A stretch of DNA of 64,000 nt from positions 1-64,000 of the forward strand of contig NZ_JASHJX010000021.1 of assembly GCF_030732985.1 (NCBI RefSeq). The letters run 5' to 3'. This stretch comes from Nioella sp. MMSF_3534 (lineage in GTDB: Bacteria > Pseudomonadota > Alphaproteobacteria > Rhodobacterales > Rhodobacteraceae). The notes beneath the pieces are model-generated. The model ran no database searches, had not been told where the DNA came from, and worked only from the letters and a program-made list of their open reading frames with translations. Positions 1 through 64,000 of the stretch are shown here, in pieces. The position numbers and the translations under genes are program-made. The first letter of the stretch is position 1. Each line of letters begins with the position of its first letter.

Positions 1-1
1 G

Positions 2-946
2 GGCAGTCTGAAATCGGCGCTCGCCTCGCTGCCTGCCCGAACCCGGTCCGATGTGCTGTCGGACCCCGGTGATGACGCCGCCGTTCTGCAGATCGGCGCG
101 GCGCGGCAGGTCCTGACCACCGACCATCTGCGCGGCTTCACAAACGACCATGCCCTGCAAGCGCGGATTGCCGCCATTCACGCACTTGGGGATTGTTGGG
201 CCATGGGGGCACAGCCCCAGTCGGCGCTGGCGACGCTGATCCTGCCGCGCCTGTCGCCCGAACTGCAAAGCCGCTGGATGGCGGAGATCATGGCCGAGGC
301 TGCGCACGTGTTTGCCGCAGAGGGGGCCGAGATCGTCGGCGGCCACAGCTCCATGGGCGATGAGCTGACCATCGGGTTCACGGTAACGGGGCTGCTGGAC
401 GGGCCTGCGATCACGCTGGCGGGGGCGCGGCCCGGGGATCGGCTGTTGCTGACGAAACCGCTTGGCACGGGCGTCATTCTGGCGGCGGAGATGCAGCTTG
501 AAGCACCGGGGCATGTCGTGGCGGGGGCTTGGGCACAGATGGCCACAAGTTCGGGCAATGCCGCGCGTATCCTCGCCCCGCATGCGACCGCAATGACCGA
601 TGTGACCGGCTTCGGGCTTGCCGGGCATTTGTGGAACATCTGCGAAGCGTCGGGCGTCGCGGCCCGGCTGGATCAGGCCAGCGTCCCGGTTCTGCCCGGC
701 GCGAACGACCTGCTGGCCACGGGCCTGCGGTCAACCATTCACGGGGCGAACGAAGCGGCGGTTCTGGGGGCGATCAATGGGCTTGCCGACCCGATCCTTT
801 TCGATCCGCAAACCTCGGGTGGATTGCTGGCAGCGGTGCCGGCCGACAAGGCGGATCAGGTGTTTCGCGCCTTGCAGGATATCGGGGTTCCGGCTGTCGA
901 GATCGGAGAGATCACCGAGGGGTCATCCCGGATCGATATCGCCTAA
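2..946 (+). CDS. selD: Selenide, water dikinase (SelD), 5' end cut by window
   Basis: Makes selenophosphate from selenide and ATP, the selenium donor for 2-selenouridine in tRNA and for selenocysteine. The reading frame is open from base 2, so the gene starts before the window; the GTG at 53 is internal. Family landmarks are visible: the DPGDDAAV phosphate-binding segment, the TDHLRGFTND segment, GGHSSMGDE, TKPLGTGVI, the MTDVTGFGLAGH motif and the C-terminal FDPQTSGGLL motif. The catalytic Cys/Sec region (GxC/UxxK) would lie just upstream of base 1 and cannot be judged. In many Rhodobacterales SelD is the C-terminal half of a fusion with an FAD/NAD oxidoreductase; that part would be outside the window. 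Its last 24 bases overlap the 3' end of the convergent mnmH, whose product uses selenophosphate. Confidence 0.95.
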   Translation, partial: GSLKSALASLPARTRSDVLSDPGDDAAVLQIGAARQVLTTDHLRGFTNDHALQARIAAIHALGDCWAMGAQPQSALATLILPRLSPELQSRWMAEIMAEAAHVFAAEGAEIVGGHSSMGDELTIGFTVTGLLDGPAITLAGARPGDRLLLTKPLGTGVILAAEMQLEAPGHVVAGAWAQMATSSGNAARILAPHATAMTDVTGFGLAGHLWNICEASGVAARLDQASVPVLPGANDLLATGLRSTIHGANEAAVLGAINGLADPILFDPQTSGGLLAAVPADKADQVFRALQDIGVPAVEIGEITEGSSRIDIA

Positions 947-1984
947 CACCCGCGCCAGCCGGTCGGCCAGATCCGGCAAGGCGTCCTCGGTCAGCTCTGT
1001 GGCCTCGACCACAGCGGCGGTTGGCGCATCGTCGCGCTTGCGGGCGCGGGAATAGGCGGGATCGTAGTGGTGCACGACCAGCCCTTCTGCAAGCGCATGC
1101 CAGTTCTGCGCCGCGATCATTTTTCCCCACTCTGCCACACGCTCTGCCCCGACAAGGGCCCGCAGACCCTCCAGCAGGCGCGTCAACTCGTCGGGATCGG
1201 CCAACAGGTCCGCATAGGCGCGCGCCAGATAGGCCGCGCGGACCGGCACGGGGGCCCCGATCTCGACACGAGGCGCGCGGATCATGGCGTGCCATAGGGC
1301 CGGCGGCAGGCGCAGCGCGCCGATGCGGGCCGATTCCGCCTCCACCACCACGGGCCGGGCCGGGTCGAGGCCCTGGAACGCGGTGATCAGCCCCGATTCA
1401 AAACCCTTCTGGGACGGCTGCCCGCAAGTGACCGCCCCCAGGATCGACCCGCGATGACCGGCCAGCCCCTCAAGGTCCACGACCTGCACCCCTCGATCCT
1501 TCAGGAGGGGCAGAAGCGCGGTCTTGGCGGTGCCGGTATTGCCGTCGAGCCGGATCAGCCGGAAGGGCAACCCCTTGTGGTAAAGCGCATCAACCACCGC
1601 GCGGCGGTAGCTGCGATAGCCGCCCTCCAGCACCTCCACCCGCCAGCCGATCTGGCGCAGGATCGTCGCGAAGGAATTGGACCGCTGTCCGCCGCGCCAG
1701 CAATAGACCAGCGGTTGCCAGCCGCCGGGCTTGTCCATGAGCTGGCTTTCGATATGCGCCGCGGCATTGCGGGCGACCAAAGCCGCGCCGATCTTGCGGG
1801 CATCAAAGGGGCTGACCTGCTTGTAGATCGTGCCCACACGGGCGCGTTCCTCATCCGACAGGACAGGCAGGGTAATTGCGCCAGGCAGGTGGTCCTCGGC
1901 GAACTCGGCGGGCGCGCGCACGTCGATCACGGCATCGAACCCGTGCCACGCCCCATCCCACAGATCGCCCAGATTGACGCTCAC
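923..1984 (-). CDS. mnmH: tRNA 2-selenouridine synthase MnmH (SelU/YbbB)
   Basis: Converts 2-thiouridine to 2-selenouridine at the wobble base of certain tRNAs, by S-geranylation and then selenation with selenophosphate. 353 residues, normal for the family. The N-terminal rhodanese domain carries the active Cys95 in YCWRGGQRSNS; the C-terminal domain has a P-loop-like GNTGTAKT near residues 149-155. The start is a GTG preceded by an AAGG ribosome site. The gene faces selD and overlaps its 3' end by 24 bp, so substrate maker and user sit together. It may be cotranscribed with the dehydrogenase gene 25 bp upstream. No selA, selB or selenocysteine tRNA is visible here, so tRNA modification is the only selenium use this window supports. 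Confidence 0.95.
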   Translation of the reverse strand: MSVNLGDLWDGAWHGFDAVIDVRAPAEFAEDHLPGAITLPVLSDEERARVGTIYKQVSPFDARKIGAALVARNAAAHIESQLMDKPGGWQPLVYCWRGGQRSNSFATILRQIGWRVEVLEGGYRSYRRAVVDALYHKGLPFRLIRLDGNTGTAKTALLPLLKDRGVQVVDLEGLAGHRGSILGAVTCGQPSQKGFESGLITAFQGLDPARPVVVEAESARIGALRLPPALWHAMIRAPRVEIGAPVPVRAAYLARAYADLLADPDELTRLLEGLRALVGAERVAEWGKMIAAQNWHALAEGLVVHHYDPAYSRARKRDDAPTAAVVEATELTEDALPDLADRLARVLGDIDPG

Positions 1985-2009
1985 GCTGCCTTGTCCTTTG
2001 CCCGTGGTC

Positions 2010-2894
2010 TCAGATCTCTTCGCCGTTCATCTTGCGGAACCGCTGGATCAGGCTGGAGGTGTCCCAACGGCCACCGCCAAGCTGCTGCACCTCGGCATAG
2101 AACTGGTCGACAAGCGCCGTGACCGGCAGCGAGAGGCCCATCTCCTTGCCCTGTTCCAGCGCGATGCCCAGATCCTTGCGCATCCAGTCGACGGCAAAGC
2201 CATGCTCGAAATGATTATCCACCATCGTTTCGGCGCGATTGGCCAGCTGCCACGACCCGCCCGCGCCCTGGGAAACCAGATTGGCCACCTTCTTGGCGTC
2301 GAGACCCGCCTTCATGGCAAAGTACAGCCCCTCGGAGATGCTCTGCACCGCGCCCACGATACAGACCTGATTGACCATCTTGGTGATCTGGCCGGACCCG
2401 ACAGGTCCGAAATGCTCGATCGCCTTGGCATAGGCATCCATCACCGGAACCGCCGCCGCATATGGCACGTCATTGCCGCCGCACATGATGGCGAGCTGGC
2501 CGTTCTCGGCCCCCGCCTGCCCGCCCGAGACCGGCGCATCGACCCAGGCGATGCCTTTTTCGGTGCCAACCTCGGCCAGCTCGCGCGTCACGATGGCCGA
2601 CACCGTGGTGTGATCGACGAAGATCGCGCCCTCTTTCATGCCCGCAAACGCCCCGTCCTCTCCCAGGACCACGGACCGCAGGTCGTCGTCATTGCCGACA
2701 CAGGCCATTACGAAATCGCAACCGGCCACGGCTTCGCGCGGGGTCGCGCCATGGGCGCCGCCATGCTGTGCTGCCCATTTTTCCGCCTTCGCGGTGGTGC
2801 GGTTATAGACTGTCACCTCATGCCCCGCCGCCTGCAGATGCCCCGCCATCGGGTAGCCCATCACACCCAGACCCAGAAACGCCACTTTCGCCAT
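2010..2894 (-). CDS. NAD(P)-dependent beta-hydroxyacid dehydrogenase (HIBADH/GLYR family)
   Basis: Oxidises a 3-hydroxy acid, or reduces a semialdehyde, with NAD(P). 294 residues, typical length. The N-terminal Rossmann fold shows GLGVMG at residues 8-13. The substrate signature DAPVSGGQAGAENGQ starts at 119, and the catalytic lysine is K172 in GQITKMVNQ with N175 beside it. Candidates are 3-hydroxyisobutyrate dehydrogenase, tartronate semialdehyde reductase or a succinate-semialdehyde reductase; the sequence alone does not decide. The start has an AGGAGG-type ribosome site. No catabolic partner lies beside it; the next gene downstream on the strand is mnmH. Confidence 0.85.
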   Translation of the reverse strand: MAKVAFLGLGVMGYPMAGHLQAAGHEVTVYNRTTAKAEKWAAQHGGAHGATPREAVAGCDFVMACVGNDDDLRSVVLGEDGAFAGMKEGAIFVDHTTVSAIVTRELAEVGTEKGIAWVDAPVSGGQAGAENGQLAIMCGGNDVPYAAAVPVMDAYAKAIEHFGPVGSGQITKMVNQVCIVGAVQSISEGLYFAMKAGLDAKKVANLVSQGAGGSWQLANRAETMVDNHFEHGFAVDWMRKDLGIALEQGKEMGLSLPVTALVDQFYAEVQQLGGGRWDTSSLIQRFRKMNGEEI

Positions 2895-2976
2895 GTCTCA
2901 TCCCTCCTGATGCGGCGCGCGTGCGCCTTTTCCCCTTCATCGCGGGATATCGCGGCGGGGGCAAGCCCGGCCCGGC

Positions 2977-2990
2977 TTGATATCCGTCAA
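2977..2990. promoter_or_regulatory. FNR/FnrL-type box upstream of the P-type ATPase
   Basis: The site reads TTGAT-ATCC-GTCAA, nine of ten half-site positions of the FNR consensus TTGAT-N4-ATCAA. Its centre lies about 62 bp upstream of the ATPase start codon, a workable distance for activation. FNR/CRP family members (FnrL, Dnr) control cation ATPases and universal stress proteins in other alphaproteobacteria. It is also in the upstream region of the divergent dehydrogenase gene. Confidence 0.55.
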
Positions 2991-3045
2991 GGTGCCGCGC
3001 CGCGCGACACCCTAGCCTGCCCCGGACCGCAGAGGACCACGCGCC

Positions 3046-5613
3046 ATGACCCAGCCCGCCCCCACCGGCCTGACCAGTGCCGAGGCCGCCCGCCGCCTGG
3101 CGGAGCACGGCCCCAACCGGCTGGCCGAGGCGCAGGCGATTTCGCCTCTGCGCATCTTCGCGCGCCAGTTCACGGGGTTTCTGGTGCTGGTGCTGATCGC
3201 GGCCATGATCATCGCAGCGGCGCTAGGCGAGGTGATTGACGCGCTGGCCATCGGGTTGGTGGTTGTGCTGAACGGCGTCCTTGGTTTCGTTCAGGAATGG
3301 CGGGCCGAAACCGCGCTTGCCGCGTTGCGCCGAATGCTGGACCCCAAGACGCGGGTGGTGCGCGACGGTCAGCAGCAGATGATCGAGACATCGGCCATCG
3401 TGCCCGGCGACCTGGTGGTGATGGAGGCAGGCGACCGGGTGCCGGCAGACATTGCCCTTCACATCGCGTTGCAACTCAAACTCGATGAAAGCGTGCTGAC
3501 CGGGGAATCCCTGCCCGTCGACAAATCGGGCGAGGATGCGACGGTCCACATGGGCACCTCGGTCGTGGCAGGCCGGGCCGAGGGGATCGTGACCGCCACC
3601 GGCAGCCGCACCCAGTTCGGCCAGATCGCGGAACTGACGGGATCGGTTGGCGAAAAGCAGACCCACCTGACCCGGCAACTGGGCGTTCTGGCCCGGCAGA
3701 TGGGATTCGCCGCGATCGCGCTCGGCGCGGCGGTCATCACGGCGGGGCTGGCTGTGGGGCAAGACCTGCTGGACATGTTCATGACCGGCCTGTCGCTGGC
3801 CGTCGCCATCGTGCCGGAGGGCCTGCCCGCCGTCGTCACGATCACCCTGGCGCTCGGGGCTGCGGCCATGGTCCGCCATCACGCCTTGGCCCGGCGCTTG
3901 CAGGCGGTCGAGACGCTCGGCGCGGCATCCGTCATCTGCACCGACAAGACCGGAACCCTGACGGAAAACAAGATGACGGCAGCAAGAGTATGGTTGCCAG
4001 ACGACCGGGTCTTGAAGGTCTCTGGCACCGGCTACGACCCATCTGGCAGGATCGAAGGGCGGGACGGCCCCCTGCGCCATGGCGCTGACCCGGTTCTGTC
4101 CGAGCTGCTGGACTGCGCGATGGTCTGCAACCATGCCAGCCTGCGGCAGAAGGCCGGGCAGTGGCAGATGGTGGGCGAACCCACGGAAGGCGCGTTGATG
4201 ACGCTGGCCTACAAGGGGTGGGCGCCCCTGCCCGACCCGGCCTGCGTGTTGTCGGAACAGGCGTTTTCGTCCGAGCGCAAGCGGATGAGCGTGGTCTCCA
4301 CCTGCAATGGCGGCCCGGTGCTCTACGCCAAGGGCGCGCCCGAGGCGATCCTCGACGTCTGTTCCCATGTGGCGGGGCCGGACGGCCCGGTGCCCATGAC
4401 CGACCCTAACCGACAGATAATCGAAACCGCCTATGCGGACATGGCGGGCGAGGGGCTGCGGGTCATCGCGCTGGCCTCTGCCCCCGTCGCGGGCGAGGGC
4501 GCGGCGGAGGAAGACCTGACCTTTCTGGGCCTCGTGGGCCTGATCGACCCGCCCCGGCCCGAAGTGCCCGCCGCCGTCTCTGCCTGCCGGTCCGCCGGTA
4601 TCCGTGTGATCATGATCACCGGCGACAGCCCGGTCACGGCGCAGGCCATCGCGCGGCAGGTCGGCTTGCCGGTTGCGCAGGTGGTGACGGGTGACCGGGT
4701 GGACGCAGCGAGCAATGACGACCTGCGCGCCTTGCTGGCGCAGGACGTGGTCTTCGCCCGTACCGCGCCTGCCCACAAGATGCGGCTGGTCGAGGCGTTG
4801 CAGGCCGAGGGTCAGATCGTGGCCATGACGGGCGACGGAGTGAACGACGCGCCCGCCCTGAAACGCGCCGATATCGGCGTCGCCATGGGCATTCGCGGCA
4901 CCGACGTGGCCAAGGACGCCGCCGATCTGGTGCTGCTCGACGACAATTTTGCCACCATCGTTCGGGTTGTCCGCGAAGGGCGGCGGCAGTTCGAGAACGT
5001 GCAGCGCTTCGTGCGCTATCTCCTGTCCTCCAACGCGGGCGAGGTCGTGGCGATCCTTGTCAACCTCTACCTCGGCGGCCCTCTCATTCTGCTGGCCACC
5101 CAGATCCTGTGGATGAACCTCATCACCGATGGCGTGACCGCCGTTGCGCTCGGGCTGGAGAAGGCCACCAAGGACCAGATGGAGGACCCGCCCCGCCCGA
5201 TGAAGGCAGGGATCGTCGGGCCTGCGGGGCTGGCCATGATCCTCGCCTTCGGGGCCTATGCGGGCACCGCCGGGCTGTGGGTGTTCTACACGCTCTTGCC
5301 GCAGGGTGAGGACCTCGCCCGCACCGCCGCCTTCACCGCCATCGTCGTTTTCGAGAAGATGAGCGTCTTCGCCTTCCGGTCGTTCCGGCAACCCTGCTGG
5401 AAGATCGGGCTGGTCTCCAACCCGCTGCTGCTGCTGGCGCTTGTGGCGATGCTGGCCGCGCAGGTCGCCGCCGTCTACTGGCCGCCCCTGCAACTGCTGC
5501 TTGGCACCGTGCCGCTCGGGGTCGCGCACTGGCAGATGATCGGCCTTCTGGCCCTGCCGCTGGTCCTGATCCCCGAGGCGGTGAAATCGGTGATGGTGTG
5601 GCGGGGCCGCTAA
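3046..5613 (+). CDS. P-type cation-transporting ATPase (P2A, Ca2+-ATPase-like)
   Basis: ATP-driven inner-membrane cation pump, 855 residues. It has the full P2-type layout: N-terminal cation-ATPase domain, TM pair around residues 42-82, actuator loop TGES at 152-155, ion-site PEGLPAV in M4 at about 257-263, the phosphorylated Asp300 in CTDKTGTLTENKM, the nucleotide-binding KGAPE motif, the hinge TGDGVNDAPALK near 595-606, and a long C-terminal multi-TM domain. There is no heavy-metal CPC motif or N-terminal HMA domain, so copper or zinc export is unlikely; calcium, magnesium or manganese are better guesses. The start follows GAGG at about 10 nt. An FNR-type box lies upstream, suggesting low-oxygen expression. 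It converges on putA with only 11 bp between. Confidence 0.9.
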   Translation: MTQPAPTGLTSAEAARRLAEHGPNRLAEAQAISPLRIFARQFTGFLVLVLIAAMIIAAALGEVIDALAIGLVVVLNGVLGFVQEWRAETALAALRRMLDPKTRVVRDGQQQMIETSAIVPGDLVVMEAGDRVPADIALHIALQLKLDESVLTGESLPVDKSGEDATVHMGTSVVAGRAEGIVTATGSRTQFGQIAELTGSVGEKQTHLTRQLGVLARQMGFAAIALGAAVITAGLAVGQDLLDMFMTGLSLAVAIVPEGLPAVVTITLALGAAAMVRHHALARRLQAVETLGAASVICTDKTGTLTENKMTAARVWLPDDRVLKVSGTGYDPSGRIEGRDGPLRHGADPVLSELLDCAMVCNHASLRQKAGQWQMVGEPTEGALMTLAYKGWAPLPDPACVLSEQAFSSERKRMSVVSTCNGGPVLYAKGAPEAILDVCSHVAGPDGPVPMTDPNRQIIETAYADMAGEGLRVIALASAPVAGEGAAEEDLTFLGLVGLIDPPRPEVPAAVSACRSAGIRVIMITGDSPVTAQAIARQVGLPVAQVVTGDRVDAASNDDLRALLAQDVVFARTAPAHKMRLVEALQAEGQIVAMTGDGVNDAPALKRADIGVAMGIRGTDVAKDAADLVLLDDNFATIVRVVREGRRQFENVQRFVRYLLSSNAGEVVAILVNLYLGGPLILLATQILWMNLITDGVTAVALGLEKATKDQMEDPPRPMKAGIVGPAGLAMILAFGAYAGTAGLWVFYTLLPQGEDLARTAAFTAIVVFEKMSVFAFRSFRQPCWKIGLVSNPLLLLALVAMLAAQVAAVYWPPLQLLLGTVPLGVAHWQMIGLLALPLVLIPEAVKSVMVWRGR

Positions 5614-5624
5614 GGCCCCACCCG

Positions 5625-8600
5625 TCAGCTTGCCGCCGCCAGAAGCGAGGCATTGCCCCCCGCCGCCGTGGTGTCGATGCAGACATGCCGTTCCAGCCGG
5701 CACATGGCGGCCAGATCGGCGCGGGAGGCAAGCGGGATAAGCCGCCCCTCGCGCGCCGCCAACGCCGTGCGGATCGCGCGGGCAGGCTCCTCCGGCCCAT
5801 CATAGGCAACGACGGCGAAGCCTTGCAGATCGGTCAGCGCCTCGGCCTGCAACACCCCGTCGATTTCCGCACCGGGGGCCACGGCCACGGCCTTGCATCC
5901 CGCCCATTCGGCAATGCGCACCTGTTCGGCCGCCGCTTCCTCGGTCGGGCCAAGGCACAGGACCGTGCCGCGCGGGAAGATCGACAGGCGGTTCGATTCA
6001 CCCGTGGGGCCCGGCAGGCTCTCGGTGTTGCGTCGCTTCAGCGTGTCCGTCACCGCCCTGTCCAGCGCCGCCTGTACCTGCACGGGGTCCGCACCCTTGC
6101 CGCCCCGCGCAGGCGCCGTGGGGGTGCTGACCGCACGGAACCGGGCCACATAGGCAGGCCCGCCCGCCTTGGGCCCGGTGCCCGACAGCCCCTCGCCCCC
6201 GAAAGGCTGGCTGCCCACGATGGCCCCGATCTGGTTGCGGTTGACGTAGATATTGCCCGCCTTCACCGCCTCGGTGATGTGCTGCACGCGGTCGTCAATG
6301 CGGGTGTGCAACCCGAAGGTCAGGCCGAAGCCCTTGGCATTCACGTCGGCAATCACCCGGTCGATCTCGGTCGCCTTGAAAGTCGCAACATGAAGGACCG
6401 GGCCGAACACCTCTTTCTCCATCTCTGCGATGCCGTTGACCTTGATCGCAACCGGGGCAAGGAATGACCCCTCTTCTGGCGCTGCAACCTCGTGCAACAC
6501 CCGACCCTCGGCACGGGCTTTCGCCACGTATCCCGCAATATCATCGCGCGCCGGGACCGAGATGATCGGTCCCACATCGGTGGCCGGATCCCATGGGTCG
6601 GCAACCGTCAGCTCATCCATCGCGCCCTTCAGCATCTTCAGGAACGATGGCGCGATATCCTGCTGCACGTAAAGGCAGCGCAGAGCCGAACAGCGCTGGC
6701 CTGCCGACTGGAAGCTGGACGCCACGATATCGCGCACCGCCTGTTCCGGCAGCGCGGTGGAATCCACGATCATCGCGTTCAGACCACCCGTTTCAGCAAT
6801 CAACGGCGCATGCGGCGCGACCTTGTCCGCCATCGCCCGGTTGATGCGCTGCGCGGTGGCGGTCGAGCCGGTGAAGCACACCCCCGCCACGCGGCTGTCG
6901 CCCGTCAGCAGCCCGCCGATACGGCTGCCCTTGCCCGGCAGCAGTTGCAGCGCGTGGACGGGAACGCCCGCCTCATGCATCAACCGCACGCCGATGCTGG
7001 CCATCAGCGTCGTGGTCTCCGCCGGTTTCGCCAGCACCGCATTGCCCGCCGCCAAGGCCGCCGCGATCTGACCGGTAAAGATGGCCAGCGGGAAGTTCCA
7101 GGGGGAAACGCAGGTGAAGATGCCTCGCGGGGCGTCCTCTGTCGCCTGCTCCGCGTAGTAGCGCAGGAAATCCACCGCCTCGCGCAGCTCGGCCACGCCG
7201 TCCATCAGGGTCTTTCCGGCCTCTCGCGTCAATACCGCGAAGATCTCGCCAAAATGCTCTTCATAAAGATCGGCGGCTTTCAGCAGCGCGGCCCGGCGAT
7301 CTGCCGCTGGCGCGTCCCAGATGCGCGCGGCGTTGAGCGCGGTCTCCACATCCGCCTCCGTCGCCTCGGACACGCGGCCCACGATATCGCCCGGCTTGGC
7401 GGGGTTCACCACATCCATCGCGGCCTCGCCCTGCACCGGCCCGGCCAGCAGCGGTTCGGCCTGCCACTGACGATCCGCGAAAGGCGCGCGCGCGGCCTCA
7501 ATCGCGGCAAGATCATCGCGGGAATGCAGGTCGAACCCTTTGGAATTGCGCCGCTTTCCGAAAAGCTGCGGCGGCGCGATGACACCCGGCGCAGGGGTTT
7601 TCGCGGCTTCCTCCAGTTGCTCGAACGGGTCGGCACCGACCACCTCTGCGGGTACATCCTCGTCCACGATCTGGTTGACGAAGCTGCTGTTCGCCCCGTT
7701 TTCCAGAAGCCGCCGGACGAGATAGGCCAGCAGATCCCGATGCGCACCGACCGGCGCATAGATCCGGCAGCGGGTGGCGTTGCGCTTGTGCAGGATGTCA
7801 TGCAGCGCCTCGCCCATGCCGTGCAGGCGCTGAAATTCGAAGGCGTCGAAATCCTCGGCCATGTCGAGGATCGCCGCCGCCGAATGGGCGTTGTGGGTGG
7901 CGAATTGCGCATAGATGCGGTCGGAATAGCCAAGCAATTTCCGCGCGCAGCACAGATAGGCCACGTCGGTCGCCGGTTTGCGGGTGTAGACAGGGAAACC
8001 CGGCAACCCCTCGACCTGCGCGCGCTTGATTTCCGTGTCCCAGTAGGCACCTTTCACGAGGCGGACCATGATCTTGCGGTCAAGCTCACTGGCCAGCGCA
8101 TGCAGCCAGTCGATCACACCCGGCGCGCGCTTGCCATAGGCCTGTACCACCACGCCGAACCCGTCCCATCCGGCGAGGCTTTCGTCGCGCAGAACCGCCT
8201 CGATCACGTCGAGCGAGATATCCAGGCGATCCGCCTCTTCCGCGTCGATATTGAGGCCCATACCGGCGGATTTGGCATCCTGCGCAAGCTCCAATACACG
8301 GGGGACCAGTTCGGTCATGACCCGATCCGACTTGTTTTCCTCATAGCGCGGATGCAGCGCCGACAGCTTGATCGAGATGCCGGGATTGGCGCGGATGTCA
8401 TCATGTTTGGCTTCGGTTGCCAGCTTGGCGATGGCCTCCTTGTAGGCGTCAAAGAAATGGTCGGCGTCATGGGCCGTCATCGCGGCCTCACCCAGCATGT
8501 CATAGGAATAGGTGAAGCCCTGCGCGGTGCGGGTCCTGCCGCGCTTGACGGCCTCGCCGATGGTTTCGCCCAACACGAATTGCTGGCCCATTTCCTTCAT

Positions 8601-9089
8601 CGCACGACCCACGGCGACACGGATCACCGGCTCGCCCAAGCGCTTCACGGCCCCGCGCAGGGTCGCGGTCAGGCCGGGTTCGGCGTTTTCTTTCAACACC
8701 TTGCCGGTCAGCATCAGCCCCCAGGTCGACGCGTTGACCAGTGAAGACGTGGAGCGGCCCAGATGCTTGCCCCATTCCGACGGTGCGATCTTGTCTTCGA
8801 TCAGTGCATCCATGGTGTCCGCGTCGGGCACCCTGAGCAGCGCCTCGGCCAGACACATGAGCGCGACGCCTTCTTCGGTCGACAACCCGTATTCGGCCAG
8901 GAACACCTCCATGAGGCCCGGTTTGCTGTCATTGCGGATGGCATTGACAAGCTCGGCTGCAGAAGCGGCCATGCGGGCGCGGGCGGCTTTGTCGGGCGCG
9001 TGGGCGCGGGTCAATCGGTCGATAAGCAGGGCCTCATCGGCCAGGTGGTCGGCACGGATGGCCTGACGCAGATCGGCAAGGGGAGACAT
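5625..9089 (-). CDS. putA: Bifunctional proline dehydrogenase / L-glutamate gamma-semialdehyde dehydrogenase PutA
   Basis: Oxidises proline to pyrroline-5-carboxylate with FAD and then to glutamate with NAD. 1154 residues from the ATG at 9089, which has a GAGG ribosome site; a longer open frame to 9224 would overlap putR and lacks family similarity. Domain order: alpha-helical arm, PRODH barrel with the LVKGAYWDTEIKRAQ motif near residue 340, P5C dehydrogenase with TPWNFPLA-like and TGSTATAQ motifs and catalytic Cys800 in GQRCSALRC, then about 170 extra C-terminal residues as in long type PutAs. There is no N-terminal ribbon-helix-helix domain, so it should not repress itself; that task falls to the divergent putR. 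Confidence 0.97.
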   Translation of the reverse strand: MSPLADLRQAIRADHLADEALLIDRLTRAHAPDKAARARMAASAAELVNAIRNDSKPGLMEVFLAEYGLSTEEGVALMCLAEALLRVPDADTMDALIEDKIAPSEWGKHLGRSTSSLVNASTWGLMLTGKVLKENAEPGLTATLRGAVKRLGEPVIRVAVGRAMKEMGQQFVLGETIGEAVKRGRTRTAQGFTYSYDMLGEAAMTAHDADHFFDAYKEAIAKLATEAKHDDIRANPGISIKLSALHPRYEENKSDRVMTELVPRVLELAQDAKSAGMGLNIDAEEADRLDISLDVIEAVLRDESLAGWDGFGVVVQAYGKRAPGVIDWLHALASELDRKIMVRLVKGAYWDTEIKRAQVEGLPGFPVYTRKPATDVAYLCCARKLLGYSDRIYAQFATHNAHSAAAILDMAEDFDAFEFQRLHGMGEALHDILHKRNATRCRIYAPVGAHRDLLAYLVRRLLENGANSSFVNQIVDEDVPAEVVGADPFEQLEEAAKTPAPGVIAPPQLFGKRRNSKGFDLHSRDDLAAIEAARAPFADRQWQAEPLLAGPVQGEAAMDVVNPAKPGDIVGRVSEATEADVETALNAARIWDAPAADRRAALLKAADLYEEHFGEIFAVLTREAGKTLMDGVAELREAVDFLRYYAEQATEDAPRGIFTCVSPWNFPLAIFTGQIAAALAAGNAVLAKPAETTTLMASIGVRLMHEAGVPVHALQLLPGKGSRIGGLLTGDSRVAGVCFTGSTATAQRINRAMADKVAPHAPLIAETGGLNAMIVDSTALPEQAVRDIVASSFQSAGQRCSALRCLYVQQDIAPSFLKMLKGAMDELTVADPWDPATDVGPIISVPARDDIAGYVAKARAEGRVLHEVAAPEEGSFLAPVAIKVNGIAEMEKEVFGPVLHVATFKATEIDRVIADVNAKGFGLTFGLHTRIDDRVQHITEAVKAGNIYVNRNQIGAIVGSQPFGGEGLSGTGPKAGGPAYVARFRAVSTPTAPARGGKGADPVQVQAALDRAVTDTLKRRNTESLPGPTGESNRLSIFPRGTVLCLGPTEEAAAEQVRIAEWAGCKAVAVAPGAEIDGVLQAEALTDLQGFAVVAYDGPEEPARAIRTALAAREGRLIPLASRADLAAMCRLERHVCIDTTAAGGNASLLAAAS

Positions 9090-9222
9090 GGCGAACCTCA
9101 AGGTGAAGGGATGGCCAAATCTAGCATCTTCGTCAAAGTCAGGTTGCCTTTCCTTGTTGAATAATCCGACGGATCGCCCTATTGCGGTGGCAATTTGAGG
9201 CCGAAAAATCGCAAGAGGGCAC
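9090..9222. promoter_or_regulatory. putA/putR divergent promoter region
   Basis: The 133-bp gap must hold both promoters and the PutR sites. I see a short dyad ATTGC-GGTG-GCAAT at 9181-9194, close to putR, that could be part of a regulator site, and AT-richer stretches around 9110-9180. In related bacteria PutR autoregulates and activates putA with proline. The exact operators cannot be assigned from one sequence. Confidence 0.4.
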
Positions 9223-9678
9223 ATGGAAAGTCAACTTGACCGCTTCGACAGAAAGATCGTTTCCCTGCTGCTGAGCGACGGGCGCATGCCGGTCACCGAG
9301 ATCGCCCAGAAGATCGGGTTGTCCAAGACACCGTGTCAGATGCGGGTGAACCGGCTGCGCAAGGATGGGGTGATCCGGGGGTTTCGGGCGGTGGTGGATC
9401 CGGCGAAGCTGGGGCAGGAGCATGTGGCCTTCGTGGAGGTGCGGTTGACGGATACGACGGAGGATGCGCTGAAGGCGTTCAATGCCGCCGCGCTGAAGGT
9501 ACCGGAGATCGAGCAGGCACATATGATCGCAGGCGCCTTCGACTATCTTCTGAAGGTGCGCACACGTGACATCCGTGACTATCGGCGGGTTTTGGGAGAG
9601 GTGATTTCCACCCTGCCCTTCGTTGGTCATACTTCGACCCATGTCTCGATGGAGGCAGTGAAGGATCAGGCGTTCTGA
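9223..9678 (+). CDS. putR: Lrp/AsnC family regulator PutR
   Basis: Transcription regulator of proline use. 151 residues, typical for Lrp/AsnC. The N-terminal winged HTH (about residues 5-60) contains PVTEIAQKIGLSKTPCQMRV, and the C-terminal RAM/AsnC ligand domain includes the IAGAFDYLLKV segment. The ATG follows AGAGGGC. It is divergent from putA with 133 bp between, the arrangement described for PutR of Rhodobacter capsulatus, where it activates putA and represses itself. It ends before a repeat-rich convergent gap. Confidence 0.92.
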   Translation: MESQLDRFDRKIVSLLLSDGRMPVTEIAQKIGLSKTPCQMRVNRLRKDGVIRGFRAVVDPAKLGQEHVAFVEVRLTDTTEDALKAFNAAALKVPEIEQAHMIAGAFDYLLKVRTRDIRDYRRVLGEVISTLPFVGHTSTHVSMEAVKDQAF

Positions 9679-9700
9679 CCTGAGATCAGGGGGGCGCCGG

Positions 9701-9743
9701 GCGTACACCACTTGTACACCCCCCGTACACCCCTCGTGCAGAC
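9701..9743 (+). repeat. Dispersed GTACACC repeat, copy A
   Basis: Tandem 11-bp-period units of the type cGTACACCCCC. Together with the preceding GGGGGGCGCC it aligns with two other copies in this window, at 27551-27624 (opposite orientation) and 53963-54034. This copy is the most diverged: one unit reads GTACACCACTT. It lies in the convergent gap between putR and the BKACE gene. Confidence 0.8.
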
Positions 9744-9802
9744 AAAGCCCGGATTCCGGAGACGGGGCCGGACCTGTTGCAAGACCTTGCCGCTTGCGGG
9801 GG

Positions 9803-9845
9803 AAGAGGTTTCGAAACCTCTTTGAAAGGGCCTTCGAAGGCCCTT
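9803..9845. terminator. Tandem 20-bp palindromes, possible bidirectional terminator, copy 1
   Basis: Two perfect 20-bp palindromes stand 3 bp apart. The first (9803-9822) has core GAGGTTTCGAAACCTC and the second (9826-9845) core GGGCCTTCGAAGGCCC, each flanked by AAG...CTT. The same architecture recurs at 48756-48797. Both copies lie in gaps between convergent genes, so a bidirectional terminator is plausible, but there is no strong T-tract. Confidence 0.6.
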
Positions 9846-10011
9846 CCCCCGCGCGGGGTGAGAGGTGGGCGCATCGGATCGGAGGGGATCGGGGTTGGCC
9901 TGCCATCACTGGCGGTTGAACTGGTGGATGGGGAGGGATGCCTCCGGCGGAGGTATTTGTCGCCAAGATGAAAGGCGGGGCGCGTTAAGGTTAATCGGTG
10001 GTGAAGGCGGT

Positions 10012-10842
10012 TCAGATCGGCGATGACGCTTCGGGAGGGGCGTGGTTTCGCCTGGAGAGTTGACGTGAGACCTGCAGCCTGCGGACCAGATCCGCCACCC
10101 TTGCGGCGTTATCCGGCGCGCGAGTGCCGTCGGGGCCTATGAGGTTGTTTTCGAAACCGATGCGGGCTTTGCCACCCGCCCTGATCGCCGCAAGGAGGCA
10201 GGCGGTTTCGCCGGGACCGAAGGCGCAGGTGGCCCAATCGGGAATATCGGGTAGCGTTCGGACAGCGCGCAGGAACCCGGTCAGCATGTCCGGGATGGCG
10301 GGCTTCGGTGGTTGGTAGCGGCCGAGCACGAAGAGCAATTGCAGGGGCGTGGGGATTGCGCCTGCTGCCACGCGCTGTGCCAGACGCGTCACGTCGGCGG
10401 GGCTATAGAGGATATGCTGCACCGGGATGCCGGCCTCTGCCGCCCAGTGATAGAAACGGCTGGCATCCGGGTCGTGACCGGAGTCAGGCCACATTTCGCC
10501 AAGCGCAACAGAGACACCTTCGGGGCGCACAGCCCGGACCACGGCGCGCTGATCGGCGGGGCTGTAGCGGCCTGCGGCCTCGGTGGTGATCTGCACGGGC
10601 ATATCGGGAACGGCGCGGGCCATTTCGGCGATGAGTTCGCGGTAAAGCCCTGCGTCGAGGCTGTGGCCGCCCTCCGCATCACGCACATGGGCGTGGAGCG
10701 CGCCTGCGCCTTCGGCATGGGCGGCGCGGGCGGCGGCGACCGTCTCGGCGATGGTCATCGGCAATGCAGGATGGTCGGCCTTTGTCTTGCGGGCCCCGTT
10801 GGGGGCCAGCATGATCTGCGGCAGCGATGCGAGGCGGGTCAT
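10012..10842 (-). CDS. BKACE-family beta-keto acid cleavage enzyme (DUF849)
   Basis: Family members condense a beta-keto acid with acetyl-CoA and cleave it to acetoacetate and a new acyl-CoA; the founder acts on 3-keto-5-aminohexanoate in lysine fermentation. 276 residues. Visible landmarks are the N-terminal APNGARKTK segment, the metal-site HAHVRD motif (H50, H52, R54), and a C-terminal FGPGET / FENN segment. It starts inside an ATGA overlap with the aminotransferase gene and is the last gene of the TAXI-TRAP operon, so its substrate is probably a keto acid formed by that aminotransferase from the imported compound. The exact substrate is unknown. Confidence 0.85.
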   Translation of the reverse strand: MTRLASLPQIMLAPNGARKTKADHPALPMTIAETVAAARAAHAEGAGALHAHVRDAEGGHSLDAGLYRELIAEMARAVPDMPVQITTEAAGRYSPADQRAVVRAVRPEGVSVALGEMWPDSGHDPDASRFYHWAAEAGIPVQHILYSPADVTRLAQRVAAGAIPTPLQLLFVLGRYQPPKPAIPDMLTGFLRAVRTLPDIPDWATCAFGPGETACLLAAIRAGGKARIGFENNLIGPDGTRAPDNAARVADLVRRLQVSRQLSRRNHAPPEASSPI

Positions 10843-12164
10843 TGGTTGAGCGCGGTTTCCACGGAGCGGGAAAGCTTGCCCACCAACTCGCCGATCTGAT
10901 CATCGGAAATGATGAAGGGGGGCGCGAGCAGGATGTGGTCACCTTCGCGCCCGTTCACGGTGCCGCCTGCCGGATAGCAGATGAGACCCTCGGCCATGGC
11001 GGCCTTCTTGACCTTCAGGTGCAGCTTTCGGGCCGGATCGAAGGGGCGTTTCGTGGCCCGGTCCTCGACCAGCTCCACCCCCCGGAAGAGCCCGCGTCCG
11101 CGCAGGTCACCAACATGGGCGTGCTGGCCGAAAGTCTCGTGCAGGGCAGCCTGCAGCACCTCGCCTTGCGCTTTGACCCGGTCGCAGAGGTTGCGGGAGA
11201 CGATGGCATTGACCACAGCCTGACCGGCAGCGGCGGCGAGCGGATGGCCGTGATAAGTATGGCCGTGCTGGAAACTGCCGGAGCCCTGTTCGATGGCCTC
11301 ATAGATCTTGGAGGACGCGAGCATCGCGCCGATCGGGGCGTAACCCGCGCCGAGACCCTTGGCGATGGTGACGATATCGGGGGAAATCCCATCTGCCTCG
11401 CAGGCAAACAGGTGTCCGGTCCGGCCCATGCCACACATGACCTCATCGAGGATCAGCAGCACGCCATACTGGTCGCAGATCTGCCGGATGCGCGTGAAAT
11501 AACCGTCTACCGCCGGAACCGCGCCTGCGGTGGCGCCCACCACGGGTTCGGCGATGAAAGCCATGACGGTTTCCGGCCCCTGGCGCAGGATTTCCTCTTC
11601 CAGCGCATTGGCAGCACGCTGGCCGAAATCCCATTCGCTTTCGCCCTCCTGCCGCTCACGATATTCGAAGCAGGGCATGATGTGGTGGGTTTCCACCAGA
11701 AGGGGCGCGTATTTTTCCCGCCGCCAGGCATTGCCGCCCGCCGCCAGCGCACCGAGCGTGTTGCCGTGATAGCTCTGCCGCCGTGCAATCAGCTTGTGGC
11801 GCTGTGGCTGGCCGGTTTCGAGGTGGTATTGCCGGGCGAGCTTGATCGCGGCTTCCACCGCCTCTGACCCGCCGGAGAGAAGGTAGACCTTGTCGATGCC
11901 TTCGGGGGCATGGGCGATCAGCAGGTCGGCCAGCGCCTCTGCCGGTTCGGAGGTGAAGAAGCCGGTATGGGCAAAGGCGATCTTGTCCAGTTGCGTATGG
12001 ATGGCGGCGCGCACGTCGGCGTCCGAATGGCCGAGGCAGGACACCGCCGCGCCGCCCGAGCCGTCGAGATAGGCGCGGCCTTCTGAGTCATAGATATAGC
12101 AGCCTTCGCCGCGCACAGCCGTGGGAAGGGGTCCGGGGCCACGCCCGAACATGTGGGATGTCAT
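10839..12164 (-). CDS. Class III (omega-type) PLP aminotransferase
   Basis: Transfers an amino group, often a terminal one, from an amine or beta/omega-amino acid to a keto acid. 441 residues. Visible sites: SGGSEA at 97-102 for phosphate binding, LDEV with Asp240, and the PLP lysine K269 in TIAKGLGAGYAPIG. The start at 12164 has GGAG nine bases upstream and lies 4 bp after the universal stress gene; a longer frame to 12236 would overlap that gene and adds only unrelated residues. It is coupled by ATGA to the BKACE gene, which suggests that the product keto acid is split next. Confidence 0.88.
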   Translation of the reverse strand: MTSHMFGRGPGPLPTAVRGEGCYIYDSEGRAYLDGSGGAAVSCLGHSDADVRAAIHTQLDKIAFAHTGFFTSEPAEALADLLIAHAPEGIDKVYLLSGGSEAVEAAIKLARQYHLETGQPQRHKLIARRQSYHGNTLGALAAGGNAWRREKYAPLLVETHHIMPCFEYRERQEGESEWDFGQRAANALEEEILRQGPETVMAFIAEPVVGATAGAVPAVDGYFTRIRQICDQYGVLLILDEVMCGMGRTGHLFACEADGISPDIVTIAKGLGAGYAPIGAMLASSKIYEAIEQGSGSFQHGHTYHGHPLAAAAGQAVVNAIVSRNLCDRVKAQGEVLQAALHETFGQHAHVGDLRGRGLFRGVELVEDRATKRPFDPARKLHLKVKKAAMAEGLICYPAGGTVNGREGDHILLAPPFIISDDQIGELVGKLSRSVETALNQ

Positions 12165-12168
12165 CGGT

Positions 12169-12600
12169 CTATTCTCCGCGGACGACGAAAACGGATTGGG
12201 TGGCATGGCGCACGACGCGGGCGGCGTTGGGGCCAAGCAGGTAGTCTTTCAGTTCGGGCCGGTGAGAGCCCATGACGATCACATCGGCGCCGACGCGATT
12301 GGCGGCCTCGATGATCTGGTCGTAGACGCGGCCATGCAGGACATGGGGATGCACCTCGATCCCGTCAGGGACATGCTGGTTGACGAAACCGGTCAGCCGT
12401 TCGCCCACCTCGTGCATTGCCTTTTCTTCGAACCCTTCGGGGAAGTAGCTGCCCACAACGGACATGCCGAAATCGGGGACGACGGTGGCGATATGGAGCG
12501 TTGCGCCCTCGTATTGCGCCAGCTTCACCGCGGCGGGCAGGGCCTTGGACCAGGTGGCCTCGTCGGACAGGTCGATGGGCAGGAGGATGGATGTGAACAT
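12169..12600 (-). CDS. Universal stress protein (UspA family), TRAP-associated
   Basis: 143 residues, single Usp domain with the ATP-binding pattern near the C-terminus (MGSHRPELKDYLLGPNAARV). It sits between a TRAP permease gene and an aminotransferase gene on the same strand, with 11 and 4 bp gaps. A Usp protein (TeaD) is known to regulate the TeaABC ectoine TRAP system of Halomonas, so modulation of transport is a reasonable guess here. Confidence 0.9.
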   Translation of the reverse strand: MFTSILLPIDLSDEATWSKALPAAVKLAQYEGATLHIATVVPDFGMSVVGSYFPEGFEEKAMHEVGERLTGFVNQHVPDGIEVHPHVLHGRVYDQIIEAANRVGADVIVMGSHRPELKDYLLGPNAARVVRHATQSVFVVRGE

Positions 12601-12611
12601 GGGTCTGGTCC

Positions 12612-15254
12612 TCAGAAAGCCGGTTTGGTCTGGCGGCGGCGTTGCAGAAGGATAACCAATCCGAGCAGCAGCAGGGCCGGGATGTAGAAAATCTGTGCGG
12701 GCAGGCGGTCGGCGGCGGTCTGGACCGAGGCGAGGCGCACGGGTTCATCGGCGTAGAAGTCGAAATTGGCCAGGGTCTCGGCGGTTTCCGAACCAAACAT
12801 CGGTTCATCGAGCCGCACCACATCGCCATCGGGGAAGAGCAGCAGGCCGCTGGCGTCGATGCGCTCTGCCGCGCTGCCCTCGCCCTCGATCTGCATGACG
12901 AGGGTGGTGGAGGTCATGTCGCCGGTGTTGAAGTCCGGCCCCTCGATCAGCAGGCGCAGGGACGATCCGTCATGGGCGGCCTCGACGGCGGCTTCGAACT
13001 CGGCTGGCGGCACATCGCGGAACGGCGGTTGCACCATGTCGAGCCAGACATTCGGCACGAAGAGGGTGAAGGCCACAAGGAGGAGCGCGGCGCTTTCATG
13101 GATATGGCTTTTCGCCAGGAAATAGCCCTGGGTTGCGGCGGCAAAGAGCAGCATCGCGAAAGTGGCGATGACGAAGATGAACGCCGCCTGCCCGAAGCCC
13201 GCCCAGGTGCCCAGATCGACGCCATAGAGGATCAGTGTCGGGTTGAAGATGAACAGGAAGGGCAGCGCCACGGTGCGCAAGCTGTAGAAGAAGGCGGTGA
13301 AGCCGGTCTTGATCGGATCGCCCCCGGACACGGCGGCGGCGGCGAAACTGGCCAGCCCGACGGGTGGTGTCACATCGGCCATGATGCCGAAATAGAAGAC
13401 GAAGAGATGCGCCGCGATCAGGGGCACAATGAGCCCCTCCTGCGCGCCGAGCGAGACAACGACCGAGGCCATGAGGGAAGACACGACGATATAGTTGGCG
13501 GTTGTCGGCAGGCCCATCCCGAGAATGAGCGAGAAGATCCCGACGAAGACCAGCATCAGGATCAGGCTGCCACCCGAAAGCTGTTCCACGAGCCCGGCCA
13601 GTTCGGTGCCAATCGGCGTCTTGGTGACGATGGCCACGATGATGCCTGCGGCTGCCGTGGCAACGCCGATACCGATCATGTTGCGCGCGCCTGCGATCAG
13701 CCCGTCGATCAGGTCATCGAAGCCCCCCTTCAACTCGGCCATCATCTGACCGCCCTGCCCCCGGAAAATCGCCTTCAGGGGGCGTTGCGTGATGATGATG
13801 AAGAGCATCAGGCCGGTAGCGTAGAAGGCCGATTTCGCGGGGCTTTGGCGTTCCACCATCAGGAACCAGACCAGCACCACGATGGGCAGGATGTAGTGCA
13901 GACCAGTCGCATAGACCTCTGCCACCGTGGGCAGTTTGATCTCCTTGGCATTGGGATCGTCGACCTCCAGATCCGGGCGCTTGGCCGCGATGGAGACGAG
14001 CCACAGGTAAAGCACCGCCAGAACCGCCATCATGATCGGGCCGGACAGGGCGGGCGTTGCGGCCTTGAGCGCGCCGACACCGTAGATCAGCGCGGTGAAC
14101 CCGGCACCCGCGACGGCGAAGCCGATGAAGAACTTGACGATCATGCCGGTGAAGCTCTTGGCCTCTCCCAAGGCTGGCATGTCCTTTTTCAGCGCCTCCA
14201 GATGCACGATATAGACCAGCGCGATGTAGGAGATCACCGCCGGGATGAAGGCGTGCTTGATGACCTCGACATAAGAAATGCCGATGAATTCCACCATCAG
14301 GAAGGCGGCGGCGCCCATGACGGGTGGCATGATCTGGCCGTTGACCGAAGAGGCGACCTCGACCGATCCGGCCTGTTCATTGGTGAAACCGACCCGCTTC
14401 ATCAAGGGAATGGTGAAGGTGCCGGTGGTGACCACATTGGCGATGGACGAGCCGGAAATCAGGCCGGTCATGGCAGAGCCCACAACCGCCGCCTTGGCAG
14501 GCCCGCCGCGCAAATGGCCAAGCCCCGCGAAGGCCAGCTTGATGAAGTAATTCCCCGCGCCCGCCTTATCGAGAAGCGAACCGAAGAGGACGAAGAGGAA
14601 GACAAAAGCGGTGGAAACGCCAAGCGGAATGCCGAAGACGCCAGCAGTATCAAGCCAAAGCGCGTTCATCAGCGAGGTGAAGGAGATGCCTTCATGCTCA
14701 ATCAGTTCCGGGATCAGCCAGCCCTGCCCCATGTAGCCATAAAGCGCGAAGACCGATCCGACGATGGTCAACGCCGGGCCAAGCGCGCGGCGGCTGGCCT
14801 CCAGCAGGCACATCATGCCGATCGCGCCGACGATCACCTGTGTCTGTGTGGGCAGGCCGGATCGGGCGGTCAGCGCCAGTTCATCGGAGAACCAGAAGAC
14901 GTAAAAGGCGGTGCCCCCTGCCGCCAAGGCCAGCAGCCAGTCGACAATCGGAATGTGATGGCGGGGCGAGGATTTGAAAGCCGGGTAGGCCATGAAGGCC
15001 AGCAGAACGGCGAAAGTCAGGTGGATTGGCCGGGTCTGCGAGGAGTTGAGGACCGGCAGATATTCCCCGAACCAGAGCTGCGGTTGCGCAATCCAGAGCT
15101 GGAAGAGCGACCACGTAAGGGCCAGGCCCGAAATCAGCAGCGCGATGGAACGATTGGATGGATCGCGTGCACCGCTGTCGGTGCTGGCGACCAGATCCTG
15201 TAGTTCCTCGTCAGAGAACTGGCGCCCTTCGCGCCCCTCGGTCGGTTCGGTCAT
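12612..15254 (-). CDS. TRAP transporter fused permease (4TM/12TM, TAXI type)
   Basis: Inner-membrane permease of a sodium- or proton-coupled TRAP importer, with small (DctQ-like) and large (DctM-like) subunits in one chain of 880 residues. Many hydrophobic segments are visible; the conserved GxxxPPVGLAxFAAA-like segment and the NVVTTGTFTIPLMKR segment are typical of the TAXI group. After the DctM part there is a periplasm-like C-terminal domain (about 700-860) and a final TM with RRRQTKPAF tail. The start at 15254 has a GAGG site; an 18-residue longer frame is less likely. It works with the TAXI binding protein gene upstream. Confidence 0.92.
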   Translation of the reverse strand: MTEPTEGREGRQFSDEELQDLVASTDSGARDPSNRSIALLISGLALTWSLFQLWIAQPQLWFGEYLPVLNSSQTRPIHLTFAVLLAFMAYPAFKSSPRHHIPIVDWLLALAAGGTAFYVFWFSDELALTARSGLPTQTQVIVGAIGMMCLLEASRRALGPALTIVGSVFALYGYMGQGWLIPELIEHEGISFTSLMNALWLDTAGVFGIPLGVSTAFVFLFVLFGSLLDKAGAGNYFIKLAFAGLGHLRGGPAKAAVVGSAMTGLISGSSIANVVTTGTFTIPLMKRVGFTNEQAGSVEVASSVNGQIMPPVMGAAAFLMVEFIGISYVEVIKHAFIPAVISYIALVYIVHLEALKKDMPALGEAKSFTGMIVKFFIGFAVAGAGFTALIYGVGALKAATPALSGPIMMAVLAVLYLWLVSIAAKRPDLEVDDPNAKEIKLPTVAEVYATGLHYILPIVVLVWFLMVERQSPAKSAFYATGLMLFIIITQRPLKAIFRGQGGQMMAELKGGFDDLIDGLIAGARNMIGIGVATAAAGIIVAIVTKTPIGTELAGLVEQLSGGSLILMLVFVGIFSLILGMGLPTTANYIVVSSLMASVVVSLGAQEGLIVPLIAAHLFVFYFGIMADVTPPVGLASFAAAAVSGGDPIKTGFTAFFYSLRTVALPFLFIFNPTLILYGVDLGTWAGFGQAAFIFVIATFAMLLFAAATQGYFLAKSHIHESAALLLVAFTLFVPNVWLDMVQPPFRDVPPAEFEAAVEAAHDGSSLRLLIEGPDFNTGDMTSTTLVMQIEGEGSAAERIDASGLLLFPDGDVVRLDEPMFGSETAETLANFDFYADEPVRLASVQTAADRLPAQIFYIPALLLLGLVILLQRRRQTKPAF

Positions 15255-15298
15255 CGCGCCACCCTCATCACTTCCTTGAAACGGAATTCTTTTTGGGC

Positions 15299-15324
15299 CC
15301 CGCGGCACGCAGTGGCACCGCGGG
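15299..15324. other. Intercistronic hairpin between TAXI binding protein and permease
   Basis: Arms CCCGCGG and CCGCGGG can pair around a 12-base loop in the 89-bp gap. There is no T-tract on the minus strand, so it is more likely an mRNA-stabilising or processing hairpin than a full terminator. Such a hairpin would raise binding-protein expression over permease. Confidence 0.45.
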
Positions 15325-15343
15325 ACAGATCAGATGGGGCCGA

Positions 15344-16315
15344 TCACTCGATCAGGCCAGCCTCGCGGTAGTAGCGCTCGGCACCGGGGTGCAGGGGCGC
15401 GCTGAGACCGTCATTGGCCATTTCCGCCGGGTCGAGATTGGCGAAGGCCGGGTGCAGGCTGCGGAACTGGTCGATGTTTTCCATCACCGCGCGGACGATT
15501 TCATAGACCACGTCATCGGGCACATCGGCGGAGGTGACGAAGGTCGCGCCGACACCGAAGGTCATCGTGTCTTCGTCATTGCCGCGATACATGCCGCCGG
15601 GGATGGTGGCGGTGCGGTAGAACGGGTTTTCCGAAACCAGCATGTCCACCGCGTCGCCGGTCACGTTCACGAGGACAGAGTCACAGGCGGTGGTGGCTTC
15701 CTGGATGGACCCGGAGGGATGGCCGACGGTGTAGACCATCGCGTCGATGTTGTTGTCGCACAGCGCCTGGGACTGTTCCGCGGCCTGAAGCTCTGACGCG
15801 ATGGCGAAGTCGTCCATCGTCCAGCCCATGGCCTCCATCAGCACTTCCATCGTGCCGCGCTGACCGGAACCGGGGTTGCCCACATTCACGCGCATGCCCT
15901 GCAGGTCCTCGAAGCTCTCGATCCCGGCATCGGCGCGGGCGACCACGGTGAAGGGCTCGGGATGCACCGAGAAGACGGCGCGCAGGCCCTCGAAGGCGCC
16001 CTGCTCTTCAAAGCGCGAGGTGCCGTTATAGGCGTGGTACTGCCAGTCGGACTGGGCCACGCCGAATTCCAGCTCACCGCCACGGATGGCGTTGATGTTG
16101 TAGACCGAGCCGCCGGTGGATTCGACGCCGCAGCGGATGCCATGCTCGGACCGGCCCCGGTTCACCAGACGGCAGATCGCGCCGCCGGTCGGGTAGTACA
16201 CGCCGGTCACGCCGCCGGTGCCGATGGTGACGAAGGTCTGATCCTGTGCCGATACAGCGCCCGCACCAAATGCAGTCGCGGCCGCCACGACGGCGCCAAC
16301 CAAGTGTTTGTTCAT
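15344..16315 (-). CDS. TAXI-family TRAP solute-binding protein
   Basis: Periplasmic ligand-binding protein for the TRAP permease downstream. 323 residues from the ATG at 16315, which has a GGGAG site. A signal peptide of about 23 residues ends [10 protein letters not shown]. The mature protein starts with the TAXI hallmark [19 protein letters not shown]. Ligands of TAXI proteins are poorly known (glutamate/glutamine, alpha-ketoglutarate in a few cases). The operon (transport, Usp, aminotransferase, BKACE) points to an amine or beta-amino acid. Confidence 0.93.
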
Positions 16316-16340
16316 GAATTCTCTCCCAATTGATCCGAAG

Positions 16341-16417
16341 TGAAACACGGATGCGGGTCAGGTGAAACAAATCATTGAAATTCGTCAAGACATAAATCAA
16401 ACGTTCCAGAATGAAAC
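16341..16417. promoter_or_regulatory. Candidate RpiR-type binding region with TGAAAC repeats
   Basis: In the 120-bp gap between the divergent binding-protein and regulator genes, TGAAAC occurs at 16341, 16363 and 16412 and TGAAAT at 16376. Such repeated short words in an AT-richer promoter gap could be sites for the adjacent RpiR regulator. No long dyad is seen, so the assignment is tentative. Confidence 0.3.
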
Positions 16418-16435
16418 AGTAACGGTCCCTTCGAC

Positions 16436-17320
16436 ATGACTCTCGACGATCTCAGGCAGGCTTTGGCCGAACAGGTTCACACCGCGTCCCCCAAGGTTTC
16501 ACGCCTTGCTGCATGGGCTTTGGATCATCCGCAGGAGATGGCATTTCACTCGGTCCGGGCGCTTGCGAAACGGGCCGATGTCAATGCAAACACGGTGTTT
16601 CGTCTGGCCGTAGCGCTTGGGTTTTCCGGTTACGAACCTTGCCGAACCGCGTTCCAGGCGGCCCTGAGAGGCGAGGGTGGCATGTACGGATCGCGGGCAA
16701 AACAGCTCCGGTCCGGGGGAACGGTGGCCCTGACCGCCCGGATTCGCGAATCAGCCCACAAGAACCTCGACGCGCTGTTTTCCGAGGCGAATATCCAGCG
16801 GGTGAGCGAGGCGGTGGACCTGCTGGAAGCGGCAGAACGGATTTTCGTTGTCGGGGTGCGCAGCTGTTTTTCGCTGGCCCATTACCTCAGCTATTCGGGG
16901 CGCATGGCCTTCGACAGTTTCGCACCGCCCCTGAACGAACCGGGCGGCATTGCCGATGCGATCACGTCCACCGGACCGAATGACGTGGTGATCGTGATCA
17001 CCTTCTCGCTCTATTCCTCCGAGGTCGTGCGCGCCTATGAGGCGGCTCTGGCGCGCGGGGCGCGGGTCATCGCCATCACCGACAGCTATGTTTCGCCCAT
17101 TACGCGGGGGGCTGATGTGGTCTTTTGCCTGCCGATGGACGGGCCGCAGCCCCTGCCCTCGCAAGGCGCGTCCTTCGCTTTGGCCGAGGTTCTGGTGGGC
17201 GAGATGATCGCGCGCAGCGACACCGCTGCTCAGCGGATCGCCGATTACGAGGACCGGATGCTGGAATTCGGCGGTTACGTGCAGACCGCGCCCGGGGCGC
17301 GACCCGACGGCTCAGGCTGA
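16436..17320 (+). CDS. RpiR/MurR family transcriptional regulator
   Basis: 294 residues: N-terminal HTH_6 domain (about 1-80, with RALAKRADVNANTVFRLAVALGFSGY) and a C-terminal SIS domain (about 120-260), which in this family binds phosphosugars or related effectors. Divergent from the TAXI-TRAP operon with 120 bp between, so it is the likely local regulator, although the SIS effector need not be a sugar here. Its last 9 bases overlap the convergent soeC. No clear ribosome site precedes the ATG. Confidence 0.88.
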   Translation: MTLDDLRQALAEQVHTASPKVSRLAAWALDHPQEMAFHSVRALAKRADVNANTVFRLAVALGFSGYEPCRTAFQAALRGEGGMYGSRAKQLRSGGTVALTARIRESAHKNLDALFSEANIQRVSEAVDLLEAAERIFVVGVRSCFSLAHYLSYSGRMAFDSFAPPLNEPGGIADAITSTGPNDVVIVITFSLYSSEVVRAYEAALARGARVIAITDSYVSPITRGADVVFCLPMDGPQPLPSQGASFALAEVLVGEMIARSDTAAQRIADYEDRMLEFGGYVQTAPGARPDGSG

Positions 17321-18193
17321 GCGTTTGCCGTAATAAAGGCCGACCACATGCTCGGCCTCGGCGAAGAACAGCCAGCGCGAGGTCACAAGGCCCGCCACGT
17401 GGCTGATGACCGCGAGCAGCCCCAGCACATGGCCCGCGCCGGGGATGATCAGCAGGACAACCGGCAGGCCATAGCCCAGGGTCAGCGCGATCATGCGCAG
17501 CTTGCGGGAATGCTTGCGGCCCACCACATGCACGAATTCCTTCAGCAGGTAGTTTGTGCCGGTATGGGGCGGCTCGAAGGCCCGGATATTGCCCGGCGTG
17601 CCGAGACCCGTGGCCGTGGCGAGGTTTGTTCCCGACTCCTTCAGTGCACTGTCGCCCACCTGCCAATGGGCGACCTGCACGGCGGCGGCCAGGGCCAATA
17701 GCGCGGCGGCGGCGGTCATCTGGCCCGCCAGCAGCGCGCCGCCCGCGATGGACAGTGTCAGCAGGTGCACCGGGGTCAGCGGCTGGTTCCAGCGTGGCAC
17801 GGTCCTGAGCTGGCCGTAGATCATCGAGGTGGAATAGACCGTGAGCAGCGATAGCGCCGCGCCGATCCAGCCAATCACCGTCAGCCGGGTGTCTAGGAAG
17901 ACGGCGCAGAAGGCATAAACCGCCATGACCAGAAGCGCCGCGACCGACAGCCACGCCTCTCGGCTGAGCCAGCTGGTTTTCCATTGGGTAAACGCCTTCA
18001 GCGCGCGCTGCGGATTGCCCAGGTGGAAGGTGGAGGCCAGCAGCCCGCCCACGGCAAGCGCATAGGCGATGGCGTAGAAGACGAAGGCGACCCAACCGGT
18101 GACAGGCGGAAAGCCGAGGCCGAGGAACAGGAGCAGCCCGAAACCGAGGCCCGAGAAGCTGGTGAAGATGATGACGGAAGGTGCGGGATGCAT
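17312..18193 (-). CDS. soeC: Membrane anchor subunit, SoeC/DmsC-like
   Basis: Quinone-side membrane subunit of a molybdenum oxidoreductase. 293 residues with about eight hydrophobic helices and the DmsC-family segments STFHLGNPQRALKAF and WLSREAW. It is the third structural gene of soeA-hydrolase-soeB-soeC and starts in a TGATG one-base overlap with soeB. In SoeABC it anchors the cytoplasmic catalytic subunits and passes electrons to quinone. DmsC-type anchors serve several enzymes, so the name rests on the operon. Confidence 0.75.
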   Translation of the reverse strand: MHPAPSVIIFTSFSGLGFGLLLFLGLGFPPVTGWVAFVFYAIAYALAVGGLLASTFHLGNPQRALKAFTQWKTSWLSREAWLSVAALLVMAVYAFCAVFLDTRLTVIGWIGAALSLLTVYSTSMIYGQLRTVPRWNQPLTPVHLLTLSIAGGALLAGQMTAAAALLALAAAVQVAHWQVGDSALKESGTNLATATGLGTPGNIRAFEPPHTGTNYLLKEFVHVVGRKHSRKLRMIALTLGYGLPVVLLIIPGAGHVLGLLAVISHVAGLVTSRWLFFAEAEHVVGLYYGKRSA

Positions 18194-18942
18194 CAGAGGC
18201 GCTCCAGTGCCTTGTCCAGCCAGCCGAGGAAGCCCTTGGGGTCTTCGGCCACCGGTTCGAGGAAGGGGGCGAGGATGTCGAATTCCTCAGCGCGGTCCTG
18301 TTTGGGACGCGGCGGCAGGTACTTGTTGACGGGCTTCGTGCCCTGTTCGGGCATCAGGTCCATCCCGCCACGTTCGGCTACCAGTTTCGACACGTCGCTG
18401 TCGGGATCGCCCAGGTCGCCGAAGTGGCGCGCGCCCGCCGGGCAGGTGCGCACACAGGCGGGCTGGCGGTCCACCTCTGGCAGGTTCTCGTTATAGATGC
18501 GGTCCACGCAGAGCGTGCATTTCTTCATCACCCCTTCCAGCGCGTCGAGTTCCCGCGCGCCGTAGGGGCAGGCCCAGGCACACAGCCCGCAGCCGATGCA
18601 GGCGGTCTCGTTCACCAGAACGATCCCGTCTTCCTGCCGCTTGTAGCTTGCGCCCGTGGGGCAGACGGTGACGCAGGGCGCGTCTTCGCAATGAAGGCAC
18701 GACTTGGGGAAATGGACCAGCTGCGCGGGGCCTTCGGCTGGCGTGATCTCGTAGCTGTGGACCCGGTTGAGGAACGTGCCCGCAGGGTCGGCGCCGTATG
18801 CGTCAACGTCGGACAGAGGCGCGCCGTAATTCTCGGTGTTCCAGCCCTTGCAGGAAATCACGCAGGCATGGCAGCCGACGCAGGTGTCGAGATCGATCAC
18901 CAGCCCGAGTTTCTTTTGCGTGCTTGCGGGAAGCTCGGTCAT
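18193..18942 (-). CDS. soeB: Iron-sulfur electron-transfer subunit, SoeB/DmsB-like
   Basis: 249 residues with four Cys groups for four [4Fe-4S] clusters: CVGCHACVISC, CLHCEDAPCVTVC, CIGCGLCAWAC and CTLC...CVRTC. No Tat signal, so cytoplasmic, matching SoeB. It transfers electrons between the molybdenum subunit and the membrane anchor. It overlaps the hydrolase gene by ATGA and soeC by one base, so the three are translationally coupled. Confidence 0.8.
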   Translation of the reverse strand: MTELPASTQKKLGLVIDLDTCVGCHACVISCKGWNTENYGAPLSDVDAYGADPAGTFLNRVHSYEITPAEGPAQLVHFPKSCLHCEDAPCVTVCPTGASYKRQEDGIVLVNETACIGCGLCAWACPYGARELDALEGVMKKCTLCVDRIYNENLPEVDRQPACVRTCPAGARHFGDLGDPDSDVSKLVAERGGMDLMPEQGTKPVNKYLPPRPKQDRAEEFDILAPFLEPVAEDPKGFLGWLDKALERL

Positions 18943-19778
18943 GCGGCCTGCTCCTTGCGGATGTCTTGGATAAAGGCGGAGAGGTCGGCGGCGAACCTTT
19001 CCGGGTCTTCGAGGAAGGGGGCGTGGCCGATGCCCTCATAGGGCAGGTAGCGGCCATGGGGCATGGCCTTGGCCGCGGCTTCGCCCGTTTGGGGGGAAAC
19101 GACCGTGTCGGCGGTTCCGTGGATCACGAGGCCCGGGCAGGTCATGGCCGCATAGGTCGGGCGCATGTCCCAATTGGCGGCGAAGAGCGCGCGGCGCGCG
19201 GTGGCCGGGCAGAGCATGTTGGCCGCGACCATGCGGCCATAGGTTTCCCGGTCGAGCGGCTGCGCCGTGCAGGCATCGACGAAGCGCACCGTGGCGGGGA
19301 TGAGGCGGGCCAGATCGGTGGTGTAGAGATCGCGGTCAAGGCCGGGGCTATCCGCGCCGACCATCCAGTCTTCCCGCGCGGTACCGATGGCAAGGATACC
19401 GCCCGCCAGCACCACGCCAGAAAGGTTGCCATCGCCATGGGTGGCAAGGTAGCTGGCGATGACGCGGCTGCCATAGGACCAGCCGACGAGGGTGACATTG
19501 CCGAGGTCATGCAGCGCCATGACGGCGGCGACATCGTCGGCCCAGAGGTGCGTGTCGGTATAGGCCGCCGGGTCTTCGGGCTTGTCGGAGGCCCCATGGC
19601 CGCGCAGGTCCATGGCGACGATATGGAAGCGGTCCTTGAGCCTGTCGATCAACGGATCCCAGCACAGGGATTGCTGCGCCCATCCGTGGATCAACAAGAT
19701 CGCAGGGTTGGCGGGGTCCCCTGCCGAATAGGTCGCGATGCGGGTGCCGTCGCTGCTGGCGATTTTCGCGGCGCTCAT
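18939..19778 (-). CDS. Alpha/beta hydrolase inserted in the soe operon
   Basis: 279 residues, alpha/beta-hydrolase fold. Oxyanion segment LLIHGWAQQ near the N-terminus, nucleophile Ser in VGWSYGSRV, acid Asp in HGTADTVV, and His in GIGHAPF. It starts in the ATGA overlap at the soeA stop and ends in an ATGA overlap with soeB, so it is tightly built into the operon. What it hydrolyses, and whether it serves the oxidoreductase (substrate release, cofactor or protection), cannot be told. No signal peptide, so cytoplasmic. Confidence 0.85.
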   Translation of the reverse strand: MSAAKIASSDGTRIATYSAGDPANPAILLIHGWAQQSLCWDPLIDRLKDRFHIVAMDLRGHGASDKPEDPAAYTDTHLWADDVAAVMALHDLGNVTLVGWSYGSRVIASYLATHGDGNLSGVVLAGGILAIGTAREDWMVGADSPGLDRDLYTTDLARLIPATVRFVDACTAQPLDRETYGRMVAANMLCPATARRALFAANWDMRPTYAAMTCPGLVIHGTADTVVSPQTGEAAAKAMPHGRYLPYEGIGHAPFLEDPERFAADLSAFIQDIRKEQAA

Positions 19779-22597
19779 TTGCCCACCTTCCACGCGAGGT
19801 TCTGCGGCCCCTGCCCCACGGGTGATTTGATCGGCGGATAGGCGGGTTGTGCCTCTTCAGGGGCGGCGACCTTCTCGATCTTCACGCGCAGGTCGAACCA
19901 GGCGGCCTGACCGGTCACGGGGTCGGAATTTGCCCAGCGCATGCCGTCGCCCTTGGGGGGCAGAAGCTCGTGGATCAGGTGGTTGAGCAGGAAGCCCTTG
20001 GTGGCCTCCGGTGCGTGTTCATCCAGCGCCCAGGCCCCTTTGCGCTTGCCGATGGCGTTCCACGTCCAGACGGTGTTTTCGTTGAGTGCGGCCATGTGGG
20101 CCACGGGGACCACGATGGAGCCATGGGCCGACGTGACGCGCGCCCAATCGCCCTCGCAGAACCCGTTCGCCTCCCAGATCTTTGTGGGCACGTAAAGCGG
20201 GTTGCGGCCATGCAACTGGCGCAGCCACGCGTTCTGGGTGCCCCAGGAATGATACATCGCCATCGGCCGCTGCGTCAGGGCGTGGACCGGGTATTCCTCG
20301 GGGTCGACATGGCCATCCTCGAAGGGCGGATACCAGATCGGCAGTGGGTCCATGACCGTCTTCACCCTCTCGCGCAGGTGTTCGGGCGGCTGGCGGTCGC
20401 CATGGCCCTCGGCGGCCAACTGGAACCGGCGCATGGGTTCGGCGTAGAGGCTGAAGAGATAGGGCTGCGGGCTGTCATATAGCCCCATGCCGACGGCCCA
20501 GTTCTGGTAGTCGGCGTTCCACGGTTTGTAATAGAGCGCCGCGTCGGGGATGTGTTCCACGAAGAAGCCGCCATTCTCGATATAGCGGTTCAGCTGTTCG
20601 GGGTTGGGCGCGCCCCTGCCCTTGTCGCTGCCATCGCCCCGGAAGCCCGCCAGAGGCCCGATGCCGGGTTTGCGTTCGTGGTTCACGATGTAGTCGGCGT
20701 AATCCTTGTACTTGGCGCTGCCATCCTCGTTGACGAAGGCGGGCATGCCGAGCCGCGCGCCAAGATCCACCAGCACCGACTGGAAGCCGCGCACGTCGCG
20801 GTCGGGTTCGATCACCGGCCAGCGGATCGCGTCGGCGGCGGCATCGGCCTCGCAGATCGGGCGGTCGAGCAGGCTGATACAGTCATGCCGTTCCAGATAG
20901 GTCGTGTCGGGCAGGATCAGGTCGGCATAGGCCACCATCTCGGAACTATAGGCGTCGGAATAGATGATGCGCGGGATCACGTAGTCGCCGTTTTCGTCCT
21001 TGTCCGTCAGCATCTTCATGACGCCCGAGGTGTTCATCGACGAATTCCACGACATGTTCGCCATGTACATGAAGAGCGTGTCGATCTTGTAGGGATCGCC
21101 CGCGTAAGCGTTGGAAATCACCATATGCATGAGGCCATGGGCGCTCATCGGGTTTTCCCAGGTATAGGCCTTGTCGATCCGGGCCGGGCTGCCGTCATCC
21201 TTGAGGCACAGATCATCCGGCCCCTGCACATAGCCCAGATGCGGGCCGTTCAAAGGCTTGCCGGGGGTCACGCCGCAATGGGGTTTCGGGTGCGCCTCGG
21301 TCGGTTTCGGATAGGGCGGTTTGAAGCGGAAGCCGCCGGGCACTTCGACACTGCCCAGAAGGATCTGCAGCACATGCAGCGCGCGGCAGGTCTGGAAGCC
21401 GTTGGAATGGGCGGAGATCCCGCGCATTGCGTGGAAGCTGACCGGGCGGCCGATCATCTTGTCATGTTTCACGCCGCGGAAATCGGTCCAGGGCTGGTCG
21501 ATCTCGATCTCTTCCTCAAATGCGACGCGGGCCAGTTCCGCTGCGATATGGCGGATGCGTTTGGCGGAAATACCGACGCGGTCGGCCACGGCTTCGGGGG
21601 CGTAGTCGTCGGACAGGTAGCGATCTGCAAGAAGCTGGAAGACCGGGCGGTGCGTAATGCCCGCGTTGCGCCAGGTGCCGGCAAGGTCCGGCACCACGTC
21701 GGGATCGTCGAAGGGCGCGGGCTTGCCGGTGCGGCGGTCGAGAACCAGCATCTTGCCGTCTTCGTCGCGCAGCAGCAGCCCGTGTTCCGGCGAGCTTTCG
21801 TCGCCATTCACCAGAACCGGCGCATTGGTGTAGCGGCGCAGGTAATTGAGGTCGATCCGCCCCGCCTTCAGCAGGCAATGAATGAGCGACAGGATGAACA
21901 GCCCATCCGTGCCGGGGGTAATCCCCACCCATTCATCGGCAATCGCGTTATAGCCCGAGCGGATCGGATTGACACCGATCACCTTGGCGCCGCGCGCCTT
22001 TATCTTGCCCAGGCCCATCTTGATCGGGTTCGAGTCGTGATCCTCGGCCACGCCGAAGATCATCAGCAGTTTCGTATGATCCCAGTCGGGCTGCCCGAAT
22101 TCCCAGAAGGCCCCGCCCATCGTGTAGATGCCGCCCGCCGCCATGTTGACGGAGCAGAAGCCGCCATGTGCCGCGAAATTGGGGGTGCCGAAGTTCTGCG
22201 CCCAGAGGCCCGTAAAGCTCTGCGACTGGTCGCGGCCGGTGAAAAACGCCAGCTTCTCGGGGTCATTCTCGCGGATCGGCTTCAGCCAGGACACGGCGAT
22301 CTCCAGCGCCTCGTCCCAGGTGATTTCCTCGAACTCACCCGACCCGCGCGGGCCGACGCGTTTCAGTGGCGCGCGCAGGCGCGAGGGCGCGTTGACCTGC
22401 ATGATCCCCGCGCTGCCCTTGGCACAGAGCACGCCCTTGTTCACCGGGTGGTCGCGGTTGCCCTCGATATAGGCAACCTTGCCGTCCTTCATATGCACAT
22501 TGATGCCGCAGCGGCAGGCGCACATGTAGCAGGTCGTCTTGCGGATCTCGTCCGACACTTTCGGGGAGAGATCAATCGCCGGTTGAGTATGGGCCAT
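19775..22597 (-). CDS. soeA: Molybdopterin oxidoreductase, SoeA-like (sulfite dehydrogenase catalytic subunit)
   Basis: Catalytic subunit of a DMSO-reductase-family enzyme. 940 residues. An N-terminal [4Fe-4S] site is formed by C23, C26, C30 and C58; the probable molybdenum ligand is C148 in HGGFCSVNMAAG. There is no twin-arginine signal, so the protein is cytoplasmic, which is the hallmark of SoeA against periplasmic reductases of the family. The soeB and soeC partners lie downstream. In purple sulfur bacteria and roseobacters SoeABC oxidises sulfite to sulfate, for example sulfite freed from taurine or DMSP-derived sulfur. Another substrate for this enzyme type remains possible. Confidence 0.72.
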   Translation of the reverse strand: MAHTQPAIDLSPKVSDEIRKTTCYMCACRCGINVHMKDGKVAYIEGNRDHPVNKGVLCAKGSAGIMQVNAPSRLRAPLKRVGPRGSGEFEEITWDEALEIAVSWLKPIRENDPEKLAFFTGRDQSQSFTGLWAQNFGTPNFAAHGGFCSVNMAAGGIYTMGGAFWEFGQPDWDHTKLLMIFGVAEDHDSNPIKMGLGKIKARGAKVIGVNPIRSGYNAIADEWVGITPGTDGLFILSLIHCLLKAGRIDLNYLRRYTNAPVLVNGDESSPEHGLLLRDEDGKMLVLDRRTGKPAPFDDPDVVPDLAGTWRNAGITHRPVFQLLADRYLSDDYAPEAVADRVGISAKRIRHIAAELARVAFEEEIEIDQPWTDFRGVKHDKMIGRPVSFHAMRGISAHSNGFQTCRALHVLQILLGSVEVPGGFRFKPPYPKPTEAHPKPHCGVTPGKPLNGPHLGYVQGPDDLCLKDDGSPARIDKAYTWENPMSAHGLMHMVISNAYAGDPYKIDTLFMYMANMSWNSSMNTSGVMKMLTDKDENGDYVIPRIIYSDAYSSEMVAYADLILPDTTYLERHDCISLLDRPICEADAAADAIRWPVIEPDRDVRGFQSVLVDLGARLGMPAFVNEDGSAKYKDYADYIVNHERKPGIGPLAGFRGDGSDKGRGAPNPEQLNRYIENGGFFVEHIPDAALYYKPWNADYQNWAVGMGLYDSPQPYLFSLYAEPMRRFQLAAEGHGDRQPPEHLRERVKTVMDPLPIWYPPFEDGHVDPEEYPVHALTQRPMAMYHSWGTQNAWLRQLHGRNPLYVPTKIWEANGFCEGDWARVTSAHGSIVVPVAHMAALNENTVWTWNAIGKRKGAWALDEHAPEATKGFLLNHLIHELLPPKGDGMRWANSDPVTGQAAWFDLRVKIEKVAAPEEAQPAYPPIKSPVGQGPQNLAWKVGK

Positions 22598-22714
22598 GTG
22601 CTGTCCTGTACCTTCCTGCAGGAATTCCTGTTCTTCAATTCCGCCGCTCCGGGCGACCGGATCACAAAAGATTGCCTCTTGCCAGAACGTTTTGCCGGAT
22701 TTTTGGTAACGATG

Positions 22715-22728
22715 CTTGACCAGTCAAG
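22715..22728. promoter_or_regulatory. Inverted repeat CTTGAC-CA-GTCAAG
   Basis: Perfect 6+2+6 dyad in the gap between the divergent soeA and capA-like genes, 118 bp upstream of the soeA start and 26 bp upstream of the first capA-like start considered. TTGAC-N2-GTCAA resembles operators of GntR-type regulators. It could serve either gene. Confidence 0.35.
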
Positions 22729-22753
22729 CGAGGGCCAGTCTTTTAGGGGTGAT

Positions 22754-23986
22754 ATGGCCAGATTTTTTGTAAGCGCTTACATTATGTCGCAGCGGGCGGC
22801 CCTGATCGGGGGGCTTCTGGCGCTGTCATCCTGTGTGCCGACGAGCGAATCGCCCGGCAGCCGGGCCTGTATTCCCGCAAGTGGCAGCACTCCCATGGTG
22901 CAACGAGAGGTCTTTCGGCCCGGGGCGGTGACAGTAGCAGCGGTCGGCGACGTACTGATGCATATCTTCCTTCAGGAAGAGGCCGCCGCTCAACCGGAAG
23001 GATTTGCCGACCTGCTGCGCCCCACAGCCCCCTATCTGGCAATCGCCGATCTGACCGTGGCCAATCTGGAAGGCCCCGCCGCGCGCAACGTCCTGCCGGG
23101 AGGCGGCGAACGCGTGCTGCCGGATCACGTTCTGACCGACGGGGTGGTCTATTCCGGCTACCCGACCTTCAACTTTCACCCGTCGCTGGTCACCGACCTG
23201 CGCGATAGCGGTGTCGACGTGATCCAGACCGCGAACAACCACGCGATGGACCGGGGGCCTCTGGGGGTGGACAGAACGCTGGAGGCCCTCGATGCCGCTG
23301 GCTTGCCCCATACCGGCACAAGATCCCGCGCCGCCCCAGACGCCCCGTGGCACACCGTCGTCAGCGCCGGGGGCGCGCGGATCGCCTTCCTCGCCTGTTC
23401 CTATTCCACAAATGGCCGGGCCGATCCGCATCACCAGGTTCTTCTGTGCTACCGAGATGAGACCGAGCTTCTTGCCACCATCCGCACCCTGCACGCAGAG
23501 CCCGCCATTGATGCGGTGATCTTCCTGCCGCATTGGGGCAATGAATATGTCCAGACCCCCGATGCCAACCAGCGTCGCCTTGCCCGCGCCGCGATGGAGG
23601 CCGGGGCCGCCGCCGTCATCGGCACCCATCCGCATGTGCTGCAACCGATCGAAGCCATCACCACCTCTGACGGGCGGCAGGGTTTCGTGGCCTATTCGCT
23701 TGGCAATTTCATCTCGTCGCAATGGGCGCTGCCGCAGCGGTCTTCGGCCATTCTCTACTTCGACCTGATGCCCGGTCCCAATGGGCTGGAAGCGCAGATG
23801 CCCGCCTATCTGCCGACCCGCGTGACCCGCTATGTCTCGGGCACCTATGTGCAGCCCGCCGAACAGGCCGTGGACGGACAGCAGAGCCTCGCCCATGTGG
23901 CGCAGGTTCTGGGGCGCGAGGGTGTTCTGAGCCTGGCCGATATCGCACGCCTTCAGGGCCGCCCGATCTGCGCAACAGGCGGCTGA
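22754..23986 (+). CDS. CapA/PGA_cap-family putative lipoprotein metallophosphatase
   Basis: 410 residues from the ATG at 22754 (AGGGG site) or 400 from the ATG at 22784. The second start gives a cleaner lipoprotein signal, MSQRAALIGGLLALSSC, with Cys at position 17, but lacks a ribosome site. The domain shows metallophosphatase motifs AAVGDV, ANLEGP, ANNHAMD, LPHWGNEY and GTHPHVLQP, as in CapA/PgsA of poly-gamma-glutamate systems. No capB or capC genes are nearby, so a role in capsule synthesis is not supported; a periplasmic hydrolase of unknown substrate is the safer call. A LacI-type palindrome overlaps the start region. Confidence 0.82.
   Translation: MARFFVSAYIMSQRAALIGGLLALSSCVPTSESPGSRACIPASGSTPMVQREVFRPGAVTVAAVGDVLMHIFLQEEAAAQPEGFADLLRPTAPYLAIADLTVANLEGPAARNVLPGGGERVLPDHVLTDGVVYSGYPTFNFHPSLVTDLRDSGVDVIQTANNHAMDRGPLGVDRTLEALDAAGLPHTGTRSRAAPDAPWHTVVSAGGARIAFLACSYSTNGRADPHHQVLLCYRDETELLATIRTLHAEPAIDAVIFLPHWGNEYVQTPDANQRRLARAAMEAGAAAVIGTHPHVLQPIEAITTSDGRQGFVAYSLGNFISSQWALPQRSSAILYFDLMPGPNGLEAQMPAYLPTRVTRYVSGTYVQPAEQAVDGQQSLAHVAQVLGREGVLSLADIARLQGRPICATGG
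22769..22782. promoter_or_regulatory. LacI-type palindrome TGTAAGCGCTTACA
   Basis: Perfect 14-bp palindrome with the CG-centred core AAGCGCTT typical of LacI-family operators. It lies within the first codons if translation starts at 22754, or 2 bp before the ATG if it starts at 22784. Its position argues for repression of the capA-like gene and perhaps for the later start. No LacI-family gene is in the window. Confidence 0.4.
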
Positions 23987-24059
23987 CGCGACGCAGGTGC
24001 TTGCACCGCCGCGCGACCCATGTAACCCTGACCATCTGATCAAAAACGGACCCGACGGG

Positions 24060-25064
24060 ATGACCCAGACGACCCTAGACACGACCGCTACCGCAACCGC
24101 TGCAGGGCTGCCCCAGGTCAGCCACGCGCGAAACCCGATTATGCCGCTGGACATGGACTGGGTGATGGGCGCGCAGGCCAATACCTCGGCTATTGAGCGC
24201 CGCTGCGCCACCCTGCCCGGCCGCCGCACGGTGAAGAAGGAATATCAGGCCGCGTGGCTGGCCCGCGCGATTTCGTGCATCGACCTGACCACGCTGGCGG
24301 GCGACGACACGCCGGGCCGGGTGAAACGGCTCTGCGCCAAGGCGATGCAGCCGGTGCGCGCGGACTTGCTGGAGGCGATCGGCCTGCCGACGCTCACCAC
24401 CGGCGCGGTCTGCGTCTATCACGATATGGTGCCCGTGGCGGTCGAGGCTTTGGCCGGGTCGGGTATTCCGGTCGCCGCTGTCTCCACCGGCTTCCCGGCG
24501 GGGCTGTCGCCCTATCACCTGCGGGTGAAAGAGATCGAGGAAAGCGTCAAGGCCGGGGCCGAGGAAATCGACATCGTGATTTCCCGCCGCCATGTGCTGA
24601 CCGGCAACTGGCAGGCGCTTTATGATGAGATGAAGGACTTCCGCGCCGCCTGTGGCGAGGCGCATGTGAAGGCGATCCTTGCCACCGGTGAGTTGGGCAC
24701 GCTGCGCAACGTCGCCCGCGCTTCACTGGTCTGCATGATGGCGGGGGCGGATTTCATCAAGACCTCGACCGGCAAGGAAAGCGTCAATGCCACCCTGCCG
24801 GTGTCGCTCGTCATGATCCGCGCGATCCGGGCCTATCAACAGGCGACCGGCTACCGCGTCGGCTACAAGCCTGCGGGCGGGATTTCGAAGGCGAAGGACT
24901 CGTTGGTGTACCTCTCGCTGATGAAAGAGGAACTGGGCGACCGCTGGCTGCGCCCCGACCTCTTCCGCTTCGGGGCCTCGTCCCTGTTGGGCGATATCGA
25001 ACGGCAGCTGGAACACCACGTAACCGGGGCCTATTCCGCCAGTTGGCGGCACGCGATGGCGTGA
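24060..25064 (+). CDS. deoC: Deoxyribose-phosphate aldolase
   Basis: Splits 2-deoxyribose-5-phosphate into glyceraldehyde-3-phosphate and acetaldehyde. 334 residues, the longer DeoC type. The Schiff-base lysine lies in FIKTSTGK and the second lysine in GYKPAGGISK. The ATG at 24060 is preceded by GACGGG, a weak ribosome site; a longer frame to 23997 is possible but unsupported. The aldehyde dehydrogenase gene follows 16 bp later and fits as the acetaldehyde-consuming step. No deoK or nucleoside phosphorylase is present here. Confidence 0.95.
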   Translation: MTQTTLDTTATATAAGLPQVSHARNPIMPLDMDWVMGAQANTSAIERRCATLPGRRTVKKEYQAAWLARAISCIDLTTLAGDDTPGRVKRLCAKAMQPVRADLLEAIGLPTLTTGAVCVYHDMVPVAVEALAGSGIPVAAVSTGFPAGLSPYHLRVKEIEESVKAGAEEIDIVISRRHVLTGNWQALYDEMKDFRAACGEAHVKAILATGELGTLRNVARASLVCMMAGADFIKTSTGKESVNATLPVSLVMIRAIRAYQQATGYRVGYKPAGGISKAKDSLVYLSLMKEELGDRWLRPDLFRFGASSLLGDIERQLEHHVTGAYSASWRHAMA

Positions 25065-25080
25065 ACGGAGTTTGCACAAG

Positions 25081-27432
25081 ATGACCATCCCCGAGATTTT
25101 TGAAACCATGGAATACGGCCCCGCGATGGAAGACGCGTCCGAAGCCCGCGCGTGGATCGCCAAGCATGCGGGCCGGTTCGGCCAGTTCATCGGGGGGGCC
25201 TTCACGGCACCGGGCGAGACCTTCGCCACCAAGAACCCCGCCACGGGCGAGGAACTGGCGCAGGTCACCCAAGGCAGCGCGGCGGATGTGGAGGCAGCGG
25301 TGGACGCCGCCGCCAAAGCCTTCCCCCGCTGGTCCAAGCTGTCCGACCACCAACGCGCCCGGCATCTCTATGCGCTGGCCCGGCTTCTGCAAAAACACAG
25401 CCGCCTGTTCGCCGTGCTGGAGACGATGGACAACGGCAAGCCGATCCGCGAAAGCCGCGATATCGATGTGCCCCTCGCGCAGCGGCATTTCTACTATCAC
25501 GCCGGGCTTGCGCAGCTGCGCGACAGCGAACTCCCCAGCCACCAGCCGCTCGGCGTCTGCGGGCAGGTGATCCCGTGGAACTTCCCGCTGCTCATGCTGG
25601 CATGGAAGGTCGCGCCCGCATTGGCGGCGGGCAATACGGTGGTGCTGAAGCCTGCGGAATACACCTCGCTGACAGCGCTTCTCTTCGCCGATATCTGCCG
25701 CGAGGCGGGCTTGCCCAAGGGCGTCGTCAATATCGTGACCGGCGACGGCGCGACCGGGGCGGCACTGGTCGATCATCCGGGCGTCGCGAAAGTGGCTTTC
25801 ACCGGCTCGACCGAGGTCGGTCGCAAAATCCGTGAAGCCACGGCGGGCAGCGGCAAGGCGCTGACGCTCGAACTGGGGGGCAAATCGCCCTACATCGTTT
25901 TCGACGACGCCGATATCGACAGCGCCATCGAGGGGCTGGTGGATGCGATCTGGTTCAACCAGGGGCAGGTCTGCTGTGCAGGGAGCCGTCTTCTTGTACA
26001 AGAAAACATCGCCGACGATTTCCACGCCCGGCTCAAGGCCCGCATGGCCAATCTGCGCGCGGGCGATCCGCTGGACAAATGCATCGACATCGGCGCGGTG
26101 GTGGACCCGGTGCAGCACGCGCAGATCAGCCGGATGGTGAGTGAGAACAATGCAGGTGAAACGTATCACGCGCCGATCGAGATGCCATCCGGGGGCTGCT
26201 TCTACCCACCTACCCTGATTACCGGGCTGGAACCTGCGGACCGGCTGATGCAGGAGGAAATTTTCGGCCCCGTCCTCGTGTCCTCCACCTTCCGCACGCC
26301 GGGCGAGGCGGTGGCACTGGCCAACAACACCCGCTACGGGCTGGCCGCGACACTCTGGACCGAGAATATGAACCTCGCTTTGGACGTGGCCCCCAAGCTG
26401 GCGGCGGGCGTGGTCTGGGTGAACGCCACCAACCTTTTCGACGCGGCGGCAGGCTTCGGCGGGGTGCGTGAAAGCGGTTTCGGGCGCGAAGGCGGGTGGG
26501 AGGGACTGCTGGCCTATCTCAAGCCTGCGGATGCAGGGAAACCGGTGAAACCCGCGAAGGTCCACGCGCCGGGCGAGACGGATTTCGACGGCATCGACCG
26601 CACCGCGAAATTCTATATCGGCGGCAAGCAGGCGCGGCCCGATGGCGGCTATTCGCGGCCCGTTCATGTCCCGCGCGGCGTGCTTCTGGGCCATGTGGGG
26701 ATTGCCAACCGCAAGGATATCCGAAACGCTGTGGAGGCCGCGCAGAAGGCCGCCGGATGGGGCAAGACCACCGGGCATCTCCGGGCGCAGATCCTTTATT
26801 ACATCGCCGAGAACCTGGGCGCGCGCGCGGCCGAGTTCGCCGACCGCATTCGGGCGCAGACCGGACGGTCGGCTGCCTCCGCCCGCGAGGAGGTGGACAC
26901 CGCCCTGTCGCGGCTCTTCTCCTACGCGGCCTGGGCCGACAAGTTCGATGGCGCGGCCAAATCGGTGCCCATTCGCGGCGTGGCGCTGGCCATGAACGAA
27001 CCCGTGGGCGTGATCGGGGCCTTCTGCCCGGAAGACGCGCCGCTGCTTGGCCCGGTCTCGCTGCTGGCGCCTGCGATGGCCATGGGAAACCGGATCGTGC
27101 TGATCGCAGGCGAAAGCGCGCCTTTGACGGCGACCGACCTTTACCAGGTGCTCGACACCTCGGACGTTCCGGGGGGCGTGGTGAACATCCTAACCGGGTC
27201 GCATGCCGAATTGGCCAAGCCGCTGGCCACCCATATGGACGTGGACGCGGTGTGGTGCTTCTCATCCACCGATATCTCGGGCGTGATCGAGGCGGGCAGC
27301 GCCGGGTCGCTGAAACGGACCTGGGTCAATAACGGGCGCAACCCGGACTGGGCCGGGCCGACTGGCGAGGGCAAAGCCTTCCTGCGCGCGGCAACCGAGG
27401 TCAAGACGATCTGGGTGCCCTACGGAGAGTAA
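25081..27432 (+). CDS. Double-domain aldehyde dehydrogenase linked to deoC
   Basis: 783 residues. The first half (to about residue 480) is a complete NAD(P) aldehyde dehydrogenase with PWNFPLLM, LELGGKSP and the catalytic Cys in GQVCCAGSR. The second half (from about 500) is a diverged, shortened ALDH-like domain: FYIGGKQARPDGGY, PVGVIGAFCPEDAPLL and GGVVNILTG are still visible, but the catalytic Cys/Glu region is missing. It probably acts in folding or substrate passage rather than catalysis. The ATG at 25081 has GGAG ten bases upstream. Gene order suggests it oxidises acetaldehyde made by DeoC. Confidence 0.88.
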   Translation: MTIPEIFETMEYGPAMEDASEARAWIAKHAGRFGQFIGGAFTAPGETFATKNPATGEELAQVTQGSAADVEAAVDAAAKAFPRWSKLSDHQRARHLYALARLLQKHSRLFAVLETMDNGKPIRESRDIDVPLAQRHFYYHAGLAQLRDSELPSHQPLGVCGQVIPWNFPLLMLAWKVAPALAAGNTVVLKPAEYTSLTALLFADICREAGLPKGVVNIVTGDGATGAALVDHPGVAKVAFTGSTEVGRKIREATAGSGKALTLELGGKSPYIVFDDADIDSAIEGLVDAIWFNQGQVCCAGSRLLVQENIADDFHARLKARMANLRAGDPLDKCIDIGAVVDPVQHAQISRMVSENNAGETYHAPIEMPSGGCFYPPTLITGLEPADRLMQEEIFGPVLVSSTFRTPGEAVALANNTRYGLAATLWTENMNLALDVAPKLAAGVVWVNATNLFDAAAGFGGVRESGFGREGGWEGLLAYLKPADAGKPVKPAKVHAPGETDFDGIDRTAKFYIGGKQARPDGGYSRPVHVPRGVLLGHVGIANRKDIRNAVEAAQKAAGWGKTTGHLRAQILYYIAENLGARAAEFADRIRAQTGRSAASAREEVDTALSRLFSYAAWADKFDGAAKSVPIRGVALAMNEPVGVIGAFCPEDAPLLGPVSLLAPAMAMGNRIVLIAGESAPLTATDLYQVLDTSDVPGGVVNILTGSHAELAKPLATHMDVDAVWCFSSTDISGVIEAGSAGSLKRTWVNNGRNPDWAGPTGEGKAFLRAATEVKTIWVPYGE

Positions 27433-27550
27433 GGCACCTCCCGCATCCAAGCCAGACCGGGCGCCGATATCCCGTGACAAAACGGCATCAGGCTGGCCCC
27501 GAGACGGCTTGAACCGGTTTGCCCCGGACAGACGCAGCATTACGGCGAAC

Positions 27551-27624
27551 CCCCGTTTCGTATGCACGGGGGGTGTACAGGGGGTGTACGGGGGGTGTAC
27601 GCATGGCACCCCCCTGTTTTCGGG
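27551..27624 (-). repeat. Dispersed GTACACC repeat, copy B
   Basis: Reverse-strand copy. Read on the minus strand it runs CGAAAACAGGGGGGTGCCAT, then three 11-bp GTACACCCCC-type units, then CGTGCATACGAAACG. It matches copy C at 53963-54034 over about 70 bp with few differences. It occupies the convergent gap between the deoC-linked aldehyde dehydrogenase and gabD. The rest of this 227-bp gap holds nothing else I can recognise. Confidence 0.85.
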
Positions 27625-27659
27625 ATCGCGTGGCGGCGCTCCGCGCCGCGCGCCTTTGG

Positions 27660-29105
27660 TCAGATTCCGTCGATGCAGACGTATTTGGTATCGAGATAAT
27701 CGGTCAGCCCCTGGCTGCCGCCCTCCTTGCCCATGCCGCTTTCCTTCACCCCGCCAAAGGGCGCTTCCACGGTGGTGATGAGGCCCGAGTTGATCCCGAT
27801 CATCCCGTATTGCAGCCCCTCGTTCAGCCGGAAAGCCCGCGCAAGATCAGAGGTATAGGCATAGCAGGCCAGACCGTATTCGGTGTCATTGGCCATCGCG
27901 ATGGCCTCCTCCTCGGTCTCGAATTTGAAGACCGGTGCCAGCGGCCCGAAGATCTCCTCCTTCGCGAACATCATGTCCTGCGTCGCGTTCCTGATCACCG
28001 TCGGCGCGAAGAAGCTGCCGCCATTTCCATGCCGCGCGCCGCCGGTAGCGATTTCGCCACCCTTCGCCGTGGCGTCGGCAATGAATTCCTCAACCTTTTC
28101 AACGGCATCAACGTCGATCATCGGCCCCTGTTCGACGCCCGGCTCCAGCCCGTTGCCGACCTTCAGTGCCGCGGTTTTCTCCACCAGTTTGGCGACGAAG
28201 GCATCATAGACACCCGACTGCACATACATCCGGTTCGCGCAGACGCAGGTCTGCCCGGCGTTGCGGAATTTTGAGACCATCGCCCCCTCAACCGCCTTGT
28301 CGAGATCGGCGTCATCAAAGACGATGAACGGCGCGTTGCCGCCCAGTTCCATCGAAACTTTCTTAACGGTATCAGCGCTTTGCCGGATCAGCTCCTTGCC
28401 CACTTCGGTCGATCCGGTGAAGGTCACCTTGCGCACCACCGGGCTTTCCATCATCGCGCCCGCGATCTTGCGGGCGGAGCCCGTGACCACGTTGACGACG
28501 CCCTTGGGGAAACCCACCTCTTCGGCCAGCGCCGCCCAGGCCAGGCCGGAATAGGGCGTCGCGGTCGCAGGTTTCGCCACCACCGTACAGCCCACGGCCA
28601 GCGCCGGCCCGATCTTGCGTGCCAGCATGGAGGACGGGAAGTTCCACGGCGTGATCATGCCCACCACGCCAACGGGATGATGGGTCACGAGGATGCGACG
28701 GCCATTCACCCCTGCGGGCACGATTTCCCCCTTCGCACGGCGCGCTTCCTCGGCAAACCAGCGGACATATTGCGCGCCGATGGCAATCTCGCCCATGGAC
28801 TCTGCCAGCGGTTTACCCATCTCGACGGTCAGCAGTTCCGCCAGATCCTTCTGATTGTCCATCAGCGCGTCATGCAGCTTCCACAACAGGCCGATACGGC
28901 TCATCAGGTCCATCGCGGCAAAGCCGGGGAAAGCGGCCTCGGCAGCAGCAATCGCGCGCCTGGTTTCCACGTCGCCCGCATTCGGAATGGTGCCGATCAC
29001 CTCGCCCGTGGCCGGGTTGGTCACGTCGATCGTGGCGCCGCTATCGGCCCCAACCCATTGACCATCAATGAAATTGCGTTCGCGCAGCCAGGTCGTGTAG
29101 CTCAT
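27660..29105 (-). CDS. gabD: NAD(P)-dependent succinate-semialdehyde dehydrogenase
   Basis: Oxidises succinate semialdehyde to succinate, the last step of GABA breakdown. 481 residues, GabD length. PWNFPSSMLARKIGPAL, the catalytic Glu in MELGGNAPF and Cys in GQTCVCANR (the CxC arrangement of many SSADHs), and the GLNEG..SGLITTVEAPFGG type C-terminal segment (INSGLITTVEAPFGGVKESG) are visible. It follows the GAPDH-like gene by 15 bp. No GABA transaminase is adjacent, so a related semialdehyde such as glutarate semialdehyde remains possible. Confidence 0.88.
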   Translation of the reverse strand: MSYTTWLRERNFIDGQWVGADSGATIDVTNPATGEVIGTIPNAGDVETRRAIAAAEAAFPGFAAMDLMSRIGLLWKLHDALMDNQKDLAELLTVEMGKPLAESMGEIAIGAQYVRWFAEEARRAKGEIVPAGVNGRRILVTHHPVGVVGMITPWNFPSSMLARKIGPALAVGCTVVAKPATATPYSGLAWAALAEEVGFPKGVVNVVTGSARKIAGAMMESPVVRKVTFTGSTEVGKELIRQSADTVKKVSMELGGNAPFIVFDDADLDKAVEGAMVSKFRNAGQTCVCANRMYVQSGVYDAFVAKLVEKTAALKVGNGLEPGVEQGPMIDVDAVEKVEEFIADATAKGGEIATGGARHGNGGSFFAPTVIRNATQDMMFAKEEIFGPLAPVFKFETEEEAIAMANDTEYGLACYAYTSDLARAFRLNEGLQYGMIGINSGLITTVEAPFGGVKESGMGKEGGSQGLTDYLDTKYVCIDGI

Positions 29106-29120
29106 CTTCTCTCTCCCATC

Positions 29121-30107
29121 TCAGGCGAAACTGCCCATCCGCCGGGCCACGTCGAGCATCCGGCAGGAAAATCCCCATTCATTGTCGTACCAGCCGAAGA
29201 CGCGCAGCATGCCGCCTTTCGACCGTTTGATCTCTGGCCCTGCCACAATGAGGGACTCGGGCCTTTGCCGCAGGTCTGACGACACTAGCGGCCTGTCGGT
29301 ATATCCAATCACGCCCCCCGATGAGGCCAGAAGCGCGCGGGCCTCCTCGGCGCTCGGTCGGGCGCGGGTGATGACGGCCATATCCACGCAAGACACGCTG
29401 GCCGTGGGCACCCTGACCGCCGAGCCGGTGATCCGGCCCGCCAGATGCGGCAGCACGATATCAACCAGCTGCTCGGCGCTCGTCGTCGTGGGCACCATCG
29501 ACAGCGCGGCGGCGCGGCTGCGGGCCGGGTTGGCCATCGGCATATCCACGGTCGGCTGGCTGCCGGTATAGCAATGCACCGTTGTCATCAGGGCGGTTTC
29601 CAGCCCATAGGCATCGTCCAGCACGCGGGCCAGAGGAGCCAGCGCATTGGTGGTGCAGGAGGCGTTTGAAACGATCCTGTGATCCGCGCTCAGGCACGCG
29701 TCATTGGCCCCCAGAACCACGGTCAGATCGGCATCGGGCGACGGGCCGGAGACCAGCACCCGTGTGGCCCCTGCCTCCAGCCCCTGTTCCGCAATCGCCC
29801 GGTCCTTGGCCCGGCCCGTGCATTCCATCAGCACATCGACGCCCGCAAGGTCCAGTGCGCCCAGATCCCGCTGCTGTGTGAAGGGAATGCGCCGTCCGGC
29901 TGCGATCAGCGCCCCCGGCTCTGTCGCCACGCCACCCGGAAACGGGCCAAAAACGCTGTCGAATTCAAACAGGTAGGCACAGGTTTCCAGCGGCGCGATG
30001 TCATTGACGCCGACCACCTCGACCCCGTGCCACGCGTCGGAGGTCAGCCAGGCGCGCAGAACCGACCGGCCGATCCGCCCGAACCCATTGATCACGACCC
30101 GTGTCAT
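29121..30107 (-). CDS. Type I glyceraldehyde-3-phosphate dehydrogenase-like protein
   Basis: 328 residues from the ATG at 30107, which has a GGGGAACGGG site. GFGRIGR near the N-terminus binds NAD; the catalytic Cys sits in SNASCTTNALAP and the His in TTVHCYTGSQ. The region normally reading HAYTNDQ differs, so this may be a paralogue with a changed substrate such as erythrose-4-phosphate, or a carbon-specific isozyme. It is in one run with gabD (15 bp) and probably the kinase-like gene (98 bp upstream), not with pgk or other glycolytic genes. Confidence 0.85.
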   Translation of the reverse strand: MTRVVINGFGRIGRSVLRAWLTSDAWHGVEVVGVNDIAPLETCAYLFEFDSVFGPFPGGVATEPGALIAAGRRIPFTQQRDLGALDLAGVDVLMECTGRAKDRAIAEQGLEAGATRVLVSGPSPDADLTVVLGANDACLSADHRIVSNASCTTNALAPLARVLDDAYGLETALMTTVHCYTGSQPTVDMPMANPARSRAAALSMVPTTTSAEQLVDIVLPHLAGRITGSAVRVPTASVSCVDMAVITRARPSAEEARALLASSGGVIGYTDRPLVSSDLRQRPESLIVAGPEIKRSKGGMLRVFGWYDNEWGFSCRMLDVARRMGSFA

Positions 30108-30205
30108 TCCCGTTCCCCCACGCTGAAGTTGCGCGCAGTGATGCACGGGCGCAGGGAAGGTTCAAGCCATGCTCTGTGCGGCTTTCAGTCTGGCCAGAGG
30201 CGCAG

Positions 30206-31087
30206 CTAGGCGAAAGTTTCGCAAAGGCTCCGATAGGCGTGTTTCAGACCCGCAAGCGTCATTGTGTCCGAGTCGCAGGTCAGGACCGCAGCATCCTGCC
30301 CGGACAGGGCCTGTTCATAGAGGGACGACCAGGGGGACGAATTGACGATCATGACCTGCTTCCCTTGCCAGGCTGCCCTGGTGCTGGCCAGTTCCATTCC
30401 GATCAGCACCCCCTTCAGCCGCGCCTTGGCGGGGTCACTGTCGGACCGGGCGGATATCAAACGTTGCGCCGCCATTTCCGGCTGGTTCAGGGCCTCCGAG
30501 ACCGCGCCATGAAAAACACCCATATCCAGAGCGGGTTCGGGCATGACACCTGTCCGTTCCCCCTGCGGGGCCAGCAGACCGAACAGCTCCAACGTCATGA
30601 AAAGCTGCACCTTGCGGACCTCTCCGGCATGGATCTGCACCCATTGTGTCTGCAAATCGGGGATGCAGATCGCGCCATTGAATGCTGGCATTTTGGCAGC
30701 GATCCCGCGGATCAGGCCATGATGGGACAGCGTCTTTTCGGGCCCCTTCGCCGCCCCGAGGCCCGGAAGCGCATGCAGGGTCAACCTGTCGTCAGAGGTG
30801 GCGACCGGCTTGATCGGGGCATCTGCCGGGCGGCGGGACGTCCCCACCGTTTCCGGCGCGTATCCTGGCAGCCCGCTGACAATCACCGGCGTCTGTTCGC
30901 GGATCAACCAGGGACGCACCAGGTTGAGCAGCACGATCTCGAAAGCATCGACGGCCACCTGCGCCAACCCTTGCGCCGAGCGGACCTTCATAAGGACCGA
31001 CCCATTCCGATCCATGGCCCAAGCCCGCATTCCGCCCGCACATGAATCCACCGCGATCCAATGCGGTGCCGCATTCTGGTTTCTCAT
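30206..31087 (-). CDS. Degenerate 2-dehydro-3-deoxygalactonokinase (DgoK)-like protein
   Basis: 293 residues, the length of DgoK, with recognisable framework segments (RAWAMD, LLNLVRPWL, LPGLG, FMTLELFGLLAP, LIGMELAS). However, the catalytic loops of true DgoK are altered: the DWGxxN nucleotide loop reads DSCAGG, GMVGS reads GLPGY, RGEETQ is absent at LSHHGLIRG, and PGTHxKW reads PDLQTQW. I therefore infer that kinase activity is lost or changed. It is an intact frame without stops, so it is maintained, perhaps as a sensor. Neighbours are GAPDH and a GlxA-type regulator. Confidence 0.7.
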   Translation of the reverse strand: MRNQNAAPHWIAVDSCAGGMRAWAMDRNGSVLMKVRSAQGLAQVAVDAFEIVLLNLVRPWLIREQTPVIVSGLPGYAPETVGTSRRPADAPIKPVATSDDRLTLHALPGLGAAKGPEKTLSHHGLIRGIAAKMPAFNGAICIPDLQTQWVQIHAGEVRKVQLFMTLELFGLLAPQGERTGVMPEPALDMGVFHGAVSEALNQPEMAAQRLISARSDSDPAKARLKGVLIGMELASTRAAWQGKQVMIVNSSPWSSLYEQALSGQDAAVLTCDSDTMTLAGLKHAYRSLCETFA

Positions 31088-31298
31088 TTCTTTTCCGCCC
31101 CCAGTAGTCCGGGCAGAGAATTGACCAATCTATCGGTTTCAATCCCCAACCCGCCAATCTCTAATAGGGTCGTTTTATTTCCAGGTCGACAAAAATCTAT
31201 GAATTGAGCGTTCACCCCATATCGAAAGGGTCATATGCAACGCCAAACCGGAACGAGGGGTTTCTGACGTCTCGATTGGTTTTGGCCAATGCAACAGT

Positions 31299-32249
31299 TC
31301 AGGATATCCGGCCCCTTTGGCTGCCCGGCGCCACCCCGAAATGGGACTTGTAGCTTCGCGCGAAATGGCCTGAGCTCTTGAATCCACAGGCAAACGCAAC
31401 CTCTGTCACAGGCATTTCGGTTTGCAAAAGCAGGTGCCGGGCCTTCTGAAGGCGGATATCGACCTGGTATTTCTTGGGTGAACAATTCAGGTAGCGCCCG
31501 AATAGTCGCTCCAATTGCCGCACCGATATTCCAATCTCCGCCGCGATCTCGGCTGGCGAGATCGGGAATTCCACGGTTTCATTCATTCGGCGAATAGCGT
31601 GGCTCAGGTGGCTGTTCCGAATTCCGTGCCTTGCCTGGAAGGACAGGCGCTGTTCCGCGCTTGCATTGCGAACCGTGTTGTAAACCATCTGGTCGGCGAC
31701 ATCTGCTGCAAGCGTATTTCCGTGCCGGGCCTCTATCAGGTGCAGCATCAGATCGGCGGTTGCGGTGCCCCCCGAAGAGGTAACGGTCTTTTCATCTGCG
31801 ACGAAGACGCTGCGTTGCAGGTTCACATCCGGAAACTCTTCCATGAAGGCGTCATGATAGTCCCAATGGATCGCGGCGCGTTGCCCGTCCAGCATCCCCG
31901 CGCGCGCCAGAATCCATGTGGCCGAACAGAGACCCCCGATTTTCACTCCCCGACGCGCCTGCCGCCTGATCCCGTTCATCAGACTGCGGGTCGCGCGGCC
32001 CTGTACCCCAATGCCGGACAGGACGAACAGGCGGTCCACCGGGGGCAGTTCGTCCAACGTGCAATCGACTTGACTGACGATCCCGTTGGAACACGCAACG
32101 GTCGAGCCGGTCTCTGACACCAGCGTCCATTCATAGAGCGTCTCGCCGCTGATCAGGTTGGCAATGCGCAAGGGATCAACGGCGCAGCCGAACGCCATAT
32201 GGGTCAAATCCTCGACCAACAGGAAAGCGAAGTGTTCAGGGCGTGGCAT
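31299..32249 (-). CDS. GlxA-type AraC regulator with DJ-1/PfpI domain
   Basis: 316 residues (318 if the ATG at 32255 is used). The GAGG site lies 8 bp before the second ATG but only 2 bp before the first, which favours 32249. N-terminal DJ-1/PfpI-like domain (to about 190) with the Cys elbow GGLCSATWILARAG; C-terminal AraC domain with two HTH motifs (EIAAEIGISVRQLERLFGRY and EVAFACGFKSSGHFARSYK). Relatives such as GbdR, CdhR and ArgR control amine, betaine and amino-acid catabolism. It diverges from the gntR operon, and the kinase-like gene lies downstream. Confidence 0.88.
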   Translation of the reverse strand: MPRPEHFAFLLVEDLTHMAFGCAVDPLRIANLISGETLYEWTLVSETGSTVACSNGIVSQVDCTLDELPPVDRLFVLSGIGVQGRATRSLMNGIRRQARRGVKIGGLCSATWILARAGMLDGQRAAIHWDYHDAFMEEFPDVNLQRSVFVADEKTVTSSGGTATADLMLHLIEARHGNTLAADVADQMVYNTVRNASAEQRLSFQARHGIRNSHLSHAIRRMNETVEFPISPAEIAAEIGISVRQLERLFGRYLNCSPKKYQVDIRLQKARHLLLQTEMPVTEVAFACGFKSSGHFARSYKSHFGVAPGSQRGRIS

Positions 32250-32291
32250 GGTCATATCCTCAGGATAGCGCAGTTTTGGCTTGAACACGAT

Positions 32292-32301
32292 TTGTATGCA
32301 A
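32292..32301. promoter_or_regulatory. Candidate operator TTGTATGCAA between glxA-type and gntR genes
   Basis: In the 111-bp divergent gap an AT-rich stretch contains TTG-TATG-CAA followed by TATGTATT. FCD-type GntR regulators often bind short TTGT-AT-ACAA-like dyads, so this may be the autoregulatory site of the adjacent GntR protein, 60 bp upstream of its start. Confidence 0.35.
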
Positions 32302-32360
32302 TATGTATTTTCTTTGCGCACGATATTTGCTAGGCAAGCCGGGCAACGAAGGAAACCGCG

Positions 32361-33071
32361 ATGCCCGATTCGACCCCAAGCCCCAAGGATACCTGCTATC
32401 AGGCCCTGAAAACCGCGATCCTGACGCTGGAGCTTCAGCCCGGCGCCGATCTGGACGAGGCAAGCCTGAGCGCGGAGTTCGGCCTGTCGCGCACCCCATT
32501 GCGGGAAGTGCTGCGGCGGCTGGCAGGCGAGGGCTATGTCGATCTGCGCCTCAATCGCGGCGCGCGGGTCAGCGAGATGTCGCACACCACCCTGCGCGAC
32601 TTCTTCCTGGCCGCCCCGATGATCTATGGCGCGATCCTGCAACTGGCCGCGCAGAATGCCCGGGGCCCGCAGATCGAGGACCTGAAGCAGACGCAGGCCC
32701 GGTTCCGCGAGGCGCTGCGCAAGGGCTCGGCCCGGGAGCGGGCGCTGGTCAATAACCGGTTCCACGAGATCACCGGAGAGATGGCGGGCAATGTCTACCT
32801 GCTGCCGTCCTTCCGGCGGCTGCTGATCGATCACGCGCGGATTTCGATGACCTTCTACCGCCCGCGCGACGACGACATGGCCCGCAACGTCAGCGAGGCC
32901 GCCGACCAGCACGACCGGATCATCGCCGCGATCGAGGCGGGCGATGCCGACAAGGCCGCCACGCTTGCGATTGATCATTGGAACCTGTCCCGCCACCGCA
33001 TCGAACTGTTCGTGATGCCGGGCGGGCTCGACCTGCCGCTTGGCGCGCCGCCGCGCGCCGCAACCGCCTGA
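32361..33071 (+). CDS. GntR family regulator, FadR/FCD subfamily
   Basis: 236 residues. Winged HTH (about 8-75) with SLSAEFGLSRTPLREVLRRLAGEGYV, then an all-helical FCD ligand domain with the metal-binding His pattern NNRFHEITGEMAGN and DQHDRIIAAIEAGDA. ATG preceded by AAGGA. First gene of an operon with a DapA-family protein (10 bp later), an aldehyde dehydrogenase and an FAD oxidase, which it likely controls in response to the pathway substrate. Confidence 0.9.
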   Translation: MPDSTPSPKDTCYQALKTAILTLELQPGADLDEASLSAEFGLSRTPLREVLRRLAGEGYVDLRLNRGARVSEMSHTTLRDFFLAAPMIYGAILQLAAQNARGPQIEDLKQTQARFREALRKGSARERALVNNRFHEITGEMAGNVYLLPSFRRLLIDHARISMTFYRPRDDDMARNVSEAADQHDRIIAAIEAGDADKAATLAIDHWNLSRHRIELFVMPGGLDLPLGAPPRAATA

Positions 33072-33081
33072 GGAGAGGCCC

Positions 33082-33999
33082 ATGACACCCATCTTCCGGT
33101 TCGAGGGGATCTATACGCCCGTCGTGACCCCCTTTCACGATGACTACTCCGTCAACTGGGACGCGCTGGCCGATGTGATCGAAAGCCTGATCGAGGCCGG
33201 AGTTCACGGCTTGATTTCCGGTGGCTCCACCGGCGAGAACTATGCGCAGACGGTCGAGGAACGGCTGGAAATCGCCCGCTTCACGCATGAGCGGATCAAG
33301 GGCCGCCTGCCGCTGGTCGTGGGCACCGGCGCGATGCTGACCGCCGACTCCGTCGCACTGGCCATCGGCGCGAAAGATATGGGCGCCGACGCGATCCTGC
33401 TGGCTTCGCCCCCCTACGCGGTGCCGACCGACCGGGAAAATGCGCTGAACGCGCTGGCCATAGACAAGGCCGCGAACCTGCCGATCATGCTTTACAACTA
33501 CCCCGGCCGCACCGGCACGATGATGGGCGAGGAATTCCTCGACCGCGTCGGGCGCAGCCGCAATTTCTGCGGCATCAAGGAAAGCTCTGGCGATATCAAC
33601 CGGGTGCACCTGCTGGCCCGCGACTACCCCCATATCCAGCTTGGCTGCGGCATGGACGATCAGGCGCTGGAATTCTTCGCCTGGGGCAGCCGGTTCTGGG
33701 TCTGCGGCGGGTCGAACTTCCTGCCTGCCGAACACATCGCGCTCTACAACGCCTGTGCAGTCGAAGGGAATTTCGACAAGGGCCGCCGGATCATGTCGGC
33801 GATGATGCCGCTGATGCGGGTGCTGGAACAGGGCGGCAAGTTCATCCAGACGATCAAGTATGGGGTGGACCTGAACGGGATCACCACGGGGCCGATGCGC
33901 CCGCCGCTCAAAGGGTTGAACAAGGACGACAAGCGCGCGCTGGAACAGGTGGTCGGCGTGCTGAAGCGCACCATTGCGCAAATTGAGGCGGAGGACTGA
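33082..33999 (+). CDS. Dihydrodipicolinate synthase (DapA) family lyase/deaminase
   Basis: 305 residues, (beta/alpha)8 barrel. The Schiff-base Lys is in CGIKESSGD and the catalytic Tyr in YNYPGRTG; GGSTGENYAQT corresponds to the carboxylate-binding GTTGE loop. The context (GntR, aldehyde dehydrogenase, FAD amine oxidase) argues for a catabolic member rather than lysine synthesis. One fitting example is 1-pyrroline-4-hydroxy-2-carboxylate deaminase of hydroxyproline breakdown, whose product is oxidised by an ALDH; other keto-acid aldolases or dehydratases remain possible. AGGAG ribosome site six bases before the ATG. Confidence 0.85.
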   Translation: MTPIFRFEGIYTPVVTPFHDDYSVNWDALADVIESLIEAGVHGLISGGSTGENYAQTVEERLEIARFTHERIKGRLPLVVGTGAMLTADSVALAIGAKDMGADAILLASPPYAVPTDRENALNALAIDKAANLPIMLYNYPGRTGTMMGEEFLDRVGRSRNFCGIKESSGDINRVHLLARDYPHIQLGCGMDDQALEFFAWGSRFWVCGGSNFLPAEHIALYNACAVEGNFDKGRRIMSAMMPLMRVLEQGGKFIQTIKYGVDLNGITTGPMRPPLKGLNKDDKRALEQVVGVLKRTIAQIEAED

Positions 34000-34002
34000 G
34001 AG

Positions 34003-35499
34003 ATGGACCTGCTGACACGCGACGAATACAAGGCGCTGGCCGCCGAGATGGACTTCCCCAATGCCGCCTATATCGACGGGGCCTACCGCCCGGCGATCTC
34101 GGGCAAGACCTTCGCCACCGTGAACCCGGCCACGGGCGAAACGCTGACCGATGTGGCCGCCTGCGGCGCCGAGGACGTGGATTTCGCGGTGGCGAAGGCG
34201 CGCGAGGCGTTTGACGATGGCCGCTGGTCGCGGATGCACCCGGCAGAGCGCAAGGGCATCCTGATCCGCTTCGCCAAACTGCTGACCCGCAATGCCCGCG
34301 AACTCGCGGTGATGGAAAGCCTCGACAGCGGCAAGCCGATCTACGATTGCGAAACGGTCGATATCCCCGAGACGATCAACTGCATCAAGTGGCATGCGGA
34401 GGCGATCGACAAGATCTACGATCAGGTCAGCCCCGCCTCTGACGATCACATCGCCATGGTGGTTCGCGAGCCGATTGGCGTCGTGGGCCTCGTTCTGCCG
34501 TGGAACTTCCCGCTTCTGATGCTGGCGTGGAAGATCGGCCCGGCACTGGCCGCGGGCTGTTCCGTCGTGGTGAAACCGGCGGAGGAAACCAGCCTGACCG
34601 CTTTGCGCGTGGCGGAACTGGCGAGTGAGGCGGGCCTGCCGCGCGGTGTGCTGAACATCGTTCCCGGCAGCGGGCCGGAGGTGGGTGAACCTATCGGGCG
34701 GCACATGGATATCGACGCGGTGTCCTTCACCGGATCGACCGTCACCGGCAAGCGGTTCCTGACCTATTCGGGCGAGTCCAACGCAAAGGAAATCACGCTG
34801 GAGATGGGCGGCAAGAACCCTGCTATCGTCATGGACGACGCAGAAAATCTCGACCGGGTCGCCGCGCATATCGTGCAGGGCGCGTTCTGGAACATGGGTG
34901 AGAACTGCTCGGCCTCGTCCCGGCTTATTGTCCACAAGGACGTAAAGGCGGAGCTGCTGGAGCGCATCGCCCATCACGCGAAACAGTGGAACACTGGCGA
35001 CCCGCTGGACCCCGAAACGCGGCTTGGGGCGCTGGTCAGCGAGGTGCATTTCAACAAGGTCTGCGGCTATGTGGAAAAGGCGGAAAGCTTCGTGATCGGC
35101 GGCAAGGCCGAGGGGGGCTTCGTTGAGGCCACCGTGGTGGAAATCCCCGACAACGATCACGTCCTGGCGCGCGAGGAAATCTTCGGACCGGTCCTTTCCG
35201 TGATTGCCGTGGACAATTTCGACCAGGCGATCCGCGTGGCGAATGACACCGATTACGGGCTCTGCGCCTCGCTCTTTACCGCCAATGCCAAACGCGCCAT
35301 TCGCGGCGCGCGGATGCTGCGGGCGGGGACCGTGACGGTGAACAGCTTTGGCGAGGGCGATGCAACGACCCCCTTCGGTGGCTTCAAGCAATCGGGTTTC
35401 GGCGGGCGCGACAACGGCATTCACGCGCACGATCAGTACACGCAGCTGAAAACCATCTGGCTGGATCTCTCCGACGATGCGGATGAGGCGGTGGAGTGA
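34003..35499 (+). CDS. NAD-dependent aldehyde dehydrogenase, PuuC-like
   Basis: 498 residues with the PuuC/BetB-type pattern: PWNFPLLMLAWKIGPALAAG, catalytic Glu in LEMGGKNPA, Cys in MGENCSASSR, and C-terminal PFGGFKQSGFGGRDNG...QLKTIWLDL, as in gamma-glutamyl-gamma-aminobutyraldehyde dehydrogenase. Starts 3 bp after the DapA-family gene with GGAGG upstream and overlaps the FAD oxidase start (GTGA). Probably oxidises a semialdehyde produced in this pathway, for example alpha-ketoglutarate semialdehyde or an aminoaldehyde. Confidence 0.88.
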   Translation: MDLLTRDEYKALAAEMDFPNAAYIDGAYRPAISGKTFATVNPATGETLTDVAACGAEDVDFAVAKAREAFDDGRWSRMHPAERKGILIRFAKLLTRNARELAVMESLDSGKPIYDCETVDIPETINCIKWHAEAIDKIYDQVSPASDDHIAMVVREPIGVVGLVLPWNFPLLMLAWKIGPALAAGCSVVVKPAEETSLTALRVAELASEAGLPRGVLNIVPGSGPEVGEPIGRHMDIDAVSFTGSTVTGKRFLTYSGESNAKEITLEMGGKNPAIVMDDAENLDRVAAHIVQGAFWNMGENCSASSRLIVHKDVKAELLERIAHHAKQWNTGDPLDPETRLGALVSEVHFNKVCGYVEKAESFVIGGKAEGGFVEATVVEIPDNDHVLAREEIFGPVLSVIAVDNFDQAIRVANDTDYGLCASLFTANAKRAIRGARMLRAGTVTVNSFGEGDATTPFGGFKQSGFGGRDNGIHAHDQYTQLKTIWLDLSDDADEAVE

Positions 35500-36824
35500 G
35501 CGCATATCACGCCCGGCGCCTGCCGGTTCACAAAGGGCCGGCGGCATGGTCGGCCATCCTGCCGGGGCAGCCGGCCCCTGTGCCGCTGACCGAGAACATC
35601 ACCGCAGATGTGGCGGTGGTGGGGGCTGGCTTCGCGGGACTGTCCGCCGCGCGGCGGCTTCTGCAACTGGACCCGTCGCTGAAGGTGGTGGTGCTGGACG
35701 CAGGCCGTGTGGCCGAAGGCGCGGCGGGCCGCAATTCCGGCTTCATGATCGATCTGCCCCATGATCTGGCGTCTGACGACTACGCCGGGTCGGGCGATGA
35801 CCGCACGGTGACCGCGCTCAATCGGCAGGCCATCGCTTTCGCCCTGTCGGCAGCCGAGGAATACGCCATCCCCCGCGATTTCGCGGACCCCGTGGGCAAG
35901 GTGAACGGGGCGGCCAGCGTCGCTGGCCATTCGCACAACGAGAGTTATTCCCGGCACCTCGCTACGCTTGGCGAGGCGTCCGAAATGCTCGACGCCAAGG
36001 CGATGGAGGAGCTGACAGGCAGCGGCTACTACCTCTCGGGCCTCTACACGCCGGGCACTGTCATGCTGCAACCGGCGGGATATATCCGGGGGCTTGCGGA
36101 GGGGCTGAAAGCCAGGGCCGCGATCCATGAAAACAGCCCCGTCACCGGCATCGCCCGGATCGGTAATGATTGGCATGTCAGCACCACGCACGGCTCCGTC
36201 ACCGCGCCCAAGGTGCTCATGGCCAATAACGGTCAACTGGAAAGCTTCGGCCTCGCGCGCGGGCGGCTGATGCATATCTTCCTCTATGCCTCGATGACGC
36301 CGGTCCTGCCCGAGGGCGCGGTGAGGGGCGCGGATCGGTGGGGCGTGACGCCCTCCGACCCCATGGGCACCACCATGCGCAAGATCAGCGGCGCGCAAGG
36401 CGGCAGCCGGATCGTCACCCGCACGGCAGCCAGTTTCAAACCCGGCATGGTAGCGAGCGACGCGGCCCTGAGACGCGCCCGCCGCATCCATGACCAGAAA
36501 TTCGGCAACCGCTTCCCGGACCTGCGCGGGATCGACATGGAGCTCACCTGGGCGGGGCATCTCTGCCTCAGCCGCAATTCAGTCTCGGTGACGGGGGAAC
36601 TGGAGGAAGGGCTTTACGCCGCCTGCTGCCAGAACGGGCTTGGCACCGCGCGGGGGACGCTCACCGGCATGGGGGCGGCGGAGATGGCCCTGGGGCACGA
36701 GAGCGACATCACGCGTGCGCTGCGGGCGGAACCGGAGCCGACGCGCCTGCCGCCCCGCCCGTTTTCCGACATCGGGGCGAATGTGTTTCTGCGCTGGAAG
36801 GAATGGCGTGCGGGGGCGGAATAG
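35496..36824 (+). CDS. FAD-dependent amine/amino acid oxidoreductase (DAO/PuuB-like)
   Basis: 442 residues. N-terminal FAD-binding motif VAVVGAGFAGLSAARRL at about 30-50 and the AEGAAGRNSGFMI segment of the DAO (D-amino-acid oxidase) family; C-terminal TWAGHLCLSRNSV and AACCQNGLGTARGTLTG segments that resemble PuuB-like oxidases. GTG start inside the ALDH stop (GTGA) with GAGG upstream. It would oxidise a secondary or primary amine, giving the imine or aldehyde passed to the DapA-family and ALDH enzymes. Substrate not determinable; D-hydroxyproline or a gamma-glutamylated amine are options. Confidence 0.85.
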   Translation: MSAYHARRLPVHKGPAAWSAILPGQPAPVPLTENITADVAVVGAGFAGLSAARRLLQLDPSLKVVVLDAGRVAEGAAGRNSGFMIDLPHDLASDDYAGSGDDRTVTALNRQAIAFALSAAEEYAIPRDFADPVGKVNGAASVAGHSHNESYSRHLATLGEASEMLDAKAMEELTGSGYYLSGLYTPGTVMLQPAGYIRGLAEGLKARAAIHENSPVTGIARIGNDWHVSTTHGSVTAPKVLMANNGQLESFGLARGRLMHIFLYASMTPVLPEGAVRGADRWGVTPSDPMGTTMRKISGAQGGSRIVTRTAASFKPGMVASDAALRRARRIHDQKFGNRFPDLRGIDMELTWAGHLCLSRNSVSVTGELEEGLYAACCQNGLGTARGTLTGMGAAEMALGHESDITRALRAEPEPTRLPPRPFSDIGANVFLRWKEWRAGAE

Positions 36825-36831
36825 GCTGCGC

Positions 36832-37434
36832 TCAGCCAATTGCATCCCGAGCGACGGACCCTAGAAACCGGTCAAGTATGGCCTGCGTCATGGTCGATAC
36901 CGCCTCCCGCGCCTGCTCTGGCCCCGCACCGGCCACATCCAGCAGCGCCGTCATCGCCTCGATCCCGGTCGCGGGTGCGAGGGCCCGAACCAACGCATCC
37001 TGATCTTGCCGCGTCAGCCCGCCGTCGTCATCTGCCAGCGCCTGCCGGTACATGCTGATACGGCGCGCGCCCCGGCGGACATCGCCCGTACCCGACGCCG
37101 AAACCGTCAGCGTCCGCCCGAGGAACTGGCGAAAGCCCATTTCGTTTTCGAGCGCGAGATCGAGGAAATAGAGGTTGATGGCGAGTAGACACTCCCGCAG
37201 GCCCGCTGTGCCTAGCGTGATCTCCTCATAGGATTTCACCTCGATATCCAGCATTGCCTCCGACACGAGAATATCGGGGTCCGAGAAGTAGCGGTAGGCC
37301 GTGGCCTTTGACACGCCATGCCGCTCTGCCGCAGCCGCAACAGTGACAGGAGCGCCCTCGCCCAACAACTGGCGGGCGCCGTCCAGTATCGCCTTTCGCG
37401 TGCGTTCCCTCTGGGAGTGTCTGGTCATGGTCAT
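36832..37434 (-). CDS. TetR family transcriptional regulator
   Basis: 200 residues. N-terminal HTH with VTVAAAAERHGVSKATAYRYFSDPDILV and a variable helical ligand domain. Start taken at the first ATG of an MTM pair (37434), preceded by GATCGGG; the second at 37428 is nearly as good. Divergent from a cupin gene; a perfect TGAGACA-CT-TGTCTCA dyad lies between them, 14 bp upstream of this start, and is the obvious operator. Converges with the FAD oxidase gene with 7 bp between. Confidence 0.88.
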   Translation of the reverse strand: MTMTRHSQRERTRKAILDGARQLLGEGAPVTVAAAAERHGVSKATAYRYFSDPDILVSEAMLDIEVKSYEEITLGTAGLRECLLAINLYFLDLALENEMGFRQFLGRTLTVSASGTGDVRRGARRISMYRQALADDDGGLTRQDQDALVRALAPATGIEAMTALLDVAGAGPEQAREAVSTMTQAILDRFLGSVARDAIG

Positions 37435-37447
37435 CCCGATCTTTTTG

Positions 37448-37463
37448 TGAGACACTTGTCTCA
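37448..37463. promoter_or_regulatory. TetR-type operator TGAGACA-CT-TGTCTCA
   Basis: Perfect 7+2+7 inverted repeat in the tetR/cupin gap. A possible cupin promoter with -35 TTGTCT (37457-37462, inside the dyad) and -10 TATCAT (37478-37483) overlaps it, so binding would block transcription of the cupin gene, and of tetR on the other side. Confidence 0.65.
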
Positions 37464-37514
37464 TAATGGGATTACTGTATCATTCACTTGGGAATCACGC
37501 AAAGGAAATCTCTA

Positions 37515-37970
37515 ATGACCAATCGTGCACGGACATATAACGTCTTGAACATCCTGATGAAATTTCACGCCTTCCCAGATGAAGTGGACGGGAAATACTG
37601 TCTTGTGGAATGCACCGTTCCGCCAGGTGCCGGGGCACCCCCCAACCATCACGCTGGCGAAACGGAAGGGTTTTTCGTCCTTGGCGGGCAGATCGGATTC
37701 ATGATCGATGGAAAGGAAATTCTTGCCGGCGAGGGGGATTTCATCTCGATCCCTGACGGGGCTGTTCACGCCTTCCAGGCCGTGGGTGACACGCCCGCGC
37801 GGCTTCTGATCCTGAACAGCCCCGGTCGCATGCACGAAGATTTCTTCACTGGGATCGGCACGGCCCTACCGGACGGCCAGACCGAATTGCCGACCCCGTC
37901 CGAGCCCGACATCCCCGCGGTTCTGAAGAAGGCCGAGGCGGTCGGCATGACCATCATGGCCCCGGCATAG
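37515..37970 (+). CDS. Cupin-domain protein
   Basis: 151 residues, single cupin barrel. Motif 1 is GAGAPPNHHAGETEGFFVLGG with the two His and the Glu; motif 2 is GDFISIPDGAVHAFQ with the third His. A metal-dependent small-molecule enzyme or sensor is likely; the reaction is unknown. AAGGA site eight bases before the ATG. Controlled, by position, by the divergent TetR regulator through the dyad at 37448. Confidence 0.85.
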   Translation: MTNRARTYNVLNILMKFHAFPDEVDGKYCLVECTVPPGAGAPPNHHAGETEGFFVLGGQIGFMIDGKEILAGEGDFISIPDGAVHAFQAVGDTPARLLILNSPGRMHEDFFTGIGTALPDGQTELPTPSEPDIPAVLKKAEAVGMTIMAPA

Positions 37971-38000
37971 GCGACCTGACCGCGCGCTGGCGGAACGTCG

Positions 38001-38876
38001 CTAGCGCGCCACCGGTACCCGGCGGCTGCGGCGCAGGGCAATGAGGTTCGACACCAGAAGTGCCCCGATCACCACCGCGCCGCCGAAAAGCGCCCAGATG
38101 CCCGGGTCTTCCCCCACCACGGCCCAGACCAGAAGCGGCGCGAGCACCGATTCCAGCAGGATCAGAAGCGCCACCTCCGCCGAACTCAGGTAGCGCGGGC
38201 CAAGGACCAGAAGGCAGGAGGAGGCGCCGATAATGGCGCCATGGGCCAGGAAGAGCGGCCATTCCGTCCGCAACGGTTCCATCGGGTCTGCGAAGAAAGA
38301 CATCATAAGTGCGGCAAGGAAATAGGCCACCGGCACCGCCGGGATCATCGAGGTTTCGCGCAGCCGCCGCACCGCCGTCAGCGCGGCAGCGAAGGAGGCG
38401 GAGGTGTAAAGCGCCCAGAGATCGCCCTTCCAGGACGCCAGCTCGTTCTCGCCCGAGCCATAGGCGATGATCCCGAGCCCCGCCAGAACGGCGGCGATGG
38501 TCCACAGCATCCGCCGCGTGATCGGCTCGCCCAGAAAAACGCGGCTGAAGACGGCTGCGAAGATGGGCATGGAGGCAAGGATGAACACCACATTCGCCAC
38601 GCTCGTATGGGCCACCGCCATGACGAAACCCGGCGCGGTCGAGGCCAGCAGAACGGTGTAGATCACCCCCGGCCAGCCGGTGCGCAACACGGCGCGAAAA
38701 CCGCTCAACCCCTGGAAGGCCAGCACGGCGGAGGCGACCAGAAGCCCCGCGATCAGCCCGCGCCAGAAGACGATCACCGTGGGTTCGGCCACGATAAGCC
38801 GCACGAAAAGCGAATCAGGCACCACCAGCAGGACGCCGCAGGTAGTGATCAAAAGGCCCTTGAGATGGTCGGTCAT
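38001..38876 (-). CDS. DMT-superfamily (EamA) transporter
   Basis: 291 residues with about ten hydrophobic helices and two EamA repeats (about 5-135 and 150-280), including FWRGLIAGLL and FLGEPITRRMLW in the first. Members mostly export amino acids, metabolites or amines. It is on the same strand as, and 40 bp downstream of, the flavoprotein demethylase gene, so it may move a substrate or waste product of that pathway. No clear ribosome site is visible. Confidence 0.85.
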   Translation of the reverse strand: MTDHLKGLLITTCGVLLVVPDSLFVRLIVAEPTVIVFWRGLIAGLLVASAVLAFQGLSGFRAVLRTGWPGVIYTVLLASTAPGFVMAVAHTSVANVVFILASMPIFAAVFSRVFLGEPITRRMLWTIAAVLAGLGIIAYGSGENELASWKGDLWALYTSASFAAALTAVRRLRETSMIPAVPVAYFLAALMMSFFADPMEPLRTEWPLFLAHGAIIGASSCLLVLGPRYLSSAEVALLILLESVLAPLLVWAVVGEDPGIWALFGGAVVIGALLVSNLIALRRSRRVPVAR

Positions 38877-38916
38877 GGCGGTGACAGAGCGGCAAAGCGC
38901 GGGAAAAGTAAATCCC

Positions 38917-40947
38917 TCATAGGGACTTGCAGACCCTCAGCGCATCGTAAACGGCGGCATGGATGTTTCGCCCCGCCACCGCATCCCCGATCCGGGCCAG
39001 CCGGTAGCGGCCTTGCGGGTTCAGTGGCCGGAACGGGTCGGTGCCCGCGATCATGGCGGCTTGGTCAAGCTGGCCGAGGTTGGACGAACCTTGCTTCAGC
39101 GCGTGGTAAAGCGCGTCCGACGGCGTCAGCCCATGTTCCACCACGACGTGATCAACGCTCCGCGTGACTGTCTCTCCGGTCAGCACGTGGCGCAGCGTGG
39201 CGATGCGGGTTGGGCCATCCGCCTCGACGCGGGTCAATTCGTGCAGGCAGGTCATCCGCAACCCGTCGCGGGCCAACTGGCGCAGGGCAACGGCGGAGGT
39301 CGTGGGGCCGAGATCGTGCAGCGGGCTGCGGTCGGGCGTGACCAGTTCCACTGCGCATCCCATCTCGGCCAGCGCATCGGCGGTGACGGCACCGGGCTGG
39401 TCGCCTGCCTCGTCCATCAGCAGGACCGCGCCGGTGGGCCGGGCCGCGCCGGAGAGCACATCCCAACCGGACAGGGTCAGGTCGCCCCCGGGGATCGCGG
39501 GCGGCTCCGGCCAGCCGCCGGTGGCGATGATGACCGTATCGGGCGCTTCTGCCAACACGTCCCCAGCCTCGGCATAGCAGTTGAGGCGGGTCTCGACACC
39601 GAGCCGCTCCACCTCCGCGATCAGCCAGTCGGCCACGCCCCGAACCTGCCGCCGCACCCTGCCTTTGCACGCGAGCAGCAACTGCCCGCCAAGGCGATCC
39701 GCCGCTTCTAAAAGCACCACGTCATGACCGCGAAGCGCGGCAACCCGCGCCGCCTCCAGCCCGCCGGGGCCGCCGCCCACGACGACCACCTTGCGACGGG
39801 TGTCAGCGGGGGCAATCACATGCGGCATCACGGCTTCGCGCCCCGTTGCGGCGTTGTGCCCGCAGACGGCGGGTTTGCCCTGGTTCACGCGATCCACACA
39901 AGCCCCGAGGCCGACGCAGGGGCGGATCCGATCCTCCTCCCCCCGCATCAGTTTCGCCACCAGATGCGGATCGGCGATATGGGCGCGGGTCATGCCGACA
40001 AGGTCCACATGCCCTTCGCTGACCGCATGGCGGGCGGTGGCCAGATCGGCGATGCCACCGGCATGGATCACGGGCAGCCCCGTCGCCTGCCGGATGCGGC
40101 CCGCAATGGGCAGATGCGGGGCGGAGGGCATGCCCATGGGCGGCACCCACCCGGCAAGGCCGAGATCGTCATAGGGCGCACCGGCGAGGATATTCAGAAA
40201 GTCCACCTGCCCCGTATCCACCAGCATCCGGGCGACCGCCACGCAATCATCGGCGGACAGCCCGGCCTCGTCCAATTCATCCCCGGTCATGCGGATGCCG
40301 AGGATCATCTCGGGCCCCACGACGGCGCGCACGGCATCCAGAACCTCCAGCGTCAGGCGCAGCCGGTTTTCCAGCGGCCCGCCATAGTCGTCCTGCCGGT
40401 CATTCACCAAGGGCGACAGGAACTGCCCCAGAAGATGCGAATGCGACAGCAGCTCGATCCCGTCGAACCCGCCCTCCTGACAGCGGCGGGCAGCGGCGGC
40501 AAAGTCGCCCACCACCCGCGCGATATCCTCCCGTTCCATCACTTTCGGAAACGCCCGGTGCGCCCGTTCGCGCCGCCCGGAGGGTCCCATCACCGGCAGC
40601 CAATGGCCATCGTCCCAGGCGGTGCGCCGCCCCATATGGGTGATCTGGCACATGATCGCCGCGCCGTGCGACTTCACACCATCGGTCAGCCGCCGGAACC
40701 ACGGCACGATGCTGTCATCGCCCGCGTAAAGCTGCCCAAAGACCGAGGGGCTGTCGGGCGCGATATTGGTCGACCCGCCCACCATGGTCATGCCGATCCC
40801 GCCTTTCGCCTTCTCTTCGTGATAGAGCCTGTAGCGGTCGCGCGGGTGGCCATCCTCGACAAGGTTCGGGGCGTGCGCGGTCGAGATGATCCGGTTGCGG
40901 ATCGTCAGGTGGCGCAGCTGGTAGGGTTCCAGCAGGGAGTCGGCCAT
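38917..40947 (-). CDS. OYE/TMADH-like flavin N-demethylase (DgcA / N-methylproline demethylase type)
   Basis: 676 residues. N-terminal FMN barrel of the old yellow enzyme family (to about 360; RIISTAHAPN, CQITHMGRR), an iron-sulfur segment, then FAD/NAD-type domains from about 385 (KVVVVGGGPGGLEAARVAA). This is the layout of trimethylamine dehydrogenase, DgcA dimethylglycine demethylase and N-methylproline demethylase. The iron-sulfur segment reads CVGLGACVDRV...AVC: the second Cys of the classical CxxCxxC...C set is Leu, leaving three Cys. Downstream partner of the MttB-like gene (4-bp gap), so oxidative N-demethylation is the most likely task. Confidence 0.8.
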   Translation of the reverse strand: MADSLLEPYQLRHLTIRNRIISTAHAPNLVEDGHPRDRYRLYHEEKAKGGIGMTMVGGSTNIAPDSPSVFGQLYAGDDSIVPWFRRLTDGVKSHGAAIMCQITHMGRRTAWDDGHWLPVMGPSGRRERAHRAFPKVMEREDIARVVGDFAAAARRCQEGGFDGIELLSHSHLLGQFLSPLVNDRQDDYGGPLENRLRLTLEVLDAVRAVVGPEMILGIRMTGDELDEAGLSADDCVAVARMLVDTGQVDFLNILAGAPYDDLGLAGWVPPMGMPSAPHLPIAGRIRQATGLPVIHAGGIADLATARHAVSEGHVDLVGMTRAHIADPHLVAKLMRGEEDRIRPCVGLGACVDRVNQGKPAVCGHNAATGREAVMPHVIAPADTRRKVVVVGGGPGGLEAARVAALRGHDVVLLEAADRLGGQLLLACKGRVRRQVRGVADWLIAEVERLGVETRLNCYAEAGDVLAEAPDTVIIATGGWPEPPAIPGGDLTLSGWDVLSGAARPTGAVLLMDEAGDQPGAVTADALAEMGCAVELVTPDRSPLHDLGPTTSAVALRQLARDGLRMTCLHELTRVEADGPTRIATLRHVLTGETVTRSVDHVVVEHGLTPSDALYHALKQGSSNLGQLDQAAMIAGTDPFRPLNPQGRYRLARIGDAVAGRNIHAAVYDALRVCKSL

Positions 40948-40951
40948 GCGG

Positions 40952-42508
40952 TCAGAACTCCTGATTCAGGGCGTCCGCAGCGGGAATTTCCCGCTCGCGC
41001 CGGGCAATGTACTCCAGAAGTGCTTCGTTCTTTGCCGGATCGAGCATTGGTTCCTCATATTCTCGCAAGAGCTTCCGCGCATGGGTCAGGGCCCGTTCGG
41101 TGATCTCTTTCGAGCCTTCTGCAACCCACTGCTCGATGGAGTTGTTATCGAAAAGCTCCGGCATGAAGAAAGCGCGCTGAAAGTTCTCCTGCGTATGCGG
41201 GTGGCCGAGGTAATGCCCCCCCGGCCCGATATCAGTGACCGCCGCGATGCCTTCGTCGAAATCGTCCCACCTTGGTCCTTCCGCCATGCGGTAGGCCATG
41301 GCGCATTGTTCCGCGTCCACCACGAACTTGGCGACGGAACAGTGCATCCCGGCCTCGTTCCAGCCTGCCGAATGCCAGATGTAGTTGGCCCCCGCATGCA
41401 TGACTGCCGACAGGGTCGTCGCACTTTCATAGCCTGCCTGCGCGTCGAAGGTCTTGGCCCCGCCAAGCGTGTTCGACGTGCGCCAGGGGACGCCATAGAA
41501 CCGCGCCATCTGGCCGATCATGAAATTCATCAGGCTGATCTCTGGCGTGCCTGCCATGGGGGCACCGGATTTCATGGACACGGTCGAAAGGTAATGCCCA
41601 TAGATCGCCGGGCAGCCCTTACGGATCACCTGCGTGTAGGCCAGTGCTGACAGCGCCTCTGCGTTCAGCTGCGCCACGGCGGGCGCGACCGATGCGGGCG
41701 TGTTGGCCCCGCCAAGCACGAAGGGGGAGCACAGAACCGGCTGGTTGCGGCGGCAGAACGCCCGCATCGCGCCAAGCATGGTTTCGTCCCACACAAGCGG
41801 GCTGTTGCCGTTGCAATTGCCGGTGGTCACAGGGTGGGTTTCGAGGAAGTCCTCGCCGAACAGGATCGCGCACATCTCCATCACGTCCTCGGCATTCTTC
41901 GGGCTGGTGGTCATGCCCATGAAGGTCTTGTCCGAGTGCTTCATCGAGGAATAGGTGATCCGCAGATGCCGCTGGCTGATCGGGTGGTCGTAGGGTTCCA
42001 CGATGTGATGCGCGCTGGAATGCAGCGCAGGCGACATATGGCTGAGCTTGTGGAACATCGCGAGATCGGCCAGCGTGGGGTTTCTGCGCACATCGTCAAG
42101 GTCGCGCAGGAACGGAGCGCCTGTCATCGGCACGAAGATCGAATGCCGCCCGCCAAGCCGCACATTGTTCGCCGGGTTGCGGGCGTGATAGGTGAAGTCG
42201 GACGGGATCGTCGCAATCAGCTCTCGCACCAACCCGCGATCCAGGTGAACGCGCTCTCCCCGCACATCCGCGCCCACGCGTTTCCAATCCGCCAGAGCAA
42301 TAACATCGCGGAACACAACGCCGACGTTTTCGAGGATGTCCATCGAGGCGTTGTCGATGCGTTCCACCTGCGCGCCGTCCATCACTTCGCAATGCGGCAG
42401 CACATTGGTCAGGCCCGGCAGCATCCGGCTGTCGGTCATCATCCGCTGGCTGCGGCGGGCGTTGCGGCCACCGGCACGGGCGCGGGGCTTGAGGGCGGTA
42501 TCGGACAT
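40952..42508 (-). CDS. MttB-family methyltransferase without pyrrolysine
   Basis: 518 residues from the ATG at 42508, which has GGAG seven bases upstream. Belongs to the trimethylamine methyltransferase (MttB) superfamily: barrel segments PALHSSAHHIVEPYD, KTFMGMTTSPKNAEDV, GNCNGNSPLVWDE and QAGYESATTLSAVMHAGANY. The frame has no internal amber codon, so it is a non-pyrrolysine member; such proteins demethylate quaternary amines (glycine betaine MtgB, proline betaine MtpB, carnitine MtcB). Those need a corrinoid partner, which is not found in this window. Paired with the N-demethylase-like flavoprotein gene. Confidence 0.85.
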   Translation of the reverse strand: MSDTALKPRARAGGRNARRSQRMMTDSRMLPGLTNVLPHCEVMDGAQVERIDNASMDILENVGVVFRDVIALADWKRVGADVRGERVHLDRGLVRELIATIPSDFTYHARNPANNVRLGGRHSIFVPMTGAPFLRDLDDVRRNPTLADLAMFHKLSHMSPALHSSAHHIVEPYDHPISQRHLRITYSSMKHSDKTFMGMTTSPKNAEDVMEMCAILFGEDFLETHPVTTGNCNGNSPLVWDETMLGAMRAFCRRNQPVLCSPFVLGGANTPASVAPAVAQLNAEALSALAYTQVIRKGCPAIYGHYLSTVSMKSGAPMAGTPEISLMNFMIGQMARFYGVPWRTSNTLGGAKTFDAQAGYESATTLSAVMHAGANYIWHSAGWNEAGMHCSVAKFVVDAEQCAMAYRMAEGPRWDDFDEGIAAVTDIGPGGHYLGHPHTQENFQRAFFMPELFDNNSIEQWVAEGSKEITERALTHARKLLREYEEPMLDPAKNEALLEYIARREREIPAADALNQEF

Positions 42509-42623
42509 GGGCGGTCTCCATCCTGAGGGTGGATCAACTTGACCGCGCTTCGCCCCGCAGCACCTGCCCGAATGCGAAACGCCCTTGCAGGATACGACAT
42601 GGGCGTGCATCGCCAACGAAAAA

Positions 42624-42645
42624 CGGCGGCCCCATGGGACCGCCG
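42624..42645 (-). terminator. Rho-independent terminator of the xylFHG operon
   Basis: On the minus strand, 24 bp after the xylG stop, the arms CGGCGGTCCC and GGGGCCGCCG form a strong GC stem (one G-U pair, two-base loop) followed by TTTTTCG. This is a classical terminator and separates xylG from the MttB-like gene. Confidence 0.8.
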
Positions 42646-42668
42646 CCTTGCTGAACTCTCGCCCCTTG

Positions 42669-43421
42669 TCAGGCGGCGTTTTCATGCGGGTGCTTGCCGA
42701 GGATGATCATGCCGAGAAGGTCGTCATCCGTCACCTCGTTCACATTGACCGTGCCGACAAGCTGACCGTTCTTCATCACGCTGGCCCGGTCGCAGAGGTT
42801 CATGACCTGATGCACATCATGGTCGATCAGGAAAATCCCGATCCCTTCTGCCTTCAGCTGCTGGATCAGCTCCGCCACCATCTGGGTTTCGTGGGGGCCA
42901 AGCGCCGCGGTCGGTTCGTCCATGATCAGGATACGCGCGTTGAAGTAGACGGCACGCGCAATGGCGACCGACTGGCGCTGACCGCCGGACAGGGCCGACA
43001 CGGGCGCGTTGAACTTCTGGAAGTTCGGGTTGAGACGCCCCATGATCTTGCGCGTCTCCGCCTCCATCGCCGCATCGTCGACCAGCCCGAAGGGGGTCAC
43101 AAGCTCCCGCCCGAGGAACAGGTTGGAAGCCGCATCGAGGTTATCGGCCAGCGCGAGCGTCTGGTAGATGGTCTCGATATTATGCGCCCGTGCATCGCGT
43201 GGGTTGTTGATGGTGACCTTCTCTCCGTTGATGAAGATCTGGCCGCCATCGGGCTGATAGGCGCCCGACAGCATCTTGATCAGGGTCGACTTGCCCGCGC
43301 CGTTATGGCCAAGCAGGCCCACGACCTCACCGGGTTGCAGGTCGACCGTGACATGATCGACCGCCTTGATCCCGCCGAAGGAGATCGACATGTCGCGCAT
43401 TTCTACGAGTGGTGCAGTCAT
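42669..43421 (-). CDS. xylG: Xylose ABC transporter ATP-binding protein
   Basis: 250 residues, one ABC domain. Walker [10 protein letters not shown], signature [14 protein letters not shown], Walker [12 protein letters not shown] and the switch His in [11 protein letters not shown]. coli XylG has two such domains (about 513 residues); single-domain forms such as this are common with alphaproteobacterial sugar importers and must dimerise. One base separates it from xylH. Name based on xylF, xylH and the xylA/xylB/xylR neighbours. Confidence 0.88.
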
Positions 43422-43422
43422 A

Positions 43423-44718
43423 TCAGTGATCCCCCGTGCGCTTGCGATAGATGATATCGATCAGCACGGCTGCAACCAGCACGACACCGACAACGATGTT
43501 CTGGTAGGGCGCATCGACGCCGACCATGGCCATGCCCGATTGCAGCGACTGCATGATCAAGGCCCCCAGGATCGCCCCGTGGATGGTGCCAAGACCGCCA
43601 GAGAGCGCCGTACCGCCAATGACCGCCGCCGCGATGACGCGCAGTTCATCGAGCGTACCGATATCGTTGGTGTGGTTGGCCAGACGGGCCGAGGCCACAA
43701 CCGCCGAGATCGCGCAGAGCGCGCCCATCAGGGCAAAGATCTTGACCGTCAGCATGCGGGTGTTGATGCCAGAGAGTTCCGCTGCGTCTGGATTGCCGCC
43801 GGTGGCGAAGATATAGCGGCCAAGCCGGGTGCGGCGGGCCAGAACCGTCATCGCGATGGCGATACCGATAAGCAGCAGCACCGAGATGGGCAGGCCATAG
43901 GTTGTGGTGAACCCTTCGGGCATCACCTCGCCCCGCGCCTCGAACATGCGGCGCAGGCGGGCGGTGGGGATCTCGTAAGAGTTCAGAACCCAGATGAAGC
44001 CCATGATGGCAGAGGCGATGATTGCCGACAGGGTCAGTTCGGCCCAGACCGGCTTGACCGGGAAGCCATGGCTCGCCTTCGACCGGCGCCCGTTCCACAT
44101 CGCGGCAATGGCGGCAACCGTCAGAACCCCGCCGACGATCCACGAAAGGCTCGGCCCGAGCGTGCCGTTGATACCGCCAAAGGCCATGAAGGTTTCGTCA
44201 AGCGGGCCGATGGTCTGACCGCGGGTCAGGAACCAGCCGACATTGCGCCAGACCAGCAGACCGCCAAGCGTCACGATAAAGGCCGGGATGGTCAGGTAGC
44301 CGACTAGATAGCCGTGGAAGGCCCCGATCAGGGCACCGGCGGCGATGCCGACGACAATCGTGATCGGCGCGATCAGCGGATGGCCAAGCCCCAGCCCCAT
44401 CATGTTGGGCAGGATATCGGTCTGGGTCATCGCCATGATCGCCGAACAGGTGGCCAACAGCGCACCGACGCTCAGGTCGATATGGCGGGTGACGATGATG
44501 AAGACCATGCCACAGGCCATGATGGCCACGGATACGGTCTGAATCGTCAGGTTGAAGATATTGCGCGGGGTCAGGAAGCGACCTTCCGTGATGAAATCGA
44601 ACCCGATGCAAAGGATGATGAAGGCGCCAACCATACCCAATAGACGCGTATCCAGCTCCAGTTGCTGGACGAAACTCTTGCGCTGCGGGGGAATTGGCTG
44701 AGACGTGGTGTCGGTCAT
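43423..44718 (-). CDS. xylH: Xylose ABC transporter permease
   Basis: 431 residues, BPD_transp_2 family, about ten or more TM helices. Characteristic segments are [50 protein letters not shown] and [19 protein letters not shown]. Unusually long relative to ribose permease RbsC (about 320), as in XylH. Lies between xylF and xylG in the operon; a hairpin precedes it, which probably keeps its level below that of xylF. Confidence 0.92.
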
Positions 44719-44751
44719 GTCCGGACTCCAGAGTTCAGCGTGTCTGGTGGT

Positions 44752-44801
44752 GATACGCCCCGGCGGGGCGGGGCGTATCGGGTGCTACACTATGCAGTGT
44801 A
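44752..44801. other. Two intercistronic hairpins between xylF and xylH
   Basis: Arms GATACGCCCC (44752-44761) and GGGGCGTATC (44770-44779) form a perfect 10-bp stem, and TACACT/AGTGTA (44786-44801) a small second one. There is no T-tract, so an mRNA-stabilising or partial-termination element just after the binding-protein gene is likely. Confidence 0.55.
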
Positions 44802-44809
44802 TCACAGGA

Positions 44810-45838
44810 TTAGCTGCAAGGCGCGGGGCCGTCGGTAACACCCTGGCAGAGCGTTTCCAGATCGATCCAGCCAGCATCGACAACGACGCTCAGGTTGGCT
44901 GCGGTGATCGGAACCGGTGCAAGGAACATCGAGGTCATGGTGGTGCCAGACGGGCTGGTCCATTCCTGTGCGCCTTCGACATCGGCCATTGCGGTGCCCT
45001 GTGCCAGTGCGACGGCGATTTCACCGGCTGCACGGCCCAGATCACGGGCGTCTTTCCACACCGACACGGTCTGGGTGCCAAGGGCAACACGGTTCAGCGC
45101 GGCGTGGTCGCCATCCTGGCCGGAAACCGGGATACCTTCCATGCCCTGCGCGGTCAGAGCGGCGACAACACCACCTGCGGTGCCGTCATTCGAGGCCACG
45201 ACAGCGTCAACGCCGTTGTCGGTCGCGGTCAGGATCTGCTCCATGTTGCGCTGTGCGTTGGCGGGCAGCCAGCCATCGGTGTAGGCCTCGCCCACGATCT
45301 CGATCTCACCGGCGTCGATTGCGGCTTGCAGGACTTCCTGCTGACCGCCGCGCAGGAAGTCTGCGTTCGGGTCAGTGGGCGAGCCCTTGATCATGACGTA
45401 ACGGCCAGAGGGCGCTGCCTCCAGAACCGCGCGGGCCTGCATCCGGCCCACTTCGACGTTGTCGAACGTCAGGTAGAAGGCGCGGGGATCTTCGATCAGG
45501 CGGTCATACGCGATGACCGGGATGCCTTCGTCGGCAGCGGCCTGAACGGCCGGGCCAATGGCTGCTGCGTCCTGGGCCAGGATGATCAGCGCGTCAACGC
45601 CCTGAGCGATCAGGCTTTCGATATCCGACAGCTGCTTGGATGCGGACGACTGCGCGTCGGCCGAGATGTATTCGGCGCCAGCGGCTTCCAGAGCGGCGAC
45701 AATGGCCGCTTCGTCGGTTGCCCAACGTTCTTCCTGGAAGTTGGACCAGCTGACCCCAACGGTGATGTCCTGCGCAAAGGCAGCGGTGGTCATGGTTGCC
45801 GCAAACACCGTTGCTGCGGCTGCTTTGAGAAACTTCAT
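44810..45838 (-). CDS. xylF: Xylose-binding periplasmic protein
   Basis: 342 residues from the ATG at 45838 with a GGGAGG site. Signal peptide of about 22 residues ending TTAAFA-QDI. Peripla_BP_4 sugar-binding fold; WSNFQEERWATDE, AYDRLIEDPRAFYLTFDN, GSPTDPNAD and GQDGDHAALN match XylF/xylose-binding proteins. First gene of xylFHG. The minus-strand promoter region contains an AT-rich 24-bp motif shared with the xylB promoter. Confidence 0.93.
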   Translation of the reverse strand: MKFLKAAAATVFAATMTTAAFAQDITVGVSWSNFQEERWATDEAAIVAALEAAGAEYISADAQSSASKQLSDIESLIAQGVDALIILAQDAAAIGPAVQAAADEGIPVIAYDRLIEDPRAFYLTFDNVEVGRMQARAVLEAAPSGRYVMIKGSPTDPNADFLRGGQQEVLQAAIDAGEIEIVGEAYTDGWLPANAQRNMEQILTATDNGVDAVVASNDGTAGGVVAALTAQGMEGIPVSGQDGDHAALNRVALGTQTVSVWKDARDLGRAAGEIAVALAQGTAMADVEGAQEWTSPSGTTMTSMFLAPVPITAANLSVVVDAGWIDLETLCQGVTDGPAPCS

Positions 45839-45909
45839 GCTTTCCTCCCTGTGATACCTGGCCGGGTCCCGTTCAACCGAGAGTCCGCCATGTGAATCTG
45901 TCCTAGCAC

Positions 45910-45933
45910 TATTTTTTTCAAAGATCAAATTAA
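45910..45933. promoter_or_regulatory. AT-rich motif at the xylF promoter, candidate XylR site
   Basis: Minus-strand TTAATTT-N8-AAAAAAATA. Sixteen of 24 positions agree with the motif at 53892-53915 upstream of xylB. A weaker related stretch with TGAATTAT direct repeats (45977 and 45994) stands before xylR itself. ROK regulators such as NagC bind AT-rich dyads of this kind. Confidence 0.45.
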
Positions 45934-46018
45934 ATGATGAAGCCAGTGCCAAAGTCCTGCCCAACACTTCCCTTGCTGAATTATTTTTTTTAGTGAATTA
46001 TACCTGCGGGAGGACTCC

Positions 46019-47236
46019 GTGGCAGGACATCAACGCATATCGACCGCGAATGATCAGCGCGAAAACGGACGCCAGCAGGTGTTTGAAGCCATCCGCCAGG
46101 CGGGGCGAATCGCCCGAATCGACATCGCCCGCGAAACGCAGGTCAGCCCGGCCACCGTCACCGCCATCACCTCGGAACTGCTGAGCGCCGGGCTGATCGA
46201 GGAAATTACCCCCGAAGGCGACCGCACGGGTGCCAAACGAGGCCGCCCCCGTGTCGCGCTCAAGGTCCGCGGCGCGGCGCATCTGATCGCGGGTATTAAG
46301 ATCTCGGACCGTTCGGCCACCGTGATCCTCGTCGATTTCGAAGGCCAGACTGTGGGTGAATACGATCACGAGCTTCCCGGCCCGGTCATGTCGCCCGAAG
46401 AGATGGTCTCGCTCGTCATGCGCGCCCTTGCCGGGGCCTGCAATGCCGCCGGACGCGACATCAGCGAAGTGTCCGGCGTCGGCCTCGGCATTGCCGGGCT
46501 GATCGACGCGACCCGCAATTTCGTGCACTGGTCCCCGTCCCTCGATCAACGCAACGTGGAACTGGGGCGCATGCTGTCCGATGCCATGCCGGTTCCGTTC
46601 TACATGGACAATGACGCCAATCTGGTCGCCAAGGCCGAGCAACTGTTCGGAGAAGCGCGCAACGTGTCCGATTTCATCGTCATCACCATCGAACAGGGTG
46701 TCGGCATGGGCATCGTGATCGACGGGCGTATCTATCGGGGCGAACGCGGCTGCGGGGCGGAGTTCGGCCACACCAAGGTGCAGCTCGACGGCGCGCTCTG
46801 CCGTTGCGGGCAACGCGGCTGCCTGGAGGCCTATGTGGGGGACTATGCCTTGTTGCGCGAGGCCAATATCCGCGGCAGCGCGCAGCCGGAGGACGATCTG
46901 TCGGCGCTCTACGCCCGTGCCAAGGCAGGCGATGCGATGGCGCGGTCCATCTTCGACCGGGCGGGTCGGATGTTCGCCATGGGGCTGGCCAATGTGATCA
47001 ACATTTTCGACCCGAGCCTGGTGATCCTGTCCGGCGAACAGATGACCTTCGACTTTCTCTACGGGTCCGACGTGCTGGACCGGGTGAAATCCTCGGTGGT
47101 GCAGGTCGACGCGCCCCTGCCGGAGATCCGGGTGCATAAATGGGGCGACCTGATGTGGGCCAAAGGGGCCGCCGCCTGCGCGATGGAGGGGGTGTCGGAA
47201 CTGACGATCCGCAACCTCGGTGCCGATGCGGCCTGA
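46019..47236 (+). CDS. xylR: ROK-family xylose regulator
   Basis: 405 residues, GTG start with GGGAGG five bases upstream. N-terminal winged HTH (TQVSPATVTAITSELLSAGLIEE), then a ROK sugar-binding domain with DNDANLVAKAE and the zinc motif CGAEFGH...CRCGQRGCLEAY. Divergent from xylFHG and near xylAB, as in other alphaproteobacterial xylose regulons where a ROK XylR represses in the absence of xylose. Its end overlaps the UnbV gene start by 11 bp. Confidence 0.9.
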   Translation: MAGHQRISTANDQRENGRQQVFEAIRQAGRIARIDIARETQVSPATVTAITSELLSAGLIEEITPEGDRTGAKRGRPRVALKVRGAAHLIAGIKISDRSATVILVDFEGQTVGEYDHELPGPVMSPEEMVSLVMRALAGACNAAGRDISEVSGVGLGIAGLIDATRNFVHWSPSLDQRNVELGRMLSDAMPVPFYMDNDANLVAKAEQLFGEARNVSDFIVITIEQGVGMGIVIDGRIYRGERGCGAEFGHTKVQLDGALCRCGQRGCLEAYVGDYALLREANIRGSAQPEDDLSALYARAKAGDAMARSIFDRAGRMFAMGLANVINIFDPSLVILSGEQMTFDFLYGSDVLDRVKSSVVQVDAPLPEIRVHKWGDLMWAKGAAACAMEGVSELTIRNLGADAA

Positions 47237-48740
47237 GCTATGCTTTGCGACCCTTCTGGTCTTGGCCGGACCTGCCGTGGCGGACCCGCTTTTTGCCCCG
47301 CGCCAGATTGCACCCCACAGCTACGAAGGCGGGTGGGAACATTTCGTGGGCGGCGGCGTGGCAGCCTTTGACTGTAGTGGCGATAGCCTGCCAGAGCTCT
47401 ACGCGGCCGGTGGTGAAAACCCGGCGCAGCTCTTCCTGAATCGATCCGACCCCGGCAGCGATCTGGTTTTCGATGCGGTGGACAGTGCCCTGTCCCTGAC
47501 CGGCGTCATCGGGGCCTACCCGCTCGATATCGACAGCGACGGGGTCATGGATCTCGCCATTCTGCGGGTTGGCGATAACGCCCTGATGCGCGGGCTTGGC
47601 GAGTGTCGCTTTGCCCCGTTCGAGGGGATCGGCTTTCAGACCGACGCACGCTGGACCACGGCCTTTTCCGCCACATGGGAAGCGGGCCAGACCCTGCCCA
47701 CGCTCGCCTTCGGCAATTACGTGGACCGCACAGACCCCGAGGGCCCGTTCGAAGCCTGCGATGTGAACCATCTCTACCGTCCGCAGGGCGACAGCTACAC
47801 CTCGCCGATGTCGCTTGAACCGGGGTTCTGCGCCTTGTCCATGCTGTTCACAGACTGGGGACGGCAGGGCCGCGCCGATCTGCGCGTCTCGAATGACCGG
47901 CACTACTACGTGCGCGGCGGCGAGGAACAGATGTGGGCGATGGAGCCTGAACCGCGCCTCTATGGGCCTCAGGACGGATGGAACAGCCACCAACTCTGGG
48001 GCATGGGCATTGCCTCGCGCGATCTGGATGGTGATGGGCTGTCAGAGGTCTACCTAACCTCCATGGGCGACCAGCGGTTGCAGGCGCTAGGCGAGGGGGC
48101 GGACGGCCCCAGCTATCTCGACGCCCCCTACGAAAGCGGCGCCACCGCGCACCGGCCCTATACGGGCGGCGACGGGCGGCCCTCGACCGGCTGGCACGCG
48201 GTGTTTGGCGATGTGGACAATGACGGGTGGGCCGATCTGTTCGTGGCAAAGGGCAATGTGGAACAGATGCCGGGCAGCGCCATGGAGGACCCCAACAACC
48301 TGCTTATGGGCAGCCCTGAGGGGCGCTTCACCGAAGCGGGACTTCAGGCTGGTGTGGCCAGCCTGCACCGAAGCCGGGGCGCGGCGCTTGCGGATCTGAA
48401 CGGGGACGGGCTGCTGGATCTGGCAGTGCTGAACCGGCACATGCCACTGGAACTATATCAGAACGTCACGCCGGGAGCCGGTGCCTGGCTGCTGGTCGAC
48501 GTCATCCAGGCGGGACCGAACCGCAATGCCATCGGGGCCTTCGTCGAACTGCGCATAGCGGACAGAACCTGGACCCAGGAAATCACCGTGGGTGGCGGCC
48601 ATGCCGGCGGCGTCGCAGGGGCGCTGCATTTCGGCCTTGGCGACGCGGAGACGGCTGAGATCCGGGTGATCTGGCCGGATGGAGAGAGCGGCGATTGGCA
48701 GCCGGTCGAGGTCAATCAAAGGCTCACACTCGCACGCTGA
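47226..48740 (+). CDS. Secreted FG-GAP/VCBS repeat protein with ASPIC/UnbV domain (CRTAC1 family)
   Basis: 504 residues from the ATG at 47226 (a GTG at 47220 is in frame). Signal peptide ends PAVA-DP. The body shows calcium-binding FG-GAP repeats: DIDSDGVMDLAI, RDLDGDGLSEVYL, GDVDNDGWADLFVAKG and ADLNGDGLLDLAVLN. The C-terminus (about 420-500) is an ASPIC/UnbV domain with NAIGAFVELRIADRTWTQEI...HFGLGDAETAEIRVIWPDG. A periplasmic or surface beta-propeller of unknown function. It overlaps xylR by 11 bp, so it is probably cotranscribed with it, and it faces the di-heme peroxidase gene. Confidence 0.88.
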   Translation: MRPELCFATLLVLAGPAVADPLFAPRQIAPHSYEGGWEHFVGGGVAAFDCSGDSLPELYAAGGENPAQLFLNRSDPGSDLVFDAVDSALSLTGVIGAYPLDIDSDGVMDLAILRVGDNALMRGLGECRFAPFEGIGFQTDARWTTAFSATWEAGQTLPTLAFGNYVDRTDPEGPFEACDVNHLYRPQGDSYTSPMSLEPGFCALSMLFTDWGRQGRADLRVSNDRHYYVRGGEEQMWAMEPEPRLYGPQDGWNSHQLWGMGIASRDLDGDGLSEVYLTSMGDQRLQALGEGADGPSYLDAPYESGATAHRPYTGGDGRPSTGWHAVFGDVDNDGWADLFVAKGNVEQMPGSAMEDPNNLLMGSPEGRFTEAGLQAGVASLHRSRGAALADLNGDGLLDLAVLNRHMPLELYQNVTPGAGAWLLVDVIQAGPNRNAIGAFVELRIADRTWTQEITVGGGHAGGVAGALHFGLGDAETAEIRVIWPDGESGDWQPVEVNQRLTLAR

Positions 48741-48755
48741 CGGTGGAGCGGCGCC

Positions 48756-48797
48756 AAGGATTTTCCAAAATCCTTCCAAGGGTCTTGCAAGACCCTT
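48756..48797. terminator. Tandem 20-bp palindromes, possible bidirectional terminator, copy 2
   Basis: AAGGATTTT-CC-AAAATCCTT (48756-48775), two bases, then the perfect palindrome with core GGGTCTTGCAAGACCC (48778-48797). It lies in the 62-bp convergent gap between the UnbV and peroxidase genes and has the same layout as 9803-9845. Confidence 0.65.
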
Positions 48798-48802
48798 CCC
48801 CG

Positions 48803-50107
48803 CTACCGATCCACCGGCAAGCCGCTTGGCACGCGTTCTGGCACCCCCAAACGCCCCTCCGCGCCTGCCGTATCGGTCAACGACTCCAGAAACGCCACCA
48901 GGGCGGCAAGCTCATCGTCGCTCAACTGCACCGGCTCCAGCTCGTTCGCCGCCGCAATCGCCGCCATCTCGGCCGGATCATCCAGAATCCGCCAATCCTC
49001 CACCCCCTGCAAGACGGGCAATACCGCCTGGCTCCGATCATAGGCGTAGAGCGAACCGACCGGATCGAGATGATGCCGGATCACTCCCTCCAGCGTCGCA
49101 TAGGCCCCCGCATGTCCGTAAGGCGCGGTGAGAGCCACGTTGCGCAAGGACGGCGTGCGGAAGGCATAGGCATCCTCCGGATCGCCAGTGACCCGCATCC
49201 GTCCCTCGTCGCGGGCATGGGTCTCGAACCGCGCGGCCTTTCCCGGGCCGATCTGCACCATGGCGATGGCGTGGAAATCGTGGTCGGTCTGGAAGCGGCC
49301 TGTATGGCAGTCTGCACAGCCAGCTTCGCCGTAGAACAGCGCCATCCCTCGCGCCGCTGCCTCGGGCAACTCGGCCTCACCGGCAAGATAGAGGTCAAAC
49401 GGGCTGCGATCCGCCCGCCATTCGAAGCGGATGAAATCGGCGACGACGTTGGAAATGTCGGTAAAGTGGATCGGGGCGCCTTCACCCAAGACCGCGTCGA
49501 ACCGGGCCCGGTATTCGGGGATCGCGGCAACGCGGTCTGCGATCTGGTCCCAGGCCCCGCCCGCCAGCGACAGATGGCCCATGCGCACCGCGCGGCTGAT
49601 CGGGTTTTCCGAGTAATGCCCGGCCATTTCATCGGGCGAGAGCACCGGGAACATCGCCTGCGCCGAGAGGACGGAATCGAACCCTTCCGCCATCGCGTCG
49701 CCAAGCGGCGTGCGGATGCCGTTGGGCCGCGTCGGGTCCGCCTCCAGCCGCCCGTCATGGAACATATGAGTGAATTCGGAGGCCCCAAGGTTGAACAGCC
49801 CCGGCGCGTTCCGGGGAATACGCTGTTCGGGCAGGTTCTCGGGGTCCGCCACCCGATCCGGCCCCAACCCATGCGCCCCGTCGCCAAGCGACAGCGACAC
49901 CCCGTCAGAGGTGCCGAAGCGCGGGTGGTGGCAGGTGGCGCAGGACACCTCCTGATTGCCCGACAGGATCGGATCGTAGAACAGCAGCTGCCCCAGTTCG
50001 ACGCGGGCGGGGTCGGTCTCGACAAACTCCGCGGGCGGGAACGCAGGTTGTGACAGCACGGGCAACGCAATGAGCGCCGGGATCAGGGCCACAGGCAACC
50101 GTTTCAT
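48803..50107 (-). CDS. Di-heme cytochrome c peroxidase / MauG family protein
   Basis: 434 residues from the ATG at 50107 with GGAGG seven bases upstream. Signal peptide about 20 residues (ALIALPVLSQ-PA). Two c-type haem sites: C56-ATC-H60 and C264-ADC-H268. Motifs of the family are LGQLLFYDPILSGNQEVSCATCH, FGTSDG, RIPRNAPGLFN and FRTPSLRNVALTAPYGHAG. Acts in the periplasm, as peroxidase or as a MauG-like protein-modifying enzyme. It starts in an ATGA overlap with galM, tying it to the xylose operon. Such proteins often co-occur with CRTAC1/UnbV proteins like the one it faces. Confidence 0.9.
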   Translation of the reverse strand: MKRLPVALIPALIALPVLSQPAFPPAEFVETDPARVELGQLLFYDPILSGNQEVSCATCHHPRFGTSDGVSLSLGDGAHGLGPDRVADPENLPEQRIPRNAPGLFNLGASEFTHMFHDGRLEADPTRPNGIRTPLGDAMAEGFDSVLSAQAMFPVLSPDEMAGHYSENPISRAVRMGHLSLAGGAWDQIADRVAAIPEYRARFDAVLGEGAPIHFTDISNVVADFIRFEWRADRSPFDLYLAGEAELPEAAARGMALFYGEAGCADCHTGRFQTDHDFHAIAMVQIGPGKAARFETHARDEGRMRVTGDPEDAYAFRTPSLRNVALTAPYGHAGAYATLEGVIRHHLDPVGSLYAYDRSQAVLPVLQGVEDWRILDDPAEMAAIAAANELEPVQLSDDELAALVAFLESLTDTAGAEGRLGVPERVPSGLPVDR

Positions 50108-51090
50108 TCTGGAACCTCCATGATCTCGACCGTCAGCCGCTGATGATAGGGCTGCTCCGGCGTCACGATGATCGACGGAAATGTGGGGCAGTTGACGGCA
50201 TTGGGAAAGCCCTGCGGCTCCAATGCGATCCCGGCCCAGGGGGCGATGCGCTGGCCCGCATGGGCACTGCGCAGATTGGGCAACCCATGCCCGGTATAGA
50301 CCTGTAGTCCCGGCTGATCCGACCACATGCGCAGGTGCAAACCGTTCGGGGCCAGAAGCTCCGCCACCGGCCTTGCCGGGTCGCGACCCTCGGGCAGCAC
50401 GAAGTTGAGGTCGGTTCCCATACCCTCCGGGTCAGCCTCGACCAGCACGGCCCCGGCGCGGAAATCGTGGCGGGTGCTCTTGACCGGGGCGATGTCCCCG
50501 GTCGGGATCAGGGAGCTGTCTACGGGCGTATAGCGGTCGGCCGGGCAGGTGAAACGCGCGGCACGTGACAGATGCTCGGTGCCGAGGCTGTAATAGCTGT
50601 GCTGCGCCATGTTGATCGGCGTGGGCCGGTCCACGGTGGCCGCCATGTCATAGGTCACGCGCGCGCCGTCGAGCCGCACGGTCACCTCGAAACTGGCCCG
50701 GCCCGGATAGCCTTCCTCGCCGTCGGGCGAGACATAGGTAAAGCGCACGGCCCGCGCGCCTTCCGTCTCTGCCTGCCAGATGCGGGAATGCAGCCCGCCC
50801 GCGCCGCCATGCAGCTGGTTCGCGCCTTCGTTTGCGGTCAGCCGATGGTCCCGACCGTCAAGCGAGAACCGCGCCCCGCCGATGCGGTTGGCCACACGCC
50901 CCGCGATCACGCCCATATAGGTGGGGTTCTGCAGGTACTCCGCCGGGTCGTCGAAGCCCAGAACCACCGGCACCGAGGTTCCGCCAAGCGGCACCCACCA
51001 GCCCCGCGTGATGCAGCCCAGGTTGAGGAGCGAGAGCGCAACGCCCCCGTCCTCCAACCTGAACTCTCGGATGTCCCCGGCGCGTGGCAT
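50104..51090 (-). CDS. galM: Aldose 1-epimerase (mutarotase)
   Basis: Interconverts alpha and beta anomers of aldoses, here most likely xylose, feeding xylose isomerase. 328 residues. GRVANRIGGARFSLDG, NEGANQLHGGAGGLH (catalytic His) and the NMAQHSYYSLG segment with the second His are visible; a C-terminal Glu in IALEPQGFPNAVNC fits the base. Starts 7 bp after xylA with GAGGGG upstream and overlaps the peroxidase gene by ATGA. Confidence 0.9.
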   Translation of the reverse strand: MPRAGDIREFRLEDGGVALSLLNLGCITRGWWVPLGGTSVPVVLGFDDPAEYLQNPTYMGVIAGRVANRIGGARFSLDGRDHRLTANEGANQLHGGAGGLHSRIWQAETEGARAVRFTYVSPDGEEGYPGRASFEVTVRLDGARVTYDMAATVDRPTPINMAQHSYYSLGTEHLSRAARFTCPADRYTPVDSSLIPTGDIAPVKSTRHDFRAGAVLVEADPEGMGTDLNFVLPEGRDPARPVAELLAPNGLHLRMWSDQPGLQVYTGHGLPNLRSAHAGQRIAPWAGIALEPQGFPNAVNCPTFPSIIVTPEQPYHQRLTVEIMEVPE

Positions 51091-51097
51091 GTCCCCC

Positions 51098-52411
51098 TCA
51101 GACGAAGCGGTTCACGACGTTTTCAAGGTATTCCTGCTTGCCGGACACGGGCGCGGGGTTGATCCCCTCGGCCTCGACCCGCGCGGCAATATCCTCCAGC
51201 GAGCGGTCGCCGTTCAGCATCGCTTGCGCCTCAGGATCAGACCACCCTGCATAGCGATCCTCGACGAAGCCCGGCAGGGTGCCATCCTCGATCATCGCGG
51301 CGGCGGCTTTCAACCCGCGCGCGCAGATATCCATGCCGCCGATATGGGCGATCAGCAGGTCTTCCGGGTCCAACGACTGCCGGCGCAGCTTGGCGTCGAA
51401 ATTGGTGCCGCCTGTGCTGAAGCCGCCGCCCTGCAGGATGTGGTAATAGGCCAGCGCCACCTCTGGCACGTTGTTGGGGAACTGGTCGGTGTCCCACCCG
51501 GACTGGTAGTCGTTCCTGTTCATGTCGATCGACCCGAAGATGCCAAGCGCCTGCGCCAGTGCGATTTCGTGCTCGAAGCTGTGGCCGGCAAGGATCGCAT
51601 GCCCCTGCTCGATATTCACCTTCACCTCGCCTTCCAGCCCGTGGCGCTTGAGGAAGCCATAGACCGTGGCGACGTCGTAGTCATACTGGTGCTTGGTGGG
51701 TTCCTGCGGCTTGGGTTCGATCAGGATCGCGCCGTCGAAACCGATCTTGTGCTTGTACTCCACCACCATGTTCAGGAAGCGCCCGAACTGCGCGTCTTCT
51801 TGTGCAAGATTGGTGTTGAGCAGCGTCTCATAGCCCTCTCGCCCGCCCCACAGAACATAGTTTTCGCCCCCCAACCGGTGCGTCGCATCCATGCAGGATT
51901 TCACCGTCGCGGCAGCGAAGGCGAAGACATCGGGATCGGGGTTCGTGGCCGCCCCCGCCATGAAGCGGCGGTTCGAGAACATGTTGGCCGTGCCCCAGAG
52001 CAGCTTGACGCCGGTCTGATCCATCTTCTCGGCGAAGTAATCCGCGATCTGGTTCAGCGTGTCGCGGTTCTCGGCAAAGCTCGCACCATCGGGGCGGATG
52101 TCGAAATCGTGGAAGCAGAAATAGGGCACCTTCAGCAGGCTGAACATCTCAAACGCCACGTCGGCCTTGAGCTTCGACAGCGCCATCGTGTCGCCGGGAA
52201 ACCACGGGCGTTCAAAGGTTTGCCCGCCGAACGGGTCGTTCCCCGGCCAGACAAAATTGTGCCAGTAGCAGGCCGCGAAGCGCAGGTGATCTTCCATGCG
52301 CTTGCCCATGACGATCTCATCCGGGTCGTAGTGGCGGAAGGCCAGCGGGTTGGCGCTGTCGGCGCCTTCGAACGGGATTTCGGTGATGTCTTTGAAGAAT
52401 CCGGTGCTCAT
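51098..52411 (-). CDS. xylA: Xylose isomerase
   Basis: Converts D-xylose to D-xylulose with divalent metals. 437 residues, class II length. [10 protein letters not shown] carries the catalytic His-Asp pair; [17 protein letters not shown] and [20 protein letters not shown] carry metal ligands. ATGA overlap with xylB upstream, then galM 7 bp downstream: one transcription unit xylB-xylA-galM-peroxidase. Confidence 0.97.
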
Positions 52412-53859
52412 GTCATTGCAGCCTTGATAGAGGGGTAAAGGGCGCGGTAGCGGGCGTAGCTGTCGTCATAGGCCGCCTGCAGATCGCCGCGCGGGTCGAT
52501 GGTGTCCGCCACATCAGGTGGCGTCATGGTGTCGTGAAGATCGGCCCCATCCGCGACCATAGCGAGCCGCGCCGCGCCAAGCGCCGCGCCGAATTCGCCC
52601 TTGGCGGGCAGGCGCAGGGGCAGGCCGAGAATGGTGGCGAGGCTTTCCAGCCAGAACCGTGATTGCGTGCCGCCGCCGATGGCGAGAACGGAGGACAGAT
52701 CGGTGCCCGTGGACTTGAGCGCCTCCAGCGAATCCCGGAGCGCGAAGCTGACGCCTTCCATGACCGATTGGGTCAAGTTTTGTTGGTCCGATCCGATGTC
52801 GAGCCCGACAAATGCACCGCGTATATCGGCGTCATTGTGGGGCGTCCGTTCGCCAGACAGGTAAGGCAGGAAGAGCGTGCCTGAGGGGCCATTGATGCTG
52901 TCCGGCAAGCGGCCTGCAAGCGTGGCGGGGCTATCGTTCAGCGTCTTGGCCAGCCAGTTCAGGCAGTCGGTCGCAGCCAGGATCACACCCATCTGGTACC
53001 AGGTGTCCGGCACCGCGTGGCAGAAGCTGTGGACGGCGGTTTCGGGGGCGGGCGCGAAGCTGTTCTTCGCGGCCAGCAGCACGCCGGAGGTGCCGAGAGA
53101 GACGAAGCCGTCGCCCTCGCGGAAACACCCCACACCGCAGGCCGCGACGGCGTTGTCGCCGCCGCCACCTGCCACGACGACGGGGCCGGAAACGCCCCAG
53201 TCGGCGGCCAGATCGGCACGCAATTGGCCCGATGCTTCGCTGCCTTCCACAAGGCGCGGCATCTGGTCGGCACGCATATGACCGGCCTCCAGCAAGGCGG
53301 GAGACCAGTCGCGCTTGCCGACATCGAGCCAGCTGGTTCCGGCAGCGTCAGACATGTCAGATGCGTGCTCGCCGGTCAGCCAAAGCCTGAGATAATCTTT
53401 TGGAAGCAGCACCTTGGCCACCTTATCGAAGATCTCTGGCTCGTGCCGTTCGACCCATAAGAGCTTGGGCGCGGTAAAACCGGGGAAAACTATGTTGCCT
53501 GACAGATCGCGCACGTCGGGGGTTGCATCCAGCGCCGCCGCCTCTGCATGGGACCTTGTGTCGTTCCACAGGATACAGGGCCGCAGCACATTGTCCGCAG
53601 CATCCAACAGCGTCGCGCCGTGCATCTGGCCGGACAGGCCGATGCCGCGCAGGGCGGACAGGGCCTCTGGCACCTCCGCTTTCAGCTTGGCCATGGCGGC
53701 GCGGCATCCGTCGACCCAGTGGGCCGGGTCCTGCTCGCTGTGGCCGGGCGCGGGATGGCTGACGGGGGCGGCCTGCTCTGCCGAGGCGACAAGCGTTCCA
53801 TCCGCATCGACGAGCACCGCCCGCAGGCCTGACGTGCCCAGATCCAATCCGAGATACAT
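52408..53859 (-). CDS. xylB: Xylulokinase
   Basis: Phosphorylates xylulose to xylulose-5-phosphate. 483 residues from the ATG at 53859, matching the canonical [11 protein letters not shown] start; an in-frame ATG four codons earlier (53871) also has a GGAGG site. FGGY motifs: [11 protein letters not shown], the catalytic Asp in [12 protein letters not shown] and the [12 protein letters not shown] segment. First gene of the minus-strand xylBA-galM-peroxidase operon. Confidence 0.97.
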
Positions 53860-53891
53860 GGGTCCTCCCATGGTGTCCTCCCCGAACACCA

Positions 53892-53940
53892 TATTTATTT
53901 TGATAGCTAAATTAATTTCATGGAGCGCGGCGTGAGTCAA
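53892..53940 (-). promoter_or_regulatory. xylB promoter with candidate XylR site
   Basis: On the minus strand a TTGACT -35 (53940-53935) is followed after 17-18 bases by AATTAA/ATTAAT as -10. Overlapping and downstream is the AT-rich motif TTAATTT-N8-AAATAAATA (53892-53915), shared with the xylF promoter, placed where a repressor would block the polymerase. Confidence 0.5.
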
Positions 53941-53962
53941 GGCCCCGCATCTCGCCCCAACG

Positions 53963-54034
53963 CCGAAAACAGGGGGGTGCCATGCGTACACCCCCTGTAC
54001 ACCCCCCGTGCACCCCCCGTGCATACCAAACGCG
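53963..54034 (+). repeat. Dispersed GTACACC repeat, copy C
   Basis: Runs CCGAAAACAGGGGGGTGCCA, then GTACACCCCCT-GTACACCCCCC-GTGCACCCCCC-GTGCATAC, then CAAACGCG. Nearly the same as copy B on the other strand. It lies between the dctM terminator and the xylB promoter. Confidence 0.85.
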
Positions 54035-54039
54035 AAAAC

Positions 54040-54065
54040 GGCGACCAGGGATATTCCTGGCCGCC
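54040..54065 (-). terminator. Probable terminator of the dctPQM operon
   Basis: On the minus strand after dctM, arms GGCGGCCAGG and CCTGGTCGCC pair (one G-U) around AATATC, followed by GTTTTCG. The stem is strong and the T-tract short. Confidence 0.55.
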
Positions 54066-54091
54066 GCCTCCAATTCTTATGCAAGATCAGG

Positions 54092-55492
54092 TTACATCTG
54101 GCTCGGCAGCCACAGCACGATCCACGGGAACGCGACGAGGAGCGCAATGGTGATCGCGTCGGCGATGAAGAAGGGCGTCACCCCCTTGAACACGTCCTGC
54201 ACGCTGAGGTCATCGCGCACCCCGGCCACCACGAAGCAGTTCAATCCGATGGGGGGTGTGATCAGGCAGAACTCTGCCATCTTCACCACGAGGATGCCGA
54301 ACCAGACCGCGCACATGGTGCCGGACATGCCGAAGGTGCTGGCCTCTGCCGTCACGTTCATGCCGCCGTTCAAAGCCATGACCGCCGGGAACACCACGGG
54401 CAGGGTCAGCAGCAGCATCCCGATCGCATCCATGAACATGCCAAGGACGGCATAGGCCAGCAGGATGCAGATCAGGATCAGCATCGGCGACATGTGCAGC
54501 GTCGTCAGCCAGTCAGCGAAGGCACCGGGCAGGTCGGCAAAACCCAGGAAGCGGACATAGATCAGCACGCCCCAGATGATCGTGAAGATCATGACGGAGA
54601 GCTTGGCGGTTTCCAGCAGCGCCTCCTTCAGCTGCGGCCAGCGCATGCCCCGGTAGAGCGCCATCAGGAAGACGATGAACGCCCCGATCGCGCCGCCTTC
54701 TGTCGGGGTGCCCCAGGCGTCGCCGCCGAAGGGGTTGTAGACGAAGAAGATGATGATCACGACGACCGCCACGATGGGAAGCGCCGGCGGCAGGGAGGTG
54801 AAGCGTTCCTTCCAGGTGAAGCCGGTCACGGGCGGGCCGAAATTCTTCAGCGTCATGGCCATGCCGACGATCAGCAGCGTGTAGACCACCGCAGAAAACA
54901 CACCGGGGATGAAGCCCGCCAGCAGCAGGCGGCCCACATCCTGTTCCACGATGATCGCGTAGATCACGAGGATGGCCGATGGCGGGATCAGTGAGGCGAG
55001 CGTGCCCGCCGCCGCCACGACGCCCGCCGCAAAGCGCTTGTCATAGCCCACGGCCAGCATCTCCGGGATCGCGATGCGGGCGAAGACGGCGGAGGTTGCA
55101 ACAGACGCCCCCGACACGGCGGCAAAGCCCGCGGTGGCGAAGACGGTCGAGACAGCCAAGCCGCCGGGCACCCAGGCGAACCAGCGTTTGGCGGCTTCAA
55201 ACAGCGCCTTGGTCAGCCCTGCGTGATAGGCGAGATAGCCGATCAGGATGAAGGTGGGGATGAGGCTGAGCGCCTGGCTGGAGATTTTCGAATGGGGCAC
55301 CTGCCCCGCTGTCTTCACCGCCACGGTCAGCGCCCAGAGGAAATCCTCGGGGTCATAGCCCCGGCGGCTCCAGAAGATCCAGATCAGGCCGACGAGGCCC
55401 GAGAGACCAGCGGCGAAAGCCACGCGCATCCCGAGGATGACAAGCACCAGCATGCCGCCCGAGACGATGAGGCCGATTTGAATGGGTTCCAT
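54092..55492 (-). CDS. dctM: TRAP transporter large permease
   Basis: 466 residues, DctM family, about 12 TM helices. Conserved segments PPSAILVIYAIIVEQDVGRLLLAGFIPG and ITPPIGLNCFVVAGV near the C-terminus are typical. The long hydrophilic loop around 230-260 (AVVYTL...WKERF) is normal for the group. It pairs with dctQ 12 bp upstream and binding protein dctP. Confidence 0.93.
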   Translation of the reverse strand: MEPIQIGLIVSGGMLVLVILGMRVAFAAGLSGLVGLIWIFWSRRGYDPEDFLWALTVAVKTAGQVPHSKISSQALSLIPTFILIGYLAYHAGLTKALFEAAKRWFAWVPGGLAVSTVFATAGFAAVSGASVATSAVFARIAIPEMLAVGYDKRFAAGVVAAAGTLASLIPPSAILVIYAIIVEQDVGRLLLAGFIPGVFSAVVYTLLIVGMAMTLKNFGPPVTGFTWKERFTSLPPALPIVAVVVIIIFFVYNPFGGDAWGTPTEGGAIGAFIVFLMALYRGMRWPQLKEALLETAKLSVMIFTIIWGVLIYVRFLGFADLPGAFADWLTTLHMSPMLILICILLAYAVLGMFMDAIGMLLLTLPVVFPAVMALNGGMNVTAEASTFGMSGTMCAVWFGILVVKMAEFCLITPPIGLNCFVVAGVRDDLSVQDVFKGVTPFFIADAITIALLVAFPWIVLWLPSQM

Positions 55493-55504
55493 GTCTCTGC
55501 CCCC

Positions 55505-56137
55505 TCAGTCGTCGCTGCCGGAAACCTGGGCGGCTTCCATCGCGGCTTGGGTGGCGGCATCTGCGTGCAGAGGAACTCCCACGGGTTGATCCTCGCCCCG
55601 GATCAGCGCCCGGCCATAGACGAACACCTGCAACGCAAGACGCAGGCAGATGACGAAGAAGGCCACCGGCACCACCAGCTTGGCGGGCCAGAGCGGCAGG
55701 CGGATATCCATGGAACTGTCACGGCTCCACCACGGTTCGTTGAAGTCGAAACTGCGCTGGAAATGCGCCCAGGAGCCCCAGACGAGCAGCACCATCAGGA
55801 TGAGGATGGCGAGCGTGGTGACGAGCTCCGCCGCCCACATGGGACGGCCGCGCAGATTGCCGACCAGCAGGTCCATGCGGATATGGCCACCTTCACGCTG
55901 CGTATAGGCGATGCCCATGATCGCAATCAGCGGCATCGCCTGTTCGATCCAGTCCACGTAACCGGGGATCGGCTGCGAGAAAAAGTTGCGCCCGCCGACC
56001 GAGATCACGGCGAGGATCATCAGCGAAAAGACCGCGAGGCCACTGACGAGCGCCATTTTGCGCTCCAGCCACAGCAGGGATTGGTCGAGACGGCTGACGA
56101 GGCTGTCATCGGACAGCACGAGGGAAGCTCCGGCCAT
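55505..56137 (-). CDS. dctQ: TRAP transporter small permease
   Basis: 210 residues with four TM helices; segments VDWIEQAMPLIAIMGIAYTQREGGHIRMD are characteristic of DctQ. A somewhat long periplasmic or cytoplasmic stretch with FDFNEPWWSRDSSMDIRLPLWPAK precedes the last TM, as seen in the subgroup acting on aromatic or keto acids. Needed for membrane assembly with DctM. Confidence 0.92.
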   Translation of the reverse strand: MAGASLVLSDDSLVSRLDQSLLWLERKMALVSGLAVFSLMILAVISVGGRNFFSQPIPGYVDWIEQAMPLIAIMGIAYTQREGGHIRMDLLVGNLRGRPMWAAELVTTLAILILMVLLVWGSWAHFQRSFDFNEPWWSRDSSMDIRLPLWPAKLVVPVAFFVICLRLALQVFVYGRALIRGEDQPVGVPLHADAATQAAMEAAQVSGSDD

Positions 56138-56165
56138 TGATGGCTCTCCTTGAATGGATGTTCCC

Positions 56166-56204
56166 GAAAGAAAAACCCCGCCCGAAGCGTGTCCGGGCGG
56201 GGTT
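56166..56204 (-). terminator. Strong hairpin with T-tract between dctP and dctQ
   Basis: Perfect 11-bp arms AACCCCGCCCG (56174-56184) and CGGGCGGGGTT (56194-56204), followed on the minus strand by TTTTTCTTTC. It is a complete terminator inside the operon, so most transcripts should stop after dctP, giving an excess of binding protein over permease. Confidence 0.85.
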
Positions 56205-56219
56205 GTCAGGCGCGCGGGC

Positions 56220-57230
56220 TCAGTTGCCCTCGGCGATCAGGCCGGTGACGAAATCGTAGAGCTCCTGCGCGGGCAGGCCGCGGGCATTGTTTTCTTCGAT
56301 CCAGGCAGCAGCGGCGGGGGCGGCGGCGGCCTCACGGAAGGCGGCAAGTTCAGCGTCCCCGAAGGTGATCCGCTCGATCCCGCGTTCGTCCAGCGCCGGG
56401 CCCCATGCGGCCATGGTCTGATCGTTGTAGTAGTCCAGATAGTGCTGCATCGCCTCGTCCACGGCACCCATCAGGATCTCGCGCTCGCCATCCGACAGAG
56501 CGTCGAGCGCGTCGGTGTTCACCACAACCGGGCAGTTCACGGTGCCGGGGTTGAGGTTGGTGGTCCACCACTCGCCGGATTCGATGGTGCCGAAAGACAT
56601 ATGGGCGTGGGGCGCGAAGCTGACAGCCTGAACAACACCGCTATCGAGCGCCTGGCGCACTTCGGTCGCGGTCATCGAGGTGGGGACGGCGCCGATCGCG
56701 GACATGGCCGCGCCGATACCACCGGTTGCACGCACGGCCATACCGGCGAAGTCCTCGACCGACGACGGCGCGTCGCCCCGACCGACGAAATTGTACTGCG
56801 GCAGCGGAGACGGCATCAGCAGCGTCGCGTTCCAGCGGGCGAGGTCAGCCACCACGGCGGGATGCTGGTAAAGCGCCATGGACACCTCGGCCTCCTGCTC
56901 CAGCGAGCTCATGCCAAGGAATGGCAGCTCCAGCACAGTGATCGAGGGGTTCTTGTCGGCGTGGTAGCCGGCACAGAACTGAGCCATCTCGAAGGCGCCG
57001 ATGGAGATGCCGTCGAGGTTCTCGCGGTTGCCCGACAGGCCGCCATAGGAAATGTTCATGGTGAATTCACCGCCGGAACGTTCGGCGACCAGCTCCGCCA
57101 GCCGTTCCACATGTTCAGTGAAGGCGCGGCGCGCGCCCCAGACGGATACGTTCCATTCGGTGGCGAAAGCCTCGGCTGCAAAGCCAACGGTCAGGGCGGC
57201 CACTGCGGTGGCCGTGAGTGTCTTTTTCAT
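56220..57230 (-). CDS. dctP: TRAP transporter solute-binding protein, DctP family
   Basis: 336 residues from the ATG at 57230 with a GGAGG site. Signal peptide of about 23 residues ending AEAFA-TEW. The mature protein shows the DctP fold: ARRAFTEHVERLAELVAERSGGEF, the ligand Arg in MAVRATGG, and NTDALDALSDGEREI. Members bind carboxylates through the Arg. The neighbouring M20 amidohydrolase suggests an N-acyl or amide compound, or a keto acid from it. Confidence 0.92.
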   Translation of the reverse strand: MKKTLTATAVAALTVGFAAEAFATEWNVSVWGARRAFTEHVERLAELVAERSGGEFTMNISYGGLSGNRENLDGISIGAFEMAQFCAGYHADKNPSITVLELPFLGMSSLEQEAEVSMALYQHPAVVADLARWNATLLMPSPLPQYNFVGRGDAPSSVEDFAGMAVRATGGIGAAMSAIGAVPTSMTATEVRQALDSGVVQAVSFAPHAHMSFGTIESGEWWTTNLNPGTVNCPVVVNTDALDALSDGEREILMGAVDEAMQHYLDYYNDQTMAAWGPALDERGIERITFGDAELAAFREAAAAPAAAAWIEENNARGLPAQELYDFVTGLIAEGN

Positions 57231-57332
57231 GATGTCCTCCCAATTGATCACACGTTGCGTGGATGAGGGGAGTATGGGGGACCGCCCGCGCGCCTGCCTA
57301 TGAAGGAAACCGCGCGCATGGGCGGCCCCGGT

Positions 57333-57348
57333 CTGCGGAATTCCGCAG
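57333..57348. promoter_or_regulatory. Palindrome CTGCGGAATTCCGCAG, DctD-site-like
   Basis: Perfect 16-bp palindrome between the amidohydrolase stop and dctP, 103 bp upstream of the dctP start. From memory, the rhizobial DctD binding consensus has the form TGCGGAA-N-TCCGCA, which it resembles. It is the natural candidate site for the DctD-like regulator encoded close by. Confidence 0.5.
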
Positions 57349-57350
57349 GG

Positions 57351-58490
57351 TCAGGTTTCGGGCAATCGGGCGCGGGCAATGGCAGCGTGGACCTGCGCCC
57401 CGTGGATCAACGCCGCATCGTTGAAATCGTAGTCCGGGGCGTGCAGGGGGGCGCTGCTTTCGCCATTGCCAATGAAGGCGAAGCAGCCGGGGACGTGGGT
57501 GAGGAAGCGGGCGAAATCCTCTGATCCCGTCATCGGTTCGGGGCGCGTCTGCGTGGCGGAGGAGATGGGCGCGACGGCCTGCATCATCGCCTCGGCCAGT
57601 TCCGGGTCGTTGATGGTGGGCACGAATTCGCGGTCGTATCTGACCTGCGCGGTGACGCCGTACTGGGTGGCGATGCCTGCCGCGATCCGGCGCATCTCTT
57701 CTTCGATCTTGGCCGAGGTTTCGGGGCTGAAGCTGCGGGCATCGCCCAGAATGCGGGCGTGACCGGGCAGCGCGTTGCGGGTGCCATCGGTGATCAGTTC
57801 AGTGACGGAAACCACGGCGGTTTGCGTGGGCGCGATGCGGCGCGAGACGATGGTTTGCAGGTCCATCACCAGCGCGCAGGCGGGCACCATGACCTCTCGC
57901 CCCCAATGGGGGCTGGAGGCGTGGCCGCCCTGCCCGGTCAGGGTGATCTCGAAGATGTCTTCCGCCGACATGATCGGGCCGGGGCGGGTCTCAAAGTGGC
58001 CCACGGGCAGGCCGGGCATGTTGTGGAGGCCATAGACCTCGTCAAAGGGGAAGCGCTCCATGAGGCCATCTGTCAGCATGGCCAGCGCGCCTTGCCCCCA
58101 TTCCTCTGCCGGTTGGAAGAGGAACCGGATAGTGCCATCGAACCCGCCTTCCTCGGCCAGCAGTTGCGCCGCGCCAAGCAGCATGGACGTATGCCCGTCA
58201 TGGCCGCAGGCGTGCATGGTGCCGGGGGTCTGCGAGGTATAGGCCGCGCCGGTGGTTTCGGTGATCCTTAGCGCGTCCATATCGGCGCGGAGCGCAATGG
58301 CGCGGTTCGACGTCCCACGTTTCAGGGTGCCGACAACGCCGGTACCGCCGATACCCTCCGCCACCTCCAGCCCCAGCCCGCGCAGGGTCTCGGCCACGAA
58401 TGCCGCCGTGCGGACCTCCTCGAACCCGAACTCGGGGTGACGATGCAGGTCGTGCCGCCAATGGGTCATTTGGCTTTCGAGGTCTTTCAT
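57351..58490 (-). CDS. M20-family amidohydrolase (hippurate/N-acyl amino acid hydrolase type)
   Basis: 379 residues. Metal-binding motifs HACGHDGHTSMLLGAAQLL and QPAEEWGQGA (with the catalytic Glu), His in LHNMPGLPVGHF, and the dimerisation domain around 180-290. Members remove acyl groups from amino acids or hydrolyse auxin-type conjugates. Lies 26 bp downstream of dctD and 120 bp upstream of dctP, so it may degrade the compound the TRAP system imports. No signal peptide: cytoplasmic. Confidence 0.9.
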   Translation of the reverse strand: MKDLESQMTHWRHDLHRHPEFGFEEVRTAAFVAETLRGLGLEVAEGIGGTGVVGTLKRGTSNRAIALRADMDALRITETTGAAYTSQTPGTMHACGHDGHTSMLLGAAQLLAEEGGFDGTIRFLFQPAEEWGQGALAMLTDGLMERFPFDEVYGLHNMPGLPVGHFETRPGPIMSAEDIFEITLTGQGGHASSPHWGREVMVPACALVMDLQTIVSRRIAPTQTAVVSVTELITDGTRNALPGHARILGDARSFSPETSAKIEEEMRRIAAGIATQYGVTAQVRYDREFVPTINDPELAEAMMQAVAPISSATQTRPEPMTGSEDFARFLTHVPGCFAFIGNGESSAPLHAPDYDFNDAALIHGAQVHAAIARARLPET

Positions 58491-58516
58491 GGGCAGGCTC
58501 CTTTGCGGGGACCAGA

Positions 58517-59860
58517 CTAAAGCAGCGCGTCCTTGTCGAGCCCCAGTTTGACGATCTTTTCATTCAGCGTGCGCCGCCCGATGCCGAGCGCTTCGGCAAC
58601 CGCGTCCATGCGGCCCTCGTGCGCCTTGATCGCCTTGCCGATCAGTTCGCGTTCAAAGACGGCAACAGCTTCGCGCAACGTATCAGGGACATCTTCGGGC
58701 GTCTGATCGGAGCGGATCGCCTCAGCCACCGATCCGCGCCCGCGGCGGGCGGCCAGAATACGGCGCTCGGCGGCGTTCCTGAGTTCCCGGACATTGCCCG
58801 GCCAGTCATGGGCCAGCAGCGCGGCCATGTCGTCATGGGTCAGGTCGGGTGCGGCCACCTCGTAGATGCGGGCGTATTGGGTCAGGAAATGGGTGAAGAG
58901 CAGGCCGATATCGTCGCGGCGCGCACGGAGCGGTGGCAGGGTCAGTACCACGGTGTTGAGGCGAAACAGCAGATCCTGACGCAAACGGCCCTCCGCCACC
59001 GCCTGATCGGCGTCCTCATTGGTGGCAGAAATCACCCGCAGGTCGAGCCTGACCGGCGTGGTCGCGCCGATGGGGGTCAGTTCCTTTTCCTCGATCACGC
59101 GCAGCAGCTTGGCTTGCTCCGGCAGGGGGCAGGCGGCGATTTCGTCAAGGAAGAGCGTGCCGCCATTGGCCGCCACCAGACGCCCGGTGGCCTCGCCCTT
59201 CACACCGAACATCTCGGCTTCAAACGTGGCCTCGGCGATGGCGGCACAATTAAGCGCCAGGAAGGGCGCATCGGCGCGCGGGCCAAGGTCATGCAGGGCG
59301 CGGGCCACCACCTCTTTCCCGGTGCCGGTTTCGCCCTGCAACAGCACCGGCGCGGGCGTGTCGGCAAGGTCCAGAACATCCTGCCGGACGCGGGTGATAT
59401 CGCCGGTGCCGCCAAGCAGAACCCGGTCGAGGCCCGAGAGCCGCGCCAGCCTTTGTTTCAGCCGTTCGGTGCCCCTGGCCATGCGGTGCTGGTCTGCGGC
59501 GTGGCGCAGGATCGACAGCAGACGGCGCGGGTCATAGGGCTTCTCGACGAAGCTATAGGCCCCGTTCTGGATCGCCTGCACCGCCATGGGAATGTCGCCA
59601 TGGGCCGAGATCAGCACCATGGGCGGCGTCGTTGCGCGGTCGAGGCTGTCCAGCAGCTCCAGCCCCGACATGCCCGGCATGCGCACGTCCGACAGGATCA
59701 CGTCGGGCATGAGTTTGGGCAGCAGCTCGGCCACCTGCGTGGCACGCGGCAGCGCCTCGGTGCGCCATCCCGCGGCCTCCAGCAGATCGACCAGAGAGGC
59801 GCGCATGGATTTGTCATCGTCCACGATCAGGACCGACAGCGCGGTGTCCTTGGCGTTCAT
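58517..59860 (-). CDS. dctD: DctD-type response regulator lacking the GAFTGA loop
   Basis: 447 residues: receiver domain (about 8-125, phosphorylated Asp in ILSDVRMPG), AAA+ domain (about 145-370; Walker A GETGTGKE, Walker B GGTLFLDEI, R-finger region) and a Fis-type HTH at the C-terminus (AVAEALGIGRRTLNEKIVKLGL). In sigma-54 activators the segment FGxxxGAFTGA...GGTLFLDEI holds the sigma-54 contact loop. Here it reads FGVKGEATGRLVAANGGT, about eight residues shorter and without GAFTGA. This is like R. capsulatus NtrC, which works with sigma-70. ATGA-coupled to dctB. Confidence 0.9.
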   Translation of the reverse strand: MNAKDTALSVLIVDDDKSMRASLVDLLEAAGWRTEALPRATQVAELLPKLMPDVILSDVRMPGMSGLELLDSLDRATTPPMVLISAHGDIPMAVQAIQNGAYSFVEKPYDPRRLLSILRHAADQHRMARGTERLKQRLARLSGLDRVLLGGTGDITRVRQDVLDLADTPAPVLLQGETGTGKEVVARALHDLGPRADAPFLALNCAAIAEATFEAEMFGVKGEATGRLVAANGGTLFLDEIAACPLPEQAKLLRVIEEKELTPIGATTPVRLDLRVISATNEDADQAVAEGRLRQDLLFRLNTVVLTLPPLRARRDDIGLLFTHFLTQYARIYEVAAPDLTHDDMAALLAHDWPGNVRELRNAAERRILAARRGRGSVAEAIRSDQTPEDVPDTLREAVAVFERELIGKAIKAHEGRMDAVAEALGIGRRTLNEKIVKLGLDKDALL

Positions 59861-61581
59861 TCCGCGGCCTCCTTTGCGGTGTCGGCCAGCGGAATGTCGA
59901 CGCGGAAGACCGCGCCGCCGCCATCGCGGTTGCGGGCGGTCATGGCCCCGTGATGTTCCTTCACGATCCCGGCGGAAATTGCGAGACCAAGCCCCATGCC
60001 CTGCCCGGATTCGCGGCTGGTGACGAAGGGTTCCTGAAGCTCCGGCAGGCTGGACTGGCCGAGACCATGGCCCCGGTCCGCAACCTCGAACCAGCCTGTG
60101 CCTGCATCCGCCCCCACCCGCACGGTCAGGTCGCGGGGGGTGCTGTCCTCCATCGCGTCCATGGCATTGCGCAGCAGGTTGACCATCACCTGTTCGATCC
60201 GCAGCGCGTTGCCCTGAACCGTGACGGGGGCGGGCTCAATTTCTTCTACAAGATTGATCTGCAGCGCCTCGATATTCGGCGCAACCAGTTTCAGCGCCTC
60301 GCGCATGGCCTGGCCCAGATCGACGGGTTTCAGCGCATCCTCGCCCGGATTAGCAAAGAACTTGAGTTGCCGCGTGATGCCCTCCATCCGTTCCACAAGG
60401 CCGGTGAGTTGCGGAAGCGCGCGGTCGCTGCCGCCGATTTCCGCCGCCGCCAGATGGTTGCGCATGGCGGTGATGGGCTGGCCCAGTTCATGCGTGACCG
60501 AGGCCGCGAGCTGCCCAAGCGCGGCCAGACGGCTGGCGCGGGCCAGTTCATCGCGGGTGCGCGACAGGCGGCGTTCGGCGGCGCGGCGGTCTTCGATCTC
60601 GACGGCCAGCAGGTCATGGGCGCGGCGCAGTTCGGCCTCTTCCGTCTCCAGCGCCCGCAGAGCGGCCTGGGTCTGCGCGTTCCGGCGCATCAGGAAGACC
60701 AGCGCCACGCCACCCGCGATGACGACGGCCAGTACCGTGGCCAGCCAACTGCGCGTCGTCACCGGATCGGTGCTGGCGAAATAGTGCAACTGCCAGCCAT
60801 GGGGCAGATCGTCGGTGGCAAGGTGGATGACCTCCCCCCCTGCAATCACCGCGCTGTCACCCTGCCCTTCCCGCCAATCGAGCGGGTCGAGCGGCTGGCC
60901 GGGGAACTGCCGGGTTTCGGCAATCGCGGCGCGCTGATCGGCGTCGAGCGGCGTGAGCGTGCGGTAGCGCCAATCGGGGTTGGAGGCGAGCAGCACCACC
61001 CCGTCGGCATTGGTCAGGAGCACCTGTTCACCGCCCTCGCGCCAGCTGTTTTCCAGCCGCGTGAGGTCGATCTTGATGGCGATGACGCCCAGGGCCTCGC
61101 CCAGATCGGACACCACGGAATCGGCGATGAAATAGCCCGGCAGACCGGTGGTGGCACCGATGCCGTAGAACCGGCCCTGCCCGCCTTCCATCGCCTCCTG
61201 AAAATAGGGACGGAAGGAGTAATTCTGACCGACGAAGCTGCTGGCGCTGCCCGCGTTTGAAGCCGAAATCGTCAGCCCTTCGAAATCCATCAGGTAGATG
61301 GCGTCGAGGCCGGACTGGCTGGCGAAAGAGGCCAGCCGCCCGTCCAGCGGGGCCGTGGGCCCGCCGCTGGCGGTTTCCATGACGAACGGATCGCGGGCGA
61401 GGACAAAGGTCAGGTGCGAGAACCGGTCAAGCTCCGCCACCACTGTGGAGCGGTAGAGCGACAGGCGGCCCTCGGCGCGCGTCACCTCCTCGGACCGGAA
61501 ATAGCGCGACGACAGCACATAGGCCCCGGACGCGAAGGCCAGGAACAGCAGCGAGAACAGGATGGTGCGGGTGACGGTCAT
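59857..61581 (-). CDS. dctB: DctB-type sensor histidine kinase
   Basis: 574 residues from the ATG at 61581 with a GGAGG site. TM helix at about 8-26, a periplasmic dCache-like sensor domain (about 30-275), second TM at about 280-298, a coiled coil (about 305-350), the H box in LAASVTHELGQPITAMRNHL, and ATPase motifs NLLRNAMDA (N box) and GMGLGLAISAGI (G box). It senses an external organic acid and phosphorylates the DctD-like partner, whose gene overlaps its stop. Confidence 0.93.
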   Translation of the reverse strand: MTVTRTILFSLLFLAFASGAYVLSSRYFRSEEVTRAEGRLSLYRSTVVAELDRFSHLTFVLARDPFVMETASGGPTAPLDGRLASFASQSGLDAIYLMDFEGLTISASNAGSASSFVGQNYSFRPYFQEAMEGGQGRFYGIGATTGLPGYFIADSVVSDLGEALGVIAIKIDLTRLENSWREGGEQVLLTNADGVVLLASNPDWRYRTLTPLDADQRAAIAETRQFPGQPLDPLDWREGQGDSAVIAGGEVIHLATDDLPHGWQLHYFASTDPVTTRSWLATVLAVVIAGGVALVFLMRRNAQTQAALRALETEEAELRRAHDLLAVEIEDRRAAERRLSRTRDELARASRLAALGQLAASVTHELGQPITAMRNHLAAAEIGGSDRALPQLTGLVERMEGITRQLKFFANPGEDALKPVDLGQAMREALKLVAPNIEALQINLVEEIEPAPVTVQGNALRIEQVMVNLLRNAMDAMEDSTPRDLTVRVGADAGTGWFEVADRGHGLGQSSLPELQEPFVTSRESGQGMGLGLAISAGIVKEHHGAMTARNRDGGGAVFRVDIPLADTAKEAAE

Positions 61582-61649
61582 GCCCCTCCCCGGCTGTGGC
61601 GTCATCTGGGAACAGGCTTAGCCGAAAGGGCGGGGATGTCAAAACGCCT

Positions 61650-61943
61650 TCAGCGCGGGTCGGGCAAAGGCAGGCAGCCGGGCAGGCCCGCGGGCAGCAC
61701 CCAGGGCGCGCCTGCATTGTAGAGACGGCGGGCCATATCGGGGCTGTCACTGACCAGCGTCACGGTGAGGCCATTTGCGGCCACGACCGACAGATCGGCG
61801 GGCAGTCGGGCGATAAATCCCTCGGGTGGGAACATCACCACCGCCCCCGGTGCGGCATCGGAAAAGCGCATGACGAGGGTGAGGACCAGAAGCCAGCTGG
61901 CGACCAGCAGCGGCAGCACCAGCAGAACCCGCCTAATAATCAT
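61650..61943 (-). CDS. Small membrane-anchored protein of unknown function
   Basis: 97 residues. One N-terminal TM helix (RRVLLVLPLLVASWLLVLTLVM) followed by about 70 residues outside (PPEGFIARLPADLSVVAANG) with a Cys near the end. Its ATG lies inside the upstream gene (11-bp overlap), so it is the last gene of a four-gene run. I do not recognise a family. The overlap and hydrophobic start support it as a real gene. Confidence 0.65.
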   Translation of the reverse strand: MIIRRVLLVLPLLVASWLLVLTLVMRFSDAAPGAVVMFPPEGFIARLPADLSVVAANGLTVTLVSDSPDMARRLYNAGAPWVLPAGLPGCLPLPDPR

Positions 61944-62973
61944 GGATATGTTCCAGCGTGACCCCGCGCGCCTCCAGCCCGCGCAGGGTACCGGCCAGAT
62001 CGGTGACGGGGATCAACAGCAGGTGCCGGTATTCGCCATAGCCCTGCCGGGGGAAGCTGTGCAGCGCCTCTGCCATGGTCGCATCAGTGGAGGTCACGGT
62101 CAGCAGGATATCGTCATTGCCCGCAATCTCCACGAAATCGACGCCCGCCCCAGCCATCCGTGCCATCAGATGCGTGAGTTCCCGGTAGCGGGGCGTTTCC
62201 AACTCCAGCCCCTCGGGGCGTTCGGCGATGATGTCCACGTCCGGCAAGGGCTCGGGCAGGTCGCTGACGATCATCCTGAGCCGCAGCTCGTCAAACCCGG
62301 TGCTGGCGACCGCCGCCGCGATGACCTGCGCGTAGGCCGCCTTGGCGCGGAATTCGAGGCCAAGCGCGATGCTGCGTTCCCGGTCGCGCAGGCTGTCGCC
62401 CGCAGCATCCCGCAGCGCCTGCGCGTCGGCGGTGAAATCCCACCGATACCACGGCACCTGTTGCAGGAAACGCGCGTAACGGCCCGCCTGATCGGCGGAA
62501 AGTTCATCCAGCGGCGCGCGCTCCGTCCCGCGCAGCCATGTGAACACGCGGCCCACGGTTTCCTCATAGGCCGCTTTCAGCAGCAGTTCGGCGGTGAAGC
62601 TGACGCCGATCACATGCACCATCTGCCGGGTCGGGCCATCGACCCCGCCATGGGCGGCGGAGGCTTCCGTCAGGGCACAGAGCGACGACCAGTAGCCGGT
62701 GATCGCCTGCAGGAAGTTGAAATCATGCGGGTCGCCGGTGCGGATGACCTCGGCGTAATCGTCATAGGCATGGACGATATGCCATTCCGGGTAGGTCATC
62801 AGGGTACGGGATTCGGTGCGGTGATGTTCCGGCGGCAGGAGTGCTGTGTAATCTGGGGCCACAGCCTGCCCCCGGCACATGGTTTCGACGTAAATGACAG
62901 GCGACAACAGCCCCAGCACCACCACGACAAGCGCGATGATCAGCCGTTTCAGCCAGCGCCACAGAAACCGCAT
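61933..62973 (-). CDS. Uncharacterised protein with N-terminal membrane anchor
   Basis: 346 residues. A basic start RWLKRL and one TM helix (LIIALVVVVLGLLSPVIYV), then a large domain of unknown fold with a WHIVHAYDDYAEVIRTGDPHD segment and many acidic helices. Starts one base before the end of the preceding gene (TGATG). No catalytic motif recognised. Coupling to a membrane protein and an FAD-linked oxidase suggests a common pathway. Confidence 0.75.
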   Translation of the reverse strand: MRFLWRWLKRLIIALVVVVLGLLSPVIYVETMCRGQAVAPDYTALLPPEHHRTESRTLMTYPEWHIVHAYDDYAEVIRTGDPHDFNFLQAITGYWSSLCALTEASAAHGGVDGPTRQMVHVIGVSFTAELLLKAAYEETVGRVFTWLRGTERAPLDELSADQAGRYARFLQQVPWYRWDFTADAQALRDAAGDSLRDRERSIALGLEFRAKAAYAQVIAAAVASTGFDELRLRMIVSDLPEPLPDVDIIAERPEGLELETPRYRELTHLMARMAGAGVDFVEIAGNDDILLTVTSTDATMAEALHSFPRQGYGEYRHLLLIPVTDLAGTLRGLEARGVTLEHIHDY

Positions 62974-63377
62974 CAGTCGCGCCCCAGCCTCAGCCCCGAC
63001 CAGAGCGCGAAGCCGCCAAGGGCCAGATGCGGCAGGTTGGCGAGGACGCGGGGCAGCGAGATATCCATGCCGAGGGACTCGTTGGTGAAGATGCCGAGGT
63101 CCAGATAGCCCCAGCCGGTGAAGAACCCGAACACCCCGTCGCCCAGATAGGCCGCGCCGAAAAGGATCAGGAAGGTCCGCGCCGCGCGGGACGAGATGAA
63201 GGCAGAGGCCAGCGCCCAGAGGGCCGAGACGACGTGCAGGGAATCGTCGAAGATATCGAGCGCGAAGATCCCGAAGGCGAGCCCGTTTTCATCGGTGAGG
63301 CCAGGGATGTAGTTCAGCGACGCCGCAAGCATCAGCGCCACGAAATAGCCGATACAGATCTTTTGCAGGATGTTCAT
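62973..63377 (-). CDS. Small four-TM membrane protein of unknown function
   Basis: 134 residues, about four hydrophobic helices (KICIGYFVALMLAA, VVSALWALASAFI, FLILFGAAYLGDGVFGFF, LPHLALGGFALWSGL). Resembles DUF4383-like proteins in general pattern, but I cannot assign it firmly. ATGA overlap with the FAD-linked oxidase gene upstream, TGATG with the next gene. Confidence 0.75.
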   Translation of the reverse strand: MNILQKICIGYFVALMLAASLNYIPGLTDENGLAFGIFALDIFDDSLHVVSALWALASAFISSRAARTFLILFGAAYLGDGVFGFFTGWGYLDLGIFTNESLGMDISLPRVLANLPHLALGGFALWSGLRLGRD

Positions 63378-64000
63378 AGCGCCCCCAGATAGCTGTCCCA
63401 GAGATTGTTGCGGAAGATGAGACCCGGGTCGAGTTCCCGCTTCGCCGCCGCGAATTCCGGTGCGCGCGGATAGGTCGCCACCAGCTGATCCACCGTCGGA
63501 TGGGGCCGGTAGGGCAGGTAATAGCTTGCACCGAACTCGATCATCCGGTCGATGAGGTCACGGGTCATGCGGGCCATGTCGGCCTCGGCCCTTTCCGTCA
63601 TTTCCTGACTGAAGCTCATGACCGCGGCGATCCGGTCAACCGGCGCATAGGAGAGCCAGCTTTCGTCATCGCGCGCCACATGGCGCAGGGTGACGTTCAG
63701 AAACTCCTGATACGAACCGGGAATCACGTCCCAACAGGCGGTCAGGAAATCGTCGAACCGGTCGGGGGCGACGAAGTATTCGTGCAGGATATCGGTGCGC
63801 GTCGGGTTGCGGTCGTCGAGCGTCTGCACGGGCTCGTTCATCAGGCTGTTGCGTGTCGCAGGCCCGTCGCCAAGGGCGGGGCCAACCACGGTTTCCGTCC
63901 ACCAGCGCAGGCGTTTCATCGGCTCGTTCCCAAGCTGCCAGCGATAGATATAGCTGGCGAGGTGGGACATGATGCCGGAGCCTTCGGCGGCGGGCAGGTC
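63374..64000 (-). CDS. FAD-linked oxidase, C-terminal part (gene continues beyond window)
   Basis: The frame is open to the window edge, so at least 208 C-terminal residues are seen and the ATG at 63970 is internal. The end of the chain (PEFAAAKRELDPGLIFRNNLW) and NEPVQTLDDRNPTRTDILHEYFV resemble the C-terminal domain of FAD-binding type 4 (GlcD/ALO-like) oxidases; the N-terminal FAD domain would be outside the window. First gene of the run with three uncharacterised proteins downstream. Confidence 0.65.
   Translation of the reverse strand, partial: DLPAAEGSGIMSHLASYIYRWQLGNEPMKRLRWWTETVVGPALGDGPATRNSLMNEPVQTLDDRNPTRTDILHEYFVAPDRFDDFLTACWDVIPGSYQEFLNVTLRHVARDDESWLSYAPVDRIAAVMSFSQEMTERAEADMARMTRDLIDRMIEFGASYYLPYRPHPTVDQLVATYPRAPEFAAAKRELDPGLIFRNNLWDSYLGAL

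Follow-up and report, generated by a model that had tools for sequence, protein, structure and literature searches.

Rhizobial DctD, which has DctB as its partner, is among the described regulators closest to the DctD-like protein studied here. The two share the receiver-AAA+-Fis architecture, a place in the same DctD clade (SH-aLRT support of 99), and a similar operator core, TGCGG-N4-CCGCA. However, the rhizobial protein has the GAFTGA loop and a -24/-12 promoter, its sites being centered roughly 81 and 115 bp ahead of that promoter. VpsR, TyrR, DhaR, and HupR are, like our protein, enhancer-binding-protein relatives with a broken GAFTGA; their families and targets differ from those of DctD. 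NtrC of Rhodobacter capsulatus binds far upstream. It is reported to have lost GAFTGA, to activate with sigma-70, and to depend on the binding of ATP and not on its hydrolysis; more residues are deleted from it than the eight missing from Caulobacter NtrC (PMC10274813). The Caulobacter deletion removes part of L1 including GAFTGA, and the protein, which needs both Walker motifs, acts at sigma-70 promoters (PMC10274813). In the same text, the motif is given as lost or broken in Caulobacter NtrC and NtrX, Rhodobacterales NtrC, and Vibrio cholerae VpsR (PMC10274813), and a second source says this of TyrR, DhaR, HupR, and VpsR and states sigma-70 dependence as shown for E. coli TyrR, DhaR, and R. 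capsulatus HupR (PMC3162934). Caulobacter NtrC shares the eight-residue deletion with our DctD but differs in belonging to the NtrC family, in serving nitrogen control, and in having many targets. R. capsulatus NtrC is likewise of the NtrC family, and the NtrC-like protein of the genome under study (L006) falls outside the DctD clade. Brucella NtrX (5m7p) matches our DctD structurally over its full length and shows no GAFTGA in the alignment, but belongs to the NtrX family. The earlier note on this DNA had suggested a possible second independent case of a move to sigma-70 control with loop loss; that suggestion has to be given up, as TyrR, DhaR, HupR, VpsR, NtrX, Caulobacter NtrC, and paralogs in the same genome are also without the motif. 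The protein is thus of a known kind, the GAFTGA-less enhancer-binding-protein relatives, and what is added here is a matched promoter change, a natural experiment in rpoN, and a co-occurrence test. A literature search that covered few subscription papers found no publication on a GAFTGA-less DctD. Little is settled about how an ATPase that evolved for sigma-54 promoters comes to work at ordinary ones, and few cases trace both the protein and the promoter.

The window, by which we mean the whole 64,000-nucleotide stretch of Nioella sp. MMSF_3534 DNA that was analyzed, carries the gene order dctB-dctD-amidohydrolase-dctP-dctQ-dctM on the minus strand between positions 54092 and 61605. The dctD gene (58517 to 59860, minus strand) is an open reading frame of 447 amino acids encoding a response regulator with a receiver domain (Asp58), an AAA+ domain without the GAFTGA loop, and a Fis-type helix-turn-helix (HTH). 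A family scan gave PF00072 at 94.7 bits, PF00158 at 164.1, and PF02954 at 38.8, all above cut-off, and the protein therefore has the receiver, AAA+ (PF00158), and Fis HTH (PF02954) of a DctD-type response regulator. The shortened L1 region lies within the string AEMFG-VKGEATGRLVAAN-GGTLFLDEI (59138 to 59212, minus strand, from MFG to LDEI). Between MFG and GGTLFLDEI there are 13 residues (59165 to 59203, within the interval named by the earlier note) versus 21 in GAFTGA-bearing DctD loci, a deletion of eight. Walker A (GETGTGKE), Walker B (FLDE), the R-finger region, the receiver Asp, and the Fis HTH are all kept. The sequence and alignment thus bear out what had been claimed for this protein, namely, a lost loop of 13 versus about 21 residues, with Walker A, Walker B, the receiver Asp, and the Fis HTH intact; the same eight-residue deletion is found in most of its clade.

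An AlphaFold2 model built from a 37-sequence alignment (mean pLDDT of 88, pTM of 0.61) gave full-length matches to Brucella NtrX and to NtrC1/NtrC4, and its AAA+ domain matched PspF and FleQ at about 2 to 2.6 Å. The top Foldseek match was 5m7p, the Brucella NtrX, again over the full length, with a VIA Z of 30 that was tied with NtrC4. As the rmsd over the full length is large and the pTM is no higher than this, the model settles the domain folds only and not the domain arrangement. An identity as NtrX was considered for the protein and rejected, its score of 328.7 bits comparing with an NCBIfam NtrX cut-off of 600.

Orthologues at 52% identity or more were collected from 26 of 198 Rhodobacteraceae genomes and from a further 39 loci of named strains, some of which carry Hyphomicrobiales labels (Hoeflea and Nitratireductor, for example). 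The resulting 65 loci encode 64 distinct proteins, as L017 and L084 encode the same one. All 65 were read, and none had a GAFTGA-like string, the loop expected of a sigma-54-dependent enhancer-binding protein; because of this, sequencing error and chance are excluded as causes of the loop loss. The distance from Walker A to Walker B was 59 residues in all eight loci examined with a GAFTGA or GAFPGA loop and 51 residues, as expected for an eight-residue deletion, in 55 of the 64 measurable clade loci, the remaining nine showing 40 (four loci), 47 (two), 50 (two), or 54 (one). Walker B LDE was present in 65/65 loci and the Walker A pattern in 64/65, the lone miss being L028, which reads DETGTGK. 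Loss of the loop with retention of the ATPase motifs is a trait that the clade shares with the GAFTGA-less, sigma-70-linked relatives. Four carriers without rpoN (L100, L101, L103, and L105) have a further deletion of the loop and of the end of the preceding helix, leaving 40 residues between the Walker motifs; this was perhaps one event within one sub-lineage.

In a 60-row tree computed without the loop columns, the query clade (SH-aLRT of 99) lay within a 53-row DctD clade (99), and the NtrC-like and NtrX-like proteins of the genome fell outside, so that the protein groups with DctD and apart from them. Four of the six such proteins in the window's genome are without GAFTGA: the window DctD, the NtrC-like and NtrX-like proteins, which are so labeled by resemblance and gene order rather than by family scan, and a second DctD-like protein.

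The neighborhood is that of a dct locus. The DctB-like partner kinase, with dCache, HisKA, and HATPase domains (59857 to 61605, minus strand), overlaps dctD by 4 bp, and a relative of it lies upstream of dctD in 38 of the 39 loci of named strains; the contig of the exception, L044, starts just ahead of dctD. The transporter genes are dctP, for a TRAP solute-binding protein (56220 to 57230, its probable start being the ATG at 57230, which GGGAGG precedes, although the open reading frame as listed starts at a GTG at 57251), dctQ, for the small permease (55505 to 56137), and dctM, for the large permease (54092 to 55492), all on the minus strand. A dctP relative occurs at most 5 kb downstream of dctD in 37/39 loci. 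DctD therefore adjoins a DctB-like kinase and a transporter of dicarboxylate type by neighborhood, the substrate being a separate matter: the 37 solved relatives of the dctP product have varied annotations, and none singles out a substrate. An M20-type amidohydrolase gene (57351 to 58490, minus strand) is set between dctD and dctP, with a gap of just 26 bp after dctD. A close relative sits at the same place in only two of the 39 loci, both Nioella (L011 and L039), which makes it a lineage-specific insertion; the dctD-dctP gap is 2.9 kb in L011 and 2.3 kb in L039, and dctP comes about 90 to 150 bp after dctD in most other loci of the set. L041 has a distant (33%) amidohydrolase-like match between dctD and dctP on the opposite strand.

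The window's own genome has rpoN, as judged by sigma-54 models. Absence of rpoN elsewhere was read from assemblies by the Pfam cut-off, and by that measure 47 of the 65 orthologous loci are in genomes without rpoN and 18 in genomes with it. The former comprise 16 of the 26 carriers in the 198-genome set, one of which (G190) has a weak match below cut-off, and 31 of the 39 named-strain carriers, for which no completeness figure was given. A second sigma-54 model, PF04963, agreed in all 28 genomes in which it was tried (11 with and 17 without rpoN). The contrast extends to near neighbors of the window: a Nioella genome that is 99% complete (G186) encodes a DctD 87% identical to the window's and has no rpoN, while among two species with 97.5% identical proteins, rpoN is absent in Nioella ostreopsis (L011) and present in Nioella sediminis (L039). 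Alignment of DctD orthologues with and without rpoN, a check that had been proposed for this locus, found the loop absent and the protein motifs the same in both groups. With no GAFTGA loop, and with 47 of its 65 loci belonging to genomes that lack rpoN by this measure, the clade cannot depend on sigma-54. Among the 198 genomes, the orthologue showed no association with rpoN (10/26 carriers versus 51/172 others, P = 0.37), and the two do not co-occur preferentially. Over the same set, rpoN exceeded the Pfam cut-off in only 61 genomes (67 at an E value of 0.001); its absence is widespread in Rhodobacteraceae, yet GAFTGA-less relatives persist there.

Upstream of dctP is a putative operator palindrome, TGCGGAATTCCGCA (57334 to 57347). 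An exact search of the 4.15-Mb assembly for a wider regulon returned TGCGGANNTCCGCA at two places, this one and one inside a LysR-type coding sequence. The perfect form TGCGGA-NN-TCCGCA was present in 37 of 38 dctP upstream regions, which are those of the window and of the 37 named-strain loci with a dctP (L045 and L052 have none), and was missing from L043. Thirty-two base pairs past the palindrome center begins a conserved box, TTCCTTCATAGGCA (57295 to 57308, minus strand), presumed to be a second, weaker regulator site that merges into a -35 element. With TCAT, ACAT, TCCT, or TCGT accepted as variants, a TTCNTTCAT-like box stands in exact register in 34 of the 37 palindrome-bearing regions and one base off in the other 3. 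It leads into a hexamer, most commonly T[A/T]GGCA, followed 16 to 19 bp later by a hexamer of the form NAT[A/G][C/A]T; in the window, these are a -35-like TAGGCA (57295 to 57300) and a -10-like CATACT (57271 to 57276), both on the minus strand, with a spacer of 18 bp. This reading by locus took the best of five spacers for the -10 and so flatters the match. A scan of 135 offsets is the controlled version; it omitted L043, L045, L052, and L068 and was thinned of near-duplicates to 25 loci. The consensus -35/-10 score peaked at a single offset, with 7.2 of 12, the next best offset giving 5.3 and the mean being 3.6 (standard deviation, 0.78). A GG-N10-GC pattern was found at the peak offset in 0/25 loci and at any offset in at most 6/25. 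The layout is alike in carriers with rpoN (L022, L024, and L039) and without it (L011, L026, and L030). The window's own -35/-10 hexamers are weak, and in many more distant loci with the composite of palindrome and box, those two parts, the latter as TTCAT, persist with poor hexamers.

No -24/-12 promoter was found at the presumed target of DctD. Between positions 54001 and 62000 of the window, TGGCAC-N5-TTGCW had no match with 0 or 1 mismatch and a single match with 2, inside dctD, when GG and GC were required. In a 7.5-kb search of seven clade loci, five gave no match with 0 or 1 mismatch, and the single matches in L011 and in L030 lay elsewhere than before dctP. The claim that a TGGCAC-N5-TTGCA promoter is lacking thus stands for dctP, but for the amidohydrolase, which begins 26 bp after dctD, the promoter is not the relevant one.

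Fourteen GAFTGA loci were scanned as a control, nine of them rhizobial or Brucella (L048 to L051, L054 to L056, L058, and L069, some being close relatives) and five distant. In all nine, TGGCAC-N5-TTGC occurs with 0 or 1 mismatch on the opposite strand, upstream of the regulator region, and drives what we take to be dctA. A TGCGGA..TCCGCA-like site, matching at 9 to 11 of 12 positions, is centered 80 to 82 bp upstream of this promoter in 9/9, so that the operator, present as TGCGGANNTCCGCA in the window, is DctD-like. A weaker site, with 8 to 10 matches, lies 114 to 116 bp upstream, and L069 and L051 also contain stretches whose scores equal or exceed these. The five distant loci (L047, L053, L057, L060, and L070) have at least one TGGCAC-N5-TTGC match with 0 or 1 mismatch somewhere in the locus. 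The shared core and tandem sites make the operator core and the tandem layout look ancestral, and suggest that promoter type and distance are what changed. A fixed spacing was dropped as sole proof of sigma-70 control, as the rhizobial sites are nearly constant too.

The distribution of the composite element follows that of the regulator gene. Of the 198 genomes, 21 had the pattern TGCGGANNTCCGCA-N28-32-TCAT, one copy in each, and none had a reversed control pattern. It was present in 18/26 orthologue carriers versus 3/172 non-carriers (Fisher P = 1.2e-16), and the three non-carriers (G175, G100, and G178), near whose elements no dct gene relatives were found, are still counted as matches. A dctP homolog starts directly after the element in 16 of the 18 carriers, the other two (L153 and L155) having dctD ahead of it and no dctP in the stretch read. 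In 16/18, it shares a contig with dctD and is no more than about 3 kb from it. G139 has it directly before a dctP homolog on a different contig from an incomplete dctD, and in G197 an exact copy precedes a dctP homolog (L144, 54% identity) more than 1 Mb from dctD; in both genomes the element, though unlinked to dctD, follows the target gene. L144 is possibly a second target operon; at L104, where the dctD of G197 lies, the palindrome deviates at one position. The exact palindrome lies near dctD in 18 of the 26 carriers (in L083 and L091 found only by the composite-pattern search) and a version with 1 or 2 mismatches in 5 (L087, L090, L094, L095, and L104); none with up to 2 mismatches was found near dctD in L089 and L102, and L096 ends at a contig edge. 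Ahead of dctP, L098/L158 (G057) has two perfect palindromes separated by 19 bp, and it retains the TCAT box downstream of them.

On this evidence, we consider it probable that this is a DctB/DctD system whose response regulator has left sigma-54 and whose phosphorylated form recruits the housekeeping polymerase to dctPQM. Most likely, control has passed to the housekeeping transcription apparatus throughout a mostly marine group of bacteria. The earlier proposal of a move to sigma-70 control holds for the departure from sigma-54, as seen in the loop, the rpoN-less carriers, and the sigma-70-like promoter; that DctD activates sigma-70 RNA polymerase is something we infer from promoter anatomy. 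DctB would phosphorylate Asp58, and ATP-bound, oligomerized DctD would bind the palindrome, whose center is some 76 bp upstream of the predicted start, and occupy the weaker second site abutting the -35 at about -43; bound there, at both sites, it may contact and recruit RNA polymerase directly and raise dctPQM transcription. The ATPase may have been kept as a switch for assembly or DNA binding, as is reported of R. capsulatus NtrC, and not for remodeling sigma-54; conservation of Walker B and of the finger arginines hints at a continuing role for hydrolysis. The chances seem to us evenly balanced that the whole clade switched sigma factor in a concerted way, the loop being deleted and the -24/-12 promoter replaced by -35/-10 elements while the tandem operator was kept and its weaker half moved to abut the -35, with the result that an AAA+ enhancer-binding protein became a class II-like, promoter-proximal activator with no need for rpoN.

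Activators commonly bind upstream at positions such as about -76, and the relatives of DctD are activators. These points bear on a reading we hold to be unlikely, in which DctD represses this sigma-70-type promoter or regulates it in both directions, its second site over the -35 blocking polymerase until the DctB signal arrives. The weak -35/-10 elements would suit dependence on an activator, and the upstream site would be at a usual activator position; on the other hand, the TTCNTTCAT box is continuous with the -35-like hexamer, a repressor could also use a site at -43, and Caulobacter NtrC, GAFTGA-less as well, represses some promoters (PMC10274813). That the palindrome belongs to another regulator, with DctD acting elsewhere, is very unlikely, given that the composite element tracks dctD (18/26 versus 3/172), stands before dctP homologs (16/18), and has a similar core at rhizobial GAFTGA-DctD loci.

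The presence of rpoN in the window's genome, and in the genomes of 18/65 loci, would fit a DctD that still serves sigma-54 through another surface where rpoN exists. We regard this as highly improbable, because the 47 loci in genomes without rpoN above cut-off have the same protein motifs, rpoN-bearing and rpoN-less loci of the named strains have a common operator and promoter layout, and GG-N10-GC is not conserved at any fixed offset (6/25 at the highest). It is scarcely conceivable that the deletion is decay or chance without functional meaning. The Walker A-to-Walker B distance does depart from 51 in 8/46 measured rpoN-less loci versus 1/18 rpoN-bearing ones, but the other motifs, the partner kinase, the operon, and the operator are kept in nearly all 39 named-strain loci. 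For a concerted switch of protein and promoter, Nioella that are close relatives but differ in rpoN make a natural experiment. Protein and promoter are both conserved in many loci, relatives that did not switch retain a similar operator core, and nearly identical proteins come from genomes with rpoN and from genomes lacking it, so that the two states, ancestral and derived, are open to parallel tests. The label of sigma-54-dependent regulator would be misleading for these GAFTGA-less DctD proteins.

A second GAFTGA-less class (B) is typified by L005 (G000:C23:47615-48931) and includes L112 to L141. Its best match has an E value of 1e-132 or better in 177 of the 198 Rhodobacteraceae genomes, which far outnumber the 61 with rpoN above cut-off. 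The 30 class B loci that were read are without GAFTGA and have an odd Walker B, with ED in 27 and EG or EN in 3 replacing DE; TGCGG-N4-CCGCA was found beside the gene in 0/30. The query clade (A) and class B join with a support of 49 in one tree, and the fit of two constrained alternatives was not inferior (p-AU of 0.69 and 0.81) in a test that omitted the long-branch rows L073, L081, L006, and L066 of the 60; class B may or may not be the sister of clade A, and the DctD family may have lost the loop once or on two occasions. Three other DctD-like proteins, L001 (G000:C83), L108, and L111, have GAFPGA in place of GAFTGA. L108 is from G135, a genome in which no rpoN was found, and GAFPGA may therefore also mark sigma-54 independence.
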